NCBI GenBank assembly: GCA_015489815.1 | Contig: WFZA01000022.1 | Span: forward strand, 1-52,466 | Length of the DNA: 52,466 nucleotides | Reading direction: 5' to 3' | Origin: Caldisericales bacterium | Lineage (GTDB): Bacteria; Caldisericota; Caldisericia; Caldisericales; Caldisericaceae | Shown: positions 1 to 52,466 of the stretch, one piece after another | Position numbering within the stretch: the first letter of the stretch is position 1 | Layout of the letters: each line of letters begins with the position of its first letter | Program-made: the position numbers and the translations under genes | The notes under the pieces: generated by a model | Told to the model about the DNA's origin: nothing | The model's database searches: none | What the model saw: the letters and a program-made list of their open reading frames with translations, nothing else

Positions 1-1
1 T

Positions 2-160
2 GCAAGCGATCTTCCACTTACGCAAACCTCATACGATTGGACGGTACCTAATGTGAATTCTTCCAACTGCAAGATAAGAGTTGGAACTTACAATACTTCA
101 AACAATGCCTGGATTCTTCATGACAATTCTGATTCTACATTTACTGTAACAATCCCTTAA
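2..160 (+). CDS. C-terminal end of a secreted or surface protein (partial)
   Basis: Frame 2 is open from the window edge to a TAA at 158-160 and encodes 52 residues. The text (YDWTVPNVNSSNCKIRVGTY, then a DNSDSTFTVTIP end) is the closing strand pattern of a Ser/Thr-rich Ig-like domain common at the C-terminus of extracellular bacterial proteins. The 811-aa protein at 14052-16487 ends in a domain of the same general kind. The rest of the gene lies outside the window, so its function cannot be given. Confidence 0.7.
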   Translation, partial: ASDLPLTQTSYDWTVPNVNSSNCKIRVGTYNTSNNAWILHDNSDSTFTVTIP

Positions 161-193
161 TAATTAAATTAAAGATATAGTAAACTTATACTT

Positions 194-232
194 AAGCTCT
201 GCATATGGTATTAAAAATATGCAGAGCTTTTT
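194..232 (+). terminator. Rho-independent terminator
   Basis: A perfect 13-bp stem (194-206 with 217-229) closes a 10-nt loop and runs into a T tract at 228-232. It lies just downstream of the partial gene and separates it from the pgl-like cluster. Confidence 0.88.
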
Positions 233-248
233 GTATATAAACAGTCAG

Positions 249-276
249 TTGCAAATGTACATTTAGCTTATATAAT
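249..276 (+). promoter_or_regulatory. Sigma-70-type promoter for the pgl-like cluster
   Basis: TTGCAA (249-254) and a perfect TATAAT (271-276) are separated by 16 nt, directly after the upstream terminator and about 65 nt before the first gene. A second, weaker TATAAA at 331-336 lies 5 nt before the ATG, and that gene has no Shine-Dalgarno site, so a leaderless transcript is also possible. Confidence 0.6.
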
Positions 277-341
277 ACCAATGGTAGTAAATAGTTCTAT
301 AATTGTAGATAAAATAAACTTGTATTAGTATATAAATTACT

Positions 342-956
342 ATGAAAATGAAAAAATTTTTAGCAAAAGAAATTTTTGACAGAGTAGTTGCATTTATTGC
401 TTTAGTTATGCTGCTTCCGCTGTTTTTGGTGGTGGCGGTTCTTATTAAAATTGATTCCAAAGGATCTGTATTCTTTTTGCAGGAGAGGGTGGGTAAAGAC
501 GGAAAAATATTCAAAACAATTAAGTTCAGGACAATGACAACTGAAGCTCCTCAGAGAACTAAAGGCATTTACATAGATAAGAATAACCCTTATGTGACGC
601 GTATTGGAAAGTTTTTAAGGAGAAGCGGAATAGACGAACTCCCTCAGGTGATAAACGTGCTTAAAGGTGATATGAGCTTTGTTGGCCCACGGCCTACTCT
701 GGAATATCAGGTAAAAAAGTACGACGACTTTCAAAGAAAGAGGCTGCTTATGAAGCCCGGCATTACTGGCTGGGCACTTGTGAATGGCAGAAATAAGCTT
801 ACCTGGCCCGAGCGAATAAAACTGGATGTGTGGTACATAGAGCACTGGAGTTTCTGGCTGGATCTCAAAATCCTTTTCAAAACGGTCTGGGTAGTTGCAA
901 AAGGAGAAGGGTTATATGCAGATAGAAAGACAGATGAAATTGCAAAAACAGACTAA
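342..956 (+). CDS. pglC: Phosphoglycosyl transferase, PglC-like bacterial sugar transferase
   Basis: This 204-aa protein belongs to the small monotopic phosphoglycosyl transferase family (PF02397), which moves a phospho-sugar from a UDP-sugar to polyprenol phosphate at the inner membrane and starts glycan assembly. One hydrophobic segment lies at about residues 15-37, followed by the family signatures QERVGKDGKIFKTIKFRTM, SGIDELPQVINVLKGDMSFVGPRP and a GITGWA motif. Length matches Campylobacter PglC (about 200 aa) rather than the 460-aa WbaP/WcaJ type. No good ribosome site precedes the ATG. The next three genes encode PglD-, PglE- and PglF-like enzymes, so the donor is probably UDP-diacetylbacillosamine. 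That specificity is inferred from context; the family assignment is firm. Confidence 0.88.
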   Translation: MKMKKFLAKEIFDRVVAFIALVMLLPLFLVVAVLIKIDSKGSVFFLQERVGKDGKIFKTIKFRTMTTEAPQRTKGIYIDKNNPYVTRIGKFLRRSGIDELPQVINVLKGDMSFVGPRPTLEYQVKKYDDFQRKRLLMKPGITGWALVNGRNKLTWPERIKLDVWYIEHWSFWLDLKILFKTVWVVAKGEGLYADRKTDEIAKTD

Positions 957-1575
957 AGTATACATTATAGGGGCTGGTGGGCATGGGCAGGTTGTAGCTG
1001 ATGCTTTACTATCCATTGGTATAACTCCTGCAGGCTTTCTGGATGACAATGAAGAACTTATAGGTAGAACAGTTCTGAAGATTCCTGTTTTAGCTCCTGT
1101 TGTAAAAGCGAGAGAACTGGAAGGTAAGTTTGTTGTTGCTATTGGTGATAATGCTACGCGAAAAAAAATTGTCGAGTTTTTGCATTTTCCTGATGAAAGA
1201 TATTTTACAGTAGTCCACCATTCGGTTATCCTTGGCAAGGATGTGAAAATTGGTGCTGGCAGTATGATTATTGGCGGAGTGGTTATAAATACAGGGACTG
1301 TTATAGGAAAACATACTATAATAAATACGTCAGTGTCAATTGACCATCATAATGTAATTGGTGATTTTGTACACATTGCACCAGGTAGCCATACTGGAGG
1401 TGCTGTAGAAGTAAAAAAAGGTGCTTTTCTGGGGGTGGGTGTTTCAGTAATCCCCGGGAAAATAATAGGCAATTGGGCGATAATCGGTGCGGGTGCATCT
1501 GTTATAACCGATATACCCGATAATGTAACGGCAGTTGGCGTGCCTGCAAAGGTTATAAAAGGAGGCAATAAGTGA
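916..1575 (+). CDS. pglD: PglD/NeuD-family sugar O/N-acetyltransferase
   Basis: The 219-aa protein has the PglD/NeuD layout: an N-terminal Rossmann-like UDP-sugar-binding part (KVYIIGAGGHGQVVADAL) and a left-handed beta-helix of hexapeptide repeats from about residue 95 to the C-terminus, ending GVPAKVIKG. The family acetylates the C4 amino group of UDP-4-amino sugars with acetyl-CoA. The His in SIDHHNVIGD is the expected catalytic base region. I chose the ATG at 916 because AAGGAGAAGGG precedes it by 4 nt; an upstream in-frame codon at 895 has no such site. The gene overlaps pglC by 41 nt and pglE by 4 nt (GTGA), which indicates translational coupling. Confidence 0.85.
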   Translation: MQIERQMKLQKQTKVYIIGAGGHGQVVADALLSIGITPAGFLDDNEELIGRTVLKIPVLAPVVKARELEGKFVVAIGDNATRKKIVEFLHFPDERYFTVVHHSVILGKDVKIGAGSMIIGGVVINTGTVIGKHTIINTSVSIDHHNVIGDFVHIAPGSHTGGAVEVKKGAFLGVGVSVIPGKIIGNWAIIGAGASVITDIPDNVTAVGVPAKVIKGGNK

Positions 1576-2702
1576 AAGTTCCTTTATCAAAACCGTGGAT
1601 TATCGAAGAGGATATTAGAGCAGTGGAAGAAGTGATGAAGACGCGGTATTTGAGCTTGGGCCCAAAGTTACCTGAATTTGAGCAGGTGCTTGCTGAAATT
1701 GCACACCGCAAGTATGCTGTCGCTGTGAACAGTGGGACGAGTGCATTGCATCTTATTATTCGCTCCCTTGGTATAAAAGATGGCGACGAAGTTATTACTA
1801 CGCCGTTTAGTTTTATTGCATCGTCCAATGCTATCCTTTTTGAGCGAGCAAAGCCTGTATTTGTTGACATTAAAAAGGATACTTACAACATAGACACAGG
1901 GCTTATAGAAAGAGTGATAACTGAGAAAACGAAAGCAATTCTTGCAGTGGATGTGTTTGGTCAGCCTGCAGATTGGGATATACTCACAGAAATTGCAGAG
2001 AAGTATAATCTTTACCTGATTGAAGATTCTGCCGAAGCAATTGGGTCGGAGTATGAGGGCAAACCAGCAGGTAGTTTTGGCGAGGCGGCAATATTTGCTT
2101 TTTATCCTAACAAACAAATAACAACCGGAGAAGGAGGGGTAATTTTAACGGATAGTGAAGATATAGCGACTCTCTCAAAAAGTATGAGAAACCAGGGGCG
2201 AGGCGAAGGTGGCAGCTGGCTTCAGCATACGCGCCTTGGCTATAACTACAGAATTTCTGATATTAACTGCGCTCTTGGGATATCACAGGCAAAGAGACTT
2301 AAGGAGATTGTAAAAAGACGCGCTGATGCTGCAAAGTTATATAACGAAAAATTAAAAGATATAGAAGAAGTAGTTACTCCTTATGTATCTCCCGATGCAA
2401 ATAGAATGAGCTGGTTTGTGTATGTAATTCGGCTGAGTGAAAAATTTGCAAAGGCAAATCGGGATAGTATTATAAAACTACTTGGAGAAAAAGGCGTGCA
2501 GGCAAGAAATTACTTTGCACCTATCCATTTGCAGCCATTTTATAGAGAAAAGTTCGGTTATAAAAGAGGCGATTTTCCTATAACTGATTTTGTTTCAGAT
2601 AGGACGATTGCTTTACCGTTCTTTACTGAAATTACAGAAGAAGAAATAGATTATGTGGTGGATAAGATAAAAGAATCCATTTACGAGGTGCTGCACTCAT
2701 AA
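1572..2702 (+). CDS. pglE: DegT/DnrJ/EryC1-family sugar aminotransferase, PglE-like
   Basis: The 376-aa product is a PLP-dependent aminotransferase of the DegT family, which converts UDP-4-keto-6-deoxy-sugars to 4-amino sugars using glutamate. The PLP lysine is K181 in FYPNKQITTGEGGVI; the substrate/cofactor signature VNSGTSALH lies near residue 53 and EDSAEAIGSEYEG near 151. It starts with GTG at 1572, preceded by AAAGGAGG, and overlaps the acetyltransferase stop by 4 nt. Its position between PglD- and PglF-like genes supports the diacetylbacillosamine pathway. Other DegT enzymes (PseC, ArnB) look alike, so substrate is an inference. Confidence 0.86.
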   Translation: MKVPLSKPWIIEEDIRAVEEVMKTRYLSLGPKLPEFEQVLAEIAHRKYAVAVNSGTSALHLIIRSLGIKDGDEVITTPFSFIASSNAILFERAKPVFVDIKKDTYNIDTGLIERVITEKTKAILAVDVFGQPADWDILTEIAEKYNLYLIEDSAEAIGSEYEGKPAGSFGEAAIFAFYPNKQITTGEGGVILTDSEDIATLSKSMRNQGRGEGGSWLQHTRLGYNYRISDINCALGISQAKRLKEIVKRRADAAKLYNEKLKDIEEVVTPYVSPDANRMSWFVYVIRLSEKFAKANRDSIIKLLGEKGVQARNYFAPIHLQPFYREKFGYKRGDFPITDFVSDRTIALPFFTEITEEEIDYVVDKIKESIYEVLHS

Positions 2703-4576
2703 TGCATTTATTATTGGGTAAATTAAGAAGAAATAGGGTCGTTGTAATATCCGCACTTAAAAAGCTGCTTATAGATGTTGTGCTTTATAATCTTGCTACA
2801 TATATTGCCGTTTTTGCCCGTTTTGACTATTCAATAAAGCCAGGTTACCTACACATAGACGATATATACGGTATTTTAGAAAATCTCATATTTATAAGTC
2901 TGGAGATTATCTTCAGAATTCCACTCCAGCTCTGGGAATATTCGAGTACAAAAGAAATTTCTGATATCTTTCTGGTTGCAACTTTATCAAAATTATTTTC
3001 CTATCCTCTTTTTTATTTTTCAAGAACGATAATGCATTATTCACGGGGTGCATATCTTATATCTTATGTTTTGCTTGTAGGCTTCCTTACTTCAGCGCGA
3101 TTTTTTTACAGACTCTATAAAGAAAGAAATCGAAAAAAGCCCCAAAAACATGCACTTACAAAGAGGATTTTAATAGTAGGTGCGGGGGATGCAGGTGAAA
3201 AGATTTTAAGAGAGATAATATCTCACCCAGAACTTAAGTATGAAGTAGCGGGTTTTTTAGATGATAACCCCACAAAAAGAAAGACACACATTCATGGATA
3301 TTCTGTACTCGGGGATATTGCTTCTCTTCCATACTATGTAAATAGGGAAAACATCGACATTGTTTTAATAGCGATACCTTCTGCCCAGAAGTCAGTACTT
3401 CGAAGGATTGTTGCGTTGGCTTCAGAAACTCATGCGCAAATTAAAACACTGCCAGGTATCTGGGAGATTGTGGGAGGAAGAATTAATATAGAAAGTGTTA
3501 AAAATGTCCAGCTTGAAGATCTTCTGCCAAGAAGTGAAATAACAATGGACGATGAACCGGTAAAAAAATATATATCAGGAAAAACGGTGCTAATTACTGG
3601 TGCAGGCGGCTCGATTGGCTCAGAGATTTCCAGGCAGGTAAGTCGTTTTAACCCAGATAGAATTTTACTGCTCGGCAGAGGAGAAAACAGAATTTTTTAC
3701 ATAGAAAAGGAACTCAAGGAAAAATACCACTTTACAAATCTCGTTCCTATAATTTGTGATATTCGAAATAGGGAGAAAGTATTCAAGATTTTTGAGAAGT
3801 ATAAGCCAGAAATCGTTTTTCACACAGCCGCGCACAAGCATGTTCCTCTTATGGAGAAGAATCCAGATGAAGCCGTATTAAATAATATATTCGGAACTAA
3901 AAATTTGCTGGATGCTGCTGCAAAGTCTCAAGTGAAAAAGTTTATAAATATTTCTACCGACAAGGCAGTGAACCCGGTAAATATTATGGGTGCTTCCAAG
4001 CGTGTAATAGAAGTGATGCTTCGCTATTATGCTGCAAAGAACCCAAACACGGTTTTTACGAGCGTACGCTTTGGTAATGTGCTTGGGAGTGCTGGCAGCG
4101 TGGTCGAGGTATTCAAGAAGCAGATAAACGAAACAGGAGTTATTACAATTACCGACCCTAAAATGGAAAGATACTTTATGCTTATCCCTGAGGCGGTGCA
4201 GCTCGTTTTACAGGCAGGTGCTCTTGGCAAAGGTGGAGAAATCTTTGTTTTGAAAATGGGTGAGCAGGTCAACATAATGGAATTTGCAAAACTTTTTATA
4301 AGACTTTCGGGATTGGAATTAGGGAAAGATGTAAAAATAAAAATCATAGGAAACAGAGGTGGAGAGAAACTCAGTGAAGAGCTCTGGAGTGAAAGTGAAA
4401 TTGTGATGCCTACTGAAAATCCGTATATTCTGAAAATTAAAGACGATATGGCTCTTAACGAGAAATCATTCTTTGAAAAACTTGATAAGTTGAAGAAACT
4501 TGCGGAGGAGCTTGACTTTGGTAAAATACGAAAGATGTTCTCTGAAATATTGCCTGAATCCAGATTGACGAACTAA
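2702..4576 (+). CDS. pglF: Membrane UDP-GlcNAc 4,6-dehydratase, PglF/CapD/WbpM family
   Basis: The 624-aa protein has about four N-terminal membrane segments (residues 15-140), a first Rossmann domain (ILIVGAGDAGEKILREI, about 156) and a second SDR-type dehydratase domain (VLITGAGGSIGSEISRQV, about 296). The active site is the atypical one of large membrane dehydratases: STDK at 418-421 and M429-x3-K433 in place of YxxxK. These align with T395, D396, K397, M405 and K409 of Campylobacter PglF, as I recall that numbering, at a constant offset of 24. It makes UDP-4-keto-6-deoxy-GlcNAc, the first step of bacillosamine synthesis. The ATG overlaps the pglE stop by 1 nt (TAATG). Confidence 0.9.
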   Translation: MHLLLGKLRRNRVVVISALKKLLIDVVLYNLATYIAVFARFDYSIKPGYLHIDDIYGILENLIFISLEIIFRIPLQLWEYSSTKEISDIFLVATLSKLFSYPLFYFSRTIMHYSRGAYLISYVLLVGFLTSARFFYRLYKERNRKKPQKHALTKRILIVGAGDAGEKILREIISHPELKYEVAGFLDDNPTKRKTHIHGYSVLGDIASLPYYVNRENIDIVLIAIPSAQKSVLRRIVALASETHAQIKTLPGIWEIVGGRINIESVKNVQLEDLLPRSEITMDDEPVKKYISGKTVLITGAGGSIGSEISRQVSRFNPDRILLLGRGENRIFYIEKELKEKYHFTNLVPIICDIRNREKVFKIFEKYKPEIVFHTAAHKHVPLMEKNPDEAVLNNIFGTKNLLDAAAKSQVKKFINISTDKAVNPVNIMGASKRVIEVMLRYYAAKNPNTVFTSVRFGNVLGSAGSVVEVFKKQINETGVITITDPKMERYFMLIPEAVQLVLQAGALGKGGEIFVLKMGEQVNIMEFAKLFIRLSGLELGKDVKIKIIGNRGGEKLSEELWSESEIVMPTENPYILKIKDDMALNEKSFFEKLDKLKKLAEELDFGKIRKMFSEILPESRLTN

Positions 4577-4658
4577 TCTTTGCTAATGCGAGCAGTTTTT
4601 GCTTTGTACAAATTTTACACAAACAAATTGCAAAAATATTTTTCTTTAAATTGTTTTG

Positions 4659-4667
4659 TGTTATAAT
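4659..4667 (+). promoter_or_regulatory. Extended -10 promoter of gdhA
   Basis: TGTTATAAT is a perfect extended -10 element 46 nt upstream of the gdhA ATG. No good -35 lies 16-18 nt before it, which fits an extended -10 promoter. A strong GGAGG ribosome site follows at 4703-4707. Confidence 0.6.
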
Positions 4668-4710
4668 CTGGATGCATGAGATTTCTTAAAAATAAATTTA
4701 TAGGAGGTAG

Positions 4711-6072
<1,362 letters not shown>

Positions 6073-6096
6073 TAATTTGATTTAACGAGATTTAAT

Positions 6097-6119
6097 GCCC
6101 GCCTTCTGGCGGGCTTTTT
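6097..6119 (+). terminator. Rho-independent terminator of gdhA
   Basis: GCCCGCC (6097-6103), a TTCT tetraloop, GGCGGGC (6108-6114) and TTTTT, 25 nt after the gdhA stop. Confidence 0.95.
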
Positions 6120-6164
6120 GCGTTTAAGGAAATATCTTTTAAAATGTGATGGAGGTGATGTAAG

Positions 6165-7037
6165 GTGACAGATATTCGTAAAGCAGTAATCCCTGTTGCA
6201 GGGTTTGGAACGAGGCTTCTTCCTGCAACTAAGGCGCAGCCAAAGGAGATGCTTCCTATTGTGGATAAGCCTGCTGTCCAGTATGTCGTGGAGGAAGCAG
6301 TTCAATCTGGAATAGAAAACTTACTTTTCGTAACGGGAAGGGGCAAACGGGCGATAGAGGATTATTTTGACTATGCTGTGGAACTTGAAAGAGAGCTTGA
6401 AGCGAAAAATAAAACTGAGTTATTAAACATCGTGCGTAGCATCAGCGAAATGGTTTCAATTTACTATGTAAGGCAAAAGGTCGCAAAAGGCCTTGGGGAC
6501 GCAATCTGGCACGCAAAAGGTTTTATTTCTAACGAGCCGTTTGGTGTTTTGCTTGCAGACGACATTATCGATTCTGATGTTCCCGTGTTAAAGCAAATGA
6601 TAGATGTTTACAAAGAACATCCCGGAATTATTCTTGCCGTAATGGAAGTGCCTGTGCAGGACACGAAGCTTTACGGGGTAATAGAAGGAAAGAAAATAGC
6701 AGATGGGCTTTATCAGGTAAAAGATCTCGTTGAAAAGCCTCATCCTATGGAGGCGCCTTCTAATATTGCAATCGTTGGAAGGTATATTTTAACGCCGTCT
6801 ATTTTTGAATCTCTTGAAACTACGAAGCCAGGGAAAAACGGAGAGGTGCAGGTTACAGATGCAATAAGGAATCTTGTGCACAAGGAAAAAATCTATGCGT
6901 ATATGTTTAAGGGCACGCGTTTTGATGTAGGTGAAAAGGTTGGATACTTAAAGGCAAACATTGCATTTGCGCTAAAAAGGAAAGAGATAGGCAAAGAGCT
7001 TAAAAAGTACTTAAAGCGTGTTTGTGAAGAGATTTAA
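6165..7037 (+). CDS. galU: UTP-glucose-1-phosphate uridylyltransferase
   Basis: The 290-aa product is a typical GalU. It makes UDP-glucose from UTP and glucose-1-phosphate. The nucleotide-binding signature GFGTRLLPATKAQPKEMLPI lies at residues 13-32, and VLLADDIID near 127 and VEKPHP near 190 are family hallmarks. Start is GTG at 6165, preceded by GGAGGTGATG. It heads a group with a GalE-like epimerase and a Wzy_C ligase, so it likely supplies UDP-glucose and UDP-galactose for a surface glycan. Confidence 0.94.
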   Translation: MTDIRKAVIPVAGFGTRLLPATKAQPKEMLPIVDKPAVQYVVEEAVQSGIENLLFVTGRGKRAIEDYFDYAVELERELEAKNKTELLNIVRSISEMVSIYYVRQKVAKGLGDAIWHAKGFISNEPFGVLLADDIIDSDVPVLKQMIDVYKEHPGIILAVMEVPVQDTKLYGVIEGKKIADGLYQVKDLVEKPHPMEAPSNIAIVGRYILTPSIFESLETTKPGKNGEVQVTDAIRNLVHKEKIYAYMFKGTRFDVGEKVGYLKANIAFALKRKEIGKELKKYLKRVCEEI

Positions 7038-7074
7038 AAGTCTTTCAAATTTATAAATATAGGAGGATAGCAAA

Positions 7075-7998
7075 ATGAGAGCACTGGTAAGTGGAGGAGC
7101 AGGGTTTATAGGTTCAAATGTTGTTGACGGACTTGTAAAAAAAGGGCACGAAGTTTTTGTCGTTGACAATCTTTCTACTGGAAAAGAGAAAAATCTGAAT
7201 CCTTCTGCAAAGTTTTTTAATGTGAACATTCAGGATAAAAATGCTCTTGAGAAAGTGTTTAACGAATCAAAACCAGAGGTAGTTTTTCACCTTGCAGCAC
7301 AGATAGATGTGAGAAAATCAGTAGAAAATCCGCAGTTTGATGCGTCGACGAATGTAATAGGTGCAATAAATGTGTTTGAGCTTTCCGTGAGGCGCAATGT
7401 TAGAAGGATTGTTTTCTCCTCAACGGGCGGTGCGATTTACGGAGAGCCAGAAACTCTTCCTGCAACCGAGGAAACGCCCGTTGCGCCCCTTGCTCCTTAC
7501 GGAGTTTCAAAGTATTGCGGCGAGCAGTATCTTCATTACTTCAAAAGGCTATTTGGCATAGAGCGTGTTATTTTAAGGTATGCAAATGTCTACGGGCCGC
7601 GTCAGGACCCATTAGGTGAAGCGGGCGTTATCGCAATCTTCACTGGCAAGATAATGAAAAACGAGCAGCCTGTAATTTTTGGGAACGGCAACCAGACGAG
7701 GGACTACATTTATGTGGAGGATGTGGTGAGTGCAAACTTGCTTGCGATAAACGGCAAAGAAGGGGTTTACAATATAGGGACAGGTATCGAAACTTCAGTA
7801 AACGAACTCGTCAAAATGTTTGAGAAAGTGATGAATAAAAAAATTGTTCCCAGATATGCACCTCCAAGAAAAGGTGAAGTGCAGAGAATTGCCCTTGACA
7901 TAACTAAAGCAGGAAAAGAATTAGGCTTTAAACCGCAATACGACCTTTTCGAAGGATTAAAGAAGACGATCTGCTGGTACGAGGAAAACGAAGGATAA
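7075..7998 (+). CDS. NAD-dependent sugar epimerase, UDP-glucose 4-epimerase-like
   Basis: This 307-aa extended SDR begins with the NAD-binding motif VSGGAGFIGSNVVDGL (G8xxG11xxG14 type) and has the catalytic Ser/Thr in SSTGGAIYGE (115-124) and Y142xxxK146 in PYGVSKYCGE. Length and the STGKEKNL segment fit short GalE enzymes of thermophiles. Substrate could be UDP-Glc/Gal or the N-acetyl forms. It lies 37 nt downstream of galU with a perfect AGGAGG site, which supports UDP-galactose production. Confidence 0.85.
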   Translation: MRALVSGGAGFIGSNVVDGLVKKGHEVFVVDNLSTGKEKNLNPSAKFFNVNIQDKNALEKVFNESKPEVVFHLAAQIDVRKSVENPQFDASTNVIGAINVFELSVRRNVRRIVFSSTGGAIYGEPETLPATEETPVAPLAPYGVSKYCGEQYLHYFKRLFGIERVILRYANVYGPRQDPLGEAGVIAIFTGKIMKNEQPVIFGNGNQTRDYIYVEDVVSANLLAINGKEGVYNIGTGIETSVNELVKMFEKVMNKKIVPRYAPPRKGEVQRIALDITKAGKELGFKPQYDLFEGLKKTICWYEENEG

Positions 7999-8004
7999 GG
8001 TGAA

Positions 8005-9903
8005 GTGGAAGGTGTATTAAAAAAAATTCTTATTATCGTTGTAGTCGCTTTTTTGTTTTTTGCAGGCATTATATCCAGGTATAGCGAACTTATCTGGATC
8101 TATCATTCTTATCTTTTTGCATTGTTAATATTACTTATTTTTGTGATGTTTACCCTGTGGATGTTTAAGTCTAACGAAATCCACATACTTATCGCAAGCC
8201 CGCTTGTTTATATTATGATTGTAGTATTTTTACTTCTTATTACTACTTCTATATACAGGTACGATTCCGTCGTTTCTACTTACAAAGTCATTACTCCAAT
8301 TCTGCTATTTATCGTAGTGGTAAATCTCGTTAAGAGTAAAAAAGATTTTTTAGTAAGTGTTTACATTCTCGTTACATTTGGGCTCGTAATCGGAGTGATG
8401 AGCTATGTCCAATTTTATAACCTATTGATATTTCGTTTACCTTCTATATGGGGCTATGCAAACACATTTGCAGCATTTCTCGTTCTGGAAACGATGCTTG
8501 GATTTGGAGTCTTCTACGAAGAGAAAAGACCTCTTGTGAAATTGTTACTTTACATCGTGCCGGTGTTTTTTATTTATTTAATATTTCTTACTGTTTCCCG
8601 AGGGGGGTATATTGCTTTTGCCGTCACGCTTTTAACGGCTTTCCTCGTTTCTCGTGAGAAGGTTAAATTCCTAAAACAGTGGGGCTTAGTGTTTATTGGT
8701 GCGGCCTTACTTATTGCAGTTGCTGCACCAAGAGAAATAATTCTGGAAAACTTCTTCAGGAATAAACTGCTCGTAAAATTTGCTGTAGGAACGACCCAAA
8801 ATCAATCTCTTTATGATCGCATTCATCTTGCGTTTCTTTCTTTACGGATATTTAGCAAAAGGCCTATTACTGGATTTGGGCTTGGTTCTTTCAGGTATAC
8901 CTTTACGAAGTTTGAAACTATTCCAGAGCACTTCAGAATTGATCCTCACTCGTTGTTTTTTAAGTTCCTTGCAGAAACAGGTATTGCAGGCACTGTAACA
9001 TTTTTCGGATTTATTACTTATGTACTTTTAAAGTCACTTAAATACATTATGAGCTTTAGGAACGATGTAATTTACGCTATGCTGTTTTCTGGCTTCGTAG
9101 GGCTGTTGTGTCACATGTGCATTGATGTGGATACCTATCCTATTATGTTTATTGTCCTATTTACAGTGCTTGCCTTACTCATTCCCGGAGAGTTCGTCTC
9201 AAATAAGCGCAAGCATAAATTTTTTTTAACGAGCATTTCAGCAGTTATAATTCTGCTTGTCGTTTTCTCTCTGTTTCCGAAGACTGTTGCAGCCCGCTTT
9301 GCAGTTAAAGGCGCGCATAGTTCTGAATTTAGAAGTTACTTTCAAGAAGCTATAAAGTTGGATGCTGAAAGTGCGGTTTACAGATATTACTACGGTAGTG
9401 CTTTAATGGAATACTTAAACAGTGCGGACGATCTAATTTCTATAAAGAGTGCTCTATCTGAATACGAGGCGGCAGAGCGGCTAAACAAAAATGACTTCAG
9501 GTATCCGTTCGAAAGCGGTAGGATTACGATTTTTTTGCACGATAGTAGTGCCCTGGCCAGCCTTGAGCGTGCCCGTAATTTATATCCTTCCAATGGGCGT
9601 ATTTGTTTGTGGAGCTCCGTTGCGTATGCCGTTCTTACGAACGATACAAATCGCGCAGGTTACTTTCTTGACAGGGCAAAAAGTTTAGGGATAAACGATT
9701 CTGATAAAAATCTTGATTACCTATTTGCGAAATCCATATATCTTCTCAAGAGGGGCAAGATATACGAAGCAAAAGAAACTTTTAAGAAAATGTCTTTCCT
9801 TGCCAATCTTTACGATACTCTCGGTACTCAGGACCGCAACTTTTCTCACGGCATTTTTCTACTTGAGGAGAAGTTGTTTTCAGATCTAATTCATGAGTCT
9901 TAA
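8005..9903 (+). CDS. O-antigen ligase/polymerase family (Wzy_C) membrane protein with TPR-like tail
   Basis: The 632-aa protein has ten or more hydrophobic helices in residues 5-425, then a soluble helical tail (430-632) that reads as degenerate TPR repeats. Wzy_C signatures are visible: YANTFAAFL near 151, SRGG at 198-201, GFGLGSFRYTF near 290 and the conserved H315 in IDPHSLFFKFLAETG. The family joins or polymerises lipid-linked glycans, or moves them to protein, on the outer face of the inner membrane. Start GTG at 8005 lies 7 nt past the epimerase stop. It is related to the protein at 14052-16487. Polymerase, lipid ligase and protein glycosylase cannot be told apart here. Confidence 0.82.
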   Translation: MEGVLKKILIIVVVAFLFFAGIISRYSELIWIYHSYLFALLILLIFVMFTLWMFKSNEIHILIASPLVYIMIVVFLLLITTSIYRYDSVVSTYKVITPILLFIVVVNLVKSKKDFLVSVYILVTFGLVIGVMSYVQFYNLLIFRLPSIWGYANTFAAFLVLETMLGFGVFYEEKRPLVKLLLYIVPVFFIYLIFLTVSRGGYIAFAVTLLTAFLVSREKVKFLKQWGLVFIGAALLIAVAAPREIILENFFRNKLLVKFAVGTTQNQSLYDRIHLAFLSLRIFSKRPITGFGLGSFRYTFTKFETIPEHFRIDPHSLFFKFLAETGIAGTVTFFGFITYVLLKSLKYIMSFRNDVIYAMLFSGFVGLLCHMCIDVDTYPIMFIVLFTVLALLIPGEFVSNKRKHKFFLTSISAVIILLVVFSLFPKTVAARFAVKGAHSSEFRSYFQEAIKLDAESAVYRYYYGSALMEYLNSADDLISIKSALSEYEAAERLNKNDFRYPFESGRITIFLHDSSALASLERARNLYPSNGRICLWSSVAYAVLTNDTNRAGYFLDRAKSLGINDSDKNLDYLFAKSIYLLKRGKIYEAKETFKKMSFLANLYDTLGTQDRNFSHGIFLLEEKLFSDLIHES

Positions 9904-9915
9904 GTTCATCCGAAT

Positions 9916-9943
9916 TTGTTTTCTTTGTGTAATTTTGTATAAT
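9916..9943 (+). promoter_or_regulatory. Promoter of the beta-propeller gene
   Basis: TTGTTT (9916-9921) and a perfect TATAAT (9938-9943) with 16-nt spacing lie between the upstream stop and the GGAG site at 9951-9954. Confidence 0.55.
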
Positions 9944-9963
9944 AAACAAAGGAGATGATTCCT

Positions 9964-11976
9964 ATGAAAAAAATGTTTTATTTATTGATGACTTTAATTT
10001 TTGCACTTTCTATTTTGCAAATTCCTACTTCTATCGCTGTAGATTACATTCCTCCCGTGATGTACAGAGTTAATGCAGAAAGAACTGCACATCAGAATGT
10101 CGAAGGACCAAAGAGCAACGGGCTTAAATGGGAACACAGAATTTCCGGTAAAGTGTCTTCTTCTGGTGTTTTTTCAGAAAACGGTGTAGTATATTTTGCA
10201 ACTACTGAAGGGCTTCTTTATGGTTTTGAGCCAAATAAGGGTGTAAGCGCGTTTTCTATTTCGATTGGGAGGTCTATCTACTCTACTCCTGCAATATATG
10301 GAGATTATATTTTTGTCGTTGGAGGCAACCCTTCGTACATATACAAGTATAACCTTCTTTCAGCTTCTAAATTGTACAGGATTTCTGTGAATGGTGATTT
10401 TCATTCGTCTCCACTTCTTGCTGAGGGATTACTTATTGTAGGCAATGACAATGGATATCTGTATGCTAAAGATGTAAGCAGTAATACAACATCTTTTGAA
10501 TGGGAGTTTGACAGCGGCGCCCCGATATGGTCTTCACCCGCGTATTCCGAAGGGTTTGTGTATTTTGGGAACGATAGCGGCGACTTCTATAAAGTTTCTA
10601 TTAAAGGAAGGGAAGTTTGGAAAAAATCGCTTTCTGGTAAGATACGAACGGCCCCGCTTGTGCATAATGGAAATATTTATGTAGCTACTACTTCTGGAAG
10701 TATCTATCAAATTTCCACTGAGGGAGAAATTTTAAACCGTTTCGAAGTGCAGGGTGCATCTTTTACCTCACCTGCACTACTTTCTAATGGAAACCTTGCT
10801 GTGGGGTCGAGCAATCATTACTTGTACATTCTTTCTAAAGATTTAAAAGTAGTTTATAAGTTTAATGCGAATAGCCCAATAGAATCTGCACCTGTTGTTG
10901 CATCGGACGACACAATTTATTTTGGAACAAATAATGGTGACCTGTTTGCTGTTGATAAAAATGGAAAAGAGATTTTTGATTTTACTGCAAGGAGTGCTAT
11001 TCATTCTTCTCCTGTAATTGGCGCTGACGGTACGCTATATTTTGGCGACGATCTGGGATGGGTTTATGCCCTTAGTTCTAAAACGGGTTTTATTACAGTT
11101 ACGACTAATCTTGACCAGGCCTCCTTTCTTATTAAAGGCCCGAGGCACTATTATGGCGAAGGAACAAATTACATTGTGCACAATGCCCCGGAAGGAGAAT
11201 ATACGATTACTTACCAGGATGTCCCCGGGTATAAAACTCCTAAAAGTGAAACAAAGATATTGAAAGGAAATTCGTCTATACATTTTGAAGGCATTTACGA
11301 AAAATTGTCGCAGGTAAGCACTGGTTCAATTGTAGTGGTGACTAATCTTGATAATGCAAAGTTTAAGATAGAAGGGCCCAAAAACTATCAGGGTAGCGGC
11401 AAAAGCTTCGTTATTAAAGAGGTACCGGTGGGCATTTATACAGTAACTTTTGAACCAGTGGAAGGGTATATTACTCCCCGGCCAATTAAGAAGGAATTAA
11501 AAGCAGATGATATTATTACTTTTACAGGATTGTATAAGGAAAAGCCAGAGCCTAAAAAAGTCGTAATTGTTCTTAGAATAGGCGATCCATATATGACCGT
11601 AAATGGAAATGTAGTGGAAGTAGATCCCGGAAGAGGCACAAAACCTGTGATTATACCAAAGTGGAATAGAACGGTAGTTCCGATACGCGCAATAGTGGAG
11701 TCACTTGGCGGAAAAATTTCCTGGGATCCAAAAGAAAGGAAAGTCGCCATTCAGTTGAACGATAATGAAGTAGAGCTCTGGATTGGCAAAAATAGTGCAA
11801 AGGTGAATAGACAGTTTACGCTTATTGATAATAAGAATCCTGCAGTTACCCCGATTATAATAAATGATCGCACTATGGTTCCTGTAAGATTTGTTGCAGA
11901 ATCTCTTGGCTGTACGGTGGAGTGGGATCCAAAAACGCGTAGTATTACTATAACCTATGTAGAAGCTATGGGTTAG
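9964..11976 (+). CDS. Secreted PQQ-type beta-propeller protein with two PEGA-like repeats and copper-amine-oxidase-type C-domain
   Basis: The 670-aa product starts with a signal peptide (MKKMFYLLMTLIFALSILQI, cleavage likely near SIA). Residues about 35-370 form repeated blades of PQQ type, each with a Y(I/F)GTNNGDLFAVD-like turn. Two tandem repeats of about 75 aa follow (from about 374 and 453), each opening (V/T)VTTNLDxAxFxIxGP and containing a Y-G-S/E-G segment, like PEGA domains. Residues 530-670 hold the copper-amine-oxidase N-terminal-like stalk domain with the paired motifs RTVVPIRAIVESLGG and RTMVPVRFVAESLG. I chose ATG 9964, 9 nt after GGAG; an in-frame ATG at 9955 abuts the ribosome site. 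No catalytic role is implied; it is probably a cell-surface scaffold or sugar-binding protein. Confidence 0.85.
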   Translation: MKKMFYLLMTLIFALSILQIPTSIAVDYIPPVMYRVNAERTAHQNVEGPKSNGLKWEHRISGKVSSSGVFSENGVVYFATTEGLLYGFEPNKGVSAFSISIGRSIYSTPAIYGDYIFVVGGNPSYIYKYNLLSASKLYRISVNGDFHSSPLLAEGLLIVGNDNGYLYAKDVSSNTTSFEWEFDSGAPIWSSPAYSEGFVYFGNDSGDFYKVSIKGREVWKKSLSGKIRTAPLVHNGNIYVATTSGSIYQISTEGEILNRFEVQGASFTSPALLSNGNLAVGSSNHYLYILSKDLKVVYKFNANSPIESAPVVASDDTIYFGTNNGDLFAVDKNGKEIFDFTARSAIHSSPVIGADGTLYFGDDLGWVYALSSKTGFITVTTNLDQASFLIKGPRHYYGEGTNYIVHNAPEGEYTITYQDVPGYKTPKSETKILKGNSSIHFEGIYEKLSQVSTGSIVVVTNLDNAKFKIEGPKNYQGSGKSFVIKEVPVGIYTVTFEPVEGYITPRPIKKELKADDIITFTGLYKEKPEPKKVVIVLRIGDPYMTVNGNVVEVDPGRGTKPVIIPKWNRTVVPIRAIVESLGGKISWDPKERKVAIQLNDNEVELWIGKNSAKVNRQFTLIDNKNPAVTPIIINDRTMVPVRFVAESLGCTVEWDPKTRSITITYVEAMG

Positions 11977-11982
11977 CTATTT

Positions 11983-12720
11983 CTATGCGTGGAGCTCCTT
12001 TTTTGCAACCCAGCGTGTCCCTTCAGGAGTTATAAGCAATACATCTATCGGGCCGCCAACTGTTTTGAGCCGTGCCTGGAAGCGAATTGTGTCAATCGTT
12101 GTTTTTACTGCATAAATTGCAAAGTCGATTGCGTCCTGCAGAGGCATTGCATCCCAGATAATCGGTGGTTTCTGCACCTGCACAAATTGTCCTCTTGGGT
12201 CTCGCGTCCATGCAGGTTGTAAAATTTCTGCAATAATATCGCCTTCTCCACCCCAGCTTGCCCCGTAAAGTACTTTTTGCATTTGTTGGGAGTAATTCAG
12301 CCTTTTTAGCTCTCCCCTCTTTATATTAGAGTGGTAAACGAACGGTATGCTTACTTTACCTTTTTTTCTATATCCTGCAATATGGAAGGAAGTATCTGCG
12401 TTAGGAAACTTTACTTTAAAGAAATTTAGCAGTTTTTCAGCAACAGTTTCAACATCATCACGTGCATCAAGTTTTTCTTCTTCAAACTCTTTTAGGTGGA
12501 AATCCATAGGCACTTTACCCAATAGCGATTCTCCAAATGTGCTGATTCCTACATTTTGTGCTTTTAGCAAGTATGTTTTATAAACATAGTCGGAGCTTAC
12601 CGTTTGTATTGGCGGATATTCTTTTCCATTGTTGTCTTTTCTCTGTATAGTAATACTCTGCCTGCTGTCTGATGCCATCACTATGCCTGATGGCACATAA
12701 ACCGTTATAATAAATGACAT
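11983..12720 (-). CDS. Proteasome-fold (Ntn-hydrolase-like) protein with predicted N-terminal Ser nucleophile
   Basis: I recognise no named family for this 245-aa protein, but its start matches proteasome beta/HslV/Anbu architecture. After removal of Met, Ser is residue 1, followed by SGIVMASDSRQSI in which Asp is residue 17 and Arg residue 19, as in the DxR/DSR motif of proteasome subunits. A lysine (VYKTYLL, mature K47) could be the K33 equivalent after a 14-residue insertion, and VGISTFGESLLG resembles the following beta-strand glycine turn. No leader peptide or transmembrane segment is seen. AAGGAGG lies 5 nt before the ATG. It follows ahcY by 10 nt and is probably co-transcribed with it. 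Peptidase activity is a prediction only. Confidence 0.6.
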   Translation of the reverse strand: MSFIITVYVPSGIVMASDSRQSITIQRKDNNGKEYPPIQTVSSDYVYKTYLLKAQNVGISTFGESLLGKVPMDFHLKEFEEEKLDARDDVETVAEKLLNFFKVKFPNADTSFHIAGYRKKGKVSIPFVYHSNIKRGELKRLNYSQQMQKVLYGASWGGEGDIIAEILQPAWTRDPRGQFVQVQKPPIIWDAMPLQDAIDFAIYAVKTTIDTIRFQARLKTVGGPIDVLLITPEGTRWVAKKELHA

Positions 12721-12730
12721 TTCTGCCTCC

Positions 12731-13951
12731 TTAATGTGATTTTGTTAAATAATCTATCTGTTTTTGCGTAAGTTTGTCAATTTTTATTCCATTTGCCTTT
12801 AACATTTCTTCTGCAACTTTTGTATCGATTTCTTCTGGAACGTTATAGACTTTGTTTTGTAACTTTCCTTTGTTTTTTAATAAATATTCAACGGAAAGTG
12901 ATTGCAGCGCAAACGAGAGGTCCATTATTTCAATTGGGTGGCCATCTGCACAGGCAAGGTTTACAAGCCTGCCTTCCCCGAGGACATAAACCCTGTTTTT
13001 ATTTGGCAGTGTGTATTCTGTAATGTTTTTTCGGACAATGCGCTTTTTAACTGCGAACTTTTCTAATTCTGGCATATTTATTTCTACATTAAAGTGTCCT
13101 GCATTTGTAAGGACTGCACCGTCTTTAAGCAGTGCAAAGTGTCTTTTATCAATTACATTGGTGTCACCCGTAGTTGTTACGAATATATCTCCTGCTTTTG
13201 CTGCCTCTTTCATTGGGAGTACAGTAAAGCCTTCCATGTGTGCTTCCATTGCCCTTATTGGGTTCACTTCTGTTATAAATACGCGTGCGCCGAGCCCTTT
13301 TGCTCTCATGGCAACACCTCTGCCTACCCAACCAAAACCTGCAACTACAACATTTTTGCCTGCAACTGTAAGATTTGTTGTTCTAATTATTCCGTCCCAT
13401 GTGGACTGCCCAGTTCCGTATCTGTTATCGAATAGATATTTGCACTGCCCGTTGTTTACGGCGATTACAGGAAACTTCAATTTGTTTTCGTTTTGCAGTG
13501 CTTTGTCTCGGATTACGCCAGTGGTTGTTTCTTCGCTTGCGCCAATGATATTTTTAAGCAATTCTTTTCTTTTTGTGTGTACAAGATATACCATATCTCC
13601 GCCGTCATCTACTATAATGTCTGGTTTGATGTCGAGTACTTTATTATAGTTCTCCCAGTATTCTTTCTCGTTTTCCCCGTATTTTGCATAAACTTTTACG
13701 CCTTTCCTTGCAAGTGCTTCTGCAACATCGTCCTGTGTGGTTAAGGGATTCGAGCCTGTGATTGCAACTATTGCTCCACCTTCCTTTAATATATAGGCAA
13801 GGTTCGCGGTTTTTGCTTCAAGATGCAGCGCCATTGCAATTCTTATTCCTTTGAGAGGTTTTTCTTTTTTAAAGCGTCTCTCGATATTTTTCATAACAGG
13901 CATGTTTCTCATTGCCCATTCCATCTTCAGTTTACCTGAATTTTTATCCAT
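12731..13951 (-). CDS. ahcY: Adenosylhomocysteinase
   Basis: The 406-aa product is the short archaeal/Thermotoga-type S-adenosylhomocysteine hydrolase, which cleaves SAH to adenosine and homocysteine using bound NAD. Landmarks are ETTTGVIRDKAL, the VNNGQCKYLFDNRYGTGQST substrate segment, and the NAD-binding motif VAGFGWVGRGVAMRAKGLGA. The C-terminus stops without the KPDHYRY extension of eukaryotic and proteobacterial forms. AGGAGG precedes the ATG. It is the first gene of a two-gene minus-strand unit with the proteasome-fold protein, and it diverges from the 14052 gene. Confidence 0.95.
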   Translation of the reverse strand: MDKNSGKLKMEWAMRNMPVMKNIERRFKKEKPLKGIRIAMALHLEAKTANLAYILKEGGAIVAITGSNPLTTQDDVAEALARKGVKVYAKYGENEKEYWENYNKVLDIKPDIIVDDGGDMVYLVHTKRKELLKNIIGASEETTTGVIRDKALQNENKLKFPVIAVNNGQCKYLFDNRYGTGQSTWDGIIRTTNLTVAGKNVVVAGFGWVGRGVAMRAKGLGARVFITEVNPIRAMEAHMEGFTVLPMKEAAKAGDIFVTTTGDTNVIDKRHFALLKDGAVLTNAGHFNVEINMPELEKFAVKKRIVRKNITEYTLPNKNRVYVLGEGRLVNLACADGHPIEIMDLSFALQSLSVEYLLKNKGKLQNKVYNVPEEIDTKVAEEMLKANGIKIDKLTQKQIDYLTKSH

Positions 13952-14038
13952 TTTTGCCTCCTGTTTATTGTTTTAGGTGTTTTTATTTTACACTTATTCT
14001 CTTTTTTTGAAAACGTTTTGCTTTTTTCCATTTCGGTT

Positions 14039-14044
14039 TATAAT
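14039..14044 (+). promoter_or_regulatory. -10 element for a probable leaderless transcript
   Basis: TATAAT at 14039-14044 ends 7 nt before the ATG at 14052, and no Shine-Dalgarno site lies between. A weak TTTTGC (14016-14021) sits 17 nt upstream. Transcription would start at or next to the A of ATG. Confidence 0.55.
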
Positions 14045-14051
14045 TTTTGTT

Positions 14052-16487
14052 ATGAAAAAGAAAAAGCAGAAGAATAAGAGAACTATCGAACAAAAAAAGT
14101 TTGAAATTAATCTTAATTTCGTAATTATTATTCTTGCTCTTATCCCACTGTTTTTTGCAGGCTTATTTCAGGGTGGCTATTTTCCGTGGGAGGTTTATGC
14201 AACCCTGCTTCTTTCTTTGCCTGCAATAGCTCTATTTTTGTTTAAAAAAGTTTACAAAAAAGAGCAGCTCCGAAAAAGTGGTGCAGATAAAGGAATCTTT
14301 GCCTACTTTATTGTAGCATTCATCTCTTTGTTCTTTACGGTGTATTTTCATGCAACACTTACAGAGTTTTACAAAGTACTTATATACATTTCTTTGTTTT
14401 ATATCATTTATGATAGTATAAACAGTAAAAAGGATGTAGAGTTCCTGCTTAACTCAGTTTTACTTCTTGGATTAATACTTTCCATTTTGGGTGTGCTTGC
14501 GTTCATTGGTATTAAGAATAATTTGCATAGCGCATTTTTTGTGTTTTTGAAAAACAATGGGTTTGTGCAGGGATCGCGTGTTTCATCTACCCTGCAATAC
14601 GCGAACACGTTTGCCGCGTTCCTTATTTTGCAGTTTTTTGTCTCGGTAGGCTTTTTAATAGCGAAAAAGAATGTAATATTGAGAGTGGTTTATGGAGTGC
14701 TTTCATTACTATTCCTTGTTACACTGTTGCTTACGCAGTCGAGGGGAGGAATTATTGCATTTATTCTTGCTTTGATTATTTATTTTATATTCGCCAAAGG
14801 AAACGACAGAAAGATAAGCGCACTGGGAGTTGTTGGAATTATTATAGTGTTTGCTGTTGTGGTTGTAGCAAAAAAGAATGTATTTTTACCTGTTTTTAAA
14901 GGATTGTGGGGAAGGGTAAGCGCACTACTTGCGTTTTTGCATGGAAAGTATAATGCCTCGCTTGGCAATCGTGAAAATATGCTAAAAGACAGTTTTAAAA
15001 TTTTGAAAGAGCACCCGATATTTGGTACCGGCAATGGCACTTATCAGTATGTGTACATGAAATATCGCTCTGTTTACTTCTTTTCAAAGTTTCCGCATAG
15101 TATTTTCTTCCAGGTGTTGGACGAAATGGGTATCATTGGCGCTGCTGCATTTCTCTATGTACTTTACGATTTAACCAGAAAGGCGATTATAAAGATTAGA
15201 AAATATTATAGCATATTAGATGTTGCACTGTTCAGCGGTTTAATGGGAATGCTTATACATGCGTTTATTGATTTTGACTGGTCACTTATGTTTATGCCGT
15301 TTCTTTTCTTTGTTGGGTTTGCTATTCTTTTACAAACAGAAGAGCGGGAATATTTTACATTTGTATGCCCTTTGCGAAAACAAAAGGTAGAAACAAAAAA
15401 GTATACACATAGCAAAAAGGAGAGTAACATTGGTAAATTAGTTGGTGTTTACACTATTATCACTGTAATGTTCTTTGTGTTTTTATTTCCATTTATAGGA
15501 GCGCGAGCAGATTTTAACGCAAAGAGAAGTATAAGGCGTGTGCCCTGGCAAAAAACTGTTTCAATGTTTAACACAGCAACTGACATGGATCCGCTTTGTT
15601 CTGAATATCATTACGACCTTGCACATTTTTATTTTCAAAACCTTGTTCCTGCATCTCAAAACCCTTCTCAGTTTATAGCAAAAGCAGAGGAACAGTATAA
15701 AGCCGCAATAAAACACTGCCCGGAATTTTTTCTGTATCACTTTGAACTTGCCCGCCTTTATTTGCAAACTGGTAACAAAAAGGCAATAGACGAGTTTACT
15801 AAAGCTGTCCAGCTAAATCCGATTGATGCAGGAGGACATGCAGCACTTGGATTTGCGTATTTAAAATTGAATAAAGATACTGTGATGGCAAAGGTGCAGT
15901 TTGAAGAAGCGTTAAAATTAGATCCCAAAAATTCCGATGCATATCTCGGGTTTGGGCAGTTATATGAACAAACTGGTGATCTAAATAAAGCAATACAGAA
16001 TTACCAGCTCGCAATAAAGTATAACAGAAAGAGTGCTTATGCGTACTACAGGCTCGGCATTCTTTATGAAAAACAGGGAAAGTTGCCTGAAGCTGTGCAT
16101 AATTTGTTCTACGCAGTCCAGTACAACCCGTCTTTACAGGAAGCTAAAACTGAATTTGAAAAATACGCACCAATTATTACGATTTTATCACCTATGCCGA
16201 ACCAAAATATAAAGGTGGGAAGCAACTTAAAAATTAAGTGGGCAGCATCAAATACGAAAAATGTAGAGTATTACAATATATTCTTTATTCCTAAGAGAGG
16301 AAAATGGATAACAGTAAAGTCAGGTGTTGCCAAAAATGCAAATTCATATACATATGAGGTGCCCGCGAATTTAGCTCCAGGCCAGTATAAATTAAGGGTA
16401 TACGCAGTGGCACCTAAATTTATGCAGAGAAAATTTGGCGGTTGGCTTTCGTATAGGGAAACGGGTTATTTCAATGTTTCCAAATAA
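14052..16487 (+). CDS. Wzy_C/O-antigen-ligase-like membrane protein with TPR repeats and a C-terminal extracellular domain
   Basis: From the ATG at 14052 the protein has 811 aa. Residues about 20-470 hold a dozen hydrophobic helices with Wzy_C marks: LQYANTFAAFL near 181, TQSRGG at 228-233, IFGTGNGTYQYVY near 323 and H349 in FPHSIFFQVLDEMG. Residues about 510-705 are clear TPR repeats (for example AYLGFGQLYEQTGDLNKAI). The last 100 residues form a Ser/Thr-rich Ig-like domain (ILSPMPNQNIKVGSNLKIKW) of a kind often found on surface proteins. An in-frame ATG 75 nt upstream would add a basic, hydrophobic lead with no ribosome site; the -10 box just before 14052 argues against it. It is related to 8005-9903. 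It probably polymerises or ligates the glycan made here. Confidence 0.8.
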   Translation: MKKKKQKNKRTIEQKKFEINLNFVIIILALIPLFFAGLFQGGYFPWEVYATLLLSLPAIALFLFKKVYKKEQLRKSGADKGIFAYFIVAFISLFFTVYFHATLTEFYKVLIYISLFYIIYDSINSKKDVEFLLNSVLLLGLILSILGVLAFIGIKNNLHSAFFVFLKNNGFVQGSRVSSTLQYANTFAAFLILQFFVSVGFLIAKKNVILRVVYGVLSLLFLVTLLLTQSRGGIIAFILALIIYFIFAKGNDRKISALGVVGIIIVFAVVVVAKKNVFLPVFKGLWGRVSALLAFLHGKYNASLGNRENMLKDSFKILKEHPIFGTGNGTYQYVYMKYRSVYFFSKFPHSIFFQVLDEMGIIGAAAFLYVLYDLTRKAIIKIRKYYSILDVALFSGLMGMLIHAFIDFDWSLMFMPFLFFVGFAILLQTEEREYFTFVCPLRKQKVETKKYTHSKKESNIGKLVGVYTIITVMFFVFLFPFIGARADFNAKRSIRRVPWQKTVSMFNTATDMDPLCSEYHYDLAHFYFQNLVPASQNPSQFIAKAEEQYKAAIKHCPEFFLYHFELARLYLQTGNKKAIDEFTKAVQLNPIDAGGHAALGFAYLKLNKDTVMAKVQFEEALKLDPKNSDAYLGFGQLYEQTGDLNKAIQNYQLAIKYNRKSAYAYYRLGILYEKQGKLPEAVHNLFYAVQYNPSLQEAKTEFEKYAPIITILSPMPNQNIKVGSNLKIKWAASNTKNVEYYNIFFIPKRGKWITVKSGVAKNANSYTYEVPANLAPGQYKLRVYAVAPKFMQRKFGGWLSYRETGYFNVSK

Positions 16488-16528
16488 GTTTACTCTTTAC
16501 TTGAAAATAATCAGTGTGTGGAGGGATT

Positions 16529-17815
16529 ATGGAAGAAGAGGTTGATTTAAGGGATTATATTAATGTACTGGTGAAATGGAAGTGGCTTATCATATGGATT
16601 ACGGTTATTTCTATGCTTGTTGCAGGTGTGTATAGTTATGTTGTAGTAAAACCAGTATATGAAGCCTCGGGTTCACTTCTTATTAACCCACAAAATGCCG
16701 ACATAAGTATCACCACGCCTGACCAGCTTCTTAACCCGTTAACTTTTCTGCCACAGATGTCCGTAGAAACATATATGGGGATTATTAAAAGCGCAAATAT
16801 AGAAGAGAATGTGCTTAATGCATTAAAGCTTGATTCTCCTCCATACAATATTACACTTTATAGTCTTAACAAAATGATTAAGGTGCAGAATCCAAAGAAC
16901 ACATCCTTAATTAAGTTATATGTAGATTACAAAGATCCGAAAGTTGCAAAAGAAATTGTGGAAGATCTTCTTAAAGAAACTGTTTCATATGTAAACTTTC
17001 TGAATAGTTCCCGTCTTCGTTCTGGTGGAGATGTGCTGAAGAAACAATTTTTGGATGCAAATACAAGATTGGAGAATATTGAAAAATCTATTGCAGAATT
17101 TAATTCCCAAAAGGATAATCTGAGTATTTTAAAACAGGAAAGGAGTTCCTATAAGAGCGCCTTGAGTAGTTATCTTTCCCAACTTCTTTCTTTAAATTCT
17201 AAAATAAATCAATATAAGGAACAGCTTTCCACAACTGAAAGAGAGTTAAAATCCGAAAGTAAGTTTATAACTGCTGAGAAGTCAATTCTTGATGATCCTT
17301 TACTTTCCCAGCTTGCACAGGACTTATCAAACGAAGACATAGTTTCCCTTTCGGAACTTAAAGTGAGTTCTCAGGAAGTAAATCCTGTGTATATCAACCT
17401 TAAAGTAAAGTTGGTTAATTATGCGATAACACTGTCTGGATTGAAAACACAGGAAGAATCTTTAAATACTCTTATATTGCAGGCACGCGATAAGATTCAT
17501 AAGTTGGACGAGGAGATAAATGAGAAGCAACTTGAATTAAATGAGTTAAATAGGGAGTTGTCGATTGCAAAAAGTGATTATTCAAAAATAGCTGCCAATT
17601 ATGAGCAATTAAAATTAACTCAGGACAATATGCTTACCCCCCTCTCAATTGCTGAAGAGCCTGTTGTGCCTACACATCCCATCAAGCCCAAAAAGCTGTT
17701 TAACATTGCTGTTGCAGGGACGGCCGGATTCTTCTTTGCTATTTTGCTTGCATTTTTCCTTGAATATATGCAGGGAAGTGGGGATAATAAAGAAAAAGAG
17801 AGGGAAAATACCTGA
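16529..17815 (+). CDS. Wzz-family polysaccharide chain-length/export protein
   Basis: The 428-aa product has a Wzz N-terminus (EEVDLRDYINVLVKWKWLII), a first transmembrane helix at about residues 20-43, a long periplasmic coiled-coil region (about 170-370), and a second helix at about 393-417 after the typical proline-rich AEEPVVPTHPIKPKK segment. No tyrosine-kinase domain is attached. Family members set glycan chain length or form part of an export complex. I chose ATG 16529, preceded by GGAGGG; the GTG at 16514 overlaps that ribosome site. It follows the Wzy_C-TPR gene by 41 nt, consistent with a polymerase and length-regulator pair. The following 210 nt hold nothing I can name before the terminator. 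Confidence 0.86.
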   Translation: MEEEVDLRDYINVLVKWKWLIIWITVISMLVAGVYSYVVVKPVYEASGSLLINPQNADISITTPDQLLNPLTFLPQMSVETYMGIIKSANIEENVLNALKLDSPPYNITLYSLNKMIKVQNPKNTSLIKLYVDYKDPKVAKEIVEDLLKETVSYVNFLNSSRLRSGGDVLKKQFLDANTRLENIEKSIAEFNSQKDNLSILKQERSSYKSALSSYLSQLLSLNSKINQYKEQLSTTERELKSESKFITAEKSILDDPLLSQLAQDLSNEDIVSLSELKVSSQEVNPVYINLKVKLVNYAITLSGLKTQEESLNTLILQARDKIHKLDEEINEKQLELNELNRELSIAKSDYSKIAANYEQLKLTQDNMLTPLSIAEEPVVPTHPIKPKKLFNIAVAGTAGFFFAILLAFFLEYMQGSGDNKEKERENT

Positions 17816-18026
17816 CCATATAAAATTGTTGGGCACAATAAGATCTGAAATTTATAAAGCAGGTTGGAGATTAATTTTTGTGATGTATTTTTGGCATTTT
17901 AATCTTGCGTAATAGTTATTAACTCAGTTTCGTATTGAATACATAGATAATGGACACTATATGATGAAAAACATTTGTTAAATACTTGTAATTAACAGGA
18001 AGAGTTATCTGAAAGTTTTATAATAG

Positions 18027-18076
18027 AAAATTTGCCCCACCCTTTTATGCTCGTTTGCTAAGGCGGGGCAAATTTT
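18027..18076. terminator. Bidirectional terminator between Wzz-like gene and folD
   Basis: AAAATTTGCCCC (18027-18038) pairs with GGGGCAAATTTT (18065-18076) around a 26-nt loop. A/T runs on both sides allow function on both strands. The right arm overlaps the folD stop codon. Confidence 0.7.
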
Positions 18077-18923
18077 ATTCTATATTGTTTTGAATCTTTG
18101 CAGCCTTTATAGTATTTTTTATAAGCATTAATGTGGTGAGTACCCCGATTCCGCCTGGGACTGGCGTAATAGCGCCTGCGACATCCACTACATCGTCGAA
18201 GTCTACATCTCCTACGATCTTACCGTTTACTTTGTTGATTCCAACATCTATTACTACGGCACCACGCTTTACGAAACGCCTATTTATCATTTTAGGTCTT
18301 CCTGTCGAAACGACGAGAATGTCTGCCTTGCTTGCAACGAGTGGCAAATTCTTTGTATGGGAGTGACAGATCGTGACTGTGGCATTTTCAGTAAGCAAAA
18401 GAAGTGCAGCAGGCTTGCCCACGATATTGCTGCGCCCAATAACTACTGCGGACTTTCCGTCAATGCTCGTCGTGCGCTTTATCGTTTCGATTACACTTTG
18501 TGCAGTTGCCGGTATAAAAATAGGATTTCCTTCAAGCAATCTTCCCATGTTTATTGGGTGGAATGCATCGATGTCTTTGTCGGGATTGATAGTTGTAAGT
18601 ACTTTTTTACTGTCGATGTTTTTTGGTAAAGGTAACTCTACGATAATTCCGTTTATCTCTTTTCTTTCGTTTAACTTTTTAATTGCTGAAAGTACATCTT
18701 CTTCTGATGCCTCTTCACCCATTCTGAAGTGCTCTGCATATACGCCGAGTTTTTCAGCTCTTTTTCTAATACTGCGTGCATAGGTTTCGCTTGCTTTGTT
18801 CTCGCCTACTTGAAGAATGGATAAAGACGGAGTAATTCCGTGTTTTTTAATTTCTCCAACCTCTAAAGCAAGTTCCTGTTCTATGTCTTTTGATAAGCTT
18901 TTCCCGTCAATTATCTTGCTAAT
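18075..18923 (-). CDS. folD: FolD-family methylenetetrahydrofolate dehydrogenase, AUU start, altered cyclohydrolase residues
   Basis: The frame runs past the first ATG (18722) to a strong AGGAGG at 18935-18930, and only ATT codons sit at start distance. With ATT at 18923 the protein has 282 aa, the normal FolD length, and begins SKIIDGKSLSKDI as FolD should. The NADP part (VVIGRSNIVGKPAALLLL, GDVDFDDV, ITPVPGGIG) is intact. In the substrate site Tyr48 and Asp119 are kept, but the catalytic Lys (E. coli K54) is Ile52 in YARSI and Gln98 is Glu96 in IVELPLP. The enzyme family normally makes methenyl- and 10-formyl-THF; this one may be a dehydrogenase only. An adjoining ATT at 18926 is the alternative start. 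Confidence 0.85.
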   Translation of the reverse strand: MSKIIDGKSLSKDIEQELALEVGEIKKHGITPSLSILQVGENKASETYARSIRKRAEKLGVYAEHFRMGEEASEEDVLSAIKKLNERKEINGIIVELPLPKNIDSKKVLTTINPDKDIDAFHPINMGRLLEGNPIFIPATAQSVIETIKRTTSIDGKSAVVIGRSNIVGKPAALLLLTENATVTICHSHTKNLPLVASKADILVVSTGRPKMINRRFVKRGAVVIDVGINKVNGKIVGDVDFDDVVDVAGAITPVPGGIGVLTTLMLIKNTIKAAKIQNNIE

Positions 18924-18929
18924 AATGCA

Positions 18930-18935
18930 CCTCCT
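18930..18935 (-). promoter_or_regulatory. Ribosome binding site that fixes the folD AUU start
   Basis: AGGAGG on the minus strand lies 6 nt before ATT 18923 and 3 nt before ATT 18926. The only GTG nearby (18930-18928) is in another frame and meets a stop at its fourth codon. Confidence 0.75.
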
Positions 18936-18975
18936 ATCGTTTTTTGAATACTATTATACTATTTTTGCAATAAAA

Positions 18976-18984
18976 TGCTATAAT
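18976..18984 (+). promoter_or_regulatory. Extended -10 promoter for a leaderless transcript
   Basis: TGCTATAAT ends 6 nt before the ATG at 18991 with no Shine-Dalgarno site between. It drives the 18991 gene and the HerA-like gene, and probably lgt. Confidence 0.6.
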
Positions 18985-18990
18985 ACGAAT

Positions 18991-19560
18991 ATGAAACACA
19001 TAGGAGAAGTAATCACGGTTCGCTCTGATGTACTCGTTGCTGAGGGGGAGAGAAGTGCTCTTCCGCCTCTTGGGACTATCCTGAAAAGCGATCGTGGTGT
19101 TTTATGTCTCGTCGTTTCGCACTCTATAGACAACAAAATTCCTGGCCGTATGCCAATTGCATACGGAAAGAGCATAGAGCAACTGGAAAGAGAACAACCC
19201 CAGGTGTTTGCACTTATGAAGTGGATGTTTCAGGCGATTCCTTTTGGTACTTTAAGTGAAGATTCTGTAGAATTGTTTCTTAATAAGGTGGTAGAAATAC
19301 ATACATTATTATTCGAAACACGGAAGGAAGAAAGGGATCTCGTCTTTAAAGAATTGCGTTTTTTTGACTTTCTATTTTCTATTGATAAAAGTGTATTTCC
19401 ACAAAGAGATAAAATCATTGTATCGCTTGTTAACGCCTACTTGAACGATTTATTGGAAGTAAAGGAAGACGAATATATAAGAATTTTTTCTTATATATCA
19501 AAGATATTAAGAAACGATTACCAGACGCTTAAATATATTATGGATGGTGTAGGTATATGA
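18991..19560 (+). CDS. Conserved protein with HAS-barrel-like N-terminus, partner of HerA-like ATPase
   Basis: This 189-aa protein belongs to no family I can name. Its N-terminal 70 residues (IGEVITVRSDVLVAEGER, then LPPLGTILKS) read like the small beta-barrel seen at the start of HerA-type ATPases; the remainder is helical. It ends in an ATGA overlap with the HerA-like gene, so the two are translationally coupled and probably act together. It is much shorter than NurA and lacks NurA-like metal-binding motifs. The open frame extends upstream to 18817, but that part overlaps folD antisense and lacks a ribosome site; the extended -10 box puts the start at 18991. Confidence 0.65.
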   Translation: MKHIGEVITVRSDVLVAEGERSALPPLGTILKSDRGVLCLVVSHSIDNKIPGRMPIAYGKSIEQLEREQPQVFALMKWMFQAIPFGTLSEDSVELFLNKVVEIHTLLFETRKEERDLVFKELRFFDFLFSIDKSVFPQRDKIIVSLVNAYLNDLLEVKEDEYIRIFSYISKILRNDYQTLKYIMDGVGI

Positions 19561-21113
19561 ATGATTCAATAGGTTTCTTAAAGTCTGGTTCAATAGGCGA
19601 TGGGTTTTTAATCAGGCTGAATAAAACGGTTAACTCGGAATCGCTCCAGATAGGTGATTTTATCGTCGTTCAGGGAGACCTTTACGATTACTTTGGCATT
19701 ATAGAAGACATCCGAATAGGTTCTTCTAACGAGGACATATTTTTTAATCCTCCTGAGAATAAAGTCCAGAAGATTGCCGTAAAAGGTGCTATTACTTTTA
19801 GCGAATTGCTCGTTACACCGTATCTTATGATAGAGAAAGCAACTAATAGGGTAATCACTATAAAAACAATTCCGGAACACTTCTCGGATGCAAGGAAGGC
19901 AAACGAGCGCGACATCAGGATCGTATTTGGGGGGAACGCGGAAAAAGCATTTTATGTAGGCAGTCCTCTTACGATGGACGAGCAGATTTACATCGACCTT
20001 GAAAAACTTGCAAAGAGGAATAATGCGATTTTTGGCATTACAGGTTCTGGTAAAACATTTCTTGGAAGAATTATTTTTTCAGGCCTTATAAAACACGATG
20101 TTGCATCACTTCTTATTTTTGATATGCACAACGAGTACGGGCAATTTGCAAAAAGCGAGAAGAAAGGAAAGATTAAGTCCTTGAAAGGTTTGTTTGATGC
20201 TAAAGTAAAGGTATTCGATGTGTCTGATAAAAATAGCGATGCAGATGACTTTATTAAGATTCCATACAAATACATTACAGCAGCGGATGTTGCAATGCTT
20301 TCTTCGCTACTTTCCTATTCTCAGCATTCGGAAGAAACTGCTCGGATAATTAATAAGCGTTTTGGAGATAAGTGGTTGAAGCATGTTGAAGAGTTAAGAA
20401 GTGTGACCGAAGCAGAAAGAGAAGAAAAAGCGAAAGAATTGGGAGTAAACCCCTCATCTCTTTCGGCTCTTATCAGACATCTTGATAAACTCTTGAGTCT
20501 GGACTTTATACAGGATATTACCAAAGACGAAGATAGCAGTGTGAAAAAAATACTCCAATACCTTAAAAACGGTACTTCGGTCGTCGTGCAGTTTTCTGGC
20601 AAATATGCGAATAAACCGCTTGCGTACTTCGCCGTTGCAAATATCATTACACGAAGGATTCACGAGCTTTATGCAAGCGCAAGCGAAGAAGAAAGAAATA
20701 AAAGGATTATGATTGTAGTAGAAGAGGCGCACAAACTTCTTTCCAGCGATATAAAAGATAAAAACATATTTGGCACAATCGCACGTGAAATGAGAAAGTA
20801 CAATGTAACGCTTTTTGTAATAGACCAGAGGCCTTCAGAAATCGATTCTGAGGTTCTATCGCAGGTAGGCACGCGTTTTGTTATGCAGCTTATGGACGAG
20901 AAGGATATGGATGCCGTTTTTCAGGGAGTAGGCGGAGGGAGCAGGCTAAAGAAAATTCTCCGCACGCTGCAGCCTCAGGAGGTTTTGCTCTTTGGCTATG
21001 CAGTTATGGCGCCTGTTCCTATGCGTGTCAGGGAGTATGGCACGAATTTTTACGACGAGATGAAGGAAGGCAGCTCTGAACCTTCACCTGACGATGCAGA
21101 CAATCTTTATTGA
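19557..21113 (+). CDS. HerA-like (DUF87) ATPase
   Basis: The 518-aa protein has a HAS-barrel-like N-terminus (about 1-150), a Walker A motif FGITGSGKTFLGR near 160, the FDMHNEYGQF segment typical of HerA/VirB4-type motors near 187, and Walker B in RIMIVVEEAHKLL near 383. IDQRPSEIDSEVLSQVGTRF is the usual HerA sensor and arginine region. Such hexameric motors translocate DNA, usually with a nuclease such as NurA. No NurA gene is next to it; a 189-aa protein overlaps upstream and lgt follows. It is a DNA-repair or genome-maintenance motor by family; its actual partner is unknown. Confidence 0.88.
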   Translation: MNDSIGFLKSGSIGDGFLIRLNKTVNSESLQIGDFIVVQGDLYDYFGIIEDIRIGSSNEDIFFNPPENKVQKIAVKGAITFSELLVTPYLMIEKATNRVITIKTIPEHFSDARKANERDIRIVFGGNAEKAFYVGSPLTMDEQIYIDLEKLAKRNNAIFGITGSGKTFLGRIIFSGLIKHDVASLLIFDMHNEYGQFAKSEKKGKIKSLKGLFDAKVKVFDVSDKNSDADDFIKIPYKYITAADVAMLSSLLSYSQHSEETARIINKRFGDKWLKHVEELRSVTEAEREEKAKELGVNPSSLSALIRHLDKLLSLDFIQDITKDEDSSVKKILQYLKNGTSVVVQFSGKYANKPLAYFAVANIITRRIHELYASASEEERNKRIMIVVEEAHKLLSSDIKDKNIFGTIAREMRKYNVTLFVIDQRPSEIDSEVLSQVGTRFVMQLMDEKDMDAVFQGVGGGSRLKKILRTLQPQEVLLFGYAVMAPVPMRVREYGTNFYDEMKEGSSEPSPDDADNLY

Positions 21114-21127
21114 AAGGTGGTGACAAA

Positions 21128-21946
21128 GTGTACCCAATATTTTTACATATAGGACGCTTTACAATCAGGACTTATGGAGTAATCGTTGCAGTTGCTATAA
21201 TAACAGGAATTCTTATTGCACTGCATTATTCCAATAAATTTCGCATAACTGATGAAGACACGTTTTTGTCTGTTTCTATATGGGCAATTATAGGCGGCAT
21301 TTTAGGTGCACGCATCTTCTGGATTCTCGTTTCTCCAGATCTTTCTTTTTACTTAAAAAATCCGTACCACTTTATCGCCGTGTGGGAAGGCGGTATGTCG
21401 TTTGAGGGTGCAGTGTTTGGGGGTATTATTGCTACATACATTGCAATTAAAATTTATAAAATTAACTTCTGGGATTTTATGGACATTGCAACGCCTGGCA
21501 TTGCAATTGGTTACGGCGTTGGAAAGTTTGCCTGCTTTTTCAATGGGTGCTGCTACGGACTTCCTGCGCCTAAGTGGTGGCCACATGTATTTCCCCTGGT
21601 AAATGTATTTACCAATCCCCAGTCTGAATGTTACAATCTGAATGTACCACTTATGCCTGCGCAGCTCATGGATTCTCTTGCTGGATGGATTGCATTTTTT
21701 GCCGTCGTTTTTTACTTTGCGAAGAGGAGAAAGTACAAAGGAGAGTTATTTATAAAGTTTATTTATGTTTTTGCACCGCTTTTATTCCTCGTGGAATTTG
21801 TGCGCTACATCCCGGTGCACTTTTTACGCCTTACTCCAAACCAATGGACTGCAATCGGGTTACTGGTTTTTGCAGTTATCGCAGAACAGATTTTGAAGAA
21901 AATGTTCCCTATTGGTAATGGAGAAAGTAAGGAAACTACGGATTAG
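21128..21946 (+). CDS. lgt: Prolipoprotein diacylglyceryl transferase
   Basis: The 272-aa membrane enzyme moves a diacylglyceryl group from phosphatidylglycerol to the lipobox cysteine of prolipoproteins. Lgt marks are YPIFLHIGRFTIRTYG at the N-terminus, the GGMSFEGAVFGG loop, GYGVGKFACFFNGCCYGLPA and a C-terminal RYIPV plus LTPNQW segment. About seven helices are visible. I chose GTG 21128 because AAAGGTGGTGA precedes it; a TTG at 21110 overlaps the HerA-like stop. Its link to the HerA genes is probably only shared transcription. Confidence 0.9.
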   Translation: MYPIFLHIGRFTIRTYGVIVAVAIITGILIALHYSNKFRITDEDTFLSVSIWAIIGGILGARIFWILVSPDLSFYLKNPYHFIAVWEGGMSFEGAVFGGIIATYIAIKIYKINFWDFMDIATPGIAIGYGVGKFACFFNGCCYGLPAPKWWPHVFPLVNVFTNPQSECYNLNVPLMPAQLMDSLAGWIAFFAVVFYFAKRRKYKGELFIKFIYVFAPLLFLVEFVRYIPVHFLRLTPNQWTAIGLLVFAVIAEQILKKMFPIGNGESKETTD

Positions 21947-22022
21947 ATACACATAGGCTGTTTGTAGTAACCGAACAATTTTTCGCTTTTTGGCTGAATT
22001 TTGCCCATTTTTTACACTAAAG

Positions 22023-22047
22023 AAAGCCTTTATTTATGCAGGTTTCT
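22023..22047 (-). repeat. Dispersed repeat copy A (inverted)
   Basis: Read on the minus strand this is AGAAACCTGCATAAATAAAG followed by GCTTT. It matches the copies at 22094, 22227, 52355 and 52427 apart from a few substitutions and a 1-nt shift. Confidence 0.55.
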
Positions 22048-22093
22048 ATTTTCGGTCATTTTGTTCAAATTGATAATTTTGTAGAATTTTTTC

Positions 22094-22122
22094 AGAAGCG
22101 CTGATGAATACAGGTTTTATTG
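22094..22122 (+). repeat. Dispersed repeat copy B
   Basis: It contains GCGCTGATGAATACAGG followed by TTTTATTG. The 17-nt core is identical in copy C. Confidence 0.65.
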
Positions 22123-22226
22123 CGATTTTTGTACGCCCTAAAATAAGGCAGTTTAAGCGGTTTTGTAGGTATATTTGCCTGATTTTTTCAAGATTGTGCT
22201 CTATGGACCTTAAATTAGCGATTTTG

Positions 22227-22257
22227 AGAAAAGCGCTGATGAATACAGGGTTTGTTG
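22227..22257 (+). repeat. Dispersed repeat copy C
   Basis: It has the same core GCGCTGATGAATACAGG as copy B, here followed by GTTTGTTG. The latter tail is shared with copy E at the right edge of the window (CTTTGTTG). Confidence 0.65.
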
Positions 22258-22532
22258 AGGTGATCTGTCATACTTGAGCTGCTTTTGCGAAGGATCTTAT
22301 AAGAAACAGCATACTACCCGATGTTTTTAAGGTTATAACGGAATGCAAATTTTTAAAGCATTTTGCTGTAATTGGTATAACACACCTAAAAAACATTTTG
22401 TTAATGTAGATGTTTTTTACTTGCTTCTCTCTTTTGAAATAGCGTTGAGAGCGTATATAAAACTATACAGCAATTGCGATCTAAAAAGTGCAATTGTATG
22501 TTGTATTAAATACAAAAGAGCGAATTGCTTCT

Positions 22533-22568
22533 AAAAACTACAGTGAGGCTGCCAGCAGCCTCACTGTA
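22533..22568 (-). terminator. Terminator of the class III aminotransferase gene
   Basis: A perfect 13-bp stem (22539-22551 with 22556-22568) has a 4-nt loop and is followed on the minus strand by GTTTTTAG. It lies 40 nt past the aminotransferase stop. Confidence 0.9.
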
Positions 22569-22608
22569 TAAAGTCGGGATAAATGTGAAAAAGATAGTCC
22601 TTTCTTTA

Positions 22609-23916
22609 CTACTTGCCCATAACTTTTGCTATTGCTTTATCCAAAACCTCGAGCCCTTCTCTGAGTTCATCTTCGCTCATCACGAGAGGGATAAGAAATC
22701 TGATAACATTTCCGTGTATGCCTGCACCTGCGAGAATCAGGCCGTTTTGCAAAGACTCCATAATAACTGCTTTTGCTGTTTCGGAATCTGGTTCCCAGGT
22801 ATCCCTATCTTTTACGAATTCAATTGCCCGCATCGCTCCGATTCCGCGTGTTTCACCCACGACTGAGTACTTCTTTTGAAGTTCTTTGAAGTTTTCGTCG
22901 ATGATTTTACCGTATTCAACTGCTCTATCAAGAAGTTTTTCTTCGTCTATAATGTGCAGCACTTCTATCCCTGCCCTGCATGCAACGGGGTTTCCGCCAA
23001 ATGTACTACCTATAGAGCTTCCAGGTAGTTTGTCGAAGTATTCTTTTTTACCTACTACTGCTGAAAGAGGCAAGCCTGCCGCAATAGACTTTCCAAGGGA
23101 AACGAGGTCTGGAACGACATTCCAATTTTGTATTGCAAAGAGTTTTCCTGTTCTTCCATATCCGCTCTGTACTTCGTCTGCCACGAGCATAATACCATAC
23201 TTATCGCAAACTGCTCTTAATTCTTCAAGGAAACCTTCCGGTGGAACATTGAATCCTCCCTCGCCTTGAATAGGTTCAATTACTATTGCTGCAACATCTT
23301 CCGGATACACATTGTCCTTTAAAACCTGCTCAAAGCCTCCAATTTTCATTTTATTCGTATGGGGATTTGGGAACGGAAGCCTGTACACTTCCGATGCAAA
23401 CGGCCCGTAAATATATTTATAGGGCATTGCCCTGTGCGTCATCGTCATAGTAAGAAGCGTTCTGCCGTGGAACGCATTTTCGAAGACGACAATTGCCTTT
23501 CTGTGCGTTACGCCTTTAGCAATCTTTACTGCGTTTTCTACGGCTTCTGCTCCGCTGTTAAAGAAAGCAACCTGCTTTTCGAAGTTGCCAGGTGCGCGTT
23601 CTGCGATCATTTTTGCGAGGTCTGCAAATGGTTTGTAAGGAACTGCGGTAAAGTCAGTGTGAAGAAACTTTTCAGCCTGGTCTTTAACTGCGCTAATAAC
23701 GCGTGGGTGTGAGTGTCCAACGACGAGGCATCCCCAACCGCCTGTAAAGTCAAGAAATCTATTTCCGTCAACATCCTCTACAACTGCGCCGTGTCCCCTT
23801 TCAATGTAGAACGGTGCAAGTGAGCCCATAGGTGACGCCACAAAACGCTCCCTCTCTCTGGCAATCTCTCTGCTTTTCGGTCCCGGAATTTCCGTTTTGA
23901 TTAAAATAGAACCCAT
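22609..23916 (-). CDS. Class III PLP aminotransferase (GabT/ArgD/ornithine-type)
   Basis: The 435-aa protein is a class III aminotransferase. The PLP lysine is K276 in LVSLGKSIAAGLPLSAVVG, D247 in LVADEVQSGYGRTG binds the pyridine nitrogen, and NSGAEAVENAVKIA near 120 binds phosphate. The N-terminal GPKSREIARERERFVASPM is typical of the broad omega-aminotransferase group of archaea and thermophiles, whose members use GABA, ornithine or lysine as donors. The ATG at 23916 is preceded by AAAGGAG; an in-frame start 36 nt upstream lies before that site. It stands alone with its own terminator. Substrate cannot be fixed by eye. Confidence 0.88.
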   Translation of the reverse strand: MGSILIKTEIPGPKSREIARERERFVASPMGSLAPFYIERGHGAVVEDVDGNRFLDFTGGWGCLVVGHSHPRVISAVKDQAEKFLHTDFTAVPYKPFADLAKMIAERAPGNFEKQVAFFNSGAEAVENAVKIAKGVTHRKAIVVFENAFHGRTLLTMTMTHRAMPYKYIYGPFASEVYRLPFPNPHTNKMKIGGFEQVLKDNVYPEDVAAIVIEPIQGEGGFNVPPEGFLEELRAVCDKYGIMLVADEVQSGYGRTGKLFAIQNWNVVPDLVSLGKSIAAGLPLSAVVGKKEYFDKLPGSSIGSTFGGNPVACRAGIEVLHIIDEEKLLDRAVEYGKIIDENFKELQKKYSVVGETRGIGAMRAIEFVKDRDTWEPDSETAKAVIMESLQNGLILAGAGIHGNVIRFLIPLVMSEDELREGLEVLDKAIAKVMGK

Positions 23917-24037
23917 TTTTTCATCTCCTTTCGATTTTCGTATTTTGCACACAATCCGATTATATGCGTTAAAATTTAAAAATCAATACGGAGTTTACAT
24001 AGAAAAATAGTGATTAAATCTATCTTGAAAGGTGGAC

Positions 24038-24727
24038 TTACAGGAGCGATGCGATGTATACGAATAAAGGTGCATAAACAAGTGCGGGCAGAAGGTTTAG
24101 CACTTTTAGTTTTTTAATGCCAAGCAGTTCAAGCCCCAGTGCTATAATAAGCAAGCCGCCTGCTGAGGTGAGATTGTTTAAGTACGGTTTTCCCATAAGA
24201 AATTGAAGTTCGCTGCCAAGGAGTGTTAAACTTCCCTGGATGACGAGAACGGAAATCGCTGAAAGCATTACACCAATTCCCAGCCCGGATGCAAGAGTTA
24301 GAGAGGTAATTCCGTCCATAACGGACTTTGTGTAAAGAAGCGTTGCATCTCCTGTTAAGCCCTCCTGAATGGACCCCACGACTGTCATAGCGCCCACGCA
24401 AAATATAAGTGTTGCCATTATAAAACCTTCAGTAAAGTGCGGCGAATTGGGTGAAACTTTGCTCTTTAACCTATTTGTGAGGTTTTCCAGTCCTTCGTCT
24501 AACTTCAGTGCTTCGCCTGTTATCCCGCCCAGGATAAGCGACAAAAAAACTACGATAAAGTTGTCTGCTTTAAGCATCATTGATGTCCCAATGAGAAAGG
24601 TAAAGAGTCCTATTGCCTGGATGATAACTGTTTTGAATCTTTCTGACAGACGCTCTCCGACGAGAAGTCCCAGTGCGCTTCCCGCTATCACAGTTATTAC
24701 ATTTACGATCGTCCCGCTCAGATGCAT
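24038..24727 (-). CDS. DUF554 family membrane protein
   Basis: The 229-aa protein has about seven hydrophobic helices and the DUF554 signature at its start: GTIVNVITVIAGSALGLLVG, then QAIGLFTFLIGTSMMLKA and LILGGITGEALKLDEGLE. E. coli YqgA is a relative as I recall. The function is unknown, and small-molecule or ion transport is often suggested. Its ATG lies 5 nt after a minus-strand TATAAT and has no ribosome site. It is divergent from the SDR gene, with two -10 boxes in a 55-nt gap. Confidence 0.82.
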   Translation of the reverse strand: MHLSGTIVNVITVIAGSALGLLVGERLSERFKTVIIQAIGLFTFLIGTSMMLKADNFIVVFLSLILGGITGEALKLDEGLENLTNRLKSKVSPNSPHFTEGFIMATLIFCVGAMTVVGSIQEGLTGDATLLYTKSVMDGITSLTLASGLGIGVMLSAISVLVIQGSLTLLGSELQFLMGKPYLNNLTSAGGLLIIALGLELLGIKKLKVLNLLPALVYAPLFVYIASLL

Positions 24728-24732
24728 ATTGC

Positions 24733-24738
24733 ATTATA
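24733..24738 (-). promoter_or_regulatory. -10 element for a leaderless DUF554 transcript
   Basis: Minus-strand TATAAT is separated from the ATG (24727) by only GCAAT. No Shine-Dalgarno site is present. The -35 is poor. Confidence 0.5.
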
Positions 24739-24756
24739 ATAATTTTTTGAAAATCT

Positions 24757-24762
24757 TATAAT
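24757..24762 (+). promoter_or_regulatory. -10 element of the SDR gene
   Basis: TATAAT at 24757-24762 lies 19 nt before the ATG at 24782, with a GGGAGGTGG ribosome site in between. The leader would therefore be only about 12 nt. Confidence 0.5.
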
Positions 24763-24781
24763 GTTTTTGGGAGGTGGAACG

Positions 24782-25570
24782 ATGGATCTTGGATTAAAAG
24801 ACAAAAGCGCGGTTATTATGGCAGGCAGTAAAGGTCTTGGAAAAGGTGTTGCCTTGAAACTTGCAGAAGAGGGTGCAAGTGTTCTTATTATGTCCAGGAA
24901 TCTGGATAATCTTAACAGGGCAAAGGGGGAAATAGAAAGCAGGACAAAAAGGGAAGTTGCAATTTTTCAAGGGGATGTAACTAAGAAGGAAGATGTTTTT
25001 CGTGCTGTAGAAACTGCTGCAAAAAAGTTTGGCACGGTGCACATTTTATTCACAAATGCAGGAGGCCCGCCCCCAGGAGGGTTTTTTGATGTAAAGCCAG
25101 AGGACTATCTTTCTGCCGTTAAGTTAAACCTAATGAGTACAATTTACGGGATTTATGCAGCAGTTCCGTATATGAAAAGGAATAAGTGGGGGAGAATCAT
25201 CGCTTCTGTTTCCGTAAGCGTTAAACAGCCTCTGGATAACCTTATTCTCTCAAATGTTTCCAGAGCAGGCGTCATTACGCTTATAAAAAGTGTGGCGAAT
25301 GCCGTTGCGCCATTCAATATCACTGCGAATGCCGTGCTTCCCGGATATACTATGACGGACCGGGTAAAACATTTGATTGAAAGTGGTGCAAATAAAAAAG
25401 GCACGACTTTTGAAAGTGAAGCAGAAAAAATTATTAAAGATATTCCCATGGGAAGGATTGGACTCGTAGAAGAATTTTCTTCTGTCGTTGCGTTCCTTGT
25501 ATCTGAAGAGGCCTCGTACATAACGGGCAGTGCAATCCCAATTGACGGGGGATTTATAAAGTGTGTGTAA
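24782..25570 (+). CDS. Atypical short-chain dehydrogenase/reductase (FabG-like) with degenerate catalytic tetrad
   Basis: The 262-aa protein has the SDR fold: nucleotide loop AGSKGLGKGVA (14-24), NAG at 92-94, and the C-terminal TGSAIPIDGG. In the active site Ser144 is kept, but the expected Tyr is Ser157 and the expected Lys is Arg161 (LSNVSRAG). The same pattern, with QPLDNLILSNVxRAG, occurs in a known FabG-like subgroup lacking the standard tetrad, so this is probably a family trait rather than decay. ATG 24782 has a GGGAGGTGG site; the ATG at 24761 overlaps the -10 box. Substrate is unknown. It is a single gene. Confidence 0.82.
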   Translation: MDLGLKDKSAVIMAGSKGLGKGVALKLAEEGASVLIMSRNLDNLNRAKGEIESRTKREVAIFQGDVTKKEDVFRAVETAAKKFGTVHILFTNAGGPPPGGFFDVKPEDYLSAVKLNLMSTIYGIYAAVPYMKRNKWGRIIASVSVSVKQPLDNLILSNVSRAGVITLIKSVANAVAPFNITANAVLPGYTMTDRVKHLIESGANKKGTTFESEAEKIIKDIPMGRIGLVEEFSSVVAFLVSEEASYITGSAIPIDGGFIKCV

Positions 25571-25989
25571 ACAGAATGTCGTAAAGCCACTTTACCGCTA
25601 GGGTGAGAATTCTTTGTTTATGAAAGTTAAGTGCAGTGTTTTTCTCAAAGAAGGATCAGCATAAAAAGTATTTTTGAAAGTAATTTTTGATTGGAATATT
25701 AAGATTTATTAGTTTTGTTTTTTAGAAGAGGTAAATTTGCTAAGTTAGAAGTACTTTACTCAATACGACAAAGAACGGGCAATTTTCTTCGTAAAACACC
25801 TCGTTGCTAAAGTATGAGTTCTTAAGATACGACTAAAAAGTATGGGGTGTTGAAAAAGAAAACAGGCGTACGAAAAAGGAGGAGGAAACGCACGCCTGCA
25901 TTTGATATTGTTGTGTTAGGGGTGATTTTTCTTTTCACCTGACTCATTATAGAAGGCAATTATGAAGGCAATGTGAATTGAAAATAAAT
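25571..25989. other. Gene-free stretch with hairpins, no gene recognised
   Basis: About 420 nt hold no credible coding frame. A short hairpin GTAAAG-CCA-CTTTAC (25581-25595) follows the SDR stop without a T tract. The segment 25863-25939 has two further hairpins (listed separately). The middle part is AT-rich and featureless to me. Confidence 0.5.
25863..25939 (+). other. Two-hairpin structured segment, possible small RNA or leader
   Basis: CAGGCGT (25863-25869) pairs with ACGCCTG (25892-25898), presenting AAGGAGGAGG in the 22-nt loop, and GGTGA (25921-25925) pairs with TCACC (25935-25939). No T tract follows the first hairpin and no coding frame starts from the looped ribosome-like sequence. 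It matches no RNA family I know. Confidence 0.3.
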
Positions 25990-26013
25990 AATCCGGGCTT
26001 TTAGGCCCGGATT
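25981..26013 (-). terminator. Terminator of the minus-strand aminotransferase operon
   Basis: AATCCGGGC (25990-25998) pairs with GCCCGGATT (26005-26013). On the minus strand the stem is followed by TATTTATTTTC. It lies 25 nt past the aminotransferase stop and would end the ftcD-hutI-gcvT-aminotransferase transcript. Confidence 0.8.
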
Positions 26014-26038
26014 GAGTAGATGCTATTAGTTAAACTTT

Positions 26039-27202
26039 TTACAGTTTTGACATTGCTTCTTTAACTCTCTTTAATCCTTCTTCAATGTTTTCTAAAGAAG
26101 TTGCGTAGGAGAAACGAATAAATCCTTCGCCGTACTTTCCGAACGAAGTACCGGGAAGCGTTGCAACACCTGCCTCGTTAAGTAGATAGTCGGAAAGTTC
26201 TTTAGAGGATTTTCCTGTCCCTTCGATATTGGGGAATGCATAGAATGCACCTTTAGGCATCTTTACCCTGAAGCCCGGGATTTCGTTAAGCCCTTTAATG
26301 ATGAGGTTTCTTCTTTCCTCGTATTTTTTTCTCATTTCTTCAACTGCGTCCTGTGGTCCTTTCAGTGCCTCTATACCTGCCATCTGGACGAATGTCGTTA
26401 CACAGGAGAAGGAGTTCGTTGCGAGTTTAACGAAGTTTTTGGCAAGTTCCTTGTTTGAAACTGAGTAACCTAACCTCCAGCCCGTCATTGCGTAAGTTTT
26501 TGAGAAGCCGTCAAGTATTATCGTTCTCTCCTTCATTCCTGGGAGAGATGCGATGCTGTGGAATTCTCCATCGTAAATAATTCTCGAATAAATTTCGTCG
26601 GATAATACCATTATGTCGTTTTTCTTTGCTATGTCTGCAATAAATTCGAGGTCTTCTACGGACAAAATTCCACCCGTCGGGTTCCCCGGACTGTTGACGA
26701 TGATAAGACGCGTTTTTGGAGTTATAAGTTTTTTGAACTCTTCGCGGTCAAAAGCAAAGTCGTTCTCCTCTCTAAGAGGCATAGGGACAGGTTTTGCACC
26801 TGCGATTTTGATTGCTGACTCGTAAATAGGATAACCGGGGTTTGGATAAATTGCTTCGTCGCCTTCGTCGAGAATTGCCGTTGCGGTAAATAGAATAACA
26901 TCTTTTCCACCGGGAGTAATAACGACTTCTTCTGGCGAAACCTCTATTCCGCGTGTTTTTGTAATGTACTCTGCAATTGTTTCCCTAAGCTCCAGAATGC
27001 CCTGTGCAGGGGAGTAATGGGTGTAGTTTTCCTGGATTGCCTTAATGCCTGCCTGCTTTACATTTTCTGGCGTGTTAAAGTCTGGTTCACCAATTTCAAA
27101 GTGAACGACACTTTTCCCCTGCCTTTCCATCTCTCTTGCTTTTGCAAGTACGGCAAATGCCGTTTCTGTGCCTGCTCTTTGTACAAGTTTTGATACTTTC
27201 AT
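26039..27202 (-). CDS. Class I/II PLP aminotransferase, aspartate-aminotransferase-like
   Basis: The 387-aa protein is a fold-type I aminotransferase of the 1-gamma AspC/alanine group. Landmarks are THYSPAQGILELRETIAEY, VNSPGNPTGG (170-178), D202 in VLSDEIYS, the PLP lysine K235 in GFSKTYAMTGWRLGY, and the C-terminal RFSYA with the carboxylate-binding Arg. AAGGAGG ends 6 nt before the ATG at 27202. It is the last gene of the minus-strand operon after gcvT, with only 15 nt between gcvT's stop and this start. Aspartate, alanine and aromatic substrates are all possible. Confidence 0.88.
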   Translation of the reverse strand: MKVSKLVQRAGTETAFAVLAKAREMERQGKSVVHFEIGEPDFNTPENVKQAGIKAIQENYTHYSPAQGILELRETIAEYITKTRGIEVSPEEVVITPGGKDVILFTATAILDEGDEAIYPNPGYPIYESAIKIAGAKPVPMPLREENDFAFDREEFKKLITPKTRLIIVNSPGNPTGGILSVEDLEFIADIAKKNDIMVLSDEIYSRIIYDGEFHSIASLPGMKERTIILDGFSKTYAMTGWRLGYSVSNKELAKNFVKLATNSFSCVTTFVQMAGIEALKGPQDAVEEMRKKYEERRNLIIKGLNEIPGFRVKMPKGAFYAFPNIEGTGKSSKELSDYLLNEAGVATLPGTSFGKYGEGFIRFSYATSLENIEEGLKRVKEAMSKL

Positions 27203-27217
27203 GCGTACCTCCTTCAA

Positions 27218-28330
27218 TTATTTTTTACCTGCTCTTGGTTCTAAAAATGGAAGATTTACCACTTTCGCCTTTGCTTTTCTGTTTCTTATTTCGACTTCTA
27301 CATCGGTTCCTGCTTCACTGTATTCTACGGGCACATATGCCATTGCACATATTTTATTCAGCGAAGGACAGAAATTTCCCGATGTAATGTATCCTACTTC
27401 TCGTCCGTTTTTAAGGACTTTCATACCGTGGCGAGGTATCCCGCCGTGAGGAACTTCCAGTCCTACCAATTTTCTCTTTATACCTTCTTCTTTAATTTTT
27501 GCAAGCGCTTCTTTTCCTATGAACTTTTCTTTTTTTAACTTTACGGCAAAACCCTGTCCTGCTTCAAAAGGATTTGTCGTTTCGTCAATTTCGTCTCCGT
27601 ATAGCCAGTATGCGACTTCAAAGCGAAGCGTATCTCGCGCTCCAAGCCCTGCTGGCATAATGTGGAATGGTTTTCCTTTATCAAGTACCGTTTGCCACAA
27701 ATAAACGATGTCTTTTGCATCAGAGTATACTTCGAAGCCGTCTTCTCCAGTGTAACCTGTTCGCGAAATCAGCACTTTTTTCCCGAAGAGAGTGCCGTAT
27801 TCTGAGTGGAAGTACTTGAGTTCTGTAAGTGGAATTTCACCTTTAAAGTAGTCTTTTAGAATCGCTTCTGCTTTTGGGCCTTGTACTGCGATTTCGCCGT
27901 AGTCAAAGCTTTTCCCCTGTACATCGACATTAAAACCTTCTTTGTGCTGCAAGACCCACTCCAGGTCTTTTTCGTAGTTGCTTGCATTTACGACGAGCAG
28001 TACGAAGTCGTCTTTGATTTTATAGACGAAGAGGTCGTCCACTTCGCCTCCGTCTGGATAGCACATAGGCGTGTACTTTACCTTTCCGTTTTTCATTTTC
28101 TTTACCGAGTTCGTTACGAGATAATCTGCAAAACTCAACGCATCTTCCCCGTGGAGTTCTATTTCTCCCATGTGCGATACATCAAACACGCCTACATTAC
28201 TTCGGACATTGAGGTGTTCTTCGATGATACTCGTGTATTGGATAGGCATTTCCCATCCGCCAAACGGCACCATTTTGGCACCCAGTTTTTTGTGCTCCTC
28301 GTAAAGTGGAGTACGCTTTAATTCGTCCAT
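27218..28330 (-). CDS. gcvT: Aminomethyltransferase, glycine cleavage T-protein
   Basis: The 370-aa product is GcvT, which takes the aminomethyl group from lipoylated H-protein to THF, giving 5,10-methylene-THF and ammonia. The N-terminus RTPLYEEHKKLGAKMVPFGGWEMPIQY, then VRSNVGVFDVSHMGE, VNASNYEKDLEWV and RTGYTGEDGFEVY are all T-protein signatures. Two adjacent ATGs follow AGGAGG; the second (28330) has the better spacing of 5 nt. GcvH and GcvP genes are absent nearby. It sits with hutI and ftcD, so the unit joins three sources of one-carbon folate. Confidence 0.93.
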   Translation of the reverse strand: MDELKRTPLYEEHKKLGAKMVPFGGWEMPIQYTSIIEEHLNVRSNVGVFDVSHMGEIELHGEDALSFADYLVTNSVKKMKNGKVKYTPMCYPDGGEVDDLFVYKIKDDFVLLVVNASNYEKDLEWVLQHKEGFNVDVQGKSFDYGEIAVQGPKAEAILKDYFKGEIPLTELKYFHSEYGTLFGKKVLISRTGYTGEDGFEVYSDAKDIVYLWQTVLDKGKPFHIMPAGLGARDTLRFEVAYWLYGDEIDETTNPFEAGQGFAVKLKKEKFIGKEALAKIKEEGIKRKLVGLEVPHGGIPRHGMKVLKNGREVGYITSGNFCPSLNKICAMAYVPVEYSEAGTDVEVEIRNRKAKAKVVNLPFLEPRAGKK

Positions 28331-28342
28331 CATTGCCTCCTA

Positions 28343-29617
28343 TTAGAGCTCACCTTTGAGAACTTCTCCGTTTGATATAACTATTTCTACATAATTCTCT
28401 GCAATTCTGTAGGGTATTTCTTCGTAATTTTGTATGTCCAACACATTGATGTTTGCGCGTTTTCCCACTTCAAGGCTACCCACTTCTTTTTCCATGCCTA
28501 TTGCTTTTGCTGCATTAAGTGTAGCGCCGTAAAGAGCGCTTACGATGTCCATCTTCAGGCGTACCACTGCGAACGATATAACGAGTGGCATTGAAGGTGA
28601 CATTGCCGTGCCGGGGTTGTAATCTGTTCCCAGTGCAACGGTAAGTCCCATGTCGAGCATCTTTTTTCCGTCTGCAAATGTACACTCTCCAAGTGAATAG
28701 GTCGTAATTGGTAGCAGCACTGCAACGACTCCTGCTTCTTTCATTTTCTTCAGTCCTTCTTCACTCGAGTGTACCAGGTGATCTGCAGAAATTGCTTCTA
28801 CTTCTGCAGCGAGTTTTGCGCCTCCTGCGTCACTTATTTCGTCTGCGTGTATTTTTGGCCTGAGCCCGTAATTGGAACCTGCTTTTAAAATTTTCTTTGT
28901 TTGCTCTCTCGTGAATGCGCCTTTCTCGCACCACACATCGTTAAAGTCGGCAAGTTTGTTTTCCGTAATGATCGGTATAATGTCGTTAATTACGAGTTCG
29001 ACATACTTTTCGCTGCGCATGTTGTATTCTGGTGGCACGACATGTGCAGCAAGCAAAGTAGAGCGAATGTTTAGAGGGGAATATTCTTTGAAGTACTTTG
29101 CAATACGCAGTATTTTTATTTCTTCTTCGAGGTTTAACCCGTATCCACTCTTTATTTCGAGCGTCGTGGTTCCCCAATCGATCATTTTGTAAATGTGGTT
29201 TTTGGTGATCTCGAGTAATTCTTCGTAACTTGCTTTACGCGTCCAGCGCACAGTCGAAATAATCGTCGTGTTCTCCTCTTTTTTAATTTTTGCGTACGGT
29301 ACGCCCTGTTGCCTTAAAAGGAATTCCCTCTCTCTTGTTCCTTTAAAGACGACATGCGTGTGTGGATCGACAAACCCGGGCATTACTACTTTTTTATTTG
29401 CATCTATGTGCACTGTATTTTTCCCGAAGTCGATCTGTTTTATTACATCGTTCGTTTTACCTACTGCAATGATTTTTCCGTCTTTTACCGCTACTGCACC
29501 GTCCTCTACGAGTCCCAGTGGATTTTCCTCGCCTTCGTCGTCCAATGGCGGTATGGGTTTCATCGTAAGGAGTTGCTTTGCGTTTAAGATAACGAGATCG
29601 GCAATTTGCTTTTCCAT
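28343..29617 (-). CDS. hutI: Imidazolonepropionase
   Basis: The 424-aa amidohydrolase opens imidazolone-5-propionate to N-formimino-L-glutamate in histidine breakdown. The metal site starts with H86 and H88 in PGFVDPHTHVVF, and TTLEIKSGYGLNLEEEIKIL, LLAAHVVPPEYN and ALGTDYNPGTAMSPSMPLV are HutI-specific stretches. AGGAGG precedes the ATG. It follows ftcD by 9 nt and precedes gcvT by 12 nt. HutH and HutU are not in the window. Confidence 0.94.
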   Translation of the reverse strand: MEKQIADLVILNAKQLLTMKPIPPLDDEGEENPLGLVEDGAVAVKDGKIIAVGKTNDVIKQIDFGKNTVHIDANKKVVMPGFVDPHTHVVFKGTREREFLLRQQGVPYAKIKKEENTTIISTVRWTRKASYEELLEITKNHIYKMIDWGTTTLEIKSGYGLNLEEEIKILRIAKYFKEYSPLNIRSTLLAAHVVPPEYNMRSEKYVELVINDIIPIITENKLADFNDVWCEKGAFTREQTKKILKAGSNYGLRPKIHADEISDAGGAKLAAEVEAISADHLVHSSEEGLKKMKEAGVVAVLLPITTYSLGECTFADGKKMLDMGLTVALGTDYNPGTAMSPSMPLVISFAVVRLKMDIVSALYGATLNAAKAIGMEKEVGSLEVGKRANINVLDIQNYEEIPYRIAENYVEIVISNGEVLKGEL

Positions 29618-29626
29618 TGCTCCCTC

Positions 29627-30520
29627 CTATTCGTAAATTTTCGTTTCCACTATCTGGTCAGCGGAAAGCTTTGGAAATTGCAGGTAGAATGCAAGGCTAT
29701 CCAGAGCTGCTTTCATTGGCATAAGGCCTATGAGTTCACTTTCAATGATGTTTACTCCGTACCGTGCGGCTTCCATTTTTACGATTTCAAATACTCTGTA
29801 AAGTGGTGCTTTTTTGTAGTTCAATATGTTCATAGAAACCTGTACACAGTTTTTTTCTTTTAGTTCCATGCCTTTTGCCTGTATGTACTGCAGGCCACCA
29901 GAGCTTTCCCTTATAGAGCGTGCGATTTTCTTTGCAATCTTTAAGTCTGTAGTTGCAAGATTTATGTTGTAGGCAATGAGAAATTCTCGTGCGCCTACTG
30001 CTGTAACTCCAGCCGTCGGGTGTACTACTCTTTCCCCAAAGTCTGGTGCCCACTCCGGCTCTTTTATCTTTTCAAAGAAGCCTTCGAATTCCCCTTTTCT
30101 GATGTTTGGAAGTTTTTTCCGCTCAGGGGTCGTTGCAGACTCTGCATAGAGATATACAGGCACGCGAAGTTCTTCTGCAATTTGTTTTCCTACCTCTTTA
30201 CTTATTTTTATACAGTCTTTCATCGTAGTGTTTTTAATGGGAATAAACGGAATGACATCTACTGCACCCATTCTCGGATGTGTGCCGTGATGTTTTCGTA
30301 AGTCAATAAGGCGAACGGCGTCTCTTGCAACCTGTAGGGCACCCTTTTTGACGGTTTCTTTGTCGCCTACAAATGTAATCACGGAACGGTTGTGGTCAGG
30401 GTCTGACGAATAATCCAGAATTTTAACACCAGTAGAGCGGAGATTTTTTACGATCTCTTCAACGACTTCTTTTCTTCTGCCTTCGCTTATGTTTGGCACG
30501 CATTCTATAATTTCTTCCAT
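29627..30520 (-). CDS. ftcD: Glutamate formimidoyltransferase, FtcD without cyclodeaminase domain
   Basis: The 297-aa protein covers only the formiminotransferase part of FTCD, which moves the formimino group of formiminoglutamate to THF. The start ECVPNISEGR and the catalytic-histidine block RKHHGTHPRMGAVDVIPF (76-93) are diagnostic, as is VYLYAESATTPERKKLPNIR. The cyclodeaminase domain is absent, so a separate FchA-type protein must complete the reaction. It is the first gene of the operon, with a near-consensus promoter and an AGAGGTGG ribosome site. Confidence 0.94.
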   Translation of the reverse strand: MEEIIECVPNISEGRRKEVVEEIVKNLRSTGVKILDYSSDPDHNRSVITFVGDKETVKKGALQVARDAVRLIDLRKHHGTHPRMGAVDVIPFIPIKNTTMKDCIKISKEVGKQIAEELRVPVYLYAESATTPERKKLPNIRKGEFEGFFEKIKEPEWAPDFGERVVHPTAGVTAVGAREFLIAYNINLATTDLKIAKKIARSIRESSGGLQYIQAKGMELKEKNCVQVSMNILNYKKAPLYRVFEIVKMEAARYGVNIIESELIGLMPMKAALDSLAFYLQFPKLSADQIVETKIYE

Positions 30521-30541
30521 TGTCCACCTCTTGGCAAAGGT

Positions 30542-30570
30542 ATTTTAGCATTTTAAAATTGAGTTGTCAA
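30542..30570 (-). promoter_or_regulatory. Near-consensus promoter of the ftcD operon
   Basis: On the minus strand TTGACA (30570-30565) and TAAAAT (30547-30542) are separated by 17 nt, 21 nt before the ftcD ATG. Confidence 0.75.
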
Positions 30571-30682
30571 GGTCTATACGCTGCGTATCTACATATGATG
30601 CGGCGGGAAAGCGTTTTGCCAAAATTTTGTTTTTTATTATGAAAACACTACATACAAAACAAACCGTTATAAACATTAATAC

Positions 30683-30710
30683 TTGTCAAAACTAAGGTAA
30701 ATAGTATAAT
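30683..30710 (+). promoter_or_regulatory. Promoter of the 30733-proC unit
   Basis: TTGTCA (30683-30688) and TATAAT (30705-30710) have 16-nt spacing, and a GGAGGTGA ribosome site follows at 30720-30727. Confidence 0.7.
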
Positions 30711-30732
30711 ATTAAAAACGGAGGTGAACGGC

Positions 30733-31485
30733 TTGGACTTTGGCAATGCAGTTAAGAAAGTTGAGAGTATGCTTGGGCAACTAAAACTGAGTTTTGCGAT
30801 GATTGCAAACCAGAACTCCGTGGTATTTGACAACATCCAGATCGGTGATAGAACTGTCGTTGTCGTTATGCCTGAGTCTTTACACATTATCACGAAGATT
30901 AGTGACGACAAAAGTGCGCGAAGAATGAAAAGCGTTTGCCGAACTATCGCGCGTTCCTACAATGTCTCGTACAATACGAAAAGTAAAGGCAAAGTGAAGG
31001 TATTTGACTTTGGGATTGATACAAATACTGACCCTGAGTATTGGGATACTCGTTTTTTCAATGCTCTCGTTATGTTGCAGAAAAACTTCGGCAGGGAAAT
31101 TTCTCCATTTGTCCTGGGCGTCGTAACGGGGGATCCAGATAAGTTCTTTATGGAGCAGTACAAGCTATGGAAGGCAATTCCTGCAGAAGAGCAGGCACAA
31201 ATGTGTGAAGACATCCTTATCATCAAGGAAAAGTACTTCAGGACGACGAGGACCAGAAAAGGTATCGTTGCAAAATTGAACAAACTAAAGTTTATGTTTG
31301 CCGAGGAGAATAAAGAGCTGGAAGAAAAACAACTTTTAAGGATCGCGTTTGGTGAAGATTTCACGGGTTCTTTTGAGTTTTACTACATTGACTTTGCTGC
31401 GCTGTTTAGAGCAATAGAATTAGGTTTTATACGGTTAAAACTTACAGATTTCTTTGAAAACTTTAACAGAAAAGGGAGGAAGTAG
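30733..31485 (+). CDS. Conserved hypothetical protein upstream of proC
   Basis: I do not recognise this 250-aa protein. It has no signal peptide or membrane helix, and it carries a charged helical middle (residues 175-205, KYFRTTRTRKGIVAKLNKL) and a basic tail ending RKGRK. The N-terminal part (VVFDNIQIGDRTVVVVMPES) suggests a small alpha/beta domain. I chose TTG 30733, 5 nt after GGAGGTGA; the GTG at 30724 is itself part of that ribosome site. It abuts proC with no gap (TAG then ATG), so the two are co-translated, but nothing ties it to proline synthesis biochemically. Confidence 0.75.
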   Translation: MDFGNAVKKVESMLGQLKLSFAMIANQNSVVFDNIQIGDRTVVVVMPESLHIITKISDDKSARRMKSVCRTIARSYNVSYNTKSKGKVKVFDFGIDTNTDPEYWDTRFFNALVMLQKNFGREISPFVLGVVTGDPDKFFMEQYKLWKAIPAEEQAQMCEDILIIKEKYFRTTRTRKGIVAKLNKLKFMFAEENKELEEKQLLRIAFGEDFTGSFEFYYIDFAALFRAIELGFIRLKLTDFFENFNRKGRK

Positions 31486-32310
31486 ATGAAGATTTCTTTT
31501 ATTGGCACAGGTACTATGGCTACATCGATGATAAAGTGTATTCTCGGTAAGTCTTTATATAAGAAGGAAGACATTTTAGGAAGTGCTCCGCGGAAAAAAC
31601 GCATTGACGAAGTAAAAGCACAATTTGGCATACAGATGACTCAGGATAATGTGGAGGCTGCGCATTTTGGGGACATCATCGTTCTTTCTATAAAGCCTCA
31701 GGTTTTTCCGAAAGTTGCCGAAGAAGTAAAAGACGCACTGAAGGACAGTCAAATAGTGCTTTCCATAATGGCAGGCGTGGATATAGACAGTTTACAAAAA
31801 AAGCTCCTCCATAAAAAGGTCATCCGCGTGATGCCCAATACGCCTGCACAAATTGGGGAAGGAATGAGCGTTTGGACGGCAACGAAAGAAGTTTCTGAGA
31901 AAGAGCGAACACACATAAAAGAGATTCTTGCCTCTATGGGTAAGGAATTATTCGTAAAAGAAGAGAATTACATTGATATGGCAACGGCATTGAGTGCAAC
32001 CGGGCCCGCTTATGTATTTTTGTTTCTCGAAGCAATGATTTCGGCAGGCGTTCATCTGGGGTTTTCCCGACATACTGCACGAGAACTCGTCTATCAAACG
32101 GCACTTGGTTCTGTGTTGTTTGCGATCAACTCGTCAAAGCATACTGCAGAGCTGAGGGACATGGTTACTTCGCCAGGCGGGACTACTGCCGAAGCGTTGT
32201 ACGAACTTGAGAAAGGAGGATTGCGCACGGTAATAGAAAAAGCAATATATGCGGCATACAGGCGGACGATTTACCTGAAAGAATTAAATAAAAAGAAAGA
32301 TAATAAATAA
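31486..32310 (+). CDS. proC: Pyrroline-5-carboxylate reductase
   Basis: The 274-aa product reduces 1-pyrroline-5-carboxylate to proline. The N-terminal Rossmann motif is ISFIGTGTMATSMI, followed by LSIKPQVFPKVAEEV, RVMPNTPAQIGEGM and the ProC signature TALSATGPAYVFLFLEAM; RDMVTSPGGTTAEAL closes the family pattern. Its ribosome site (GGGAGGAAG) lies in the end of the preceding gene. Confidence 0.95.
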   Translation: MKISFIGTGTMATSMIKCILGKSLYKKEDILGSAPRKKRIDEVKAQFGIQMTQDNVEAAHFGDIIVLSIKPQVFPKVAEEVKDALKDSQIVLSIMAGVDIDSLQKKLLHKKVIRVMPNTPAQIGEGMSVWTATKEVSEKERTHIKEILASMGKELFVKEENYIDMATALSATGPAYVFLFLEAMISAGVHLGFSRHTARELVYQTALGSVLFAINSSKHTAELRDMVTSPGGTTAEALYELEKGGLRTVIEKAIYAAYRRTIYLKELNKKKDNK

Positions 32311-32332
32311 ATCTTTCAAAGAGGAGGGGCTT

Positions 32333-32956
32333 ATGGGAACGGAGATTGAAGTAAAGTTTGCAGCGTCTAAAAAAACGCTGGAAAGAGTAGAAGAATTAGA
32401 AGAATTGTCCGGATGGGAAGTTGAAAAAAGAGGGGTATTGCACCTCGTAAGTCATTACTTTGATACGCCGAATTTTCATTTGCTCTACAACAACTTTGCT
32501 TATCGGTTAAGGGAAGAGGACGGAAAAAAAGTGGTAACGCTTAAGAGCAACGGCAGAGCAAAGGACGGTATCTACATAAGAGAAGAACAGAACAAGATTC
32601 TTCTTGACGGAGAGGATGTAACATCCAGAGAATTTTTGGCAGAAAACTTTCCTAAAATACTGGAAATTATAGATGGCGAGCCTTTAAGAGAAAGCTTGAT
32701 AGTGGACAACGAAAGACACCTATTGCACTTTAAAAAAGACGATGCTCTTATCGAAGCTTCTCTTGATTTCCTGTACTTTATGAAGGGTAAGCGCAGAATT
32801 CCGTACAATGAATTAGAACTGGAATTAAAGGAAGGCAGCGAAGAGGCGCTCAGGGATGCCGTACAAAATTTAAGAAAGCACTTTCACCTGTCTCTATCTG
32901 GCGCATCCAAATACGAAATGGGGCTGAAAAGTTTCAACATGATCCCGTTGTTTTAA
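32333..32956 (+). CDS. CYTH-domain phosphohydrolase (tripolyphosphatase/ThTPase-like)
   Basis: The 207-aa protein is a single CYTH/TTM domain. The N-terminal EIEVKF gives the ExExK motif (E4, E6, K8), and the alternating charged strands YRLREEDGKKVVTLKSNG, REEQN and LELELKEG form the acidic and basic tunnel that binds triphosphate and metal. No CHAD domain is attached. Family members cleave inorganic triphosphate, thiamine triphosphate or make cAMP, so the substrate is open. A thiamine pyrophosphokinase gene lies 4 kb away. It is the last gene of the plus-strand unit before a terminator. Confidence 0.85.
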   Translation: MGTEIEVKFAASKKTLERVEELEELSGWEVEKRGVLHLVSHYFDTPNFHLLYNNFAYRLREEDGKKVVTLKSNGRAKDGIYIREEQNKILLDGEDVTSREFLAENFPKILEIIDGEPLRESLIVDNERHLLHFKKDDALIEASLDFLYFMKGKRRIPYNELELELKEGSEEALRDAVQNLRKHFHLSLSGASKYEMGLKSFNMIPLF

Positions 32957-32978
32957 CTTCATAACTAAGTTACATTAA

Positions 32979-33008
32979 AAAAGGCACCTCCACTTTGGGG
33001 TGCCTTTT
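32979..33008. terminator. Bidirectional terminator between CYTH gene and transketolase
   Basis: AAAAGGCACC (32979-32988) pairs with GGTGCCTTTT (32999-33008), giving T runs on either strand between two convergent genes. Confidence 0.9.
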
Positions 33009-33032
33009 AGTCTTTTTATAATGGGCAAAACT

Positions 33033-35348
33033 TTATAAAATTTCTTTGAGTTTTGCAAGTCTTTTTTCGCGGTCTCTTACGAAGCGTTCAATGCCTTCAA
33101 AGATGTGTTTTGGATCAAGGTGTGCTTCTTCAAGGACCTCGTCGAGAGTGCCGCCGCTTCTCCAGTTGTTGTCCCAGTCTGACGAGAGTGAATACTCTTT
33201 CACAACCGGGTTTGCAATCCAGTGGTGCATCAGCTTGATAGATTCGTTTGTAATAACCATTGCGTCGTTGAAGTACTTCCACGGAAGTACCTTGTTTTTG
33301 TATTCTTCACTTTCTCTTCTAAAGAGTTCGTAACTTGGAGCAGCAACGATACGGACATTAATACCCGCTTTTTTTAGTTCGTCTAATACTTTTACTACGC
33401 CCAGCGTGGAACTCGTGCCCTGGACGATTATGGTACCCATTTTTTCTTTTCCTTCTTCAAAGTCTTTCATAATGTAGGCGCCGTGTGCTGCTTCCATGTA
33501 CGATGCAAGCCCGAGTGCTTCCCTATCTGGAATTTCGATTTTTGGCCTTGTGAGTACAAGTGCAATAATGGGGACATCTAACTGTAGTGCCCTTCCAAGT
33601 AGTACGGGAACTTCGTTGAACTCCCATGGTATCAGGTCTATTACTTTTCCTTCCGGGAATAAATCCCTTACTCCAGGAGAATAAATACCGAAGTGGGTTC
33701 TTGAGTCGTCTGCTGTTTCAGGACCTGAGTGTCCTTCTACCCAGATTGTTTTTCCAAGTTTTACGGGGCAATCCTGTGCCATCTGTGAATAAAGCCTCAT
33801 CATTCCGTACTTCAGGTAAGCGAATGAGCCGTATGTAGAACAGGTGGAATAGAATCCGAGGAACTCCTTATACGGGTCTTTTGCAAGGTTTATTGCTTCA
33901 ATGCCAACGGATATACCTGAATTTACAAATTCGGTGATTTCCTGAGGGAGCAGTACGCCGTCAGGATTTTTCTCTTTGTCGTACCATCCGTATCCAGGGA
34001 AGTCACCAAAGGCTTTTGCAAATCCTGAAATCTTTGTGGAATCCGCAAGGTCTGCGGACATTGCAATAAATAGCGGCCTTCCGTACTTCTTTGCCGTGTA
34101 GGCGTTAACCCATGCGCCCCACTTGCTGTACGCTTCTCTGTTTGCGGCCTTTGTTCCGGGTTTTGCAAAGAGTTCTTTCGGATAATTTTTGTAGTCTGTA
34201 AGTGTGCTATCGTAAACTGGATTTTCATCTGGTTTGTCGGAAATCTTTAGTGTAGGTATCTCTTCTGGTACGGAATCTCCAATTTCGACGAGTTTGTTTG
34301 TGAGGTATTCCATAAGTTCTTTGTCGTTGTAGATGACGCTCATTGCAACTTCTATGTTTGCCCTGAACTGTTCGTAAATTTCTTTTTCAGTTGCAGGTGC
34401 CGGTTTTCCAAATCCCACGAATTCAACTCCGTATTTTTCCTGGAACGGGCGTTTTGTTTCCCAGAAAATTTCAGAGTTCATTGGATGGGGTGAACCGTGG
34501 GACTTGTTGTCGTACTTTAAGTATCCTCTGCCTTTTCTCGTTTTGAACCATCCTGCATTCGGCACGAACTTTTCTATTTTATTTGGGTCGAAAAGGTCGT
34601 TAATCACACGCGAAACTTCTTTGTAGTCCGAACCTTTTTCAGTTCCCAGTACTCTCCAGCCGTGGCAGGAGAACCACTCCGTCGGCCCGCCGTAAACTGT
34701 GGATTTTAATGGATGGTCGTCAATTCCAAAGTTGTTCCAATCTATCAGGAAGAATAGGTTGTCCAACCCTAATGCCCATGCAGAGTTTAGCGTTTCGTGG
34801 AATCCGCCGGGGGTAAGCCCTGCGTCTCCTTCCATTGCAATTACCTTTACGCTGCCTGCGCCTGCGCGTTTTAGTGCTATTGCTTCTCCTGCTGCAGCTG
34901 TTGGCCCGTGCCCGGATGGCCCTGTGTTAAACTTAATGAAAAGCGTTTTGCCTGCAAATTCTGCATGCCCGGATAATCCGCCTCTTCTTCTAAAGCCTAA
35001 AAGGTCCTCCGGTAAAAGGGCAATTTCTCTTTTCAATGCAAAGCGCGGATCGTTTGTTTCTTCAAATCTTTTCTGCATTGCGCCGTTCATTACAGCAAGT
35101 GCTGCGTAAACGAGTGGGATTGTGTGGCCTGCGGAAAGAATAAATCTGTCAGAAAATCTCTTTACAGGGTTTCTGATATCCCACTTCATTGCGCCAGAAA
35201 GCATTAGCGTGATGAGCATATGCCTTTTTGAGCGGGAACCTCCTGGGTGGCCGCTTTGTCTGTAGTTAATCATTAAATCGATAAGTTGGTCGACTACATC
35301 TCCGATTTTGTCCCAGTACTGCAGTTCTTTTTCGTTTATTTCTTCCAT
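33033..35348 (-). CDS. tkt: Transketolase, long form
   Basis: At 771 aa this exceeds typical transketolases (620-680 aa). It transfers two-carbon units between sugar phosphates with thiamine diphosphate. The TPP-binding block is EGDAGLTPGGFHETLNSAWA and LDNLFFLIDWNNFGID (GDA in place of GDG, Asp and Asn ligands kept); SAGHTIPLVYA replaces the usual SKGH segment. The pyrimidine-domain SADLADSTKISGFAKAF and the catalytic Glu in GISVGIEAINLA are present. The extra length lies between the two halves, near residues 300-420. Transaldolase is immediately upstream. It may have a narrower or different substrate, but thiamine chemistry is clear. Confidence 0.87.
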   Translation of the reverse strand: MEEINEKELQYWDKIGDVVDQLIDLMINYRQSGHPGGSRSKRHMLITLMLSGAMKWDIRNPVKRFSDRFILSAGHTIPLVYAALAVMNGAMQKRFEETNDPRFALKREIALLPEDLLGFRRRGGLSGHAEFAGKTLFIKFNTGPSGHGPTAAAGEAIALKRAGAGSVKVIAMEGDAGLTPGGFHETLNSAWALGLDNLFFLIDWNNFGIDDHPLKSTVYGGPTEWFSCHGWRVLGTEKGSDYKEVSRVINDLFDPNKIEKFVPNAGWFKTRKGRGYLKYDNKSHGSPHPMNSEIFWETKRPFQEKYGVEFVGFGKPAPATEKEIYEQFRANIEVAMSVIYNDKELMEYLTNKLVEIGDSVPEEIPTLKISDKPDENPVYDSTLTDYKNYPKELFAKPGTKAANREAYSKWGAWVNAYTAKKYGRPLFIAMSADLADSTKISGFAKAFGDFPGYGWYDKEKNPDGVLLPQEITEFVNSGISVGIEAINLAKDPYKEFLGFYSTCSTYGSFAYLKYGMMRLYSQMAQDCPVKLGKTIWVEGHSGPETADDSRTHFGIYSPGVRDLFPEGKVIDLIPWEFNEVPVLLGRALQLDVPIIALVLTRPKIEIPDREALGLASYMEAAHGAYIMKDFEEGKEKMGTIIVQGTSSTLGVVKVLDELKKAGINVRIVAAPSYELFRRESEEYKNKVLPWKYFNDAMVITNESIKLMHHWIANPVVKEYSLSSDWDNNWRSGGTLDEVLEEAHLDPKHIFEGIERFVRDREKRLAKLKEIL

Positions 35349-35386
35349 ATGCTTCTCCTTTCAGCAAATTTAGTTATATCGTAAAA

Positions 35387-35414
35387 ATATTATTACAAGT
35401 GCGTTTTTTGTCAA
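35387..35414 (-). promoter_or_regulatory. Promoter of transketolase
   Basis: On the minus strand TTGACA (35414-35409) and TAATAT (35392-35387) have 16-nt spacing, in the 74-nt gap after the transaldolase gene. AAAGGAGAAG follows as ribosome site. Confidence 0.6.
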
Positions 35415-35422
35415 GTTGTTTG

Positions 35423-36250
35423 TTATTTGTTAAAAAGTGTCCTATATTCTTCAACAGTGTCTGCTGCAAATTTTTTCATTCCCTCGCTTGTTTTGTAGTG
35501 CCAGATCATTTCTTTCAGTACGGTGAAAGGAATTGTTGCAATGTCTGCCCCGACTTCTGCAAGTTCTCTCACTTGCCGCGCGTTTCTTACACTTGCTGCA
35601 AGAATTTTTGTTTCAAATTCATAATTGTCAAATATATCACGGATACTTGCAACAAGGTCTACTCCGCTTACGATCCCGTCGTCACTAAGAAGTTTTTCTC
35701 CCCATTCTACTCCTTCTGCGGGATAGTAGTCGTGCTTTTCAAATCCTATTTTGGCGTTTGTGCGTAAGTAGTTGTCAATTCTTCCTGCAAAAGGGCTTAC
35801 ATAGTCAGCGCCTGCTTTTGCTGCAAGGAGTGCCTGCAAAGGATTCATAATAAGCGTTACATTAACAGGTATGCCGTCTTCGTGCAGTCTCCGGATTACT
35901 TTCAGCCCGTCAAAAAGGCGTGCTCCGCCCCTTTCTGTTTCGGGATTTACCGGTATCTTTATTACAACATTCGATGCAATATTGTTAAACTTATCGAATA
36001 GAATATGTGCTTCTTTGTACATTGCATCTTCTGTATTCCCAATCACTTCCAGGCTTACGGGCTTTCCTTTGCCTACGAATGTAAGAAGCTCCTTTATGTA
36101 CTCTTCCATTGTAAAGGTTTTACCCTTTTCTTTGTAGTAATTTACAGCTTTTTTAATTAAAGACGGATTTGTTGTAACTCCATCCACAATACCCCATGAA
36201 AATGCTTCTTTTATTTCATCGATGTTTGCTGTGTCGATAAAGATTTTCAT
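35423..36250 (-). CDS. Transaldolase-family protein
   Basis: The 275-aa protein is a TalC/MipB-type aldolase: FIDTANIDEIKEAFSWGIVDGVTTNPSL at the start, the Schiff-base lysine in NVVIKIPVN, and AGADYVSPFAGRIDNY. It is about 60 residues longer than the 215-aa decameric TalC type. The non-oxidative pentose phosphate role is supported by the transketolase gene next in line. An in-frame GTG at 36259 lies inside the GGGAGGTG ribosome site, so I place the start at ATG 36250. Fructose-6-phosphate aldolase is the alternative activity. Confidence 0.85.
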   Translation of the reverse strand: MKIFIDTANIDEIKEAFSWGIVDGVTTNPSLIKKAVNYYKEKGKTFTMEEYIKELLTFVGKGKPVSLEVIGNTEDAMYKEAHILFDKFNNIASNVVIKIPVNPETERGGARLFDGLKVIRRLHEDGIPVNVTLIMNPLQALLAAKAGADYVSPFAGRIDNYLRTNAKIGFEKHDYYPAEGVEWGEKLLSDDGIVSGVDLVASIRDIFDNYEFETKILAASVRNARQVRELAEVGADIATIPFTVLKEMIWHYKTSEGMKKFAADTVEEYRTLFNK

Positions 36251-36303
36251 TTGCCCCACCTCCCTAATGGTATATGAAAATTATTGAACAATCTTCAGAA
36301 ATA

Positions 36304-36326
36304 CTGCCCTCGCTTTACGAGGGCAG
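36304..36326 (-). terminator. Terminator-like hairpin after the 85-aa membrane protein gene
   Basis: CTGCCCTCG (36304-36312) pairs with CGAGGGCAG (36318-36326), loop CTTTA, 12 nt past the stop. The minus-strand T run (TATTTCT) is weak. Confidence 0.65.
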
Positions 36327-36337
36327 CGTATTAAAAA

Positions 36338-36595
36338 TTAAAAATCGTCTTCTTCGCCCTGGATGTAATATTTTCTTGGAAGCATTGCTAATGCTACTGC
36401 AAGTCCAAATAATCCGGTAAAAAGCCCGATAAAAAACCATCCAAAAGCGTTCCTTCCTTTTTTGCCCGCAACGACAGCTGTTGCTATTGCAAAAATCAGT
36501 AAGAAAAGAAGAATAACGAGATAAAGTCCTATGACTGTTCCAATTGCTGCAAGTCCTGTTAGTGGAACATTCCCTGATAAACCGCCCATATTCAT
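36338..36595 (-). CDS. Small two-helix membrane protein
   Basis: This 85-aa protein has a glycine-rich N-terminus, one helix at about residues 17-43 (LYLVILLFLLIFAIATAVVA), a GKKGRNAFGW turn, a second helix at about 52-70 and an acidic end (GEEDDF). The GKKGRN-FGWFFIG pattern occurs in small bacterial membrane proteins of unknown function that resemble phage-shock or SHOCT-linked proteins. Start ATG 36595 is preceded by AAAGGGGGTGATG. It has its own terminator. Confidence 0.7.
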   Translation of the reverse strand: MNMGGLSGNVPLTGLAAIGTVIGLYLVILLFLLIFAIATAVVAGKKGRNAFGWFFIGLFTGLFGLAVALAMLPRKYYIQGEEDDF

Positions 36596-36765
36596 TACAT
36601 CACCCCCTTTCACACATTGTACTTAATTATACGATATTTTTGGTAAAAATAAAGTTGTAAGTGGCTTTAGTAAAAAGCAAACGGAATGTCTTGTACACCT
36701 TTTAACCTTCTTTTAATGTAAGATGTGCTATTCTAAGGTGTGTTATGTATTTATCGTTTTTGTCG

Positions 36766-36771
36766 TATAAT
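36766..36771 (+). promoter_or_regulatory. -10 element for a leaderless transcript
   Basis: TATAAT ends 6 nt (TTGCTT) before the ATG at 36778 with no Shine-Dalgarno site. The -35 region is poor. Confidence 0.55.
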
Positions 36772-36777
36772 TTGCTT

Positions 36778-37437
36778 ATGAAAGATAGCAAGAAGGTGCT
36801 CATAGTTGCTAACGGAGAAGTAAATTCTGAAAAGTTTCTGAAAAGCCTATCGACGAAGTCAGACTTTATAATAGGTGTGGACGGCGGAGCAGGTGTTCTT
36901 TTTAATTACGGAATAAAAATGGATGTTGCAATCGGTGACTTTGATTCAATAGACAAGAGGGTATTTAAAAAGATTAAAAAAAATGTGAAGATTTTACAGT
37001 ACCCTCGTGAAAAGGACTATTCAGATACGGAGCTTGCCGTTCAGTACGCAATAAACAGAGGGTTTGAAGATTTTACTCTTACTGGTATGAGTGGTAAACG
37101 CACAGACCATCTGCTTTTTAACCTCTCTGTTTTGTACTCTCTCCTTAAAAGAGGCAAAAAAGCCAGGATTTGTGAAGAGAATGAGGACATATATATTACA
37201 AACGGGATGCTGAGTGTGAAAGTAAATAGAGGAAACACTATTTCTATTTATCCTTTTACGATGCGCGCAAAAGTTGAGAAAACTACGGGACTTAAGTATC
37301 CTCTTTACAATAAGGTCATAACGAAGTCAAAAACGCTCACTCTGAGTAATGTTGCTTTTTTAGATAGAATTTCTGTAAATGTGTTAAAGGGCACTGTTCT
37401 TTTAATCGTGGAAAAACGGGTACCGTTTTCTTTTTAG
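36778..37437 (+). CDS. Thiamine pyrophosphokinase
   Basis: The 219-aa protein transfers pyrophosphate from ATP to thiamine, giving the cofactor that transketolase needs. Landmarks are GVDGGAGVLFNYGIKMDVAI, IGDFDSID, the PREKDYSDTELAVQYA segment with its acidic metal site, and GMSGKRTDHLLFNLS. The C-terminal beta-sandwich (KVEKTTGLKYPL) fits. An in-frame ATG at 36745 would put the start upstream of the -10 box, so I use 36778. It is a single gene. Confidence 0.9.
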   Translation: MKDSKKVLIVANGEVNSEKFLKSLSTKSDFIIGVDGGAGVLFNYGIKMDVAIGDFDSIDKRVFKKIKKNVKILQYPREKDYSDTELAVQYAINRGFEDFTLTGMSGKRTDHLLFNLSVLYSLLKRGKKARICEENEDIYITNGMLSVKVNRGNTISIYPFTMRAKVEKTTGLKYPLYNKVITKSKTLTLSNVAFLDRISVNVLKGTVLLIVEKRVPFSF

Positions 37438-37652
37438 CAGTGTAAATTGCAATGCCTTCGGTCCTTACCTTTGTAGTGAAAAATCAGTAGGAACTACAGA
37501 AAACACTTTTTACAGAGTTGTTTGCACCTGTGCAGAGTTTTTACTTCTGGATGTGTCGTAAGTAAAGTTATATTATGGAAGTGAAAGCACTTAAAGATTT
37601 ATCTTTTAGCTTCTGATGTTAACGGGGAGTTGGGTGAGAAACACCTTTAGTA

Positions 37653-37686
37653 AAAAAGAGCATTGCCTATTAGCAACGCTCTTTTT
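37653..37686. terminator. Bidirectional terminator between thiamine pyrophosphokinase and panD
   Basis: AAAAAGAGC (37653-37661) pairs with GCTCTTTTT (37678-37686), with an inner TTGC-GCAA pairing. It ends the pan operon on the minus strand and the thiamine gene on the plus strand. The 215 nt before it (37438-37652) hold nothing I can name. Confidence 0.85.
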
Positions 37687-37717
37687 CGTCGTGTTTTTAC
37701 CTGAATGGTACTTTCGT

Positions 37718-38074
37718 TTATCTAATTTCTTTTATTTTATTATTTTCGTCAACGAGCAATATAACAGGTTTGAAGTTTTTTAGTTCTTCTTCGTCGTATA
37801 CCGCATAGGAAGCAATGATCACGAGGTCGCCTACCTCGCCAAGTCGTGCTGCTGCACCGTTTAATCCGATAACCCCTGAATTTCTTTCTCCGTATAACAC
37901 ATAAGTGGACAAGCGCTTTCCGTTTGTCACATTGTATACATCAACGCGTTCGAATTCTCTGAGATTTGCTTTTTCTGCAAGTGCAAGGTCAATCGTAATA
38001 CTACCTTCGTAGTTCAGGTCGCAGCGCGTAATACTGGCGCGGTGTATTTTTGACTTAAGCATTATTCTTTGCAT
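37718..38074 (-). CDS. panD: Aspartate 1-decarboxylase
   Basis: The 118-aa proenzyme makes beta-alanine from aspartate with a self-made pyruvoyl group. The processing site is Gly24-Ser25 in [10 protein letters not shown], at the same position as in E. coli. Tyr-58-type substrate residues lie in [21 protein letters not shown]. It overlaps the panC end by 20 nt, and its GGAGGT ribosome site is inside panC. It is the last pan gene before the terminator. Confidence 0.95.
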
Positions 38075-38921
38075 TGAGGAATACCTCCGTGTTATCTATG
38101 AGTCGTGCCTTTCCAAAGTATGCGGCAACTGCGATAAGCACATCTCTATCTATGTAAGGCACATCTTCTAGTGTGTGGATGTCTACTATTGAAATGTAAT
38201 CAATCTTCTTCAGCGTTTTTGCCGTGCTCAGCATATCTTTCATTACCTGTATGACTTTTGTGCTGTTCCTTTCGCCTTTCAGTATGAGTTCTTTTCCTTT
38301 TTCTATTGTCTGGTGAATAAGCGGTGCCTCTTTTCTTTCTTCCGGAGATAAGTACTTATTTCTCGAACTCATCGCAAGCCCGTCACTTTCCCGCACAATT
38401 GGACAGGGAACCACCTTTACATCGAGGTTTAAGTCCGACGACATTCTTTCCAGTACTCTGAACTGCTGATAATCCTTCTTCCCGAAGTATGCGTTGTCCG
38501 GTTTTACGATGTTGAACAACTTGAGTACTACAGTCGTTACGCCTCTAAAGTGAGTAGGCCTGAAGCGTCCACAGAGGTATTTGGTGAGTTTTGTTACTTC
38601 AACGAATGTTTGAAATCCTTCCGGGTACATTTCTTCTGCCGTTGGGATAAAAACCGCGTCTACGCCTTCTTTTTCTAACTTTTCGCAGTCTCCTTTTTCA
38701 TCCCTTGGATAACTGTCCAGATCTTCGTTTGGCGCAAATTGCGTGGGGTTTACGAATATGCTTGCGACGACGACATCGTTTTCTTTTTTTGCACACTGCA
38801 CCAGTGAAAGGTGCCCTTCATGCAAGTAGCCCATCGTAGGAACAAAACCAATTTTTTTGTTCTTCTTTTTTGCTTCGTCAGAAAATGCTTTCATTTCTGA
38901 TATGCTTCTTATAATTTTCAT
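38055..38921 (-). CDS. panC: Pantoate-beta-alanine ligase
   Basis: The 288-aa product joins pantoate and beta-alanine using ATP. The HxGH nucleotide motif is H34-E-G-H37 in [43 protein letters not shown] and [17 protein letters not shown] are standard PanC segments. It follows panB by 18 nt and overlaps panD. Confidence 0.96.
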
Positions 38922-38939
38922 TGTATCATCTCCGTTCCT

Positions 38940-39752
38940 TTAAGAAGTTTCCTTTTTCTGATGGAACACATGTTCTTCTGAAGGAAACTTTTTGTTTTCC
39001 ACATCAGTAATGTATTCTTTCGTTGCGTCCAAAATTTCTTTGTACAGATTGCGGTACTTTTTAACGAATCGTGGCGTAAAAGTAGGATCCATTCCCAGCA
39101 CATCGGTAATTACGAGTATCTGCCCATCACAGAACCTGCCTGCACCGATTCCTATCGTGGGCACTTCTATGCTCTCCGTAACTTCTTTTGCAATTTCCTC
39201 TGGCATGCCTTCCAGAACGATACTGAACACACCTGCCTGTTGCAGCGCAATTGCGTCGTTAACGAGCATTTTTGCTTTATCTTCTGTTTTTCCTTGTATT
39301 TTGTATCCGCCAAATACATTTATCGATTGCGGGGTTAAACCTATGTGCCCTAAAACGGGAATACCGTAAGAAACCATTTTTTCTATAAGAGGCGCAATAC
39401 GCACACCGCCTTCTAACTTTACTGCTTCTGCCCCCTCTTTAAGCAGCATGCCTGCGTTTTTTAACGCATCGCTTTCCGATGTTTGATAAGAGAGGAAAGG
39501 CATATCTCCGACGAGCAAAGCATTTTTTACACCTCGTTTTACGATGCGTACATGGTACAACATTTCTTCCATTTTTACGGGGATTGTAGAATCGAGCCCC
39601 TGAAGTGTTGTTCCTACGGAATCTCCTACGAGGATGAGGTCAATACCTGCTTCGTCCAGAATCCGTGCAGTAAGATAATCGTACGCAGTAAGCGCCGTGA
39701 TCATCTTTTTGTTTTTCATTTTCTTAATTTTAGGTACGGTAACTTTACCCAT
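38940..39752 (-). CDS. panB: 3-methyl-2-oxobutanoate hydroxymethyltransferase
   Basis: The 270-aa TIM-barrel enzyme makes ketopantoate from 2-oxoisovalerate and methylene-THF. ALTAYDYLTARILDEAGIDL, LVGDSVGTTLQG, GDMPFLSYQ, KLEGGVRIAPL and GIGAGRFCDGQILV are PanB signatures. Its start overlaps the upstream DUF2520 gene by 8 nt. It uses methylene-THF, linking it to FolD and GcvT. Confidence 0.96.
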   Translation of the reverse strand: MGKVTVPKIKKMKNKKMITALTAYDYLTARILDEAGIDLILVGDSVGTTLQGLDSTIPVKMEEMLYHVRIVKRGVKNALLVGDMPFLSYQTSESDALKNAGMLLKEGAEAVKLEGGVRIAPLIEKMVSYGIPVLGHIGLTPQSINVFGGYKIQGKTEDKAKMLVNDAIALQQAGVFSIVLEGMPEEIAKEVTESIEVPTIGIGAGRFCDGQILVITDVLGMDPTFTPRFVKKYRNLYKEILDATKEYITDVENKKFPSEEHVFHQKKETS

Positions 39753-40575
39753 TTAACACCTTCCTTATCGCTTTGATTTTTTCTTTATTGAGCCCCCGTC
39801 TTTCAGCTATTTTTAGTGTAGCAAAAGCGAGGAAAATGTAAATATCCTTCAAAGTTTTGTCTTTTATTGCGTTAAGGTGCATACGGATCGTTTCTACATC
39901 TCCCCGCAAAATTGGGCCTGTGAGTGCATTATCTACCCCGTTTTTTTCTATGTTTCTCGCGACGCCTTTTACCAGAGTAAGCAGTGATTCTTTTGCATCT
40001 TCGTCTGAAAAACCAATGGAAGTTAATATTTCTTGGGAAAGCGAAAAGAGTGTGACCGTATAATTTGCGGTGAGCACGGCTGCAAGGTGGTAAAGTACTT
40101 TATCGTTCGGGTTTATTTTAATGAACCTGCCGTTTACTATGCTGACAATTTTTTTTGCTGCTTCTTCTGCTTTTTTACTGCCTTCGAAAGTAAAAATCGT
40201 ACCTTTTAACGATTTTGCTGCATCCTCCGGATTTGCAAAAGACTTTAGTGGATGCAGGGAACCCACGCGTGCGTTTAGAAAGCTAATTTCTTTGGACGAT
40301 AAGGCACCGCTCGTGTGTATTACGACCTGTTCTTTGCTTACGAAATCCGCAATTTGTTTTGCAACGATTTTTATGGCACTATCCGTTACGGTAAGAAGTA
40401 CGACTTCGCACTGCGCTGCATCCTCTATAGAAATGCTGCGTGCCTTTGAAACAGATGCAATAAAATCTGCGCTTTCTTTATGCCTGCTTGCAAGACATAC
40501 GGGAAAGTTTTTTTCTGAAAGCGCAATTGCAAGTGCACCGCCAACTCTGCCTGCACCAATTATACCAATTTCCAT
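39745..40575 (-). CDS. Rossmann/DUF2520 oxidoreductase, probable ketopantoate reductase (PanG-like)
   Basis: The 276-aa protein has an NADP-binding start IGIIGAGRVGGALAIALSEK, then VVLLTVTDSAIKIVA, HTSGALSS and GSLHPLKSFANP, which are marks of the Rossmann-like plus DUF2520 family, with an all-helical C-terminal domain. As I recall, PanG, the alternative ketopantoate reductase of Francisella and some Firmicutes, is of this kind. The overlap with panB and the absence of panE nearby make this the best candidate for the missing step. Its ATG lies 5 nt after a minus-strand TATAAT and has no ribosome site. Confidence 0.78.
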   Translation of the reverse strand: MEIGIIGAGRVGGALAIALSEKNFPVCLASRHKESADFIASVSKARSISIEDAAQCEVVLLTVTDSAIKIVAKQIADFVSKEQVVIHTSGALSSKEISFLNARVGSLHPLKSFANPEDAAKSLKGTIFTFEGSKKAEEAAKKIVSIVNGRFIKINPNDKVLYHLAAVLTANYTVTLFSLSQEILTSIGFSDEDAKESLLTLVKGVARNIEKNGVDNALTGPILRGDVETIRMHLNAIKDKTLKDIYIFLAFATLKIAERRGLNKEKIKAIRKVLNG

Positions 40576-40580
40576 ATTCT

Positions 40581-40608
40581 ATTATACGGAACTGTTGGGA
40601 TTGTTCAA
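40581..40608 (-). promoter_or_regulatory. Internal promoter of the pan genes, leaderless type
   Basis: On the minus strand TTGAAC (40608-40603) and TATAAT (40586-40581) have 16-nt spacing, and the ATG of the DUF2520 gene follows after AGAAT. The box overlaps the 3' end of the flippase-like gene. Confidence 0.6.
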
Positions 40609-41646
40609 AGGATTAGCTCTTTTACTTTTCGCCTTTTTGTGGAGCGCTTTTTCTTCCCTTAGAAGTTTATAGAAGAACAAACCTCCAACGAGCGTAGGAA
40701 TGTAGAAAGAAACCATTCTGTAGAGAAATGTAAGTTGTGCAATTGCGTGCGGTGCAAGCGGTTTAAAGAATGCAGCAAATGCAGCGTCCATAATGCCAAT
40801 CCCTCCGGGTGTTGCACCGATGCTCGTCGTAAACTGCATTGCAATTTGAGTAAGAATAACTTCCCTGAGAGGTGCAGATATACTGAGCGCTTTGAACGAT
40901 AGAGGCGTGAGCATAAGGAAAAACGACTGTGAAACGAATGCAATAAAGAGTGTTACGGCAGCAAGTAGTTTATTCGTTGAAAAAAATAGCGTAAGCCCTT
41001 CTGAAAATTCGTCTATAGAACGCTCTAAAGATGAAGGGTTGAACTTTTCGTTTGTGATTTTCTTTGAGACGAATTCTATTACCCGTTTTATCTTTTTGGG
41101 ATACTTCATAAAGAAGAATGTAAAAAATGAAAATACGAATACGAAGATTGCAAGGCTCATAAAGAATGTATTTCGCCCGCCGCTTATGAATTGATGTGGG
41201 GTAACGATGAGTATTACGGAAAAAACGAGGTATACGATAAGTGTAAGGATCATGTAGACGACGCTGATCGCTGTGGAGCGCCCTACAGATTCTGCAAACT
41301 TGGATAAAAAGTACACCTGAGTGGGAATTGCACCTGAATAAAACGGCGTGATGTTTGAGCCAAATATAGAAGCAAACATTATTTCGACGCTTTTTTGAAA
41401 GCGAATTTTTCCACCGGAAAGTTTTACGACGAGGTATAGTTTTACTCCGTTAAAAAACCATACGGCAAAAAGACACAGGATAAGAAGGAACAGATAAAAT
41501 AGATTTATTCTGTGAATCAGGTTCTTAAAGTTTGTTTCTCTGAATATAAAAAATACGATAACGATGATTGTTAAAAGCACGAGAAGGGTGGATTGCGAAA
41601 TCCTCTTCTCAAGGTTCTCAATGCCACCCTTCTTTTCTTCACTCAT
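40582..41646 (-). CDS. Flippase-like / lysylphosphatidylglycerol synthase TM-region protein
   Basis: The 354-aa protein has about eight hydrophobic helices and the UPF0104/LPG_synthase_TM pattern: WFFNGVKLYLVVKLSG near 63, GSNITPFYSGAIPTQVYFLSKF near 95, and GATPGGIGIMDAAFAAFF near 280. Members include MprF membrane parts and glycolipid flippase-like proteins. No catalytic C-terminal domain is fused. It follows the radical SAM gene by 12 nt, so the two probably act on the same lipid or glycan process. Specific cargo is unknown. Confidence 0.82.
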   Translation of the reverse strand: MSEEKKGGIENLEKRISQSTLLVLLTIIVIVFFIFRETNFKNLIHRINLFYLFLLILCLFAVWFFNGVKLYLVVKLSGGKIRFQKSVEIMFASIFGSNITPFYSGAIPTQVYFLSKFAESVGRSTAISVVYMILTLIVYLVFSVILIVTPHQFISGGRNTFFMSLAIFVFVFSFFTFFFMKYPKKIKRVIEFVSKKITNEKFNPSSLERSIDEFSEGLTLFFSTNKLLAAVTLFIAFVSQSFFLMLTPLSFKALSISAPLREVILTQIAMQFTTSIGATPGGIGIMDAAFAAFFKPLAPHAIAQLTFLYRMVSFYIPTLVGGLFFYKLLREEKALHKKAKSKRANPLNNPNSSV

Positions 41647-41658
41647 TTTACTGTGACA

Positions 41659-43122
41659 CTATTTGTCAATTTCGTCGGAAACGTAGAACTGTTCGATGTC
41701 TCCTCCGTTCTTCTTAAGGATTTCTTCTTTTTTCTTCTTGTATTCTTTCGTCTTCTTCGCAACATCGGGGAAGTCGTGTTCAAATACAGGACGCGAAAGT
41801 TTTTCCCACTCTTTAGAAAGTTTGTCAAGGTGTTTACCAACATCTTTGTACATATTTTCCAGTGTGCCGTCCGTACCTCTTACGCCTGGCAAAGAACCAA
41901 TCTTTCTGAAGTAGTCAGGATGGTCGACGAGCAAGCATACGCTGAGCAGGTTGTCGGAGTACGGCTGAAGTTTCTGGATTTCCTTAAAGAACGGAAGTTG
42001 CAGTGCTTCTTTCAGGGACATATCGTTAATGTTGCCCTGGGAAAGGTGAATAAATGCACACGGTTCAATTCCACCGTCTGCCGTAATGTGGATGTATCTT
42101 CTTCCGCCTGCAAGGCACCCGCCCGTATAAGGTCCGTCGTTCCAGAAGTCTGCAGCAAACAGAGGTTTGGTTGACCTGATTTCATGGATCCTATGGTAGG
42201 ACTTAAGCCTCTGCTCTGGAGTAAGCATTAAACTGACATCAGGGTTTCTACCAATGGGAATGTACTGGAAGTACCACGCAATCTTTGCACCTTTGTCTAC
42301 CATAAAGTCAACAAATTCGTCACTAAGGATTTCGTCGACATTCACGCTCGTTTCAGTTACTGAATATCCGAATGGGACACCAACTTTCTTCAGGTTGTCC
42401 ATTGCCTTCATTACTCTGTCCCAAGCACCTTTACCTCTTCTCCAGTCGGTTTTCTCTTTAAACCCTTCTACACTTATGCACGGTACTGCATTACCTGCAT
42501 CTGCTAACTTCTCTGCGAACTTTTCAGTAATGATGGAACCATTCGTGTAGAACATAAATGCCATGTCGTTGTGCTTTTTGAGGATGTCAAACAGGTGTGG
42601 ATACAGTGTTGGCTCGCCTCCTGAAAGTACGATGAAGTAAATACCCATCTCTTTCGCTTCTGTTAAAATTCTGTCAAGTGTTTCAAAGGACATCGTTTTC
42701 GCCTGATCGTACGAGCCTGCCCAGCAACCAATACAGTTGTAGTTACACTTTTCTGTGGGGTCAATAAGCATAAACCACGGCACATTTACTTTTTCCTTCT
42801 TCGTGTATGCACGCTGTTTTGGAATTCCGATCCATGCGGCATTTACGACGAAGTTCTGGGCGAGTTTTCTTGCAACATCTGGACGCGTATCTTTAAGCAA
42901 GTTAATCAAAAGGTGGATACCTGGCCTGTCGTTTTCTGCAAGTTTTTTAATTCCGTTTATCTGTTCTTTAAATACGGGGAGGAAAGAAAACTTATTTGCA
43001 AGTGCAGCAAGTGTATCAATTGCCTTATATACATTTCTTTCAGGATCTTTCTGCAGATAATTCACAATACTATCAAGGGTCTTTGAAAGCACCAATCTTT
43101 TCGCATTTTCACCTAAACTCAT
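41659..43122 (-). CDS. Radical SAM protein with SPASM-like C-terminal region
   Basis: The 487-aa protein has about 110 residues of helices, then the radical SAM core with C126, C130 and C133 (PTEKCNYNCIGCWAGSYDQ), the GGEPTLYPHL segment near 163, and a C-terminal GGCLAGGRRYIHITADGGIEPCAFIHLSQGNI block with cysteines of the SPASM/twitch type. A lysine-rich tail ends it. The 4Fe-4S-SAM chemistry is clear but the substrate is not; related proteins modify lipids, peptides or heme precursors. It lies between an HTH regulator and a flippase-like gene on one strand, which hints at a membrane-lipid or exported-molecule modification. AAGGAGG precedes the ATG. Confidence 0.86.
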   Translation of the reverse strand: MSLGENAKRLVLSKTLDSIVNYLQKDPERNVYKAIDTLAALANKFSFLPVFKEQINGIKKLAENDRPGIHLLINLLKDTRPDVARKLAQNFVVNAAWIGIPKQRAYTKKEKVNVPWFMLIDPTEKCNYNCIGCWAGSYDQAKTMSFETLDRILTEAKEMGIYFIVLSGGEPTLYPHLFDILKKHNDMAFMFYTNGSIITEKFAEKLADAGNAVPCISVEGFKEKTDWRRGKGAWDRVMKAMDNLKKVGVPFGYSVTETSVNVDEILSDEFVDFMVDKGAKIAWYFQYIPIGRNPDVSLMLTPEQRLKSYHRIHEIRSTKPLFAADFWNDGPYTGGCLAGGRRYIHITADGGIEPCAFIHLSQGNINDMSLKEALQLPFFKEIQKLQPYSDNLLSVCLLVDHPDYFRKIGSLPGVRGTDGTLENMYKDVGKHLDKLSKEWEKLSRPVFEHDFPDVAKKTKEYKKKKEEILKKNGGDIEQFYVSDEIDK

Positions 43123-43158
43123 CGTTAAAACCTCCTTTCAGTTTTAGTATTGTTTCCC

Positions 43159-43164
43159 ATTATA
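43159..43164 (-). promoter_or_regulatory. -10-like element before the radical SAM gene
   Basis: Minus-strand TATAAT overlaps the stop codon of the HTH gene, 36 nt before the radical SAM ATG. An ACTAAAA stretch follows it, as it does after the HTH gene's own -10 box. Confidence 0.4.
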
Positions 43165-43882
43165 TCAATTCTTCAATTACACTCAAGACCTTGCGCTGCT
43201 CTTCCGGAGTCACGAGAGGCAGATTATCTCTAAATTTGTCCTGTAAAACTTTGAACTTCTGTAATGTGTAACTGTTCAGGTTCATTTTTTCTAAAACGCT
43301 TTCCTCTTTTTCAGAGAGTGTAAACATTAACTCTGTAAGGAAAGACAGAAGCACCGACGGCTGCATTTTTGACGCCATCAAACCGTTAAGGTTCACGAAG
43401 TTGTCGATGTCAATTTTGAATACTTTGGCAAACATTATGAATAAGGAAGCAGTGTATAGTACGACTGAAAGCGGGTGTTTTTCTTTTTCTACTTTCCTTG
43501 AGATAATAGAAATTGACTTGGAGATTCCCATTTTTTCGTACTTTTCGATCTTGTCCTTGATCCAGCTCGAGATAAGTTCAAGAGAAGCCTTCCTGTCCTT
43601 TGCGCCAACGCGCACCATTGAAGCATCTTTTGGTATGTAGTGCACTTCAGAACGACCTGGTCCTGGTCTTAGCCGATATTCCACCTTAAGGAACCCTTTT
43701 TTCAGTAGTTCCTGAATGATGTCGTAGGCAGTCCACTTGCTTACATCCATTTTTTCAGCAACATCTTTATACGATACGGGTTTGCCTGTTTCGTTGTATA
43801 GCTCAACGAGTACTTCGAGGAATTCCCTCTGCCTTCGCGTAAGTTTTGTGTATAACTGCCTCCTCGTGTATAGCCTTGCCAT
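43160..43882 (-). CDS. HTH transcriptional regulator
   Basis: The 240-aa protein has an N-terminal winged-helix domain (LTRRQREFLEVLVELYNETG, then VSYKDVAEKMDVSKWTAYDIIQELLKKGFLKVEY) similar to LexA/MarR DNA-binding domains, followed by a wing (RPGPGRSEVHYIP) and a helical C-terminal part of unknown ligand. It is the first gene of the minus-strand run that continues into the radical SAM and flippase genes. Its promoter holds inverted repeats, so it may control itself and the following genes. Confidence 0.78.
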   Translation of the reverse strand: MARLYTRRQLYTKLTRRQREFLEVLVELYNETGKPVSYKDVAEKMDVSKWTAYDIIQELLKKGFLKVEYRLRPGPGRSEVHYIPKDASMVRVGAKDRKASLELISSWIKDKIEKYEKMGISKSISIISRKVEKEKHPLSVVLYTASLFIMFAKVFKIDIDNFVNLNGLMASKMQPSVLLSFLTELMFTLSEKEESVLEKMNLNSYTLQKFKVLQDKFRDNLPLVTPEEQRKVLSVIEELI

Positions 43883-43910
43883 ATAAATCCCTCCTTCCGC
43901 TCAAAAATTC

Positions 43911-43945
43911 CTAAATTTAGTTTAATTATATCCCAAAAAACTAAA
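43911..43945. promoter_or_regulatory. Inverted repeats, probable operator of the HTH regulator
   Basis: A perfect palindrome CTAAATTTAG (43911-43920) and a wider pair TTTAGTTT (43916-43923) / AAACTAAA (43938-43945) flank and cover the minus-strand -10 box. Binding there would block the polymerase. Confidence 0.5.
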
Positions 43946-43952
43946 ATGTCAA
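43925..43952 (-). promoter_or_regulatory. Consensus promoter of the HTH-radical SAM-flippase unit
   Basis: On the minus strand TTGACA (43952-43947) and TATAAT (43930-43925) both match consensus with 16-nt spacing, about 43 nt before the ATG. Confidence 0.85.
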
Positions 43953-44112
43953 GGCGTAAGAAGTATTGCAATGTATAGGTGTTATGTGAAAATTGTTGAG
44001 ATATAAAATTGGGCGTTCATTTAAAATTTTTAAGTGAGTTGTATAAGAATGTATATAAAAACTTTTGACATTATGAACTTCTCTGCCTGCACAGTTTGCA
44101 ATAATGTAAAAT

Positions 44113-44121
44113 TGCTATAAA
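44113..44121 (+). promoter_or_regulatory. Extended -10-like promoter of the helicase-like gene
   Basis: TGCTATAAA lies 20 nt before the ATG at 44142, with an AAGGAGGTG ribosome site in between. TTGCAA at 44096-44101 is 14 nt upstream of the hexamer, which is short. Confidence 0.45.
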
Positions 44122-44141
44122 ATTTATCAAGGAGGTGCGCA

Positions 44142-46328
44142 ATGGATGTAAAGGGAGCGATAGAATCTGTAAGAGGCACGAAAGAGGGAAAGTTAATTGT
44201 AGTTAAAGACGGAAGGAACACCTTTAGAGTAATTGCAGACAAAGAATACGATTTTCGGCCAGGAATAGGTGTTTCGTTTATTAATGTAAAAGAAGAAAAA
44301 CACTTTCTTGGGACGACTTACAAAGTGACTCCGGAAAGCATAGTTTCTACTTATACGAATGTCCCCGTACTTTACGAAGACCTACGGTATGCGCACTTTT
44401 GTGAGTATGCGCTTATTTTCTCATTTTTCGATGTGCGCAAAGAACGCAAAGAAAACAAAGAAGTTATGTTTTACAACGGTGCGAAGGGCAAATTTCAGGG
44501 AAATAGAATCGCGGAGTTTGCAAACAGATATCCAAAGGAATTGCGAGGCAAGTTTTCGTATAGGCCTGTAATGTTCTCTGAAAAGTCCGGCGTACTTTTG
44601 AGAAGCATTTTACACTTTGGCAAGTTTCCCGTGGTTTTTGACGGAGACGAAACGAAAGGCGTACTCGTTGCTTTGGAGGAAAATAAAAATAAGTTCGTTA
44701 CTCTTGACGAAGCGAGTGGAAAGATGAAGGAGCACTCAGTTACGCCAAAGGCCATATCGGAAGTAATGTCGCGTAAAAATGCTTTTGCCAGGAAACTTTT
44801 CTCTCCCGATCTGAAGGAATTCTGGCAAAAGGATATCGAAAACGATTGTTACTTTGAGTGTCCTTTAAAGGAATTTTGCAGAAAGGTGCACAGAGACGGC
44901 AAGAAAAGAGAGGAATTTGAACGCTACTTTGTAGATGCCGCTAAGGATGCTTTGAAGTATCGCTCTCTCCTGCTTAAAACAATAAAGAACGGTGAAAACC
45001 CGTTGAGATTGTCCACCCGCGTAGTACTGAAAGAAAAAGCTGACGAACCCGATAAAAGTGTTTATAAACTCGGTATTTTAAGTAACGAAGCAGCAATTAA
45101 AAGTGGAGAAGACTTCCTCGTAAGCGAGAAACCTCCTCTTGAGCGAAGAGTATTTGCAAAAAGTAAGAGTGTAAGTTTTAGAGAGATTATAGCAGAAAGC
45201 GCAGAGGGAATTCTTTCTCCGGAGAAAGTATCTCCTCTCCCACAGGCAGGCACGCACTTATATAAAGGATTATTCCAATACCTTTATTCAAATGTTTTCT
45301 CGGATGAATCAATAAGAGGTGCGCAGGTCAAAGTAAGTGAAGATAAACACTTTACTGACGATAAGGAACAGAACGAGGCAATAAATAAATTGTTGGGATT
45401 TTCTACCGCGTTTTGCTTGAAAGGCGAATATGGCACAGGAAAAAAGTTCGTTCTAAGGAAAGCATTCCAAGAGCTTTTGCAGAGGGGCAACACGGTTAGT
45501 ATCGCAGCGGAGTCGAGGAAGGAAGAAGCAGAGCAATTTTTCAGGGAAACACTTTCTCCGTGGTTTGAGAAAGGTAAAATTTCTGTTTATTCTGTAAACG
45601 ACCCGGCACTTTACGGCAGAAAAGGACTATTTGACTATGTGGCATTCTTATCCAACGGAACGGCAGACGAGAAGGCGGTAAAGTCTGTTATGGGGCTCTC
45701 AAAAAACTTTATTCTCTCTTCTCCAGGTGATTGCGAATTCCTTGAAAATCTACTGCCGAAATCTTCAAAGACCGTATTAAAAACAGAACATCGTTTTGGC
45801 GCTCACATTCTACACTTCCTTCAGCCCGTTTTATCTGACAAACTTTTCCAGAGTGACGATAAAGAATTTAAAGTATTGAATAAAGAAAACATCTCGCCGC
45901 AGTTTATAGAAGTAGTAAATCCTGAAAAGTATGTGCAGGAAATTTATGTGAAGGGGTATCATAGAGGTGTTAACAATCAGTGGAATGTAGAGGAAGCCTC
46001 GTTTATAGTAGAGGCAGTAAAAGAATTTGTAAAAGCAGGTATTGAGCGCAGAAATATTGGGGTGATCGTTCCGTATGAACGGCAGAAAGCATTGCTCGAC
46101 AGTCTGTTCCTGGATTCAAAAATACCTGACATTCTCGTATCTGAACCTCAGAGTGCAGTGGAAAAAGATGTAATATTTATTTCTTTTACAAATACGAAAA
46201 AAGTAGGCGGTGACTTCGTAGACGATGCCATGCTGAAGTCTGCGCTTACACGGGCGCGGTGCAAACTGCTGCTCGTTGGGCAGAAAGGTATATACAAAAG
46301 CTCGAAAGTGCTTTCAAATCTTCTGTAA
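44142..46328 (+). CDS. Dna2/Upf1-like superfamily 1 helicase with degenerate ATPase motifs
   Basis: This 728-aa protein reads as a Dna2/Upf1 relative. Its second half has a Q-like DDKEQNEAINKLL (406-418), Walker A GEYGTGKK (428-435, Lys where Thr/Ser is usual), a motif IV-like KTEHRFGAHILHFLQ (547-561), NIGVIVPYERQ (638-648) and the motif V-VI run AVEKDVIFISF and KSALTRARCKLLLVG (672-713). The Walker B position is FDYVAFLSNG (497-506) with no Asp-Glu, and motif III is also lost, so ATP hydrolysis is doubtful. In the first half C87 plus C236, C240 and C246 (DCYFECPLKEFC) resemble the Fe-S cysteines of Dna2/Cas4 nucleases, but no nuclease DxK motif is clear. It heads a plus-strand run that ends with an intact Fe-S nuclease. 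Confidence 0.7.
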   Translation: MDVKGAIESVRGTKEGKLIVVKDGRNTFRVIADKEYDFRPGIGVSFINVKEEKHFLGTTYKVTPESIVSTYTNVPVLYEDLRYAHFCEYALIFSFFDVRKERKENKEVMFYNGAKGKFQGNRIAEFANRYPKELRGKFSYRPVMFSEKSGVLLRSILHFGKFPVVFDGDETKGVLVALEENKNKFVTLDEASGKMKEHSVTPKAISEVMSRKNAFARKLFSPDLKEFWQKDIENDCYFECPLKEFCRKVHRDGKKREEFERYFVDAAKDALKYRSLLLKTIKNGENPLRLSTRVVLKEKADEPDKSVYKLGILSNEAAIKSGEDFLVSEKPPLERRVFAKSKSVSFREIIAESAEGILSPEKVSPLPQAGTHLYKGLFQYLYSNVFSDESIRGAQVKVSEDKHFTDDKEQNEAINKLLGFSTAFCLKGEYGTGKKFVLRKAFQELLQRGNTVSIAAESRKEEAEQFFRETLSPWFEKGKISVYSVNDPALYGRKGLFDYVAFLSNGTADEKAVKSVMGLSKNFILSSPGDCEFLENLLPKSSKTVLKTEHRFGAHILHFLQPVLSDKLFQSDDKEFKVLNKENISPQFIEVVNPEKYVQEIYVKGYHRGVNNQWNVEEASFIVEAVKEFVKAGIERRNIGVIVPYERQKALLDSLFLDSKIPDILVSEPQSAVEKDVIFISFTNTKKVGGDFVDDAMLKSALTRARCKLLLVGQKGIYKSSKVLSNLL

Positions 46329-46334
46329 GTAGAA

Positions 46335-47102
46335 ATGGGCACAGCTGAATACGATAGTAAAAAAGTTGTTTTTATTCCGGTAGAGAAAGTTTTGCCTTCA
46401 CCGTTTCAACCGCGTATGCACTTTGACGAGAAGTCTATTCTTGACCTTGCAACTTCTATTGAACACCTTGGCGTAATTCAGCCTATCGTCGTGCGAAAGA
46501 AAAGTGACTTCTTTGAACTCATTGCAGGAGAAAGACGGCTTGAAGCAGTAAAGTTTTTGAAGTGGGAAAAAATACCTGCGATCGTAAAAAATGTTTCTGA
46601 CATAGACGCTTTCCGTATGGCGGTTTCAGAAAACCTGAAGAGGGAAGATCTTAATCCGCTTGAGGTTGCAGGTGCAATTAAAAGTATGAAAGAGCGTTTT
46701 CACCTGACCGACAAACAGGTTGCAGAAATGCTTGGAATGAGCAGGCCGCAGGTGACGAATTATCTTAGAATATTAAAACTTCCGGAAAAAATTAAAAGTG
46801 CTTTGCGCAACGGTGAAATTTCCTTTGGGCACGCGCGGAGTTTACTTTCAGTAAGTGAAAGCGACGCAATTAAACTCTATAGAAAAATAGTAAAGTCCCG
46901 TCTTTCCGTGCGCGACACGGAAAAACTCGCAAGGAAACTCTCTCAAAAAGAAAGTCTTATTACAAAAACAGAGGAACTTTTAACAAAGGCACTTGGGACG
47001 AAAGTGAAAATCGTCGGAGGAAAAGATAGAGGTGAACTCCGTATTTCTTACTTTTCTGAAGACGAACTTGCCGAGATCGTAAAAAAACTTGCAAAGGATT
47101 AA
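46335..47102 (+). CDS. ParB/Spo0J-family DNA-binding CTPase
   Basis: The 255-aa protein has the ParB N-terminal domain (LPSPFQPRMHFDEKSILDLA, GVIQPIVVR) with the CTP-binding GERR motif in LIAGERRLEAVKFLKW, then SENLKREDLNPLE, the HTH MLGMSRPQVTNYLRILKLP and a short dimerisation tail. It is normal in length for a chromosomal ParB or Noc. No ParA gene adjoins it; it starts 6 nt past the helicase-like gene with a poor ribosome site, which suggests coupling. Chromosome segregation is the default role, but its neighbours are DNA-processing and NAD genes. Confidence 0.9.
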   Translation: MGTAEYDSKKVVFIPVEKVLPSPFQPRMHFDEKSILDLATSIEHLGVIQPIVVRKKSDFFELIAGERRLEAVKFLKWEKIPAIVKNVSDIDAFRMAVSENLKREDLNPLEVAGAIKSMKERFHLTDKQVAEMLGMSRPQVTNYLRILKLPEKIKSALRNGEISFGHARSLLSVSESDAIKLYRKIVKSRLSVRDTEKLARKLSQKESLITKTEELLTKALGTKVKIVGGKDRGELRISYFSEDELAEIVKKLAKD

Positions 47103-47144
47103 TTCAATAGTTTTTAACGGTCACTTTTTTTCTGAAAAAATTCG

Positions 47145-47172
47145 TTGCAGGAATAACTGCAAGCGGTATAAT
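47145..47172 (+). promoter_or_regulatory. Promoter of the NAD-kinase-like gene
   Basis: TTGCAG (47145-47150) and TATAAT (47167-47172) have 16-nt spacing. The -10 box sits inside a short dyad GCGG-TATAATAT-CCGC (47163-47178), and GGAGGT follows. Confidence 0.6.
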
Positions 47173-47186
47173 ATCCGCGGAGGTAA

Positions 47187-48152
47187 ATGGTGAAAATAGG
47201 TTTTATTGCGAATCCGGAATCTGGCAAAGACATACGAAGGATTGTTTCGGATGCGTTTACTTTTAACAACTTTGAGAAACTTAACATTATAAAGAGAATC
47301 GTCCGCATTGCACTTTCTAACGAGAGCACGGAATTTGTTTTTATGCCGGAACTCTTTGGCTTTGGTCAATATACGAAGGAAGAGTTTGGCAATAGAATAA
47401 AAGTCCTTGACTTTTCACCTTCAGGTGAAAGCGACACGGAAAGGGCTGCTGCGCTTATGGCAGAGAGTGGCGTGTGCTGCATCGTTACGCTTGGAGGCGA
47501 CGGGACGAACAGGCTCGTCGCAAAGAAAGCAGGAAGCGTCCCACTTATACCCGTTGCAACGGGTACGAACAACGCATTTCCGTTTACGACAGACGGTTCT
47601 GCAGTTGGTATGGTGCTCTACGCAATTTCAAAAATTGGAATAAAGCCGTCTGAACTAAAAAGGCAAAAACGCATTGAAATTTTCAGAGGCGACGAACTGA
47701 TAGACATCGCTCTGGTGGATGTTGCAGTTACTGCAGAAGAATTCGTTGGTTCGAAGGCAATTTTTGATGTTGACAAATTAAGGGAATTGTTTGTTACTTT
47801 TTCCCGGTGGGACAAAACAGGGCTTTCCTCGATATTTGCATTTTCAATGCCTGTTGGGCGTGATGTACCAATAGGTGGCCACTGCGTATTTGACGGGAAC
47901 GGGCGTGCTGTGAGTGCTCCCATTCTTCCTGGAAGACTCGTTCAGTTAAGAGTTCGTTCTCTGGAAAAAATTCCCGTTGACACTCCGTACAGGATTAAGT
48001 ATGTACCTTCGATTATTGCAGCGGACGGAGAGCGTATCGTAAAAGTGGATGGTGATAACTTTTCCGTTCGGGTCACGCAAAACGGGCCTTATGTAATTTC
48101 TGCAGAAAGCGTACTGGAGCGGGCCTGTAAAGAAAAAGTCTTTCTGGTATAA
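47187..48152 (+). CDS. ATP-NAD kinase-family (AcoX-like) protein
   Basis: The 321-aa protein begins KIGFIANPESGKDIRRIV and has the diacylglycerol/NAD-kinase signature TLGGDGTNRLVAKKAG near 106 and VATGTNNAFPF near 126. NAD kinases use the GGDGT motif to bind ATP; this length and the extra C-terminal part fit the AcoX-type subgroup, whose activity is less well known. ATG at 47187 or the adjacent GTG at 47190 may start it; the GTG has better spacing to GGAGGT. The next gene encodes a nicotinamidase-like protein, which points to NAD(P) metabolism. Confidence 0.78.
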   Translation: MVKIGFIANPESGKDIRRIVSDAFTFNNFEKLNIIKRIVRIALSNESTEFVFMPELFGFGQYTKEEFGNRIKVLDFSPSGESDTERAAALMAESGVCCIVTLGGDGTNRLVAKKAGSVPLIPVATGTNNAFPFTTDGSAVGMVLYAISKIGIKPSELKRQKRIEIFRGDELIDIALVDVAVTAEEFVGSKAIFDVDKLRELFVTFSRWDKTGLSSIFAFSMPVGRDVPIGGHCVFDGNGRAVSAPILPGRLVQLRVRSLEKIPVDTPYRIKYVPSIIAADGERIVKVDGDNFSVRVTQNGPYVISAESVLERACKEKVFLV

Positions 48153-48153
48153 T
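48145..48153 (+). promoter_or_regulatory. Extended -10 promoter of the nicotinamidase-like gene
   Basis: TGGTATAAT overlaps the stop codon of the upstream gene and lies 19 nt before the ATG at 48173, with GGAGGTGATG between. It could also serve the downstream cassette. Confidence 0.55.
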
Positions 48154-48172
48154 AACGATTGGAGGTGATGTG

Positions 48173-48688
48173 ATGAAAAAGGCTCTCCTTATCGTCGATA
48201 TGCTGAACGACTTCGTCGATAAAAAAGGCGCTTTAAAGGTGGATGATGCAGAAGAGATCGTGCCCTACATAAAAGGTTTTAAAGTGGCATTTAAACGGGA
48301 AGGCGGGAAAGTTTTCTACCTCTGCGATTCCCACAAAGAAAACGACCCCGAATTTGACCTGTGGCCGCGGCACTGCGTGGAGGGCTCGTGGGGTGCGGAA
48401 GTCGTTCCTGCACTGAAACCTGACCCTGACGACACCGTGATTAAAAAGACTACATACTCTGGTTTTTACGGCACAGACCTCGACGAAAAGCTCAAAGCAA
48501 TGGGGATAGACACGCTTTACATTACAGGCGTTGCAATGAACATATGTGTGCACTATACGGCTGCAGATGCAAGGATGCGTGGTTATAATGTGATCGTTCC
48601 GCTGATGGGTGTAAAAGGACTTACCAAAGAAGACGAGGATTACATGAAAAAGCAGTTTGTAAGTGTACTAAAAGTAAAACTCATATAA
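48173..48688 (+). CDS. Nicotinamidase-like cysteine hydrolase (isochorismatase family)
   Basis: The 171-aa protein has the nicotinamidase triad: Asp in LLIVDMLNDFVD, Lys in IKKTTYSGFYGT, and Cys in TGVAMNICVHYTA. The metal ligands DSH and the later WPRHCVEGSWGAEV are also present, which favours PncA over isochorismatase. It would convert nicotinamide to nicotinate for NAD salvage. The ATG at 48173 has GGAGGTGATGTG before it. It lies 20 nt past the NAD-kinase-like gene and 10 nt before the winged-helix gene. Confidence 0.85.
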   Translation: MKKALLIVDMLNDFVDKKGALKVDDAEEIVPYIKGFKVAFKREGGKVFYLCDSHKENDPEFDLWPRHCVEGSWGAEVVPALKPDPDDTVIKKTTYSGFYGTDLDEKLKAMGIDTLYITGVAMNICVHYTAADARMRGYNVIVPLMGVKGLTKEDEDYMKKQFVSVLKVKLI

Positions 48689-48698
48689 AGGGGGAAAG

Positions 48699-49364
48699 AT
48701 GAAAACAAAAGAAGAGATGTTGAAACTTATCAGGGAGTCTGGTAAAAAAGGAATGACATTAACCGAGCTTTCCGGAACGAGAAAACGAAGTAGCGCGGAA
48801 TACAAACTTACAAAACAATTTCTTGCAGACCTTGAATCTCAGCACCTTATAGTGAAGTCTGGCAGTAGGTACTATCTTGCAGGCGTAAGGGGTAAAAAGG
48901 CGCCAAAGAAAAAAGTAAACTACATCACAAAAGAGGAATTTGAAGAAGTCTTGAGGGAAGTATACAAAGACCTTTCTGCTTTGAAAAACGAGATTGACCG
49001 TGTTTACGAATATGTGGACGAAGTGTTCCTTGTAACGCGTAAAAAAAGTACAGGAGAAACAAAAGGTGCAAAGGACTTTCCCGATGAGGAAGAAATGCGT
49101 ATTGCGTACGACAACATCAACGAGCGCGAAAATGCTGGCGATTCTGTTTCTATTGCAGAGTTTAAAAGAGAGTTAGAAAAAATGGGTTTCCGTTTTACAG
49201 ACGAAGAGATGAATAAAAAATTGCTCGAAATGGATAAAAATGAGGTTATCTATCTGCAGGAGGCGAATAATCCCGAAACGCTTGAGGAGAGTGAGCGAAA
49301 GAGAGGCATAAACGATAAGGAAAGAGGTTTCCTCTTTTACATTACATGGATAAAAAGACTTTAG
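48699..49364 (+). CDS. Winged-helix protein of the ATPase-nuclease cassette
   Basis: I do not recognise the family of this 221-aa protein. Residues 5-62 look like a winged helix (EEMLKLIRESGKKGMTLTEL, KQFLADLESQHLIVKSGSRYYL), residues 75-125 form a charged coiled coil (ITKEEFEEVLREVYKDL), and 130-215 look like a second winged helix (SIAEFKRELEKMGFRFTDEE, NKLL..NEVIYLQEA) ending RGFLFYITWIKRL. The gene overlaps the AAA ATPase gene by 19 nt. A DNA-binding or adaptor role for the ATPase is my inference. AAGGGGG precedes the ATG. Confidence 0.7.
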   Translation: MKTKEEMLKLIRESGKKGMTLTELSGTRKRSSAEYKLTKQFLADLESQHLIVKSGSRYYLAGVRGKKAPKKKVNYITKEEFEEVLREVYKDLSALKNEIDRVYEYVDEVFLVTRKKSTGETKGAKDFPDEEEMRIAYDNINERENAGDSVSIAEFKRELEKMGFRFTDEEMNKKLLEMDKNEVIYLQEANNPETLEESERKRGINDKERGFLFYITWIKRL

Positions 49365-51316
49365 CGGAGAAGTTTAAAGCCCTTTCACCGTACAAAAACA
49401 GTATAATAAGGACTCCGTGGGACAGCGAAGTCGTTGATGTAAAGACGATCCACAGGAGGGCGTTTGAAAAGCTCACTGATGCACTGGATACGGTAAAGTC
49501 AAGTAGGGCATCGCTTATTTTTGTGCTTCAGGGTGAGCCAGGCTCTGGAAAGTCACACTTTTTGTGGCGCGTTGCACGCAGCGCTGAAAGTAAAAAATTT
49601 CTTTTCGTAAACATAGTGCCCTATACATACATAAAGCGAATTACATTTTACACGATACTTGAAAGTGCAGTGGAAAGCCTTGAGAAGAAACATCCGAATT
49701 TGCGCTCGCGCCCGATCGACCACCTTATTGGTTATGCTTTGCAGGAGGGTGCACGGCTGATAAATACGAAGGCACTGCGCGATGCTACTGCAGCTTCCAT
49801 CGTTGGAATGATCAGGGACAACAAAAGAATGCCGTTCGTCGCAAAAAGTCTTTTTAACAGTATACCTGAGAACAAAAAAGGGCTTATTCTTAATGTAATG
49901 GCACGCAAACTGTCCGCGCGTTATGTGGAATATCCCCGTTACTTTTTTACTCTTTTGCTTGCTCTTGAAGATAAAGAGAAAGCGCCTCTTGCACTTGAAC
50001 TGATGAAAGGCGAAACGCTTGGCAAAAAAGAACTACAGAAGATAGGGCTTGACGAACGCTTTGCACTTGGCGAGAGAGGAGCATTTAATGTATTGTGTTC
50101 GTTGATAAAGTTTTCTCCGTTTCCGTTTATTATTTCAGTAGATCAGGTAGAGACGCTGGACAGGCATCTGGATTCAGCAGGTATAGAGAGGTTTTTTGAA
50201 AACATACTTAGCATATACAACAATACGAATAACTCGTTGTTTCTTCTTTCTGTGCAGACACAAACATTTAAAAAGTGGACGAAGTTTCTGGCAAAAGACA
50301 TTTTGGACAGGCTTTCAGAGAGAACGACGATTTTGCCGCTCAACCTTGAACAGGCAAAGGAAATCGTAAAAGCGCGCAACAGGTACTACTTTAGTAAAAT
50401 CGGCACTGTGCCTGACGATCCTTGCTTTCCTTTTACTGAAAGCCAGATAGAAACCCTTTACAGAAAAGGCAATAAAAATCCGAGAAAACTTATCAAAGCG
50501 CTGGACTACCTGCTGGAAAGCGGTGAGCTTACGGAACAGAAAGATACTGTCCAGGGTAGTTTTAAAAATTACATTCGGAATGTAGAATACAGCGACAGTG
50601 AATTTAGGAAAGAATTTACGGATTTACTTGCAAAAATCGTAGAAGGAAACGATGTTCTGAAGGAAACTCCTACATACGCAATTCTGAAACTCGGAAAAAC
50701 AGGATTTGCAGTAAATAATTCGAAGCATTCTTTGTACAGTTGTGTCAGCCACCTGTCGCGATTTATCAGAAAGCGCACGATTAGATTTGCACTGCTTCTA
50801 AGAAGCGACAGCTTACCGGTGCGTGCTACTGCGAAGAAAACGAATGAACTACTCAGAAAGCACAAAATAAAAGTCGTTTACTATTCTACACAGGTAGGCG
50901 AAGTCCTTATTACGGTTTCGAAGATGCTGAGAGATGCAGAATCTGGAGATCTGGACATAGAATTGAAAGAAGTGGAGCGCTTTGCCAGGGGAAAAATTGA
51001 GGAAGCGCTTCCAGAGGTTGCGCGGGCAGTTTTCGCAGGTATCAGTGAAGTGCCTACAAAAGTAAGTGTAGGGAATAGAAAACCTGTTCACGCTAAAAAG
51101 AGGAATAATCCCAGGAAAAACGACCTGAATGCGGTCGAAAAGCAGATAGAAAAAATTCTTGAAACGCGCAAAATTATTTCTTACGACAAACTTTTAAGTC
51201 TTTTAAAGAAAAATGCAAAGGAAGTTGACGCTGCGCTTTTTAACCTTGCGAGCCGTAATAAAGTAAGAATTATTGATAGAAAGTATGGAGAAAAGTGGGT
51301 CTTTAGCGGATTGTGA
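49346..51316 (+). CDS. AAA/Orc-like P-loop ATPase of the ATPase-nuclease cassette
   Basis: The 656-aa protein has a Walker A motif LQGEPGSGKSHFLWRVA (K69) and a Walker B FIISVDQVETLD (D266, Q267, E269), the DQxE form common in STAND/Orc-like AAA proteins. A sensor-like FLLSVQTQTF follows near 299 and LSERTTILPLNLEQAKEIVKAR near 320 resembles the lid of Orc/Cdc6-type ATPases. Residues 430-560 form a further domain without motifs I know, and the last 75 residues form a winged helix (ISYDKLLSLLKKNAKEVDAA). Its start lies inside the preceding gene and its end inside the nuclease gene, so the three are translated as a unit. It resembles defence ATPases in style but matches no named system by eye. 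Confidence 0.75.
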   Translation: MDKKTLAEKFKALSPYKNSIIRTPWDSEVVDVKTIHRRAFEKLTDALDTVKSSRASLIFVLQGEPGSGKSHFLWRVARSAESKKFLFVNIVPYTYIKRITFYTILESAVESLEKKHPNLRSRPIDHLIGYALQEGARLINTKALRDATAASIVGMIRDNKRMPFVAKSLFNSIPENKKGLILNVMARKLSARYVEYPRYFFTLLLALEDKEKAPLALELMKGETLGKKELQKIGLDERFALGERGAFNVLCSLIKFSPFPFIISVDQVETLDRHLDSAGIERFFENILSIYNNTNNSLFLLSVQTQTFKKWTKFLAKDILDRLSERTTILPLNLEQAKEIVKARNRYYFSKIGTVPDDPCFPFTESQIETLYRKGNKNPRKLIKALDYLLESGELTEQKDTVQGSFKNYIRNVEYSDSEFRKEFTDLLAKIVEGNDVLKETPTYAILKLGKTGFAVNNSKHSLYSCVSHLSRFIRKRTIRFALLLRSDSLPVRATAKKTNELLRKHKIKVVYYSTQVGEVLITVSKMLRDAESGDLDIELKEVERFARGKIEEALPEVARAVFAGISEVPTKVSVGNRKPVHAKKRNNPRKNDLNAVEKQIEKILETRKIISYDKLLSLLKKNAKEVDAALFNLASRNKVRIIDRKYGEKWVFSGL

Positions 51317-52082
51317 CTTTTCGGTAAGTGATGTCGTTACTGCTTTTAAGTGTCCGTTGCAGTTCTACTTTTCGAGGAAAGGAATAGTTGCCCACTTTTA
51401 CTACGGTGGAAAAAGTGTGGGAAGTTTTGTCCACAAAGTGCTTTCTGAATTTGCAAACTTGCTCGTTACCCATACACTGTTCGAGAGTGAAAACGAGTTG
51501 AATGTCGTTGAAAATACACTCTACAGAAGTTTTTACAATGTGGCAATTAAGAGTAAAAGTTACAGAACGAACCTGGAAGATGCCTGGCAGTACATTAAGT
51601 CAATAGGAGCGTACTTTGAAGGTATTACGGTAGGGAAAAGCACTTCTGAAATTCGAGACATGTTTATCCTTTCTGAGCGTTCGTTCTCGGTAAATTTTTT
51701 CGGCACGCAAATATGTGGCCGCTTTGACCTGTTGTTGCGTGATGAGAGAAAAATTAGGATTGTAGATTACAAAACGCGCGACAGAGATCCTGAAGTAGAT
51801 GCCGTGCAAATTGCGCTATACAAGTATGCCGTGAAGCAAATTACTGGTGTAGATGCAGAGCCAGTGCTTCTTTACATTCTGGACGGTGAGTTAAAAGAAG
51901 AAGTGTTTACAGAAGAAGAATATTCACTCGTTATCTCTGGCATTCGAAAACAGATTAAAGACATGAAAGATTTTCTTTCGGGTAGGAAAGTCCCGGAACG
52001 GACAGTCGACCGCACTCTTTGCAATCACTGTTCTTTGAGGACGAGTTGCAAGGTACTGCGAAAGAAGTTTTTTGGTCTATAA
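51285..52082 (+). CDS. PD-(D/E)XK nuclease with 4Fe-4S cysteines (Cas4/AddB/RecB-type)
   Basis: The 265-aa protein has every expected element of an Fe-S RecB-family nuclease: C23 in FSVSDVVTAFKCPLQFYFS, H50 in GSFVHKVL, D148 in GRFDLL, D161 and K163 in IRIVDYKTR, Q175 and Y179 in QIALYKYAV, and C246, C249, C255 in CNHCSLRTSC. Such enzymes cut single-stranded DNA ends. ATG 51285 overlaps the ATPase end by 32 nt; a TTG at 51273 would add four residues. No helicase is fused. No cas1 or cas2 is near, so a CRISPR role is not supported; a DNA-end-processing partner of the AAA ATPase is more likely. Confidence 0.88.
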   Translation: MEKSGSLADCDFSVSDVVTAFKCPLQFYFSRKGIVAHFYYGGKSVGSFVHKVLSEFANLLVTHTLFESENELNVVENTLYRSFYNVAIKSKSYRTNLEDAWQYIKSIGAYFEGITVGKSTSEIRDMFILSERSFSVNFFGTQICGRFDLLLRDERKIRIVDYKTRDRDPEVDAVQIALYKYAVKQITGVDAEPVLLYILDGELKEEVFTEEEYSLVISGIRKQIKDMKDFLSGRKVPERTVDRTLCNHCSLRTSCKVLRKKFFGL

Positions 52083-52354
52083 CGGTGCATCTAAAATTTT
52101 TATAACTTTAACTATTCTGTAAGTGTTTTACATTTCACCTGGGCCGTTGCTGCATTTTGCCGTTCATTGTGTGAATTGCTTATAAGTTTTAAGAGGAGTG
52201 AACTGTGCTTACTGACTGTTTTGACTGTGCAATAGTAAGGTCGGTAACTGAAAAAGGTACAGGAAACTCTGCATTGAATGAAAATTACTATCATTATATT
52301 TTATAGGTTTAAAATAGCGAATTTTTGTTCGAAAAAGTGGGAAATCGGGTCGTT

Positions 52355-52382
52355 AAAGAATGCAGATAAATAAAGGGTTTCT
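52355..52382 (+). repeat. Dispersed repeat copy D
   Basis: It reads AAAGAATGCAGATAAATAAA then GGGTTTCT, close to copy A (22023, minus strand) and copy E. Confidence 0.5.
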
Positions 52383-52426
52383 AAAAATTATAACTTATGG
52401 AATTATATTTAGTTTTGGACGATACT

Positions 52427-52457
52427 AAAGAAACACTGATAAATACAGGCTTTGTTG
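52427..52457 (+). repeat. Dispersed repeat copy E
   Basis: It contains ACACTGATAAATACAGG followed by CTTTGTTG, which matches copies B and C at about 80 percent by eye. It may continue past the window edge. Confidence 0.6.
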
Positions 52458-52466
52458 CCTTCTAAA

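What the first reader, a model, noticed from the sequence alone, without database searches (positions are those of the whole stretch)
48699..52082. Three-gene cassette: winged-helix protein, AAA ATPase, Fe-S PD-(D/E)XK nuclease
The genes overlap by 19 and 32 nt, so the products are probably made in fixed proportion. The ATPase keeps Walker A and a DQxE Walker B; the nuclease keeps all catalytic residues and four Fe-S cysteines. The first protein has DNA-binding folds at both ends. I can match this set to no named repair or defence system (it lacks cas1/cas2, BREX, AddA and NurA marks). It could be a DNA-end-processing or anti-phage machine driven by an Orc-like ATPase.
Basis: partly seen in the sequence, partly recalled or inferred. 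Interest (0 to 1): 0.78.

Follow-up and report, generated by a model that had tools for sequence, protein, structure and literature searches.

The report
ORC-like ATPase with DNA-cutting nuclease cassette
Three overlapping genes in a little-known heat-loving bacterium encode a DNA-binding protein, a replication-initiator-like ATP-driven switch and a DNA-cutting enzyme; distant relatives add a DNA-pumping motor, so this looks like a motor-less, long-inherited version of a predicted but untested DNA-restriction machine.

Summary
In detail: WH 48699-49364, ATPase 49346-51316 and Fe-S PD-(D/E)XK nuclease 51285-52082 overlap, in a Caldisericaceae genome. The ATPase is in 11 of 18 family genomes, always with the nuclease next to it; WH is next to it in 10 of 11 (the eleventh contig ends). 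The ATPase models as an ORC/Cdc6-type AAA+ core, an alpha/beta domain placed like an inactive restriction-endonuclease domain, and a C-terminal winged helix. Profile comparison ties the three proteins (WH only moderately) to an operon of the same order in probable cyanobacteria, where the nuclease is fused to an FtsK motor. That architecture is published as Orc/CDC6 'HerA/FtsK capture' systems (PMC10853773), predicted counter-invader machines. Here the motor is missing: no HerA/FtsK beside the cassette, and no FtsK above cut-off in 18 genomes. The cassette is inherited vertically and was lost in at least one genus. So: a new variant of a known kind. The relationship is well supported; function (restriction of invading DNA versus DNA-end repair) is inferred and open. 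Walker B has Gln instead of the catalytic Glu, suggesting an ATP switch rather than a fast motor.

The parts
48699..49364 (+). WH protein, 221 aa: N-terminal wHTH (about 1-62), long helix (78-116), C-terminal wHTH (about 127-220) with conserved YDN.N ... ITW.KR
   Evidence: ORF; 16-row alignment; model; fold matches; moderate HMM/HMM match of its C-terminal part to the WH in the same operon position elsewhere
49346..51316 (+). ORC/Cdc6-type AAA+ ATPase, 656 aa: AAA+ about 1-400 (Walker A 63-70, D266-Q267, R322, R380), alpha/beta domain about 417-535 read as an inactive REase-like domain, C-terminal wHTH 589-656
51285..52082 (+). PD-(D/E)XK (PDDEXK_1, Cas4-like) nuclease, 265 aa from ATG 51285, with four predicted Fe-S cysteines; upstream TTG 51273 possible
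   Evidence: Pfam PF12705 E 6.7e-22; invariant motifs in 11 of 11 rows; match to the nuclease domain of the FtsK fusion
49346..49364 (+). 19-nt WH/ATPase gene overlap; 16, 19 or 22 nt in 11 of 11 pairs
48170..48688 (+). Isochorismatase/nicotinamidase-family gene, conserved immediate upstream neighbour in the family; not taken as part of the machine
   Evidence: Pfam PF00857; synteny

Best explanation
The cassette is a motor-less, vertically inherited variant of the Orc/CDC6-ATPase + nuclease modules known as 'HerA/FtsK capture' systems. Shown by computation: a two-wHTH protein, an ORC-like AAA+ ATPase with an extra alpha/beta domain and C-terminal wHTH, and a separate Fe-S-type PD-(D/E)XK nuclease, related in the same order to an operon of probable cyanobacteria. 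Inferred mechanism: the WH protein and the ATPase's own wHTH bind DNA; the ATPase closes on duplex DNA as an ATP-bound ring or clamp (Walker B has Gln in place of the catalytic Glu, so a slow switch rather than a fast motor); the clamp recruits or licenses the nuclease to cut or resect nearby DNA ends or replication intermediates. The most likely target is invading DNA, as proposed for the motor-bearing relatives; without FtsK the variant would act where it loads, or use another motor in trans.
For: HMM/HMM match to the other operon's ATPase (prob 99.9, E 3.7e-31, 558 columns, nearly the whole length), nuclease domain (prob 98.7, E 2.5e-16, 256 columns) and WH C-terminal domain (prob 83.5, E 8.3e-6, 87 columns), same gene order (pairwise E-values, not from a database search). 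ORC/Cdc6 are the closest solved folds: 1fnn Cdc6 Z 15.4, 3.5 A over 244 residues. The published architecture places an iREase between AAA+ core and C-terminal wHTH and includes an active REase, HerA/FtsK and in a subset a multi-wHTH protein. A second operon in the same phylum, WH - ORC-like ATPase - 484-495 aa protein, has no FtsK beside it (4 of 5 such loci; DUF1802 in the 2 third proteins scanned) and matches in ATPase (prob 98.9) and WH (prob 95.4), so a motor-less three-gene layout recurs with another putative nuclease. ATPase and nuclease/FtsK genes, after a hypothetical gene of WH size (not tested), lie on a conjugative plasmid. The residue after Walker B D266 is Q in 11 of 11 family rows and an amide in 15 of 17 readable relatives.
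Against: No HerA/FtsK beside the cassette and no FtsK above the Pfam cut-off in 18 of 18 family genomes, so a feature of the named systems is missing. In the one genome whose neighbours were Pfam-scanned they are not defence genes: OPT transporter, peptidase S58, AhpC/TSA, nicotinamidase, LexA, a metallophosphatase (L058). Gene trees broadly follow a core gene, and dN/dS resembles upstream genes; this fits housekeeping as well. No phage record carries the ATPase (0 of 50,697 each). WH homology is only moderate, covers its C-terminal part, and the WH HMM hit only one of the two FtsK-operon WH proteins. The iREase reading rests on secondary-structure order and position, not on a fold search of its own. 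Foldseek E-values for the whole ATPase are modest (best 5.3e-5, query TM 0.24).
Confidence: 0.5

Rival explanations
1. A housekeeping DNA-end-processing (repair/resection) machine: the ORC-like ATPase clamps DNA ends or stalled forks and directs the Fe-S nuclease, in a family that seems to lack AddAB/RecBCD.
For: Vertical inheritance and conserved place beside nicotinamidase; purifying selection like upstream genes; among PDDEXK_1 hits only one AddB/RecB-sized frame in 18 genomes (950 aa in G011, nuclease domain only, helicases not searched); non-defence neighbours in the genome scanned; lexA tail-to-tail with the nuclease gene in that genome.
Against: Genera g6 and g8 lack the ATPase and show no AddAB/RecB-sized PDDEXK_1 protein, so it is dispensable; a separate ~250-aa PDDEXK_1 nuclease, in 15 of 15 genomes fetched, looks like the family's core one; the cassette evolves faster than that gene (mean identity 0.37-0.42 against 0.55-0.56); the relatives are patchy and once on a conjugative plasmid.
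Confidence: 0.3
2. A replication- or segregation-linked factor: the ORC-like ATPase and WH bind specific chromosomal sites and the nuclease resolves intermediates.
For: ORC/Cdc6 fold; WH C-terminal domain resembles the ORC1 winged helix (Z about 8); a ParA-like gene (read by eye) downstream of the FtsK fusion in L095, L135, L136 and L143; ParB 1.6 kb upstream in the window.
Against: Homologues of the window's ParB were found near the cassette only in the window's genus; the ATPase is absent from genera g6 and g8, so not essential for replication.
Confidence: 0.12
3. A solo-Cas4 or degenerate CRISPR adaptation remnant with unrelated neighbours.
For: Pfam Cas_Cas4 37.3 bits, above its cut-off of 22.7; TIGR00372 cas4 E 9.1e-14 and several PADLOC Cas4 models.
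Against: TIGR00372 score 51.7 is below its cut-off of 65; PF12705 fits better (79.1 bits); no cas1/cas2 among window proteins scanned; fixed pairing with the ATPase in 11 of 11 genomes.
Confidence: 0.03

Closest known systems
Orc/CDC6-type 'HerA/FtsK capture' systems (Rakesh, Aravind, Krishnan, NAR 2024, PMC10853773)
   Same: ORC/CDC6 AAA+ ATPase with a domain inserted before the C-terminal wHTH, active-type PD-(D/E)XK nuclease, multi-wHTH protein gene; related operon in the same order in probable cyanobacteria
   Different: No HerA/FtsK beside the cassette; nuclease is a separate single-domain protein; chromosomal and vertical in this family rather than mobile
WH - ORC-like ATPase - DUF1802 protein operon (loci L146, L147, L149, L150)
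   Same: Three genes, same order, no FtsK beside them; related ATPase and WH
   Different: Third protein is 484-495 aa, with DUF1802 in the two scanned and, by eye in one (P0001), a D..ECK nuclease-like motif; not a Cas4-like Fe-S protein; Walker B is DE in 3 of 3 readable rows
DndFGH / SspFGH restriction modules
   Same: ATPase plus nuclease plus HerA/FtsK theme; the FtsK part of the related fusion matches SspH (E 2.5e-66) and its ATPase weakly DndF (E 0.0014)
   Different: No Dnd or Ssp model is listed for the three window proteins at E up to 1
BREX BrxC
   Same: ORC/Cdc6 AAA+ followed by wHTH, alpha/beta and wHTH domains (PMC12839542, passages read); BrxC among Foldseek hits (9zdx, rank 25)
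   Different: BrxC_BrxD Pfam score 19.2, below the 22.2 cut-off; no PglZ among the 7 window genes scanned from 44142 to 52082
Cas4 / RecB-type solo nucleases (PF12705, PF01930)
   Same: PD-(D/E)XK motifs with four predicted Fe-S cysteines
   Different: Below the NCBIfam cas4 cut-off; partner is an ORC-like ATPase, not Cas1/2 or a UvrD helicase

Membership tests
Orc/CDC6-type HerA/FtsK capture system | ORC/CDC6-clade AAA+ ATPase | tested here: met
   Model pLDDT 87.6; Cdc6/ORC lead the structural matches; related to the ATPase of the FtsK-bearing operon
Orc/CDC6-type HerA/FtsK capture system | Inactive REase domain between AAA+ core and C-terminal wHTH | tested here: inconclusive
   Position and a-b-b-b-a-b-a-b order at 417-535 fit, and the HMM/HMM alignment runs through it; the domain was not folded or searched alone
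Orc/CDC6-type HerA/FtsK capture system | C-terminal wHTH on the ATPase | tested here: met
   Model residues 589-656; sub-cut-off Sul7s and DUF5805 matches there
Orc/CDC6-type HerA/FtsK capture system | Active REase gene | tested here: met
   Catalytic motif residues invariant in 11 of 11 rows; activity not tested; which of the paper's two REase families is unknown
Orc/CDC6-type HerA/FtsK capture system | HerA/FtsK translocase in the operon | tested here: not met
   FtsK above cut-off in 0 of 18 genomes (one sub-cut-off match in G002; the control rang in 10 of 14 genomes). HerA-type genes, in 16 of 18 genomes over cut-off, lie on other contigs than the cassette or 28-61 kb away (window 19557-21113, G001, G007), and are over cut-off in 3 of 5 g6 genomes, which all lack the ATPase
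Orc/CDC6-type HerA/FtsK capture system | Mobile gene neighbourhood | tested here: not met
   Conserved synteny, and gene trees broadly concordant with a core gene in Caldisericaceae
CRISPR Cas4 | Score above curated Cas4 cut-offs | tested here: inconclusive
   Above for Pfam PF01930 (37.3 against 22.7), below for NCBIfam TIGR00372 (51.7 against 65)
CRISPR Cas4 | cas1/cas2 or CRISPR array nearby | tested here: inconclusive
   No cas1/cas2 among window proteins scanned; not all window proteins were scanned and no CRISPR-array search was run
BREX | BrxC above cut-off plus PglZ | tested here: not met
   PF10923 19.2 bits against 22.2; no PglZ among the 7 window genes scanned from 44142 to 52082
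HerA-NurA | NurA nuclease beside a HerA motor | tested here: not met
   Nuclease is PF12705, no NurA hit; HerA not adjacent
AddAB/RecBCD | Nuclease fused to or beside an SF1 helicase in the cassette | tested here: not met
   No helicase family over cut-off in the three proteins; homologues of the SF1 helicase at 44142-46328 are near the cassette only in the window's genus
DndFGH / SspFGH | Match to PADLOC Dnd or Ssp models | tested here: not met
   None listed for the three proteins at E up to 1; more distant homology is not excluded

The most novel reading that the evidence does not exclude
An ORC-like, ATP-switched nuclease that works without any DNA-pumping motor of its own has been kept by vertical descent through most of a bacterial family with no detectable FtsK and almost no AddAB/RecBCD-sized nuclease, and serves as its DNA-end-processing machine; either a domesticated restriction module or the housekeeping form from which motor-equipped capture systems arose.
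Probability: 0.25. Interest if true: 0.7.

Novelty: new variant of a known kind. Interest (0 to 1): 0.45.

Why it matters
The Orc/CDC6 capture systems are predictions from sequence; the passages I read report no experiment on them. A minimal, motor-less, three-gene version separates the ATPase-nuclease core from the FtsK motor and makes the core testable: does an ORC-type switch license an Fe-S nuclease by itself? It also shows such a module settled in the chromosome through much of a bacterial family, which bears on how defence modules and housekeeping DNA-processing machines exchange parts.

Tried and rejected
Plain family scans (Pfam, NCBIfam, PADLOC, PHROGs) do not name the set: the WH protein has no match over a curated cut-off; the ATPase has only generic AAA_16 and KAP over cut-off; the nuclease has PF12705 and Cas_Cas4 over cut-off, with weaker PADLOC matches to Cas4 and the Druantia nuclease DruK. 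Sequence search of solved structures gave nothing below E 0.01 for ATPase or nuclease and only weak Sso10a-type hits for WH (best E 0.0036).

The upstream SF1 helicase and ParB were considered as further parts and rejected: their homologues sit by the cassette only in the window's genus (window and L014). HerA in the window was considered as a motor in trans; it is also present in genomes that lack the ATPase (G008 and 3 of 5 g6 genomes), so it is not a specific partner. JetC in PADLOC for the WH protein (E 2.4e-5) is taken as a coiled-coil match. The weak ATPase hits in G029, G095, G235 and similar cover part of the profile and were not used as relatives. The one genome-contig scan found 4 loci, titled Caldisericaceae or Caldiserica.

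Limits. Gene maps are mechanical ORFs, so starts are approximate. In one search nuclease rows were cut at a Walker-motif string; rows without that exact string went in nearly whole. One search read Walker B in 17 of 18 rows of the FtsK-operon ATPases (L141 missed), 10 of 11 family rows (G005 missed by the script but present in the alignment) and 3 of 4 of the second operon. A second WH-ATPase copy in G009 (L059) is truncated and was left out of A1. In the trees several forks are open, some rows are long, and G003 and G004 are placed differently in different trees, below the starred level. dN/dS is from one genome pair. Figures of PMC10853773 are not held and its supplement was not opened, so whether Caldisericaceae are in its datasets is unknown. 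A text search (three of five words) listed 12 papers, none holding 'Caldisericum'.
Full report
WHAT IS THERE. The window is contig C22 of a 1.29-Mb, 77.9%-complete genome; its nearest relatives on record are Caldisericaceae MAGs, one with an ATPase 95% identical. The WH/ATPase overlap is 16, 19 or 22 nt in 11 of 11 pairs (10 main copies, one truncated second copy), always in the same relative frame. dN/dS to the same-genus genome is 0.069 (WH), 0.108 (ATPase) and 0.071 (nuclease), against 0.049-0.119 for the four upstream genes.

CONSERVATION IN THE FAMILY. Of 18 family genomes, 11 have the ATPase. In all 11 the nuclease follows directly; the WH gene precedes it in 10 of 11 (the G005 contig ends inside the ATPase), and the nicotinamidase gene precedes WH in 9 of those 10 (the G009 contig ends). 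Seven genomes lack the ATPase: five of genus g6, one of g8, and G017 (56% complete). Five of the seven (G006, G010, G012, G016, G008) keep nicotinamidase-WH, and tblastn finds no ATPase or cassette nuclease on the stretches read (in G008 only 1 kb follows, and its WH is shortened). In the four g6 genomes read, a gene with an FRG domain (Pfam-scanned in one, the others 88-96% identical) follows WH. Its homologue directly follows the nuclease, overlapping it, in G002 and G005, and lies 4.7 kb beyond it in G001. So g6 looks like loss of just the ATPase and nuclease between WH and FRG. Gene trees of ATPase, nuclease, WH and nicotinamidase broadly agree with a core PDDEXK_1 nuclease gene elsewhere in the chromosome (rank correlations of pairwise identity 0.87, 0.71, 0.76, 0.81), though several forks are unresolved and G003/G004 are placed differently. 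The cassette proteins evolve faster than that gene (mean identities 0.39, 0.37, 0.42 against 0.55-0.56). I read this as vertical inheritance with loss, not recent mobility.

STRUCTURE. The ATPase model (pLDDT 87.6) has an AAA+ core whose closest solved folds are Cdc6/ORC (1fnn Z 15.4, 3.5 A over 244 residues), with TnsC (13.8) and RdrA (13.3) below; Foldseek E-values are modest (best 5.3e-5). Then come helices, an a-b-b-b-a-b-a-b domain (417-535) and a wHTH (589-656). Walker B reads D-Q: Q267 is invariant in the 11-row alignment; the FtsK-operon ATPases have Q (8), N (7) or E (2) in 17 readable rows of 18. An amide there commonly traps ATP in AAA+ proteins (recalled), so I read the ATPase as a switch; E269, two residues on, could still serve as the base. 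WH is modelled with two wHTHs and a long helix (pLDDT 76, pTM 0.44); its C-terminal wHTH resembles the ORC1 winged helix and linker histone (Z about 8, near the level of common folds).

RELATIVES. A profile of the ATPase searched in 386 genomes matched 22, 11 of them outside the family; the best four are G374, G243, G099 and G150. In G243 (L095) the order is WH, ATPase, then one protein with 3'-5' exonuclease, PDDEXK_1, FtsK-alpha and FtsK domains; G374 (L094) has the same layout by HMM hits and by eye. Of 146 genomes of that phylum 40 matched the ATPase, 19 with E below 1e-100. Among 18 strong loci looked at (15, 3) the nuclease-FtsK gene is next to the ATPase in 9 and one ORF away in another; the other 8 have no nuclease beside it. 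A WH gene is recognised in 15 of 18. The exonuclease domain is in 8 of 9 fusions tested. HMM/HMM comparison covers nearly the whole ATPase (E 3.7e-31), the nuclease (E 2.5e-16) and the C-terminal part of WH (E 8.3e-6). One copy is on a conjugative Pseudanabaena plasmid, the only one of 72,556 plasmid records matched by the ATPase; no phage record of 50,697 is. With a wider profile, 32 of 385 genomes (partly the same ones) matched, most by a short stretch around the P-loop. A second operon in the same phylum, WH - ATPase - 484-495 aa protein (DUF1802 in the two scanned), has no FtsK beside it either.

COMPARISON WITH WHAT IS KNOWN. Rakesh, Aravind and Krishnan (PMC10853773; abstract, sections 22 and 26 and passages read; figures and supplement not seen) describe neighbourhoods with an Orc/CDC6 ATPase, an inactive REase inserted before its C-terminal wHTH, an active REase, a HerA/FtsK and in subsets a 2-4 wHTH protein or a fused 3'-5' exonuclease, and propose that they intercept invading DNA. 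The FtsK-fusion operon fits that description closely. The Caldisericaceae cassette shares the ATPase architecture, nuclease and wHTH protein but fails the HerA/FtsK feature: no FtsK above cut-off in 18 genomes (the control rang in 10 of 14 known genomes, 8 over cut-off, so FtsK-free or missed genomes are not rare), and HerA encoded away from the cassette and present where the ATPase is not. I therefore call it a variant, not a member. PMC12839542 (passages) describes a comparable AAA+, wHTH, alpha/beta, wHTH layout for BrxC. PMC5704561 (passages) covers PF12705 Cas4-like nucleases and their helicase partners and, in the passages seen, no ORC-like partner. A Synechococcus elongatus transposon screen (PMC10653904, passages) found that a Cas4-like nuclease and another PD-(D/E)XK protein limit a foreign plasmid, a lead that this nuclease class can restrict plasmids; I did not test whether they are related to this cassette.

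HOW IT LIKELY WORKS. Shown: domain make-up, conservation, homology, intact nuclease motifs. Inferred: DNA binding by WH and ATPase wHTHs, ATP-dependent ring or clamp, recruitment of the Fe-S nuclease, target. Published reasoning and the plasmid copy favour invading DNA; vertical inheritance, non-defence neighbours in the genome scanned and the near-absence of AddB/RecB-sized PDDEXK_1 proteins (one 950-aa frame, in G011) favour end repair. I put restriction ahead (about 0.5 against 0.3), as ATPase and nuclease can be lost and the relatives are patchy. The family relationship itself I hold at about 0.85. The mends made on checking (named-taxon caveats, Cas4 cut-off, HerA counts, plasmid WH untested) did not change these odds.

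Noticed in passing
window 44142-46328: SF1 helicase (AAA_12, IGHMBP2-like) with a CYFECPLKEFC cysteine stretch, perhaps Dna2-like with a degenerate Fe-S nuclease part (by eye); beside a ParB/Noc gene, near the cassette only in the window's genus.
   Followed up: partly
window 19557-21113: HerA translocase (DUF87) without a recognisable NurA neighbour, between an unknown 247-aa ORF and lgt; a HerA-type gene over cut-off is in 16 of 18 family genomes.
   Followed up: partly
L057:1662-2453, L054:4488-5294, L021:658-1467, L014:17410-18213: FRG-domain gene: directly after the nuclease in G002 and G005, 4.7 kb beyond it in G001, and after WH in four g6 genomes, as if ATPase and nuclease had been deleted between them.
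   Followed up: partly
18 Caldisericaceae genomes: No FtsK above the Pfam cut-off in any; how chromosome dimers are handled is unclear. The control also stayed silent in 4 of 14 known genomes.
   Followed up: no
L146, L147, L149, L150: Operon WH - ORC-like ATPase - 484-495 aa protein (DUF1802 in the two scanned; nuclease-like D..ECK motif by eye in P0001) in probable cyanobacteria; perhaps an undescribed restriction operon.
   Followed up: partly
L059:270-1085 (G009): Second WH-ATPase copy whose ATPase frame diverges after about residue 169; duplicate remnant or assembly artefact.
   Followed up: partly
L131, L133, L096: Tandem ATPases after one gene in WH position; in each pair one copy has D-N and the other D-Q at Walker B (L131, L133; L096 by eye).
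   Followed up: no
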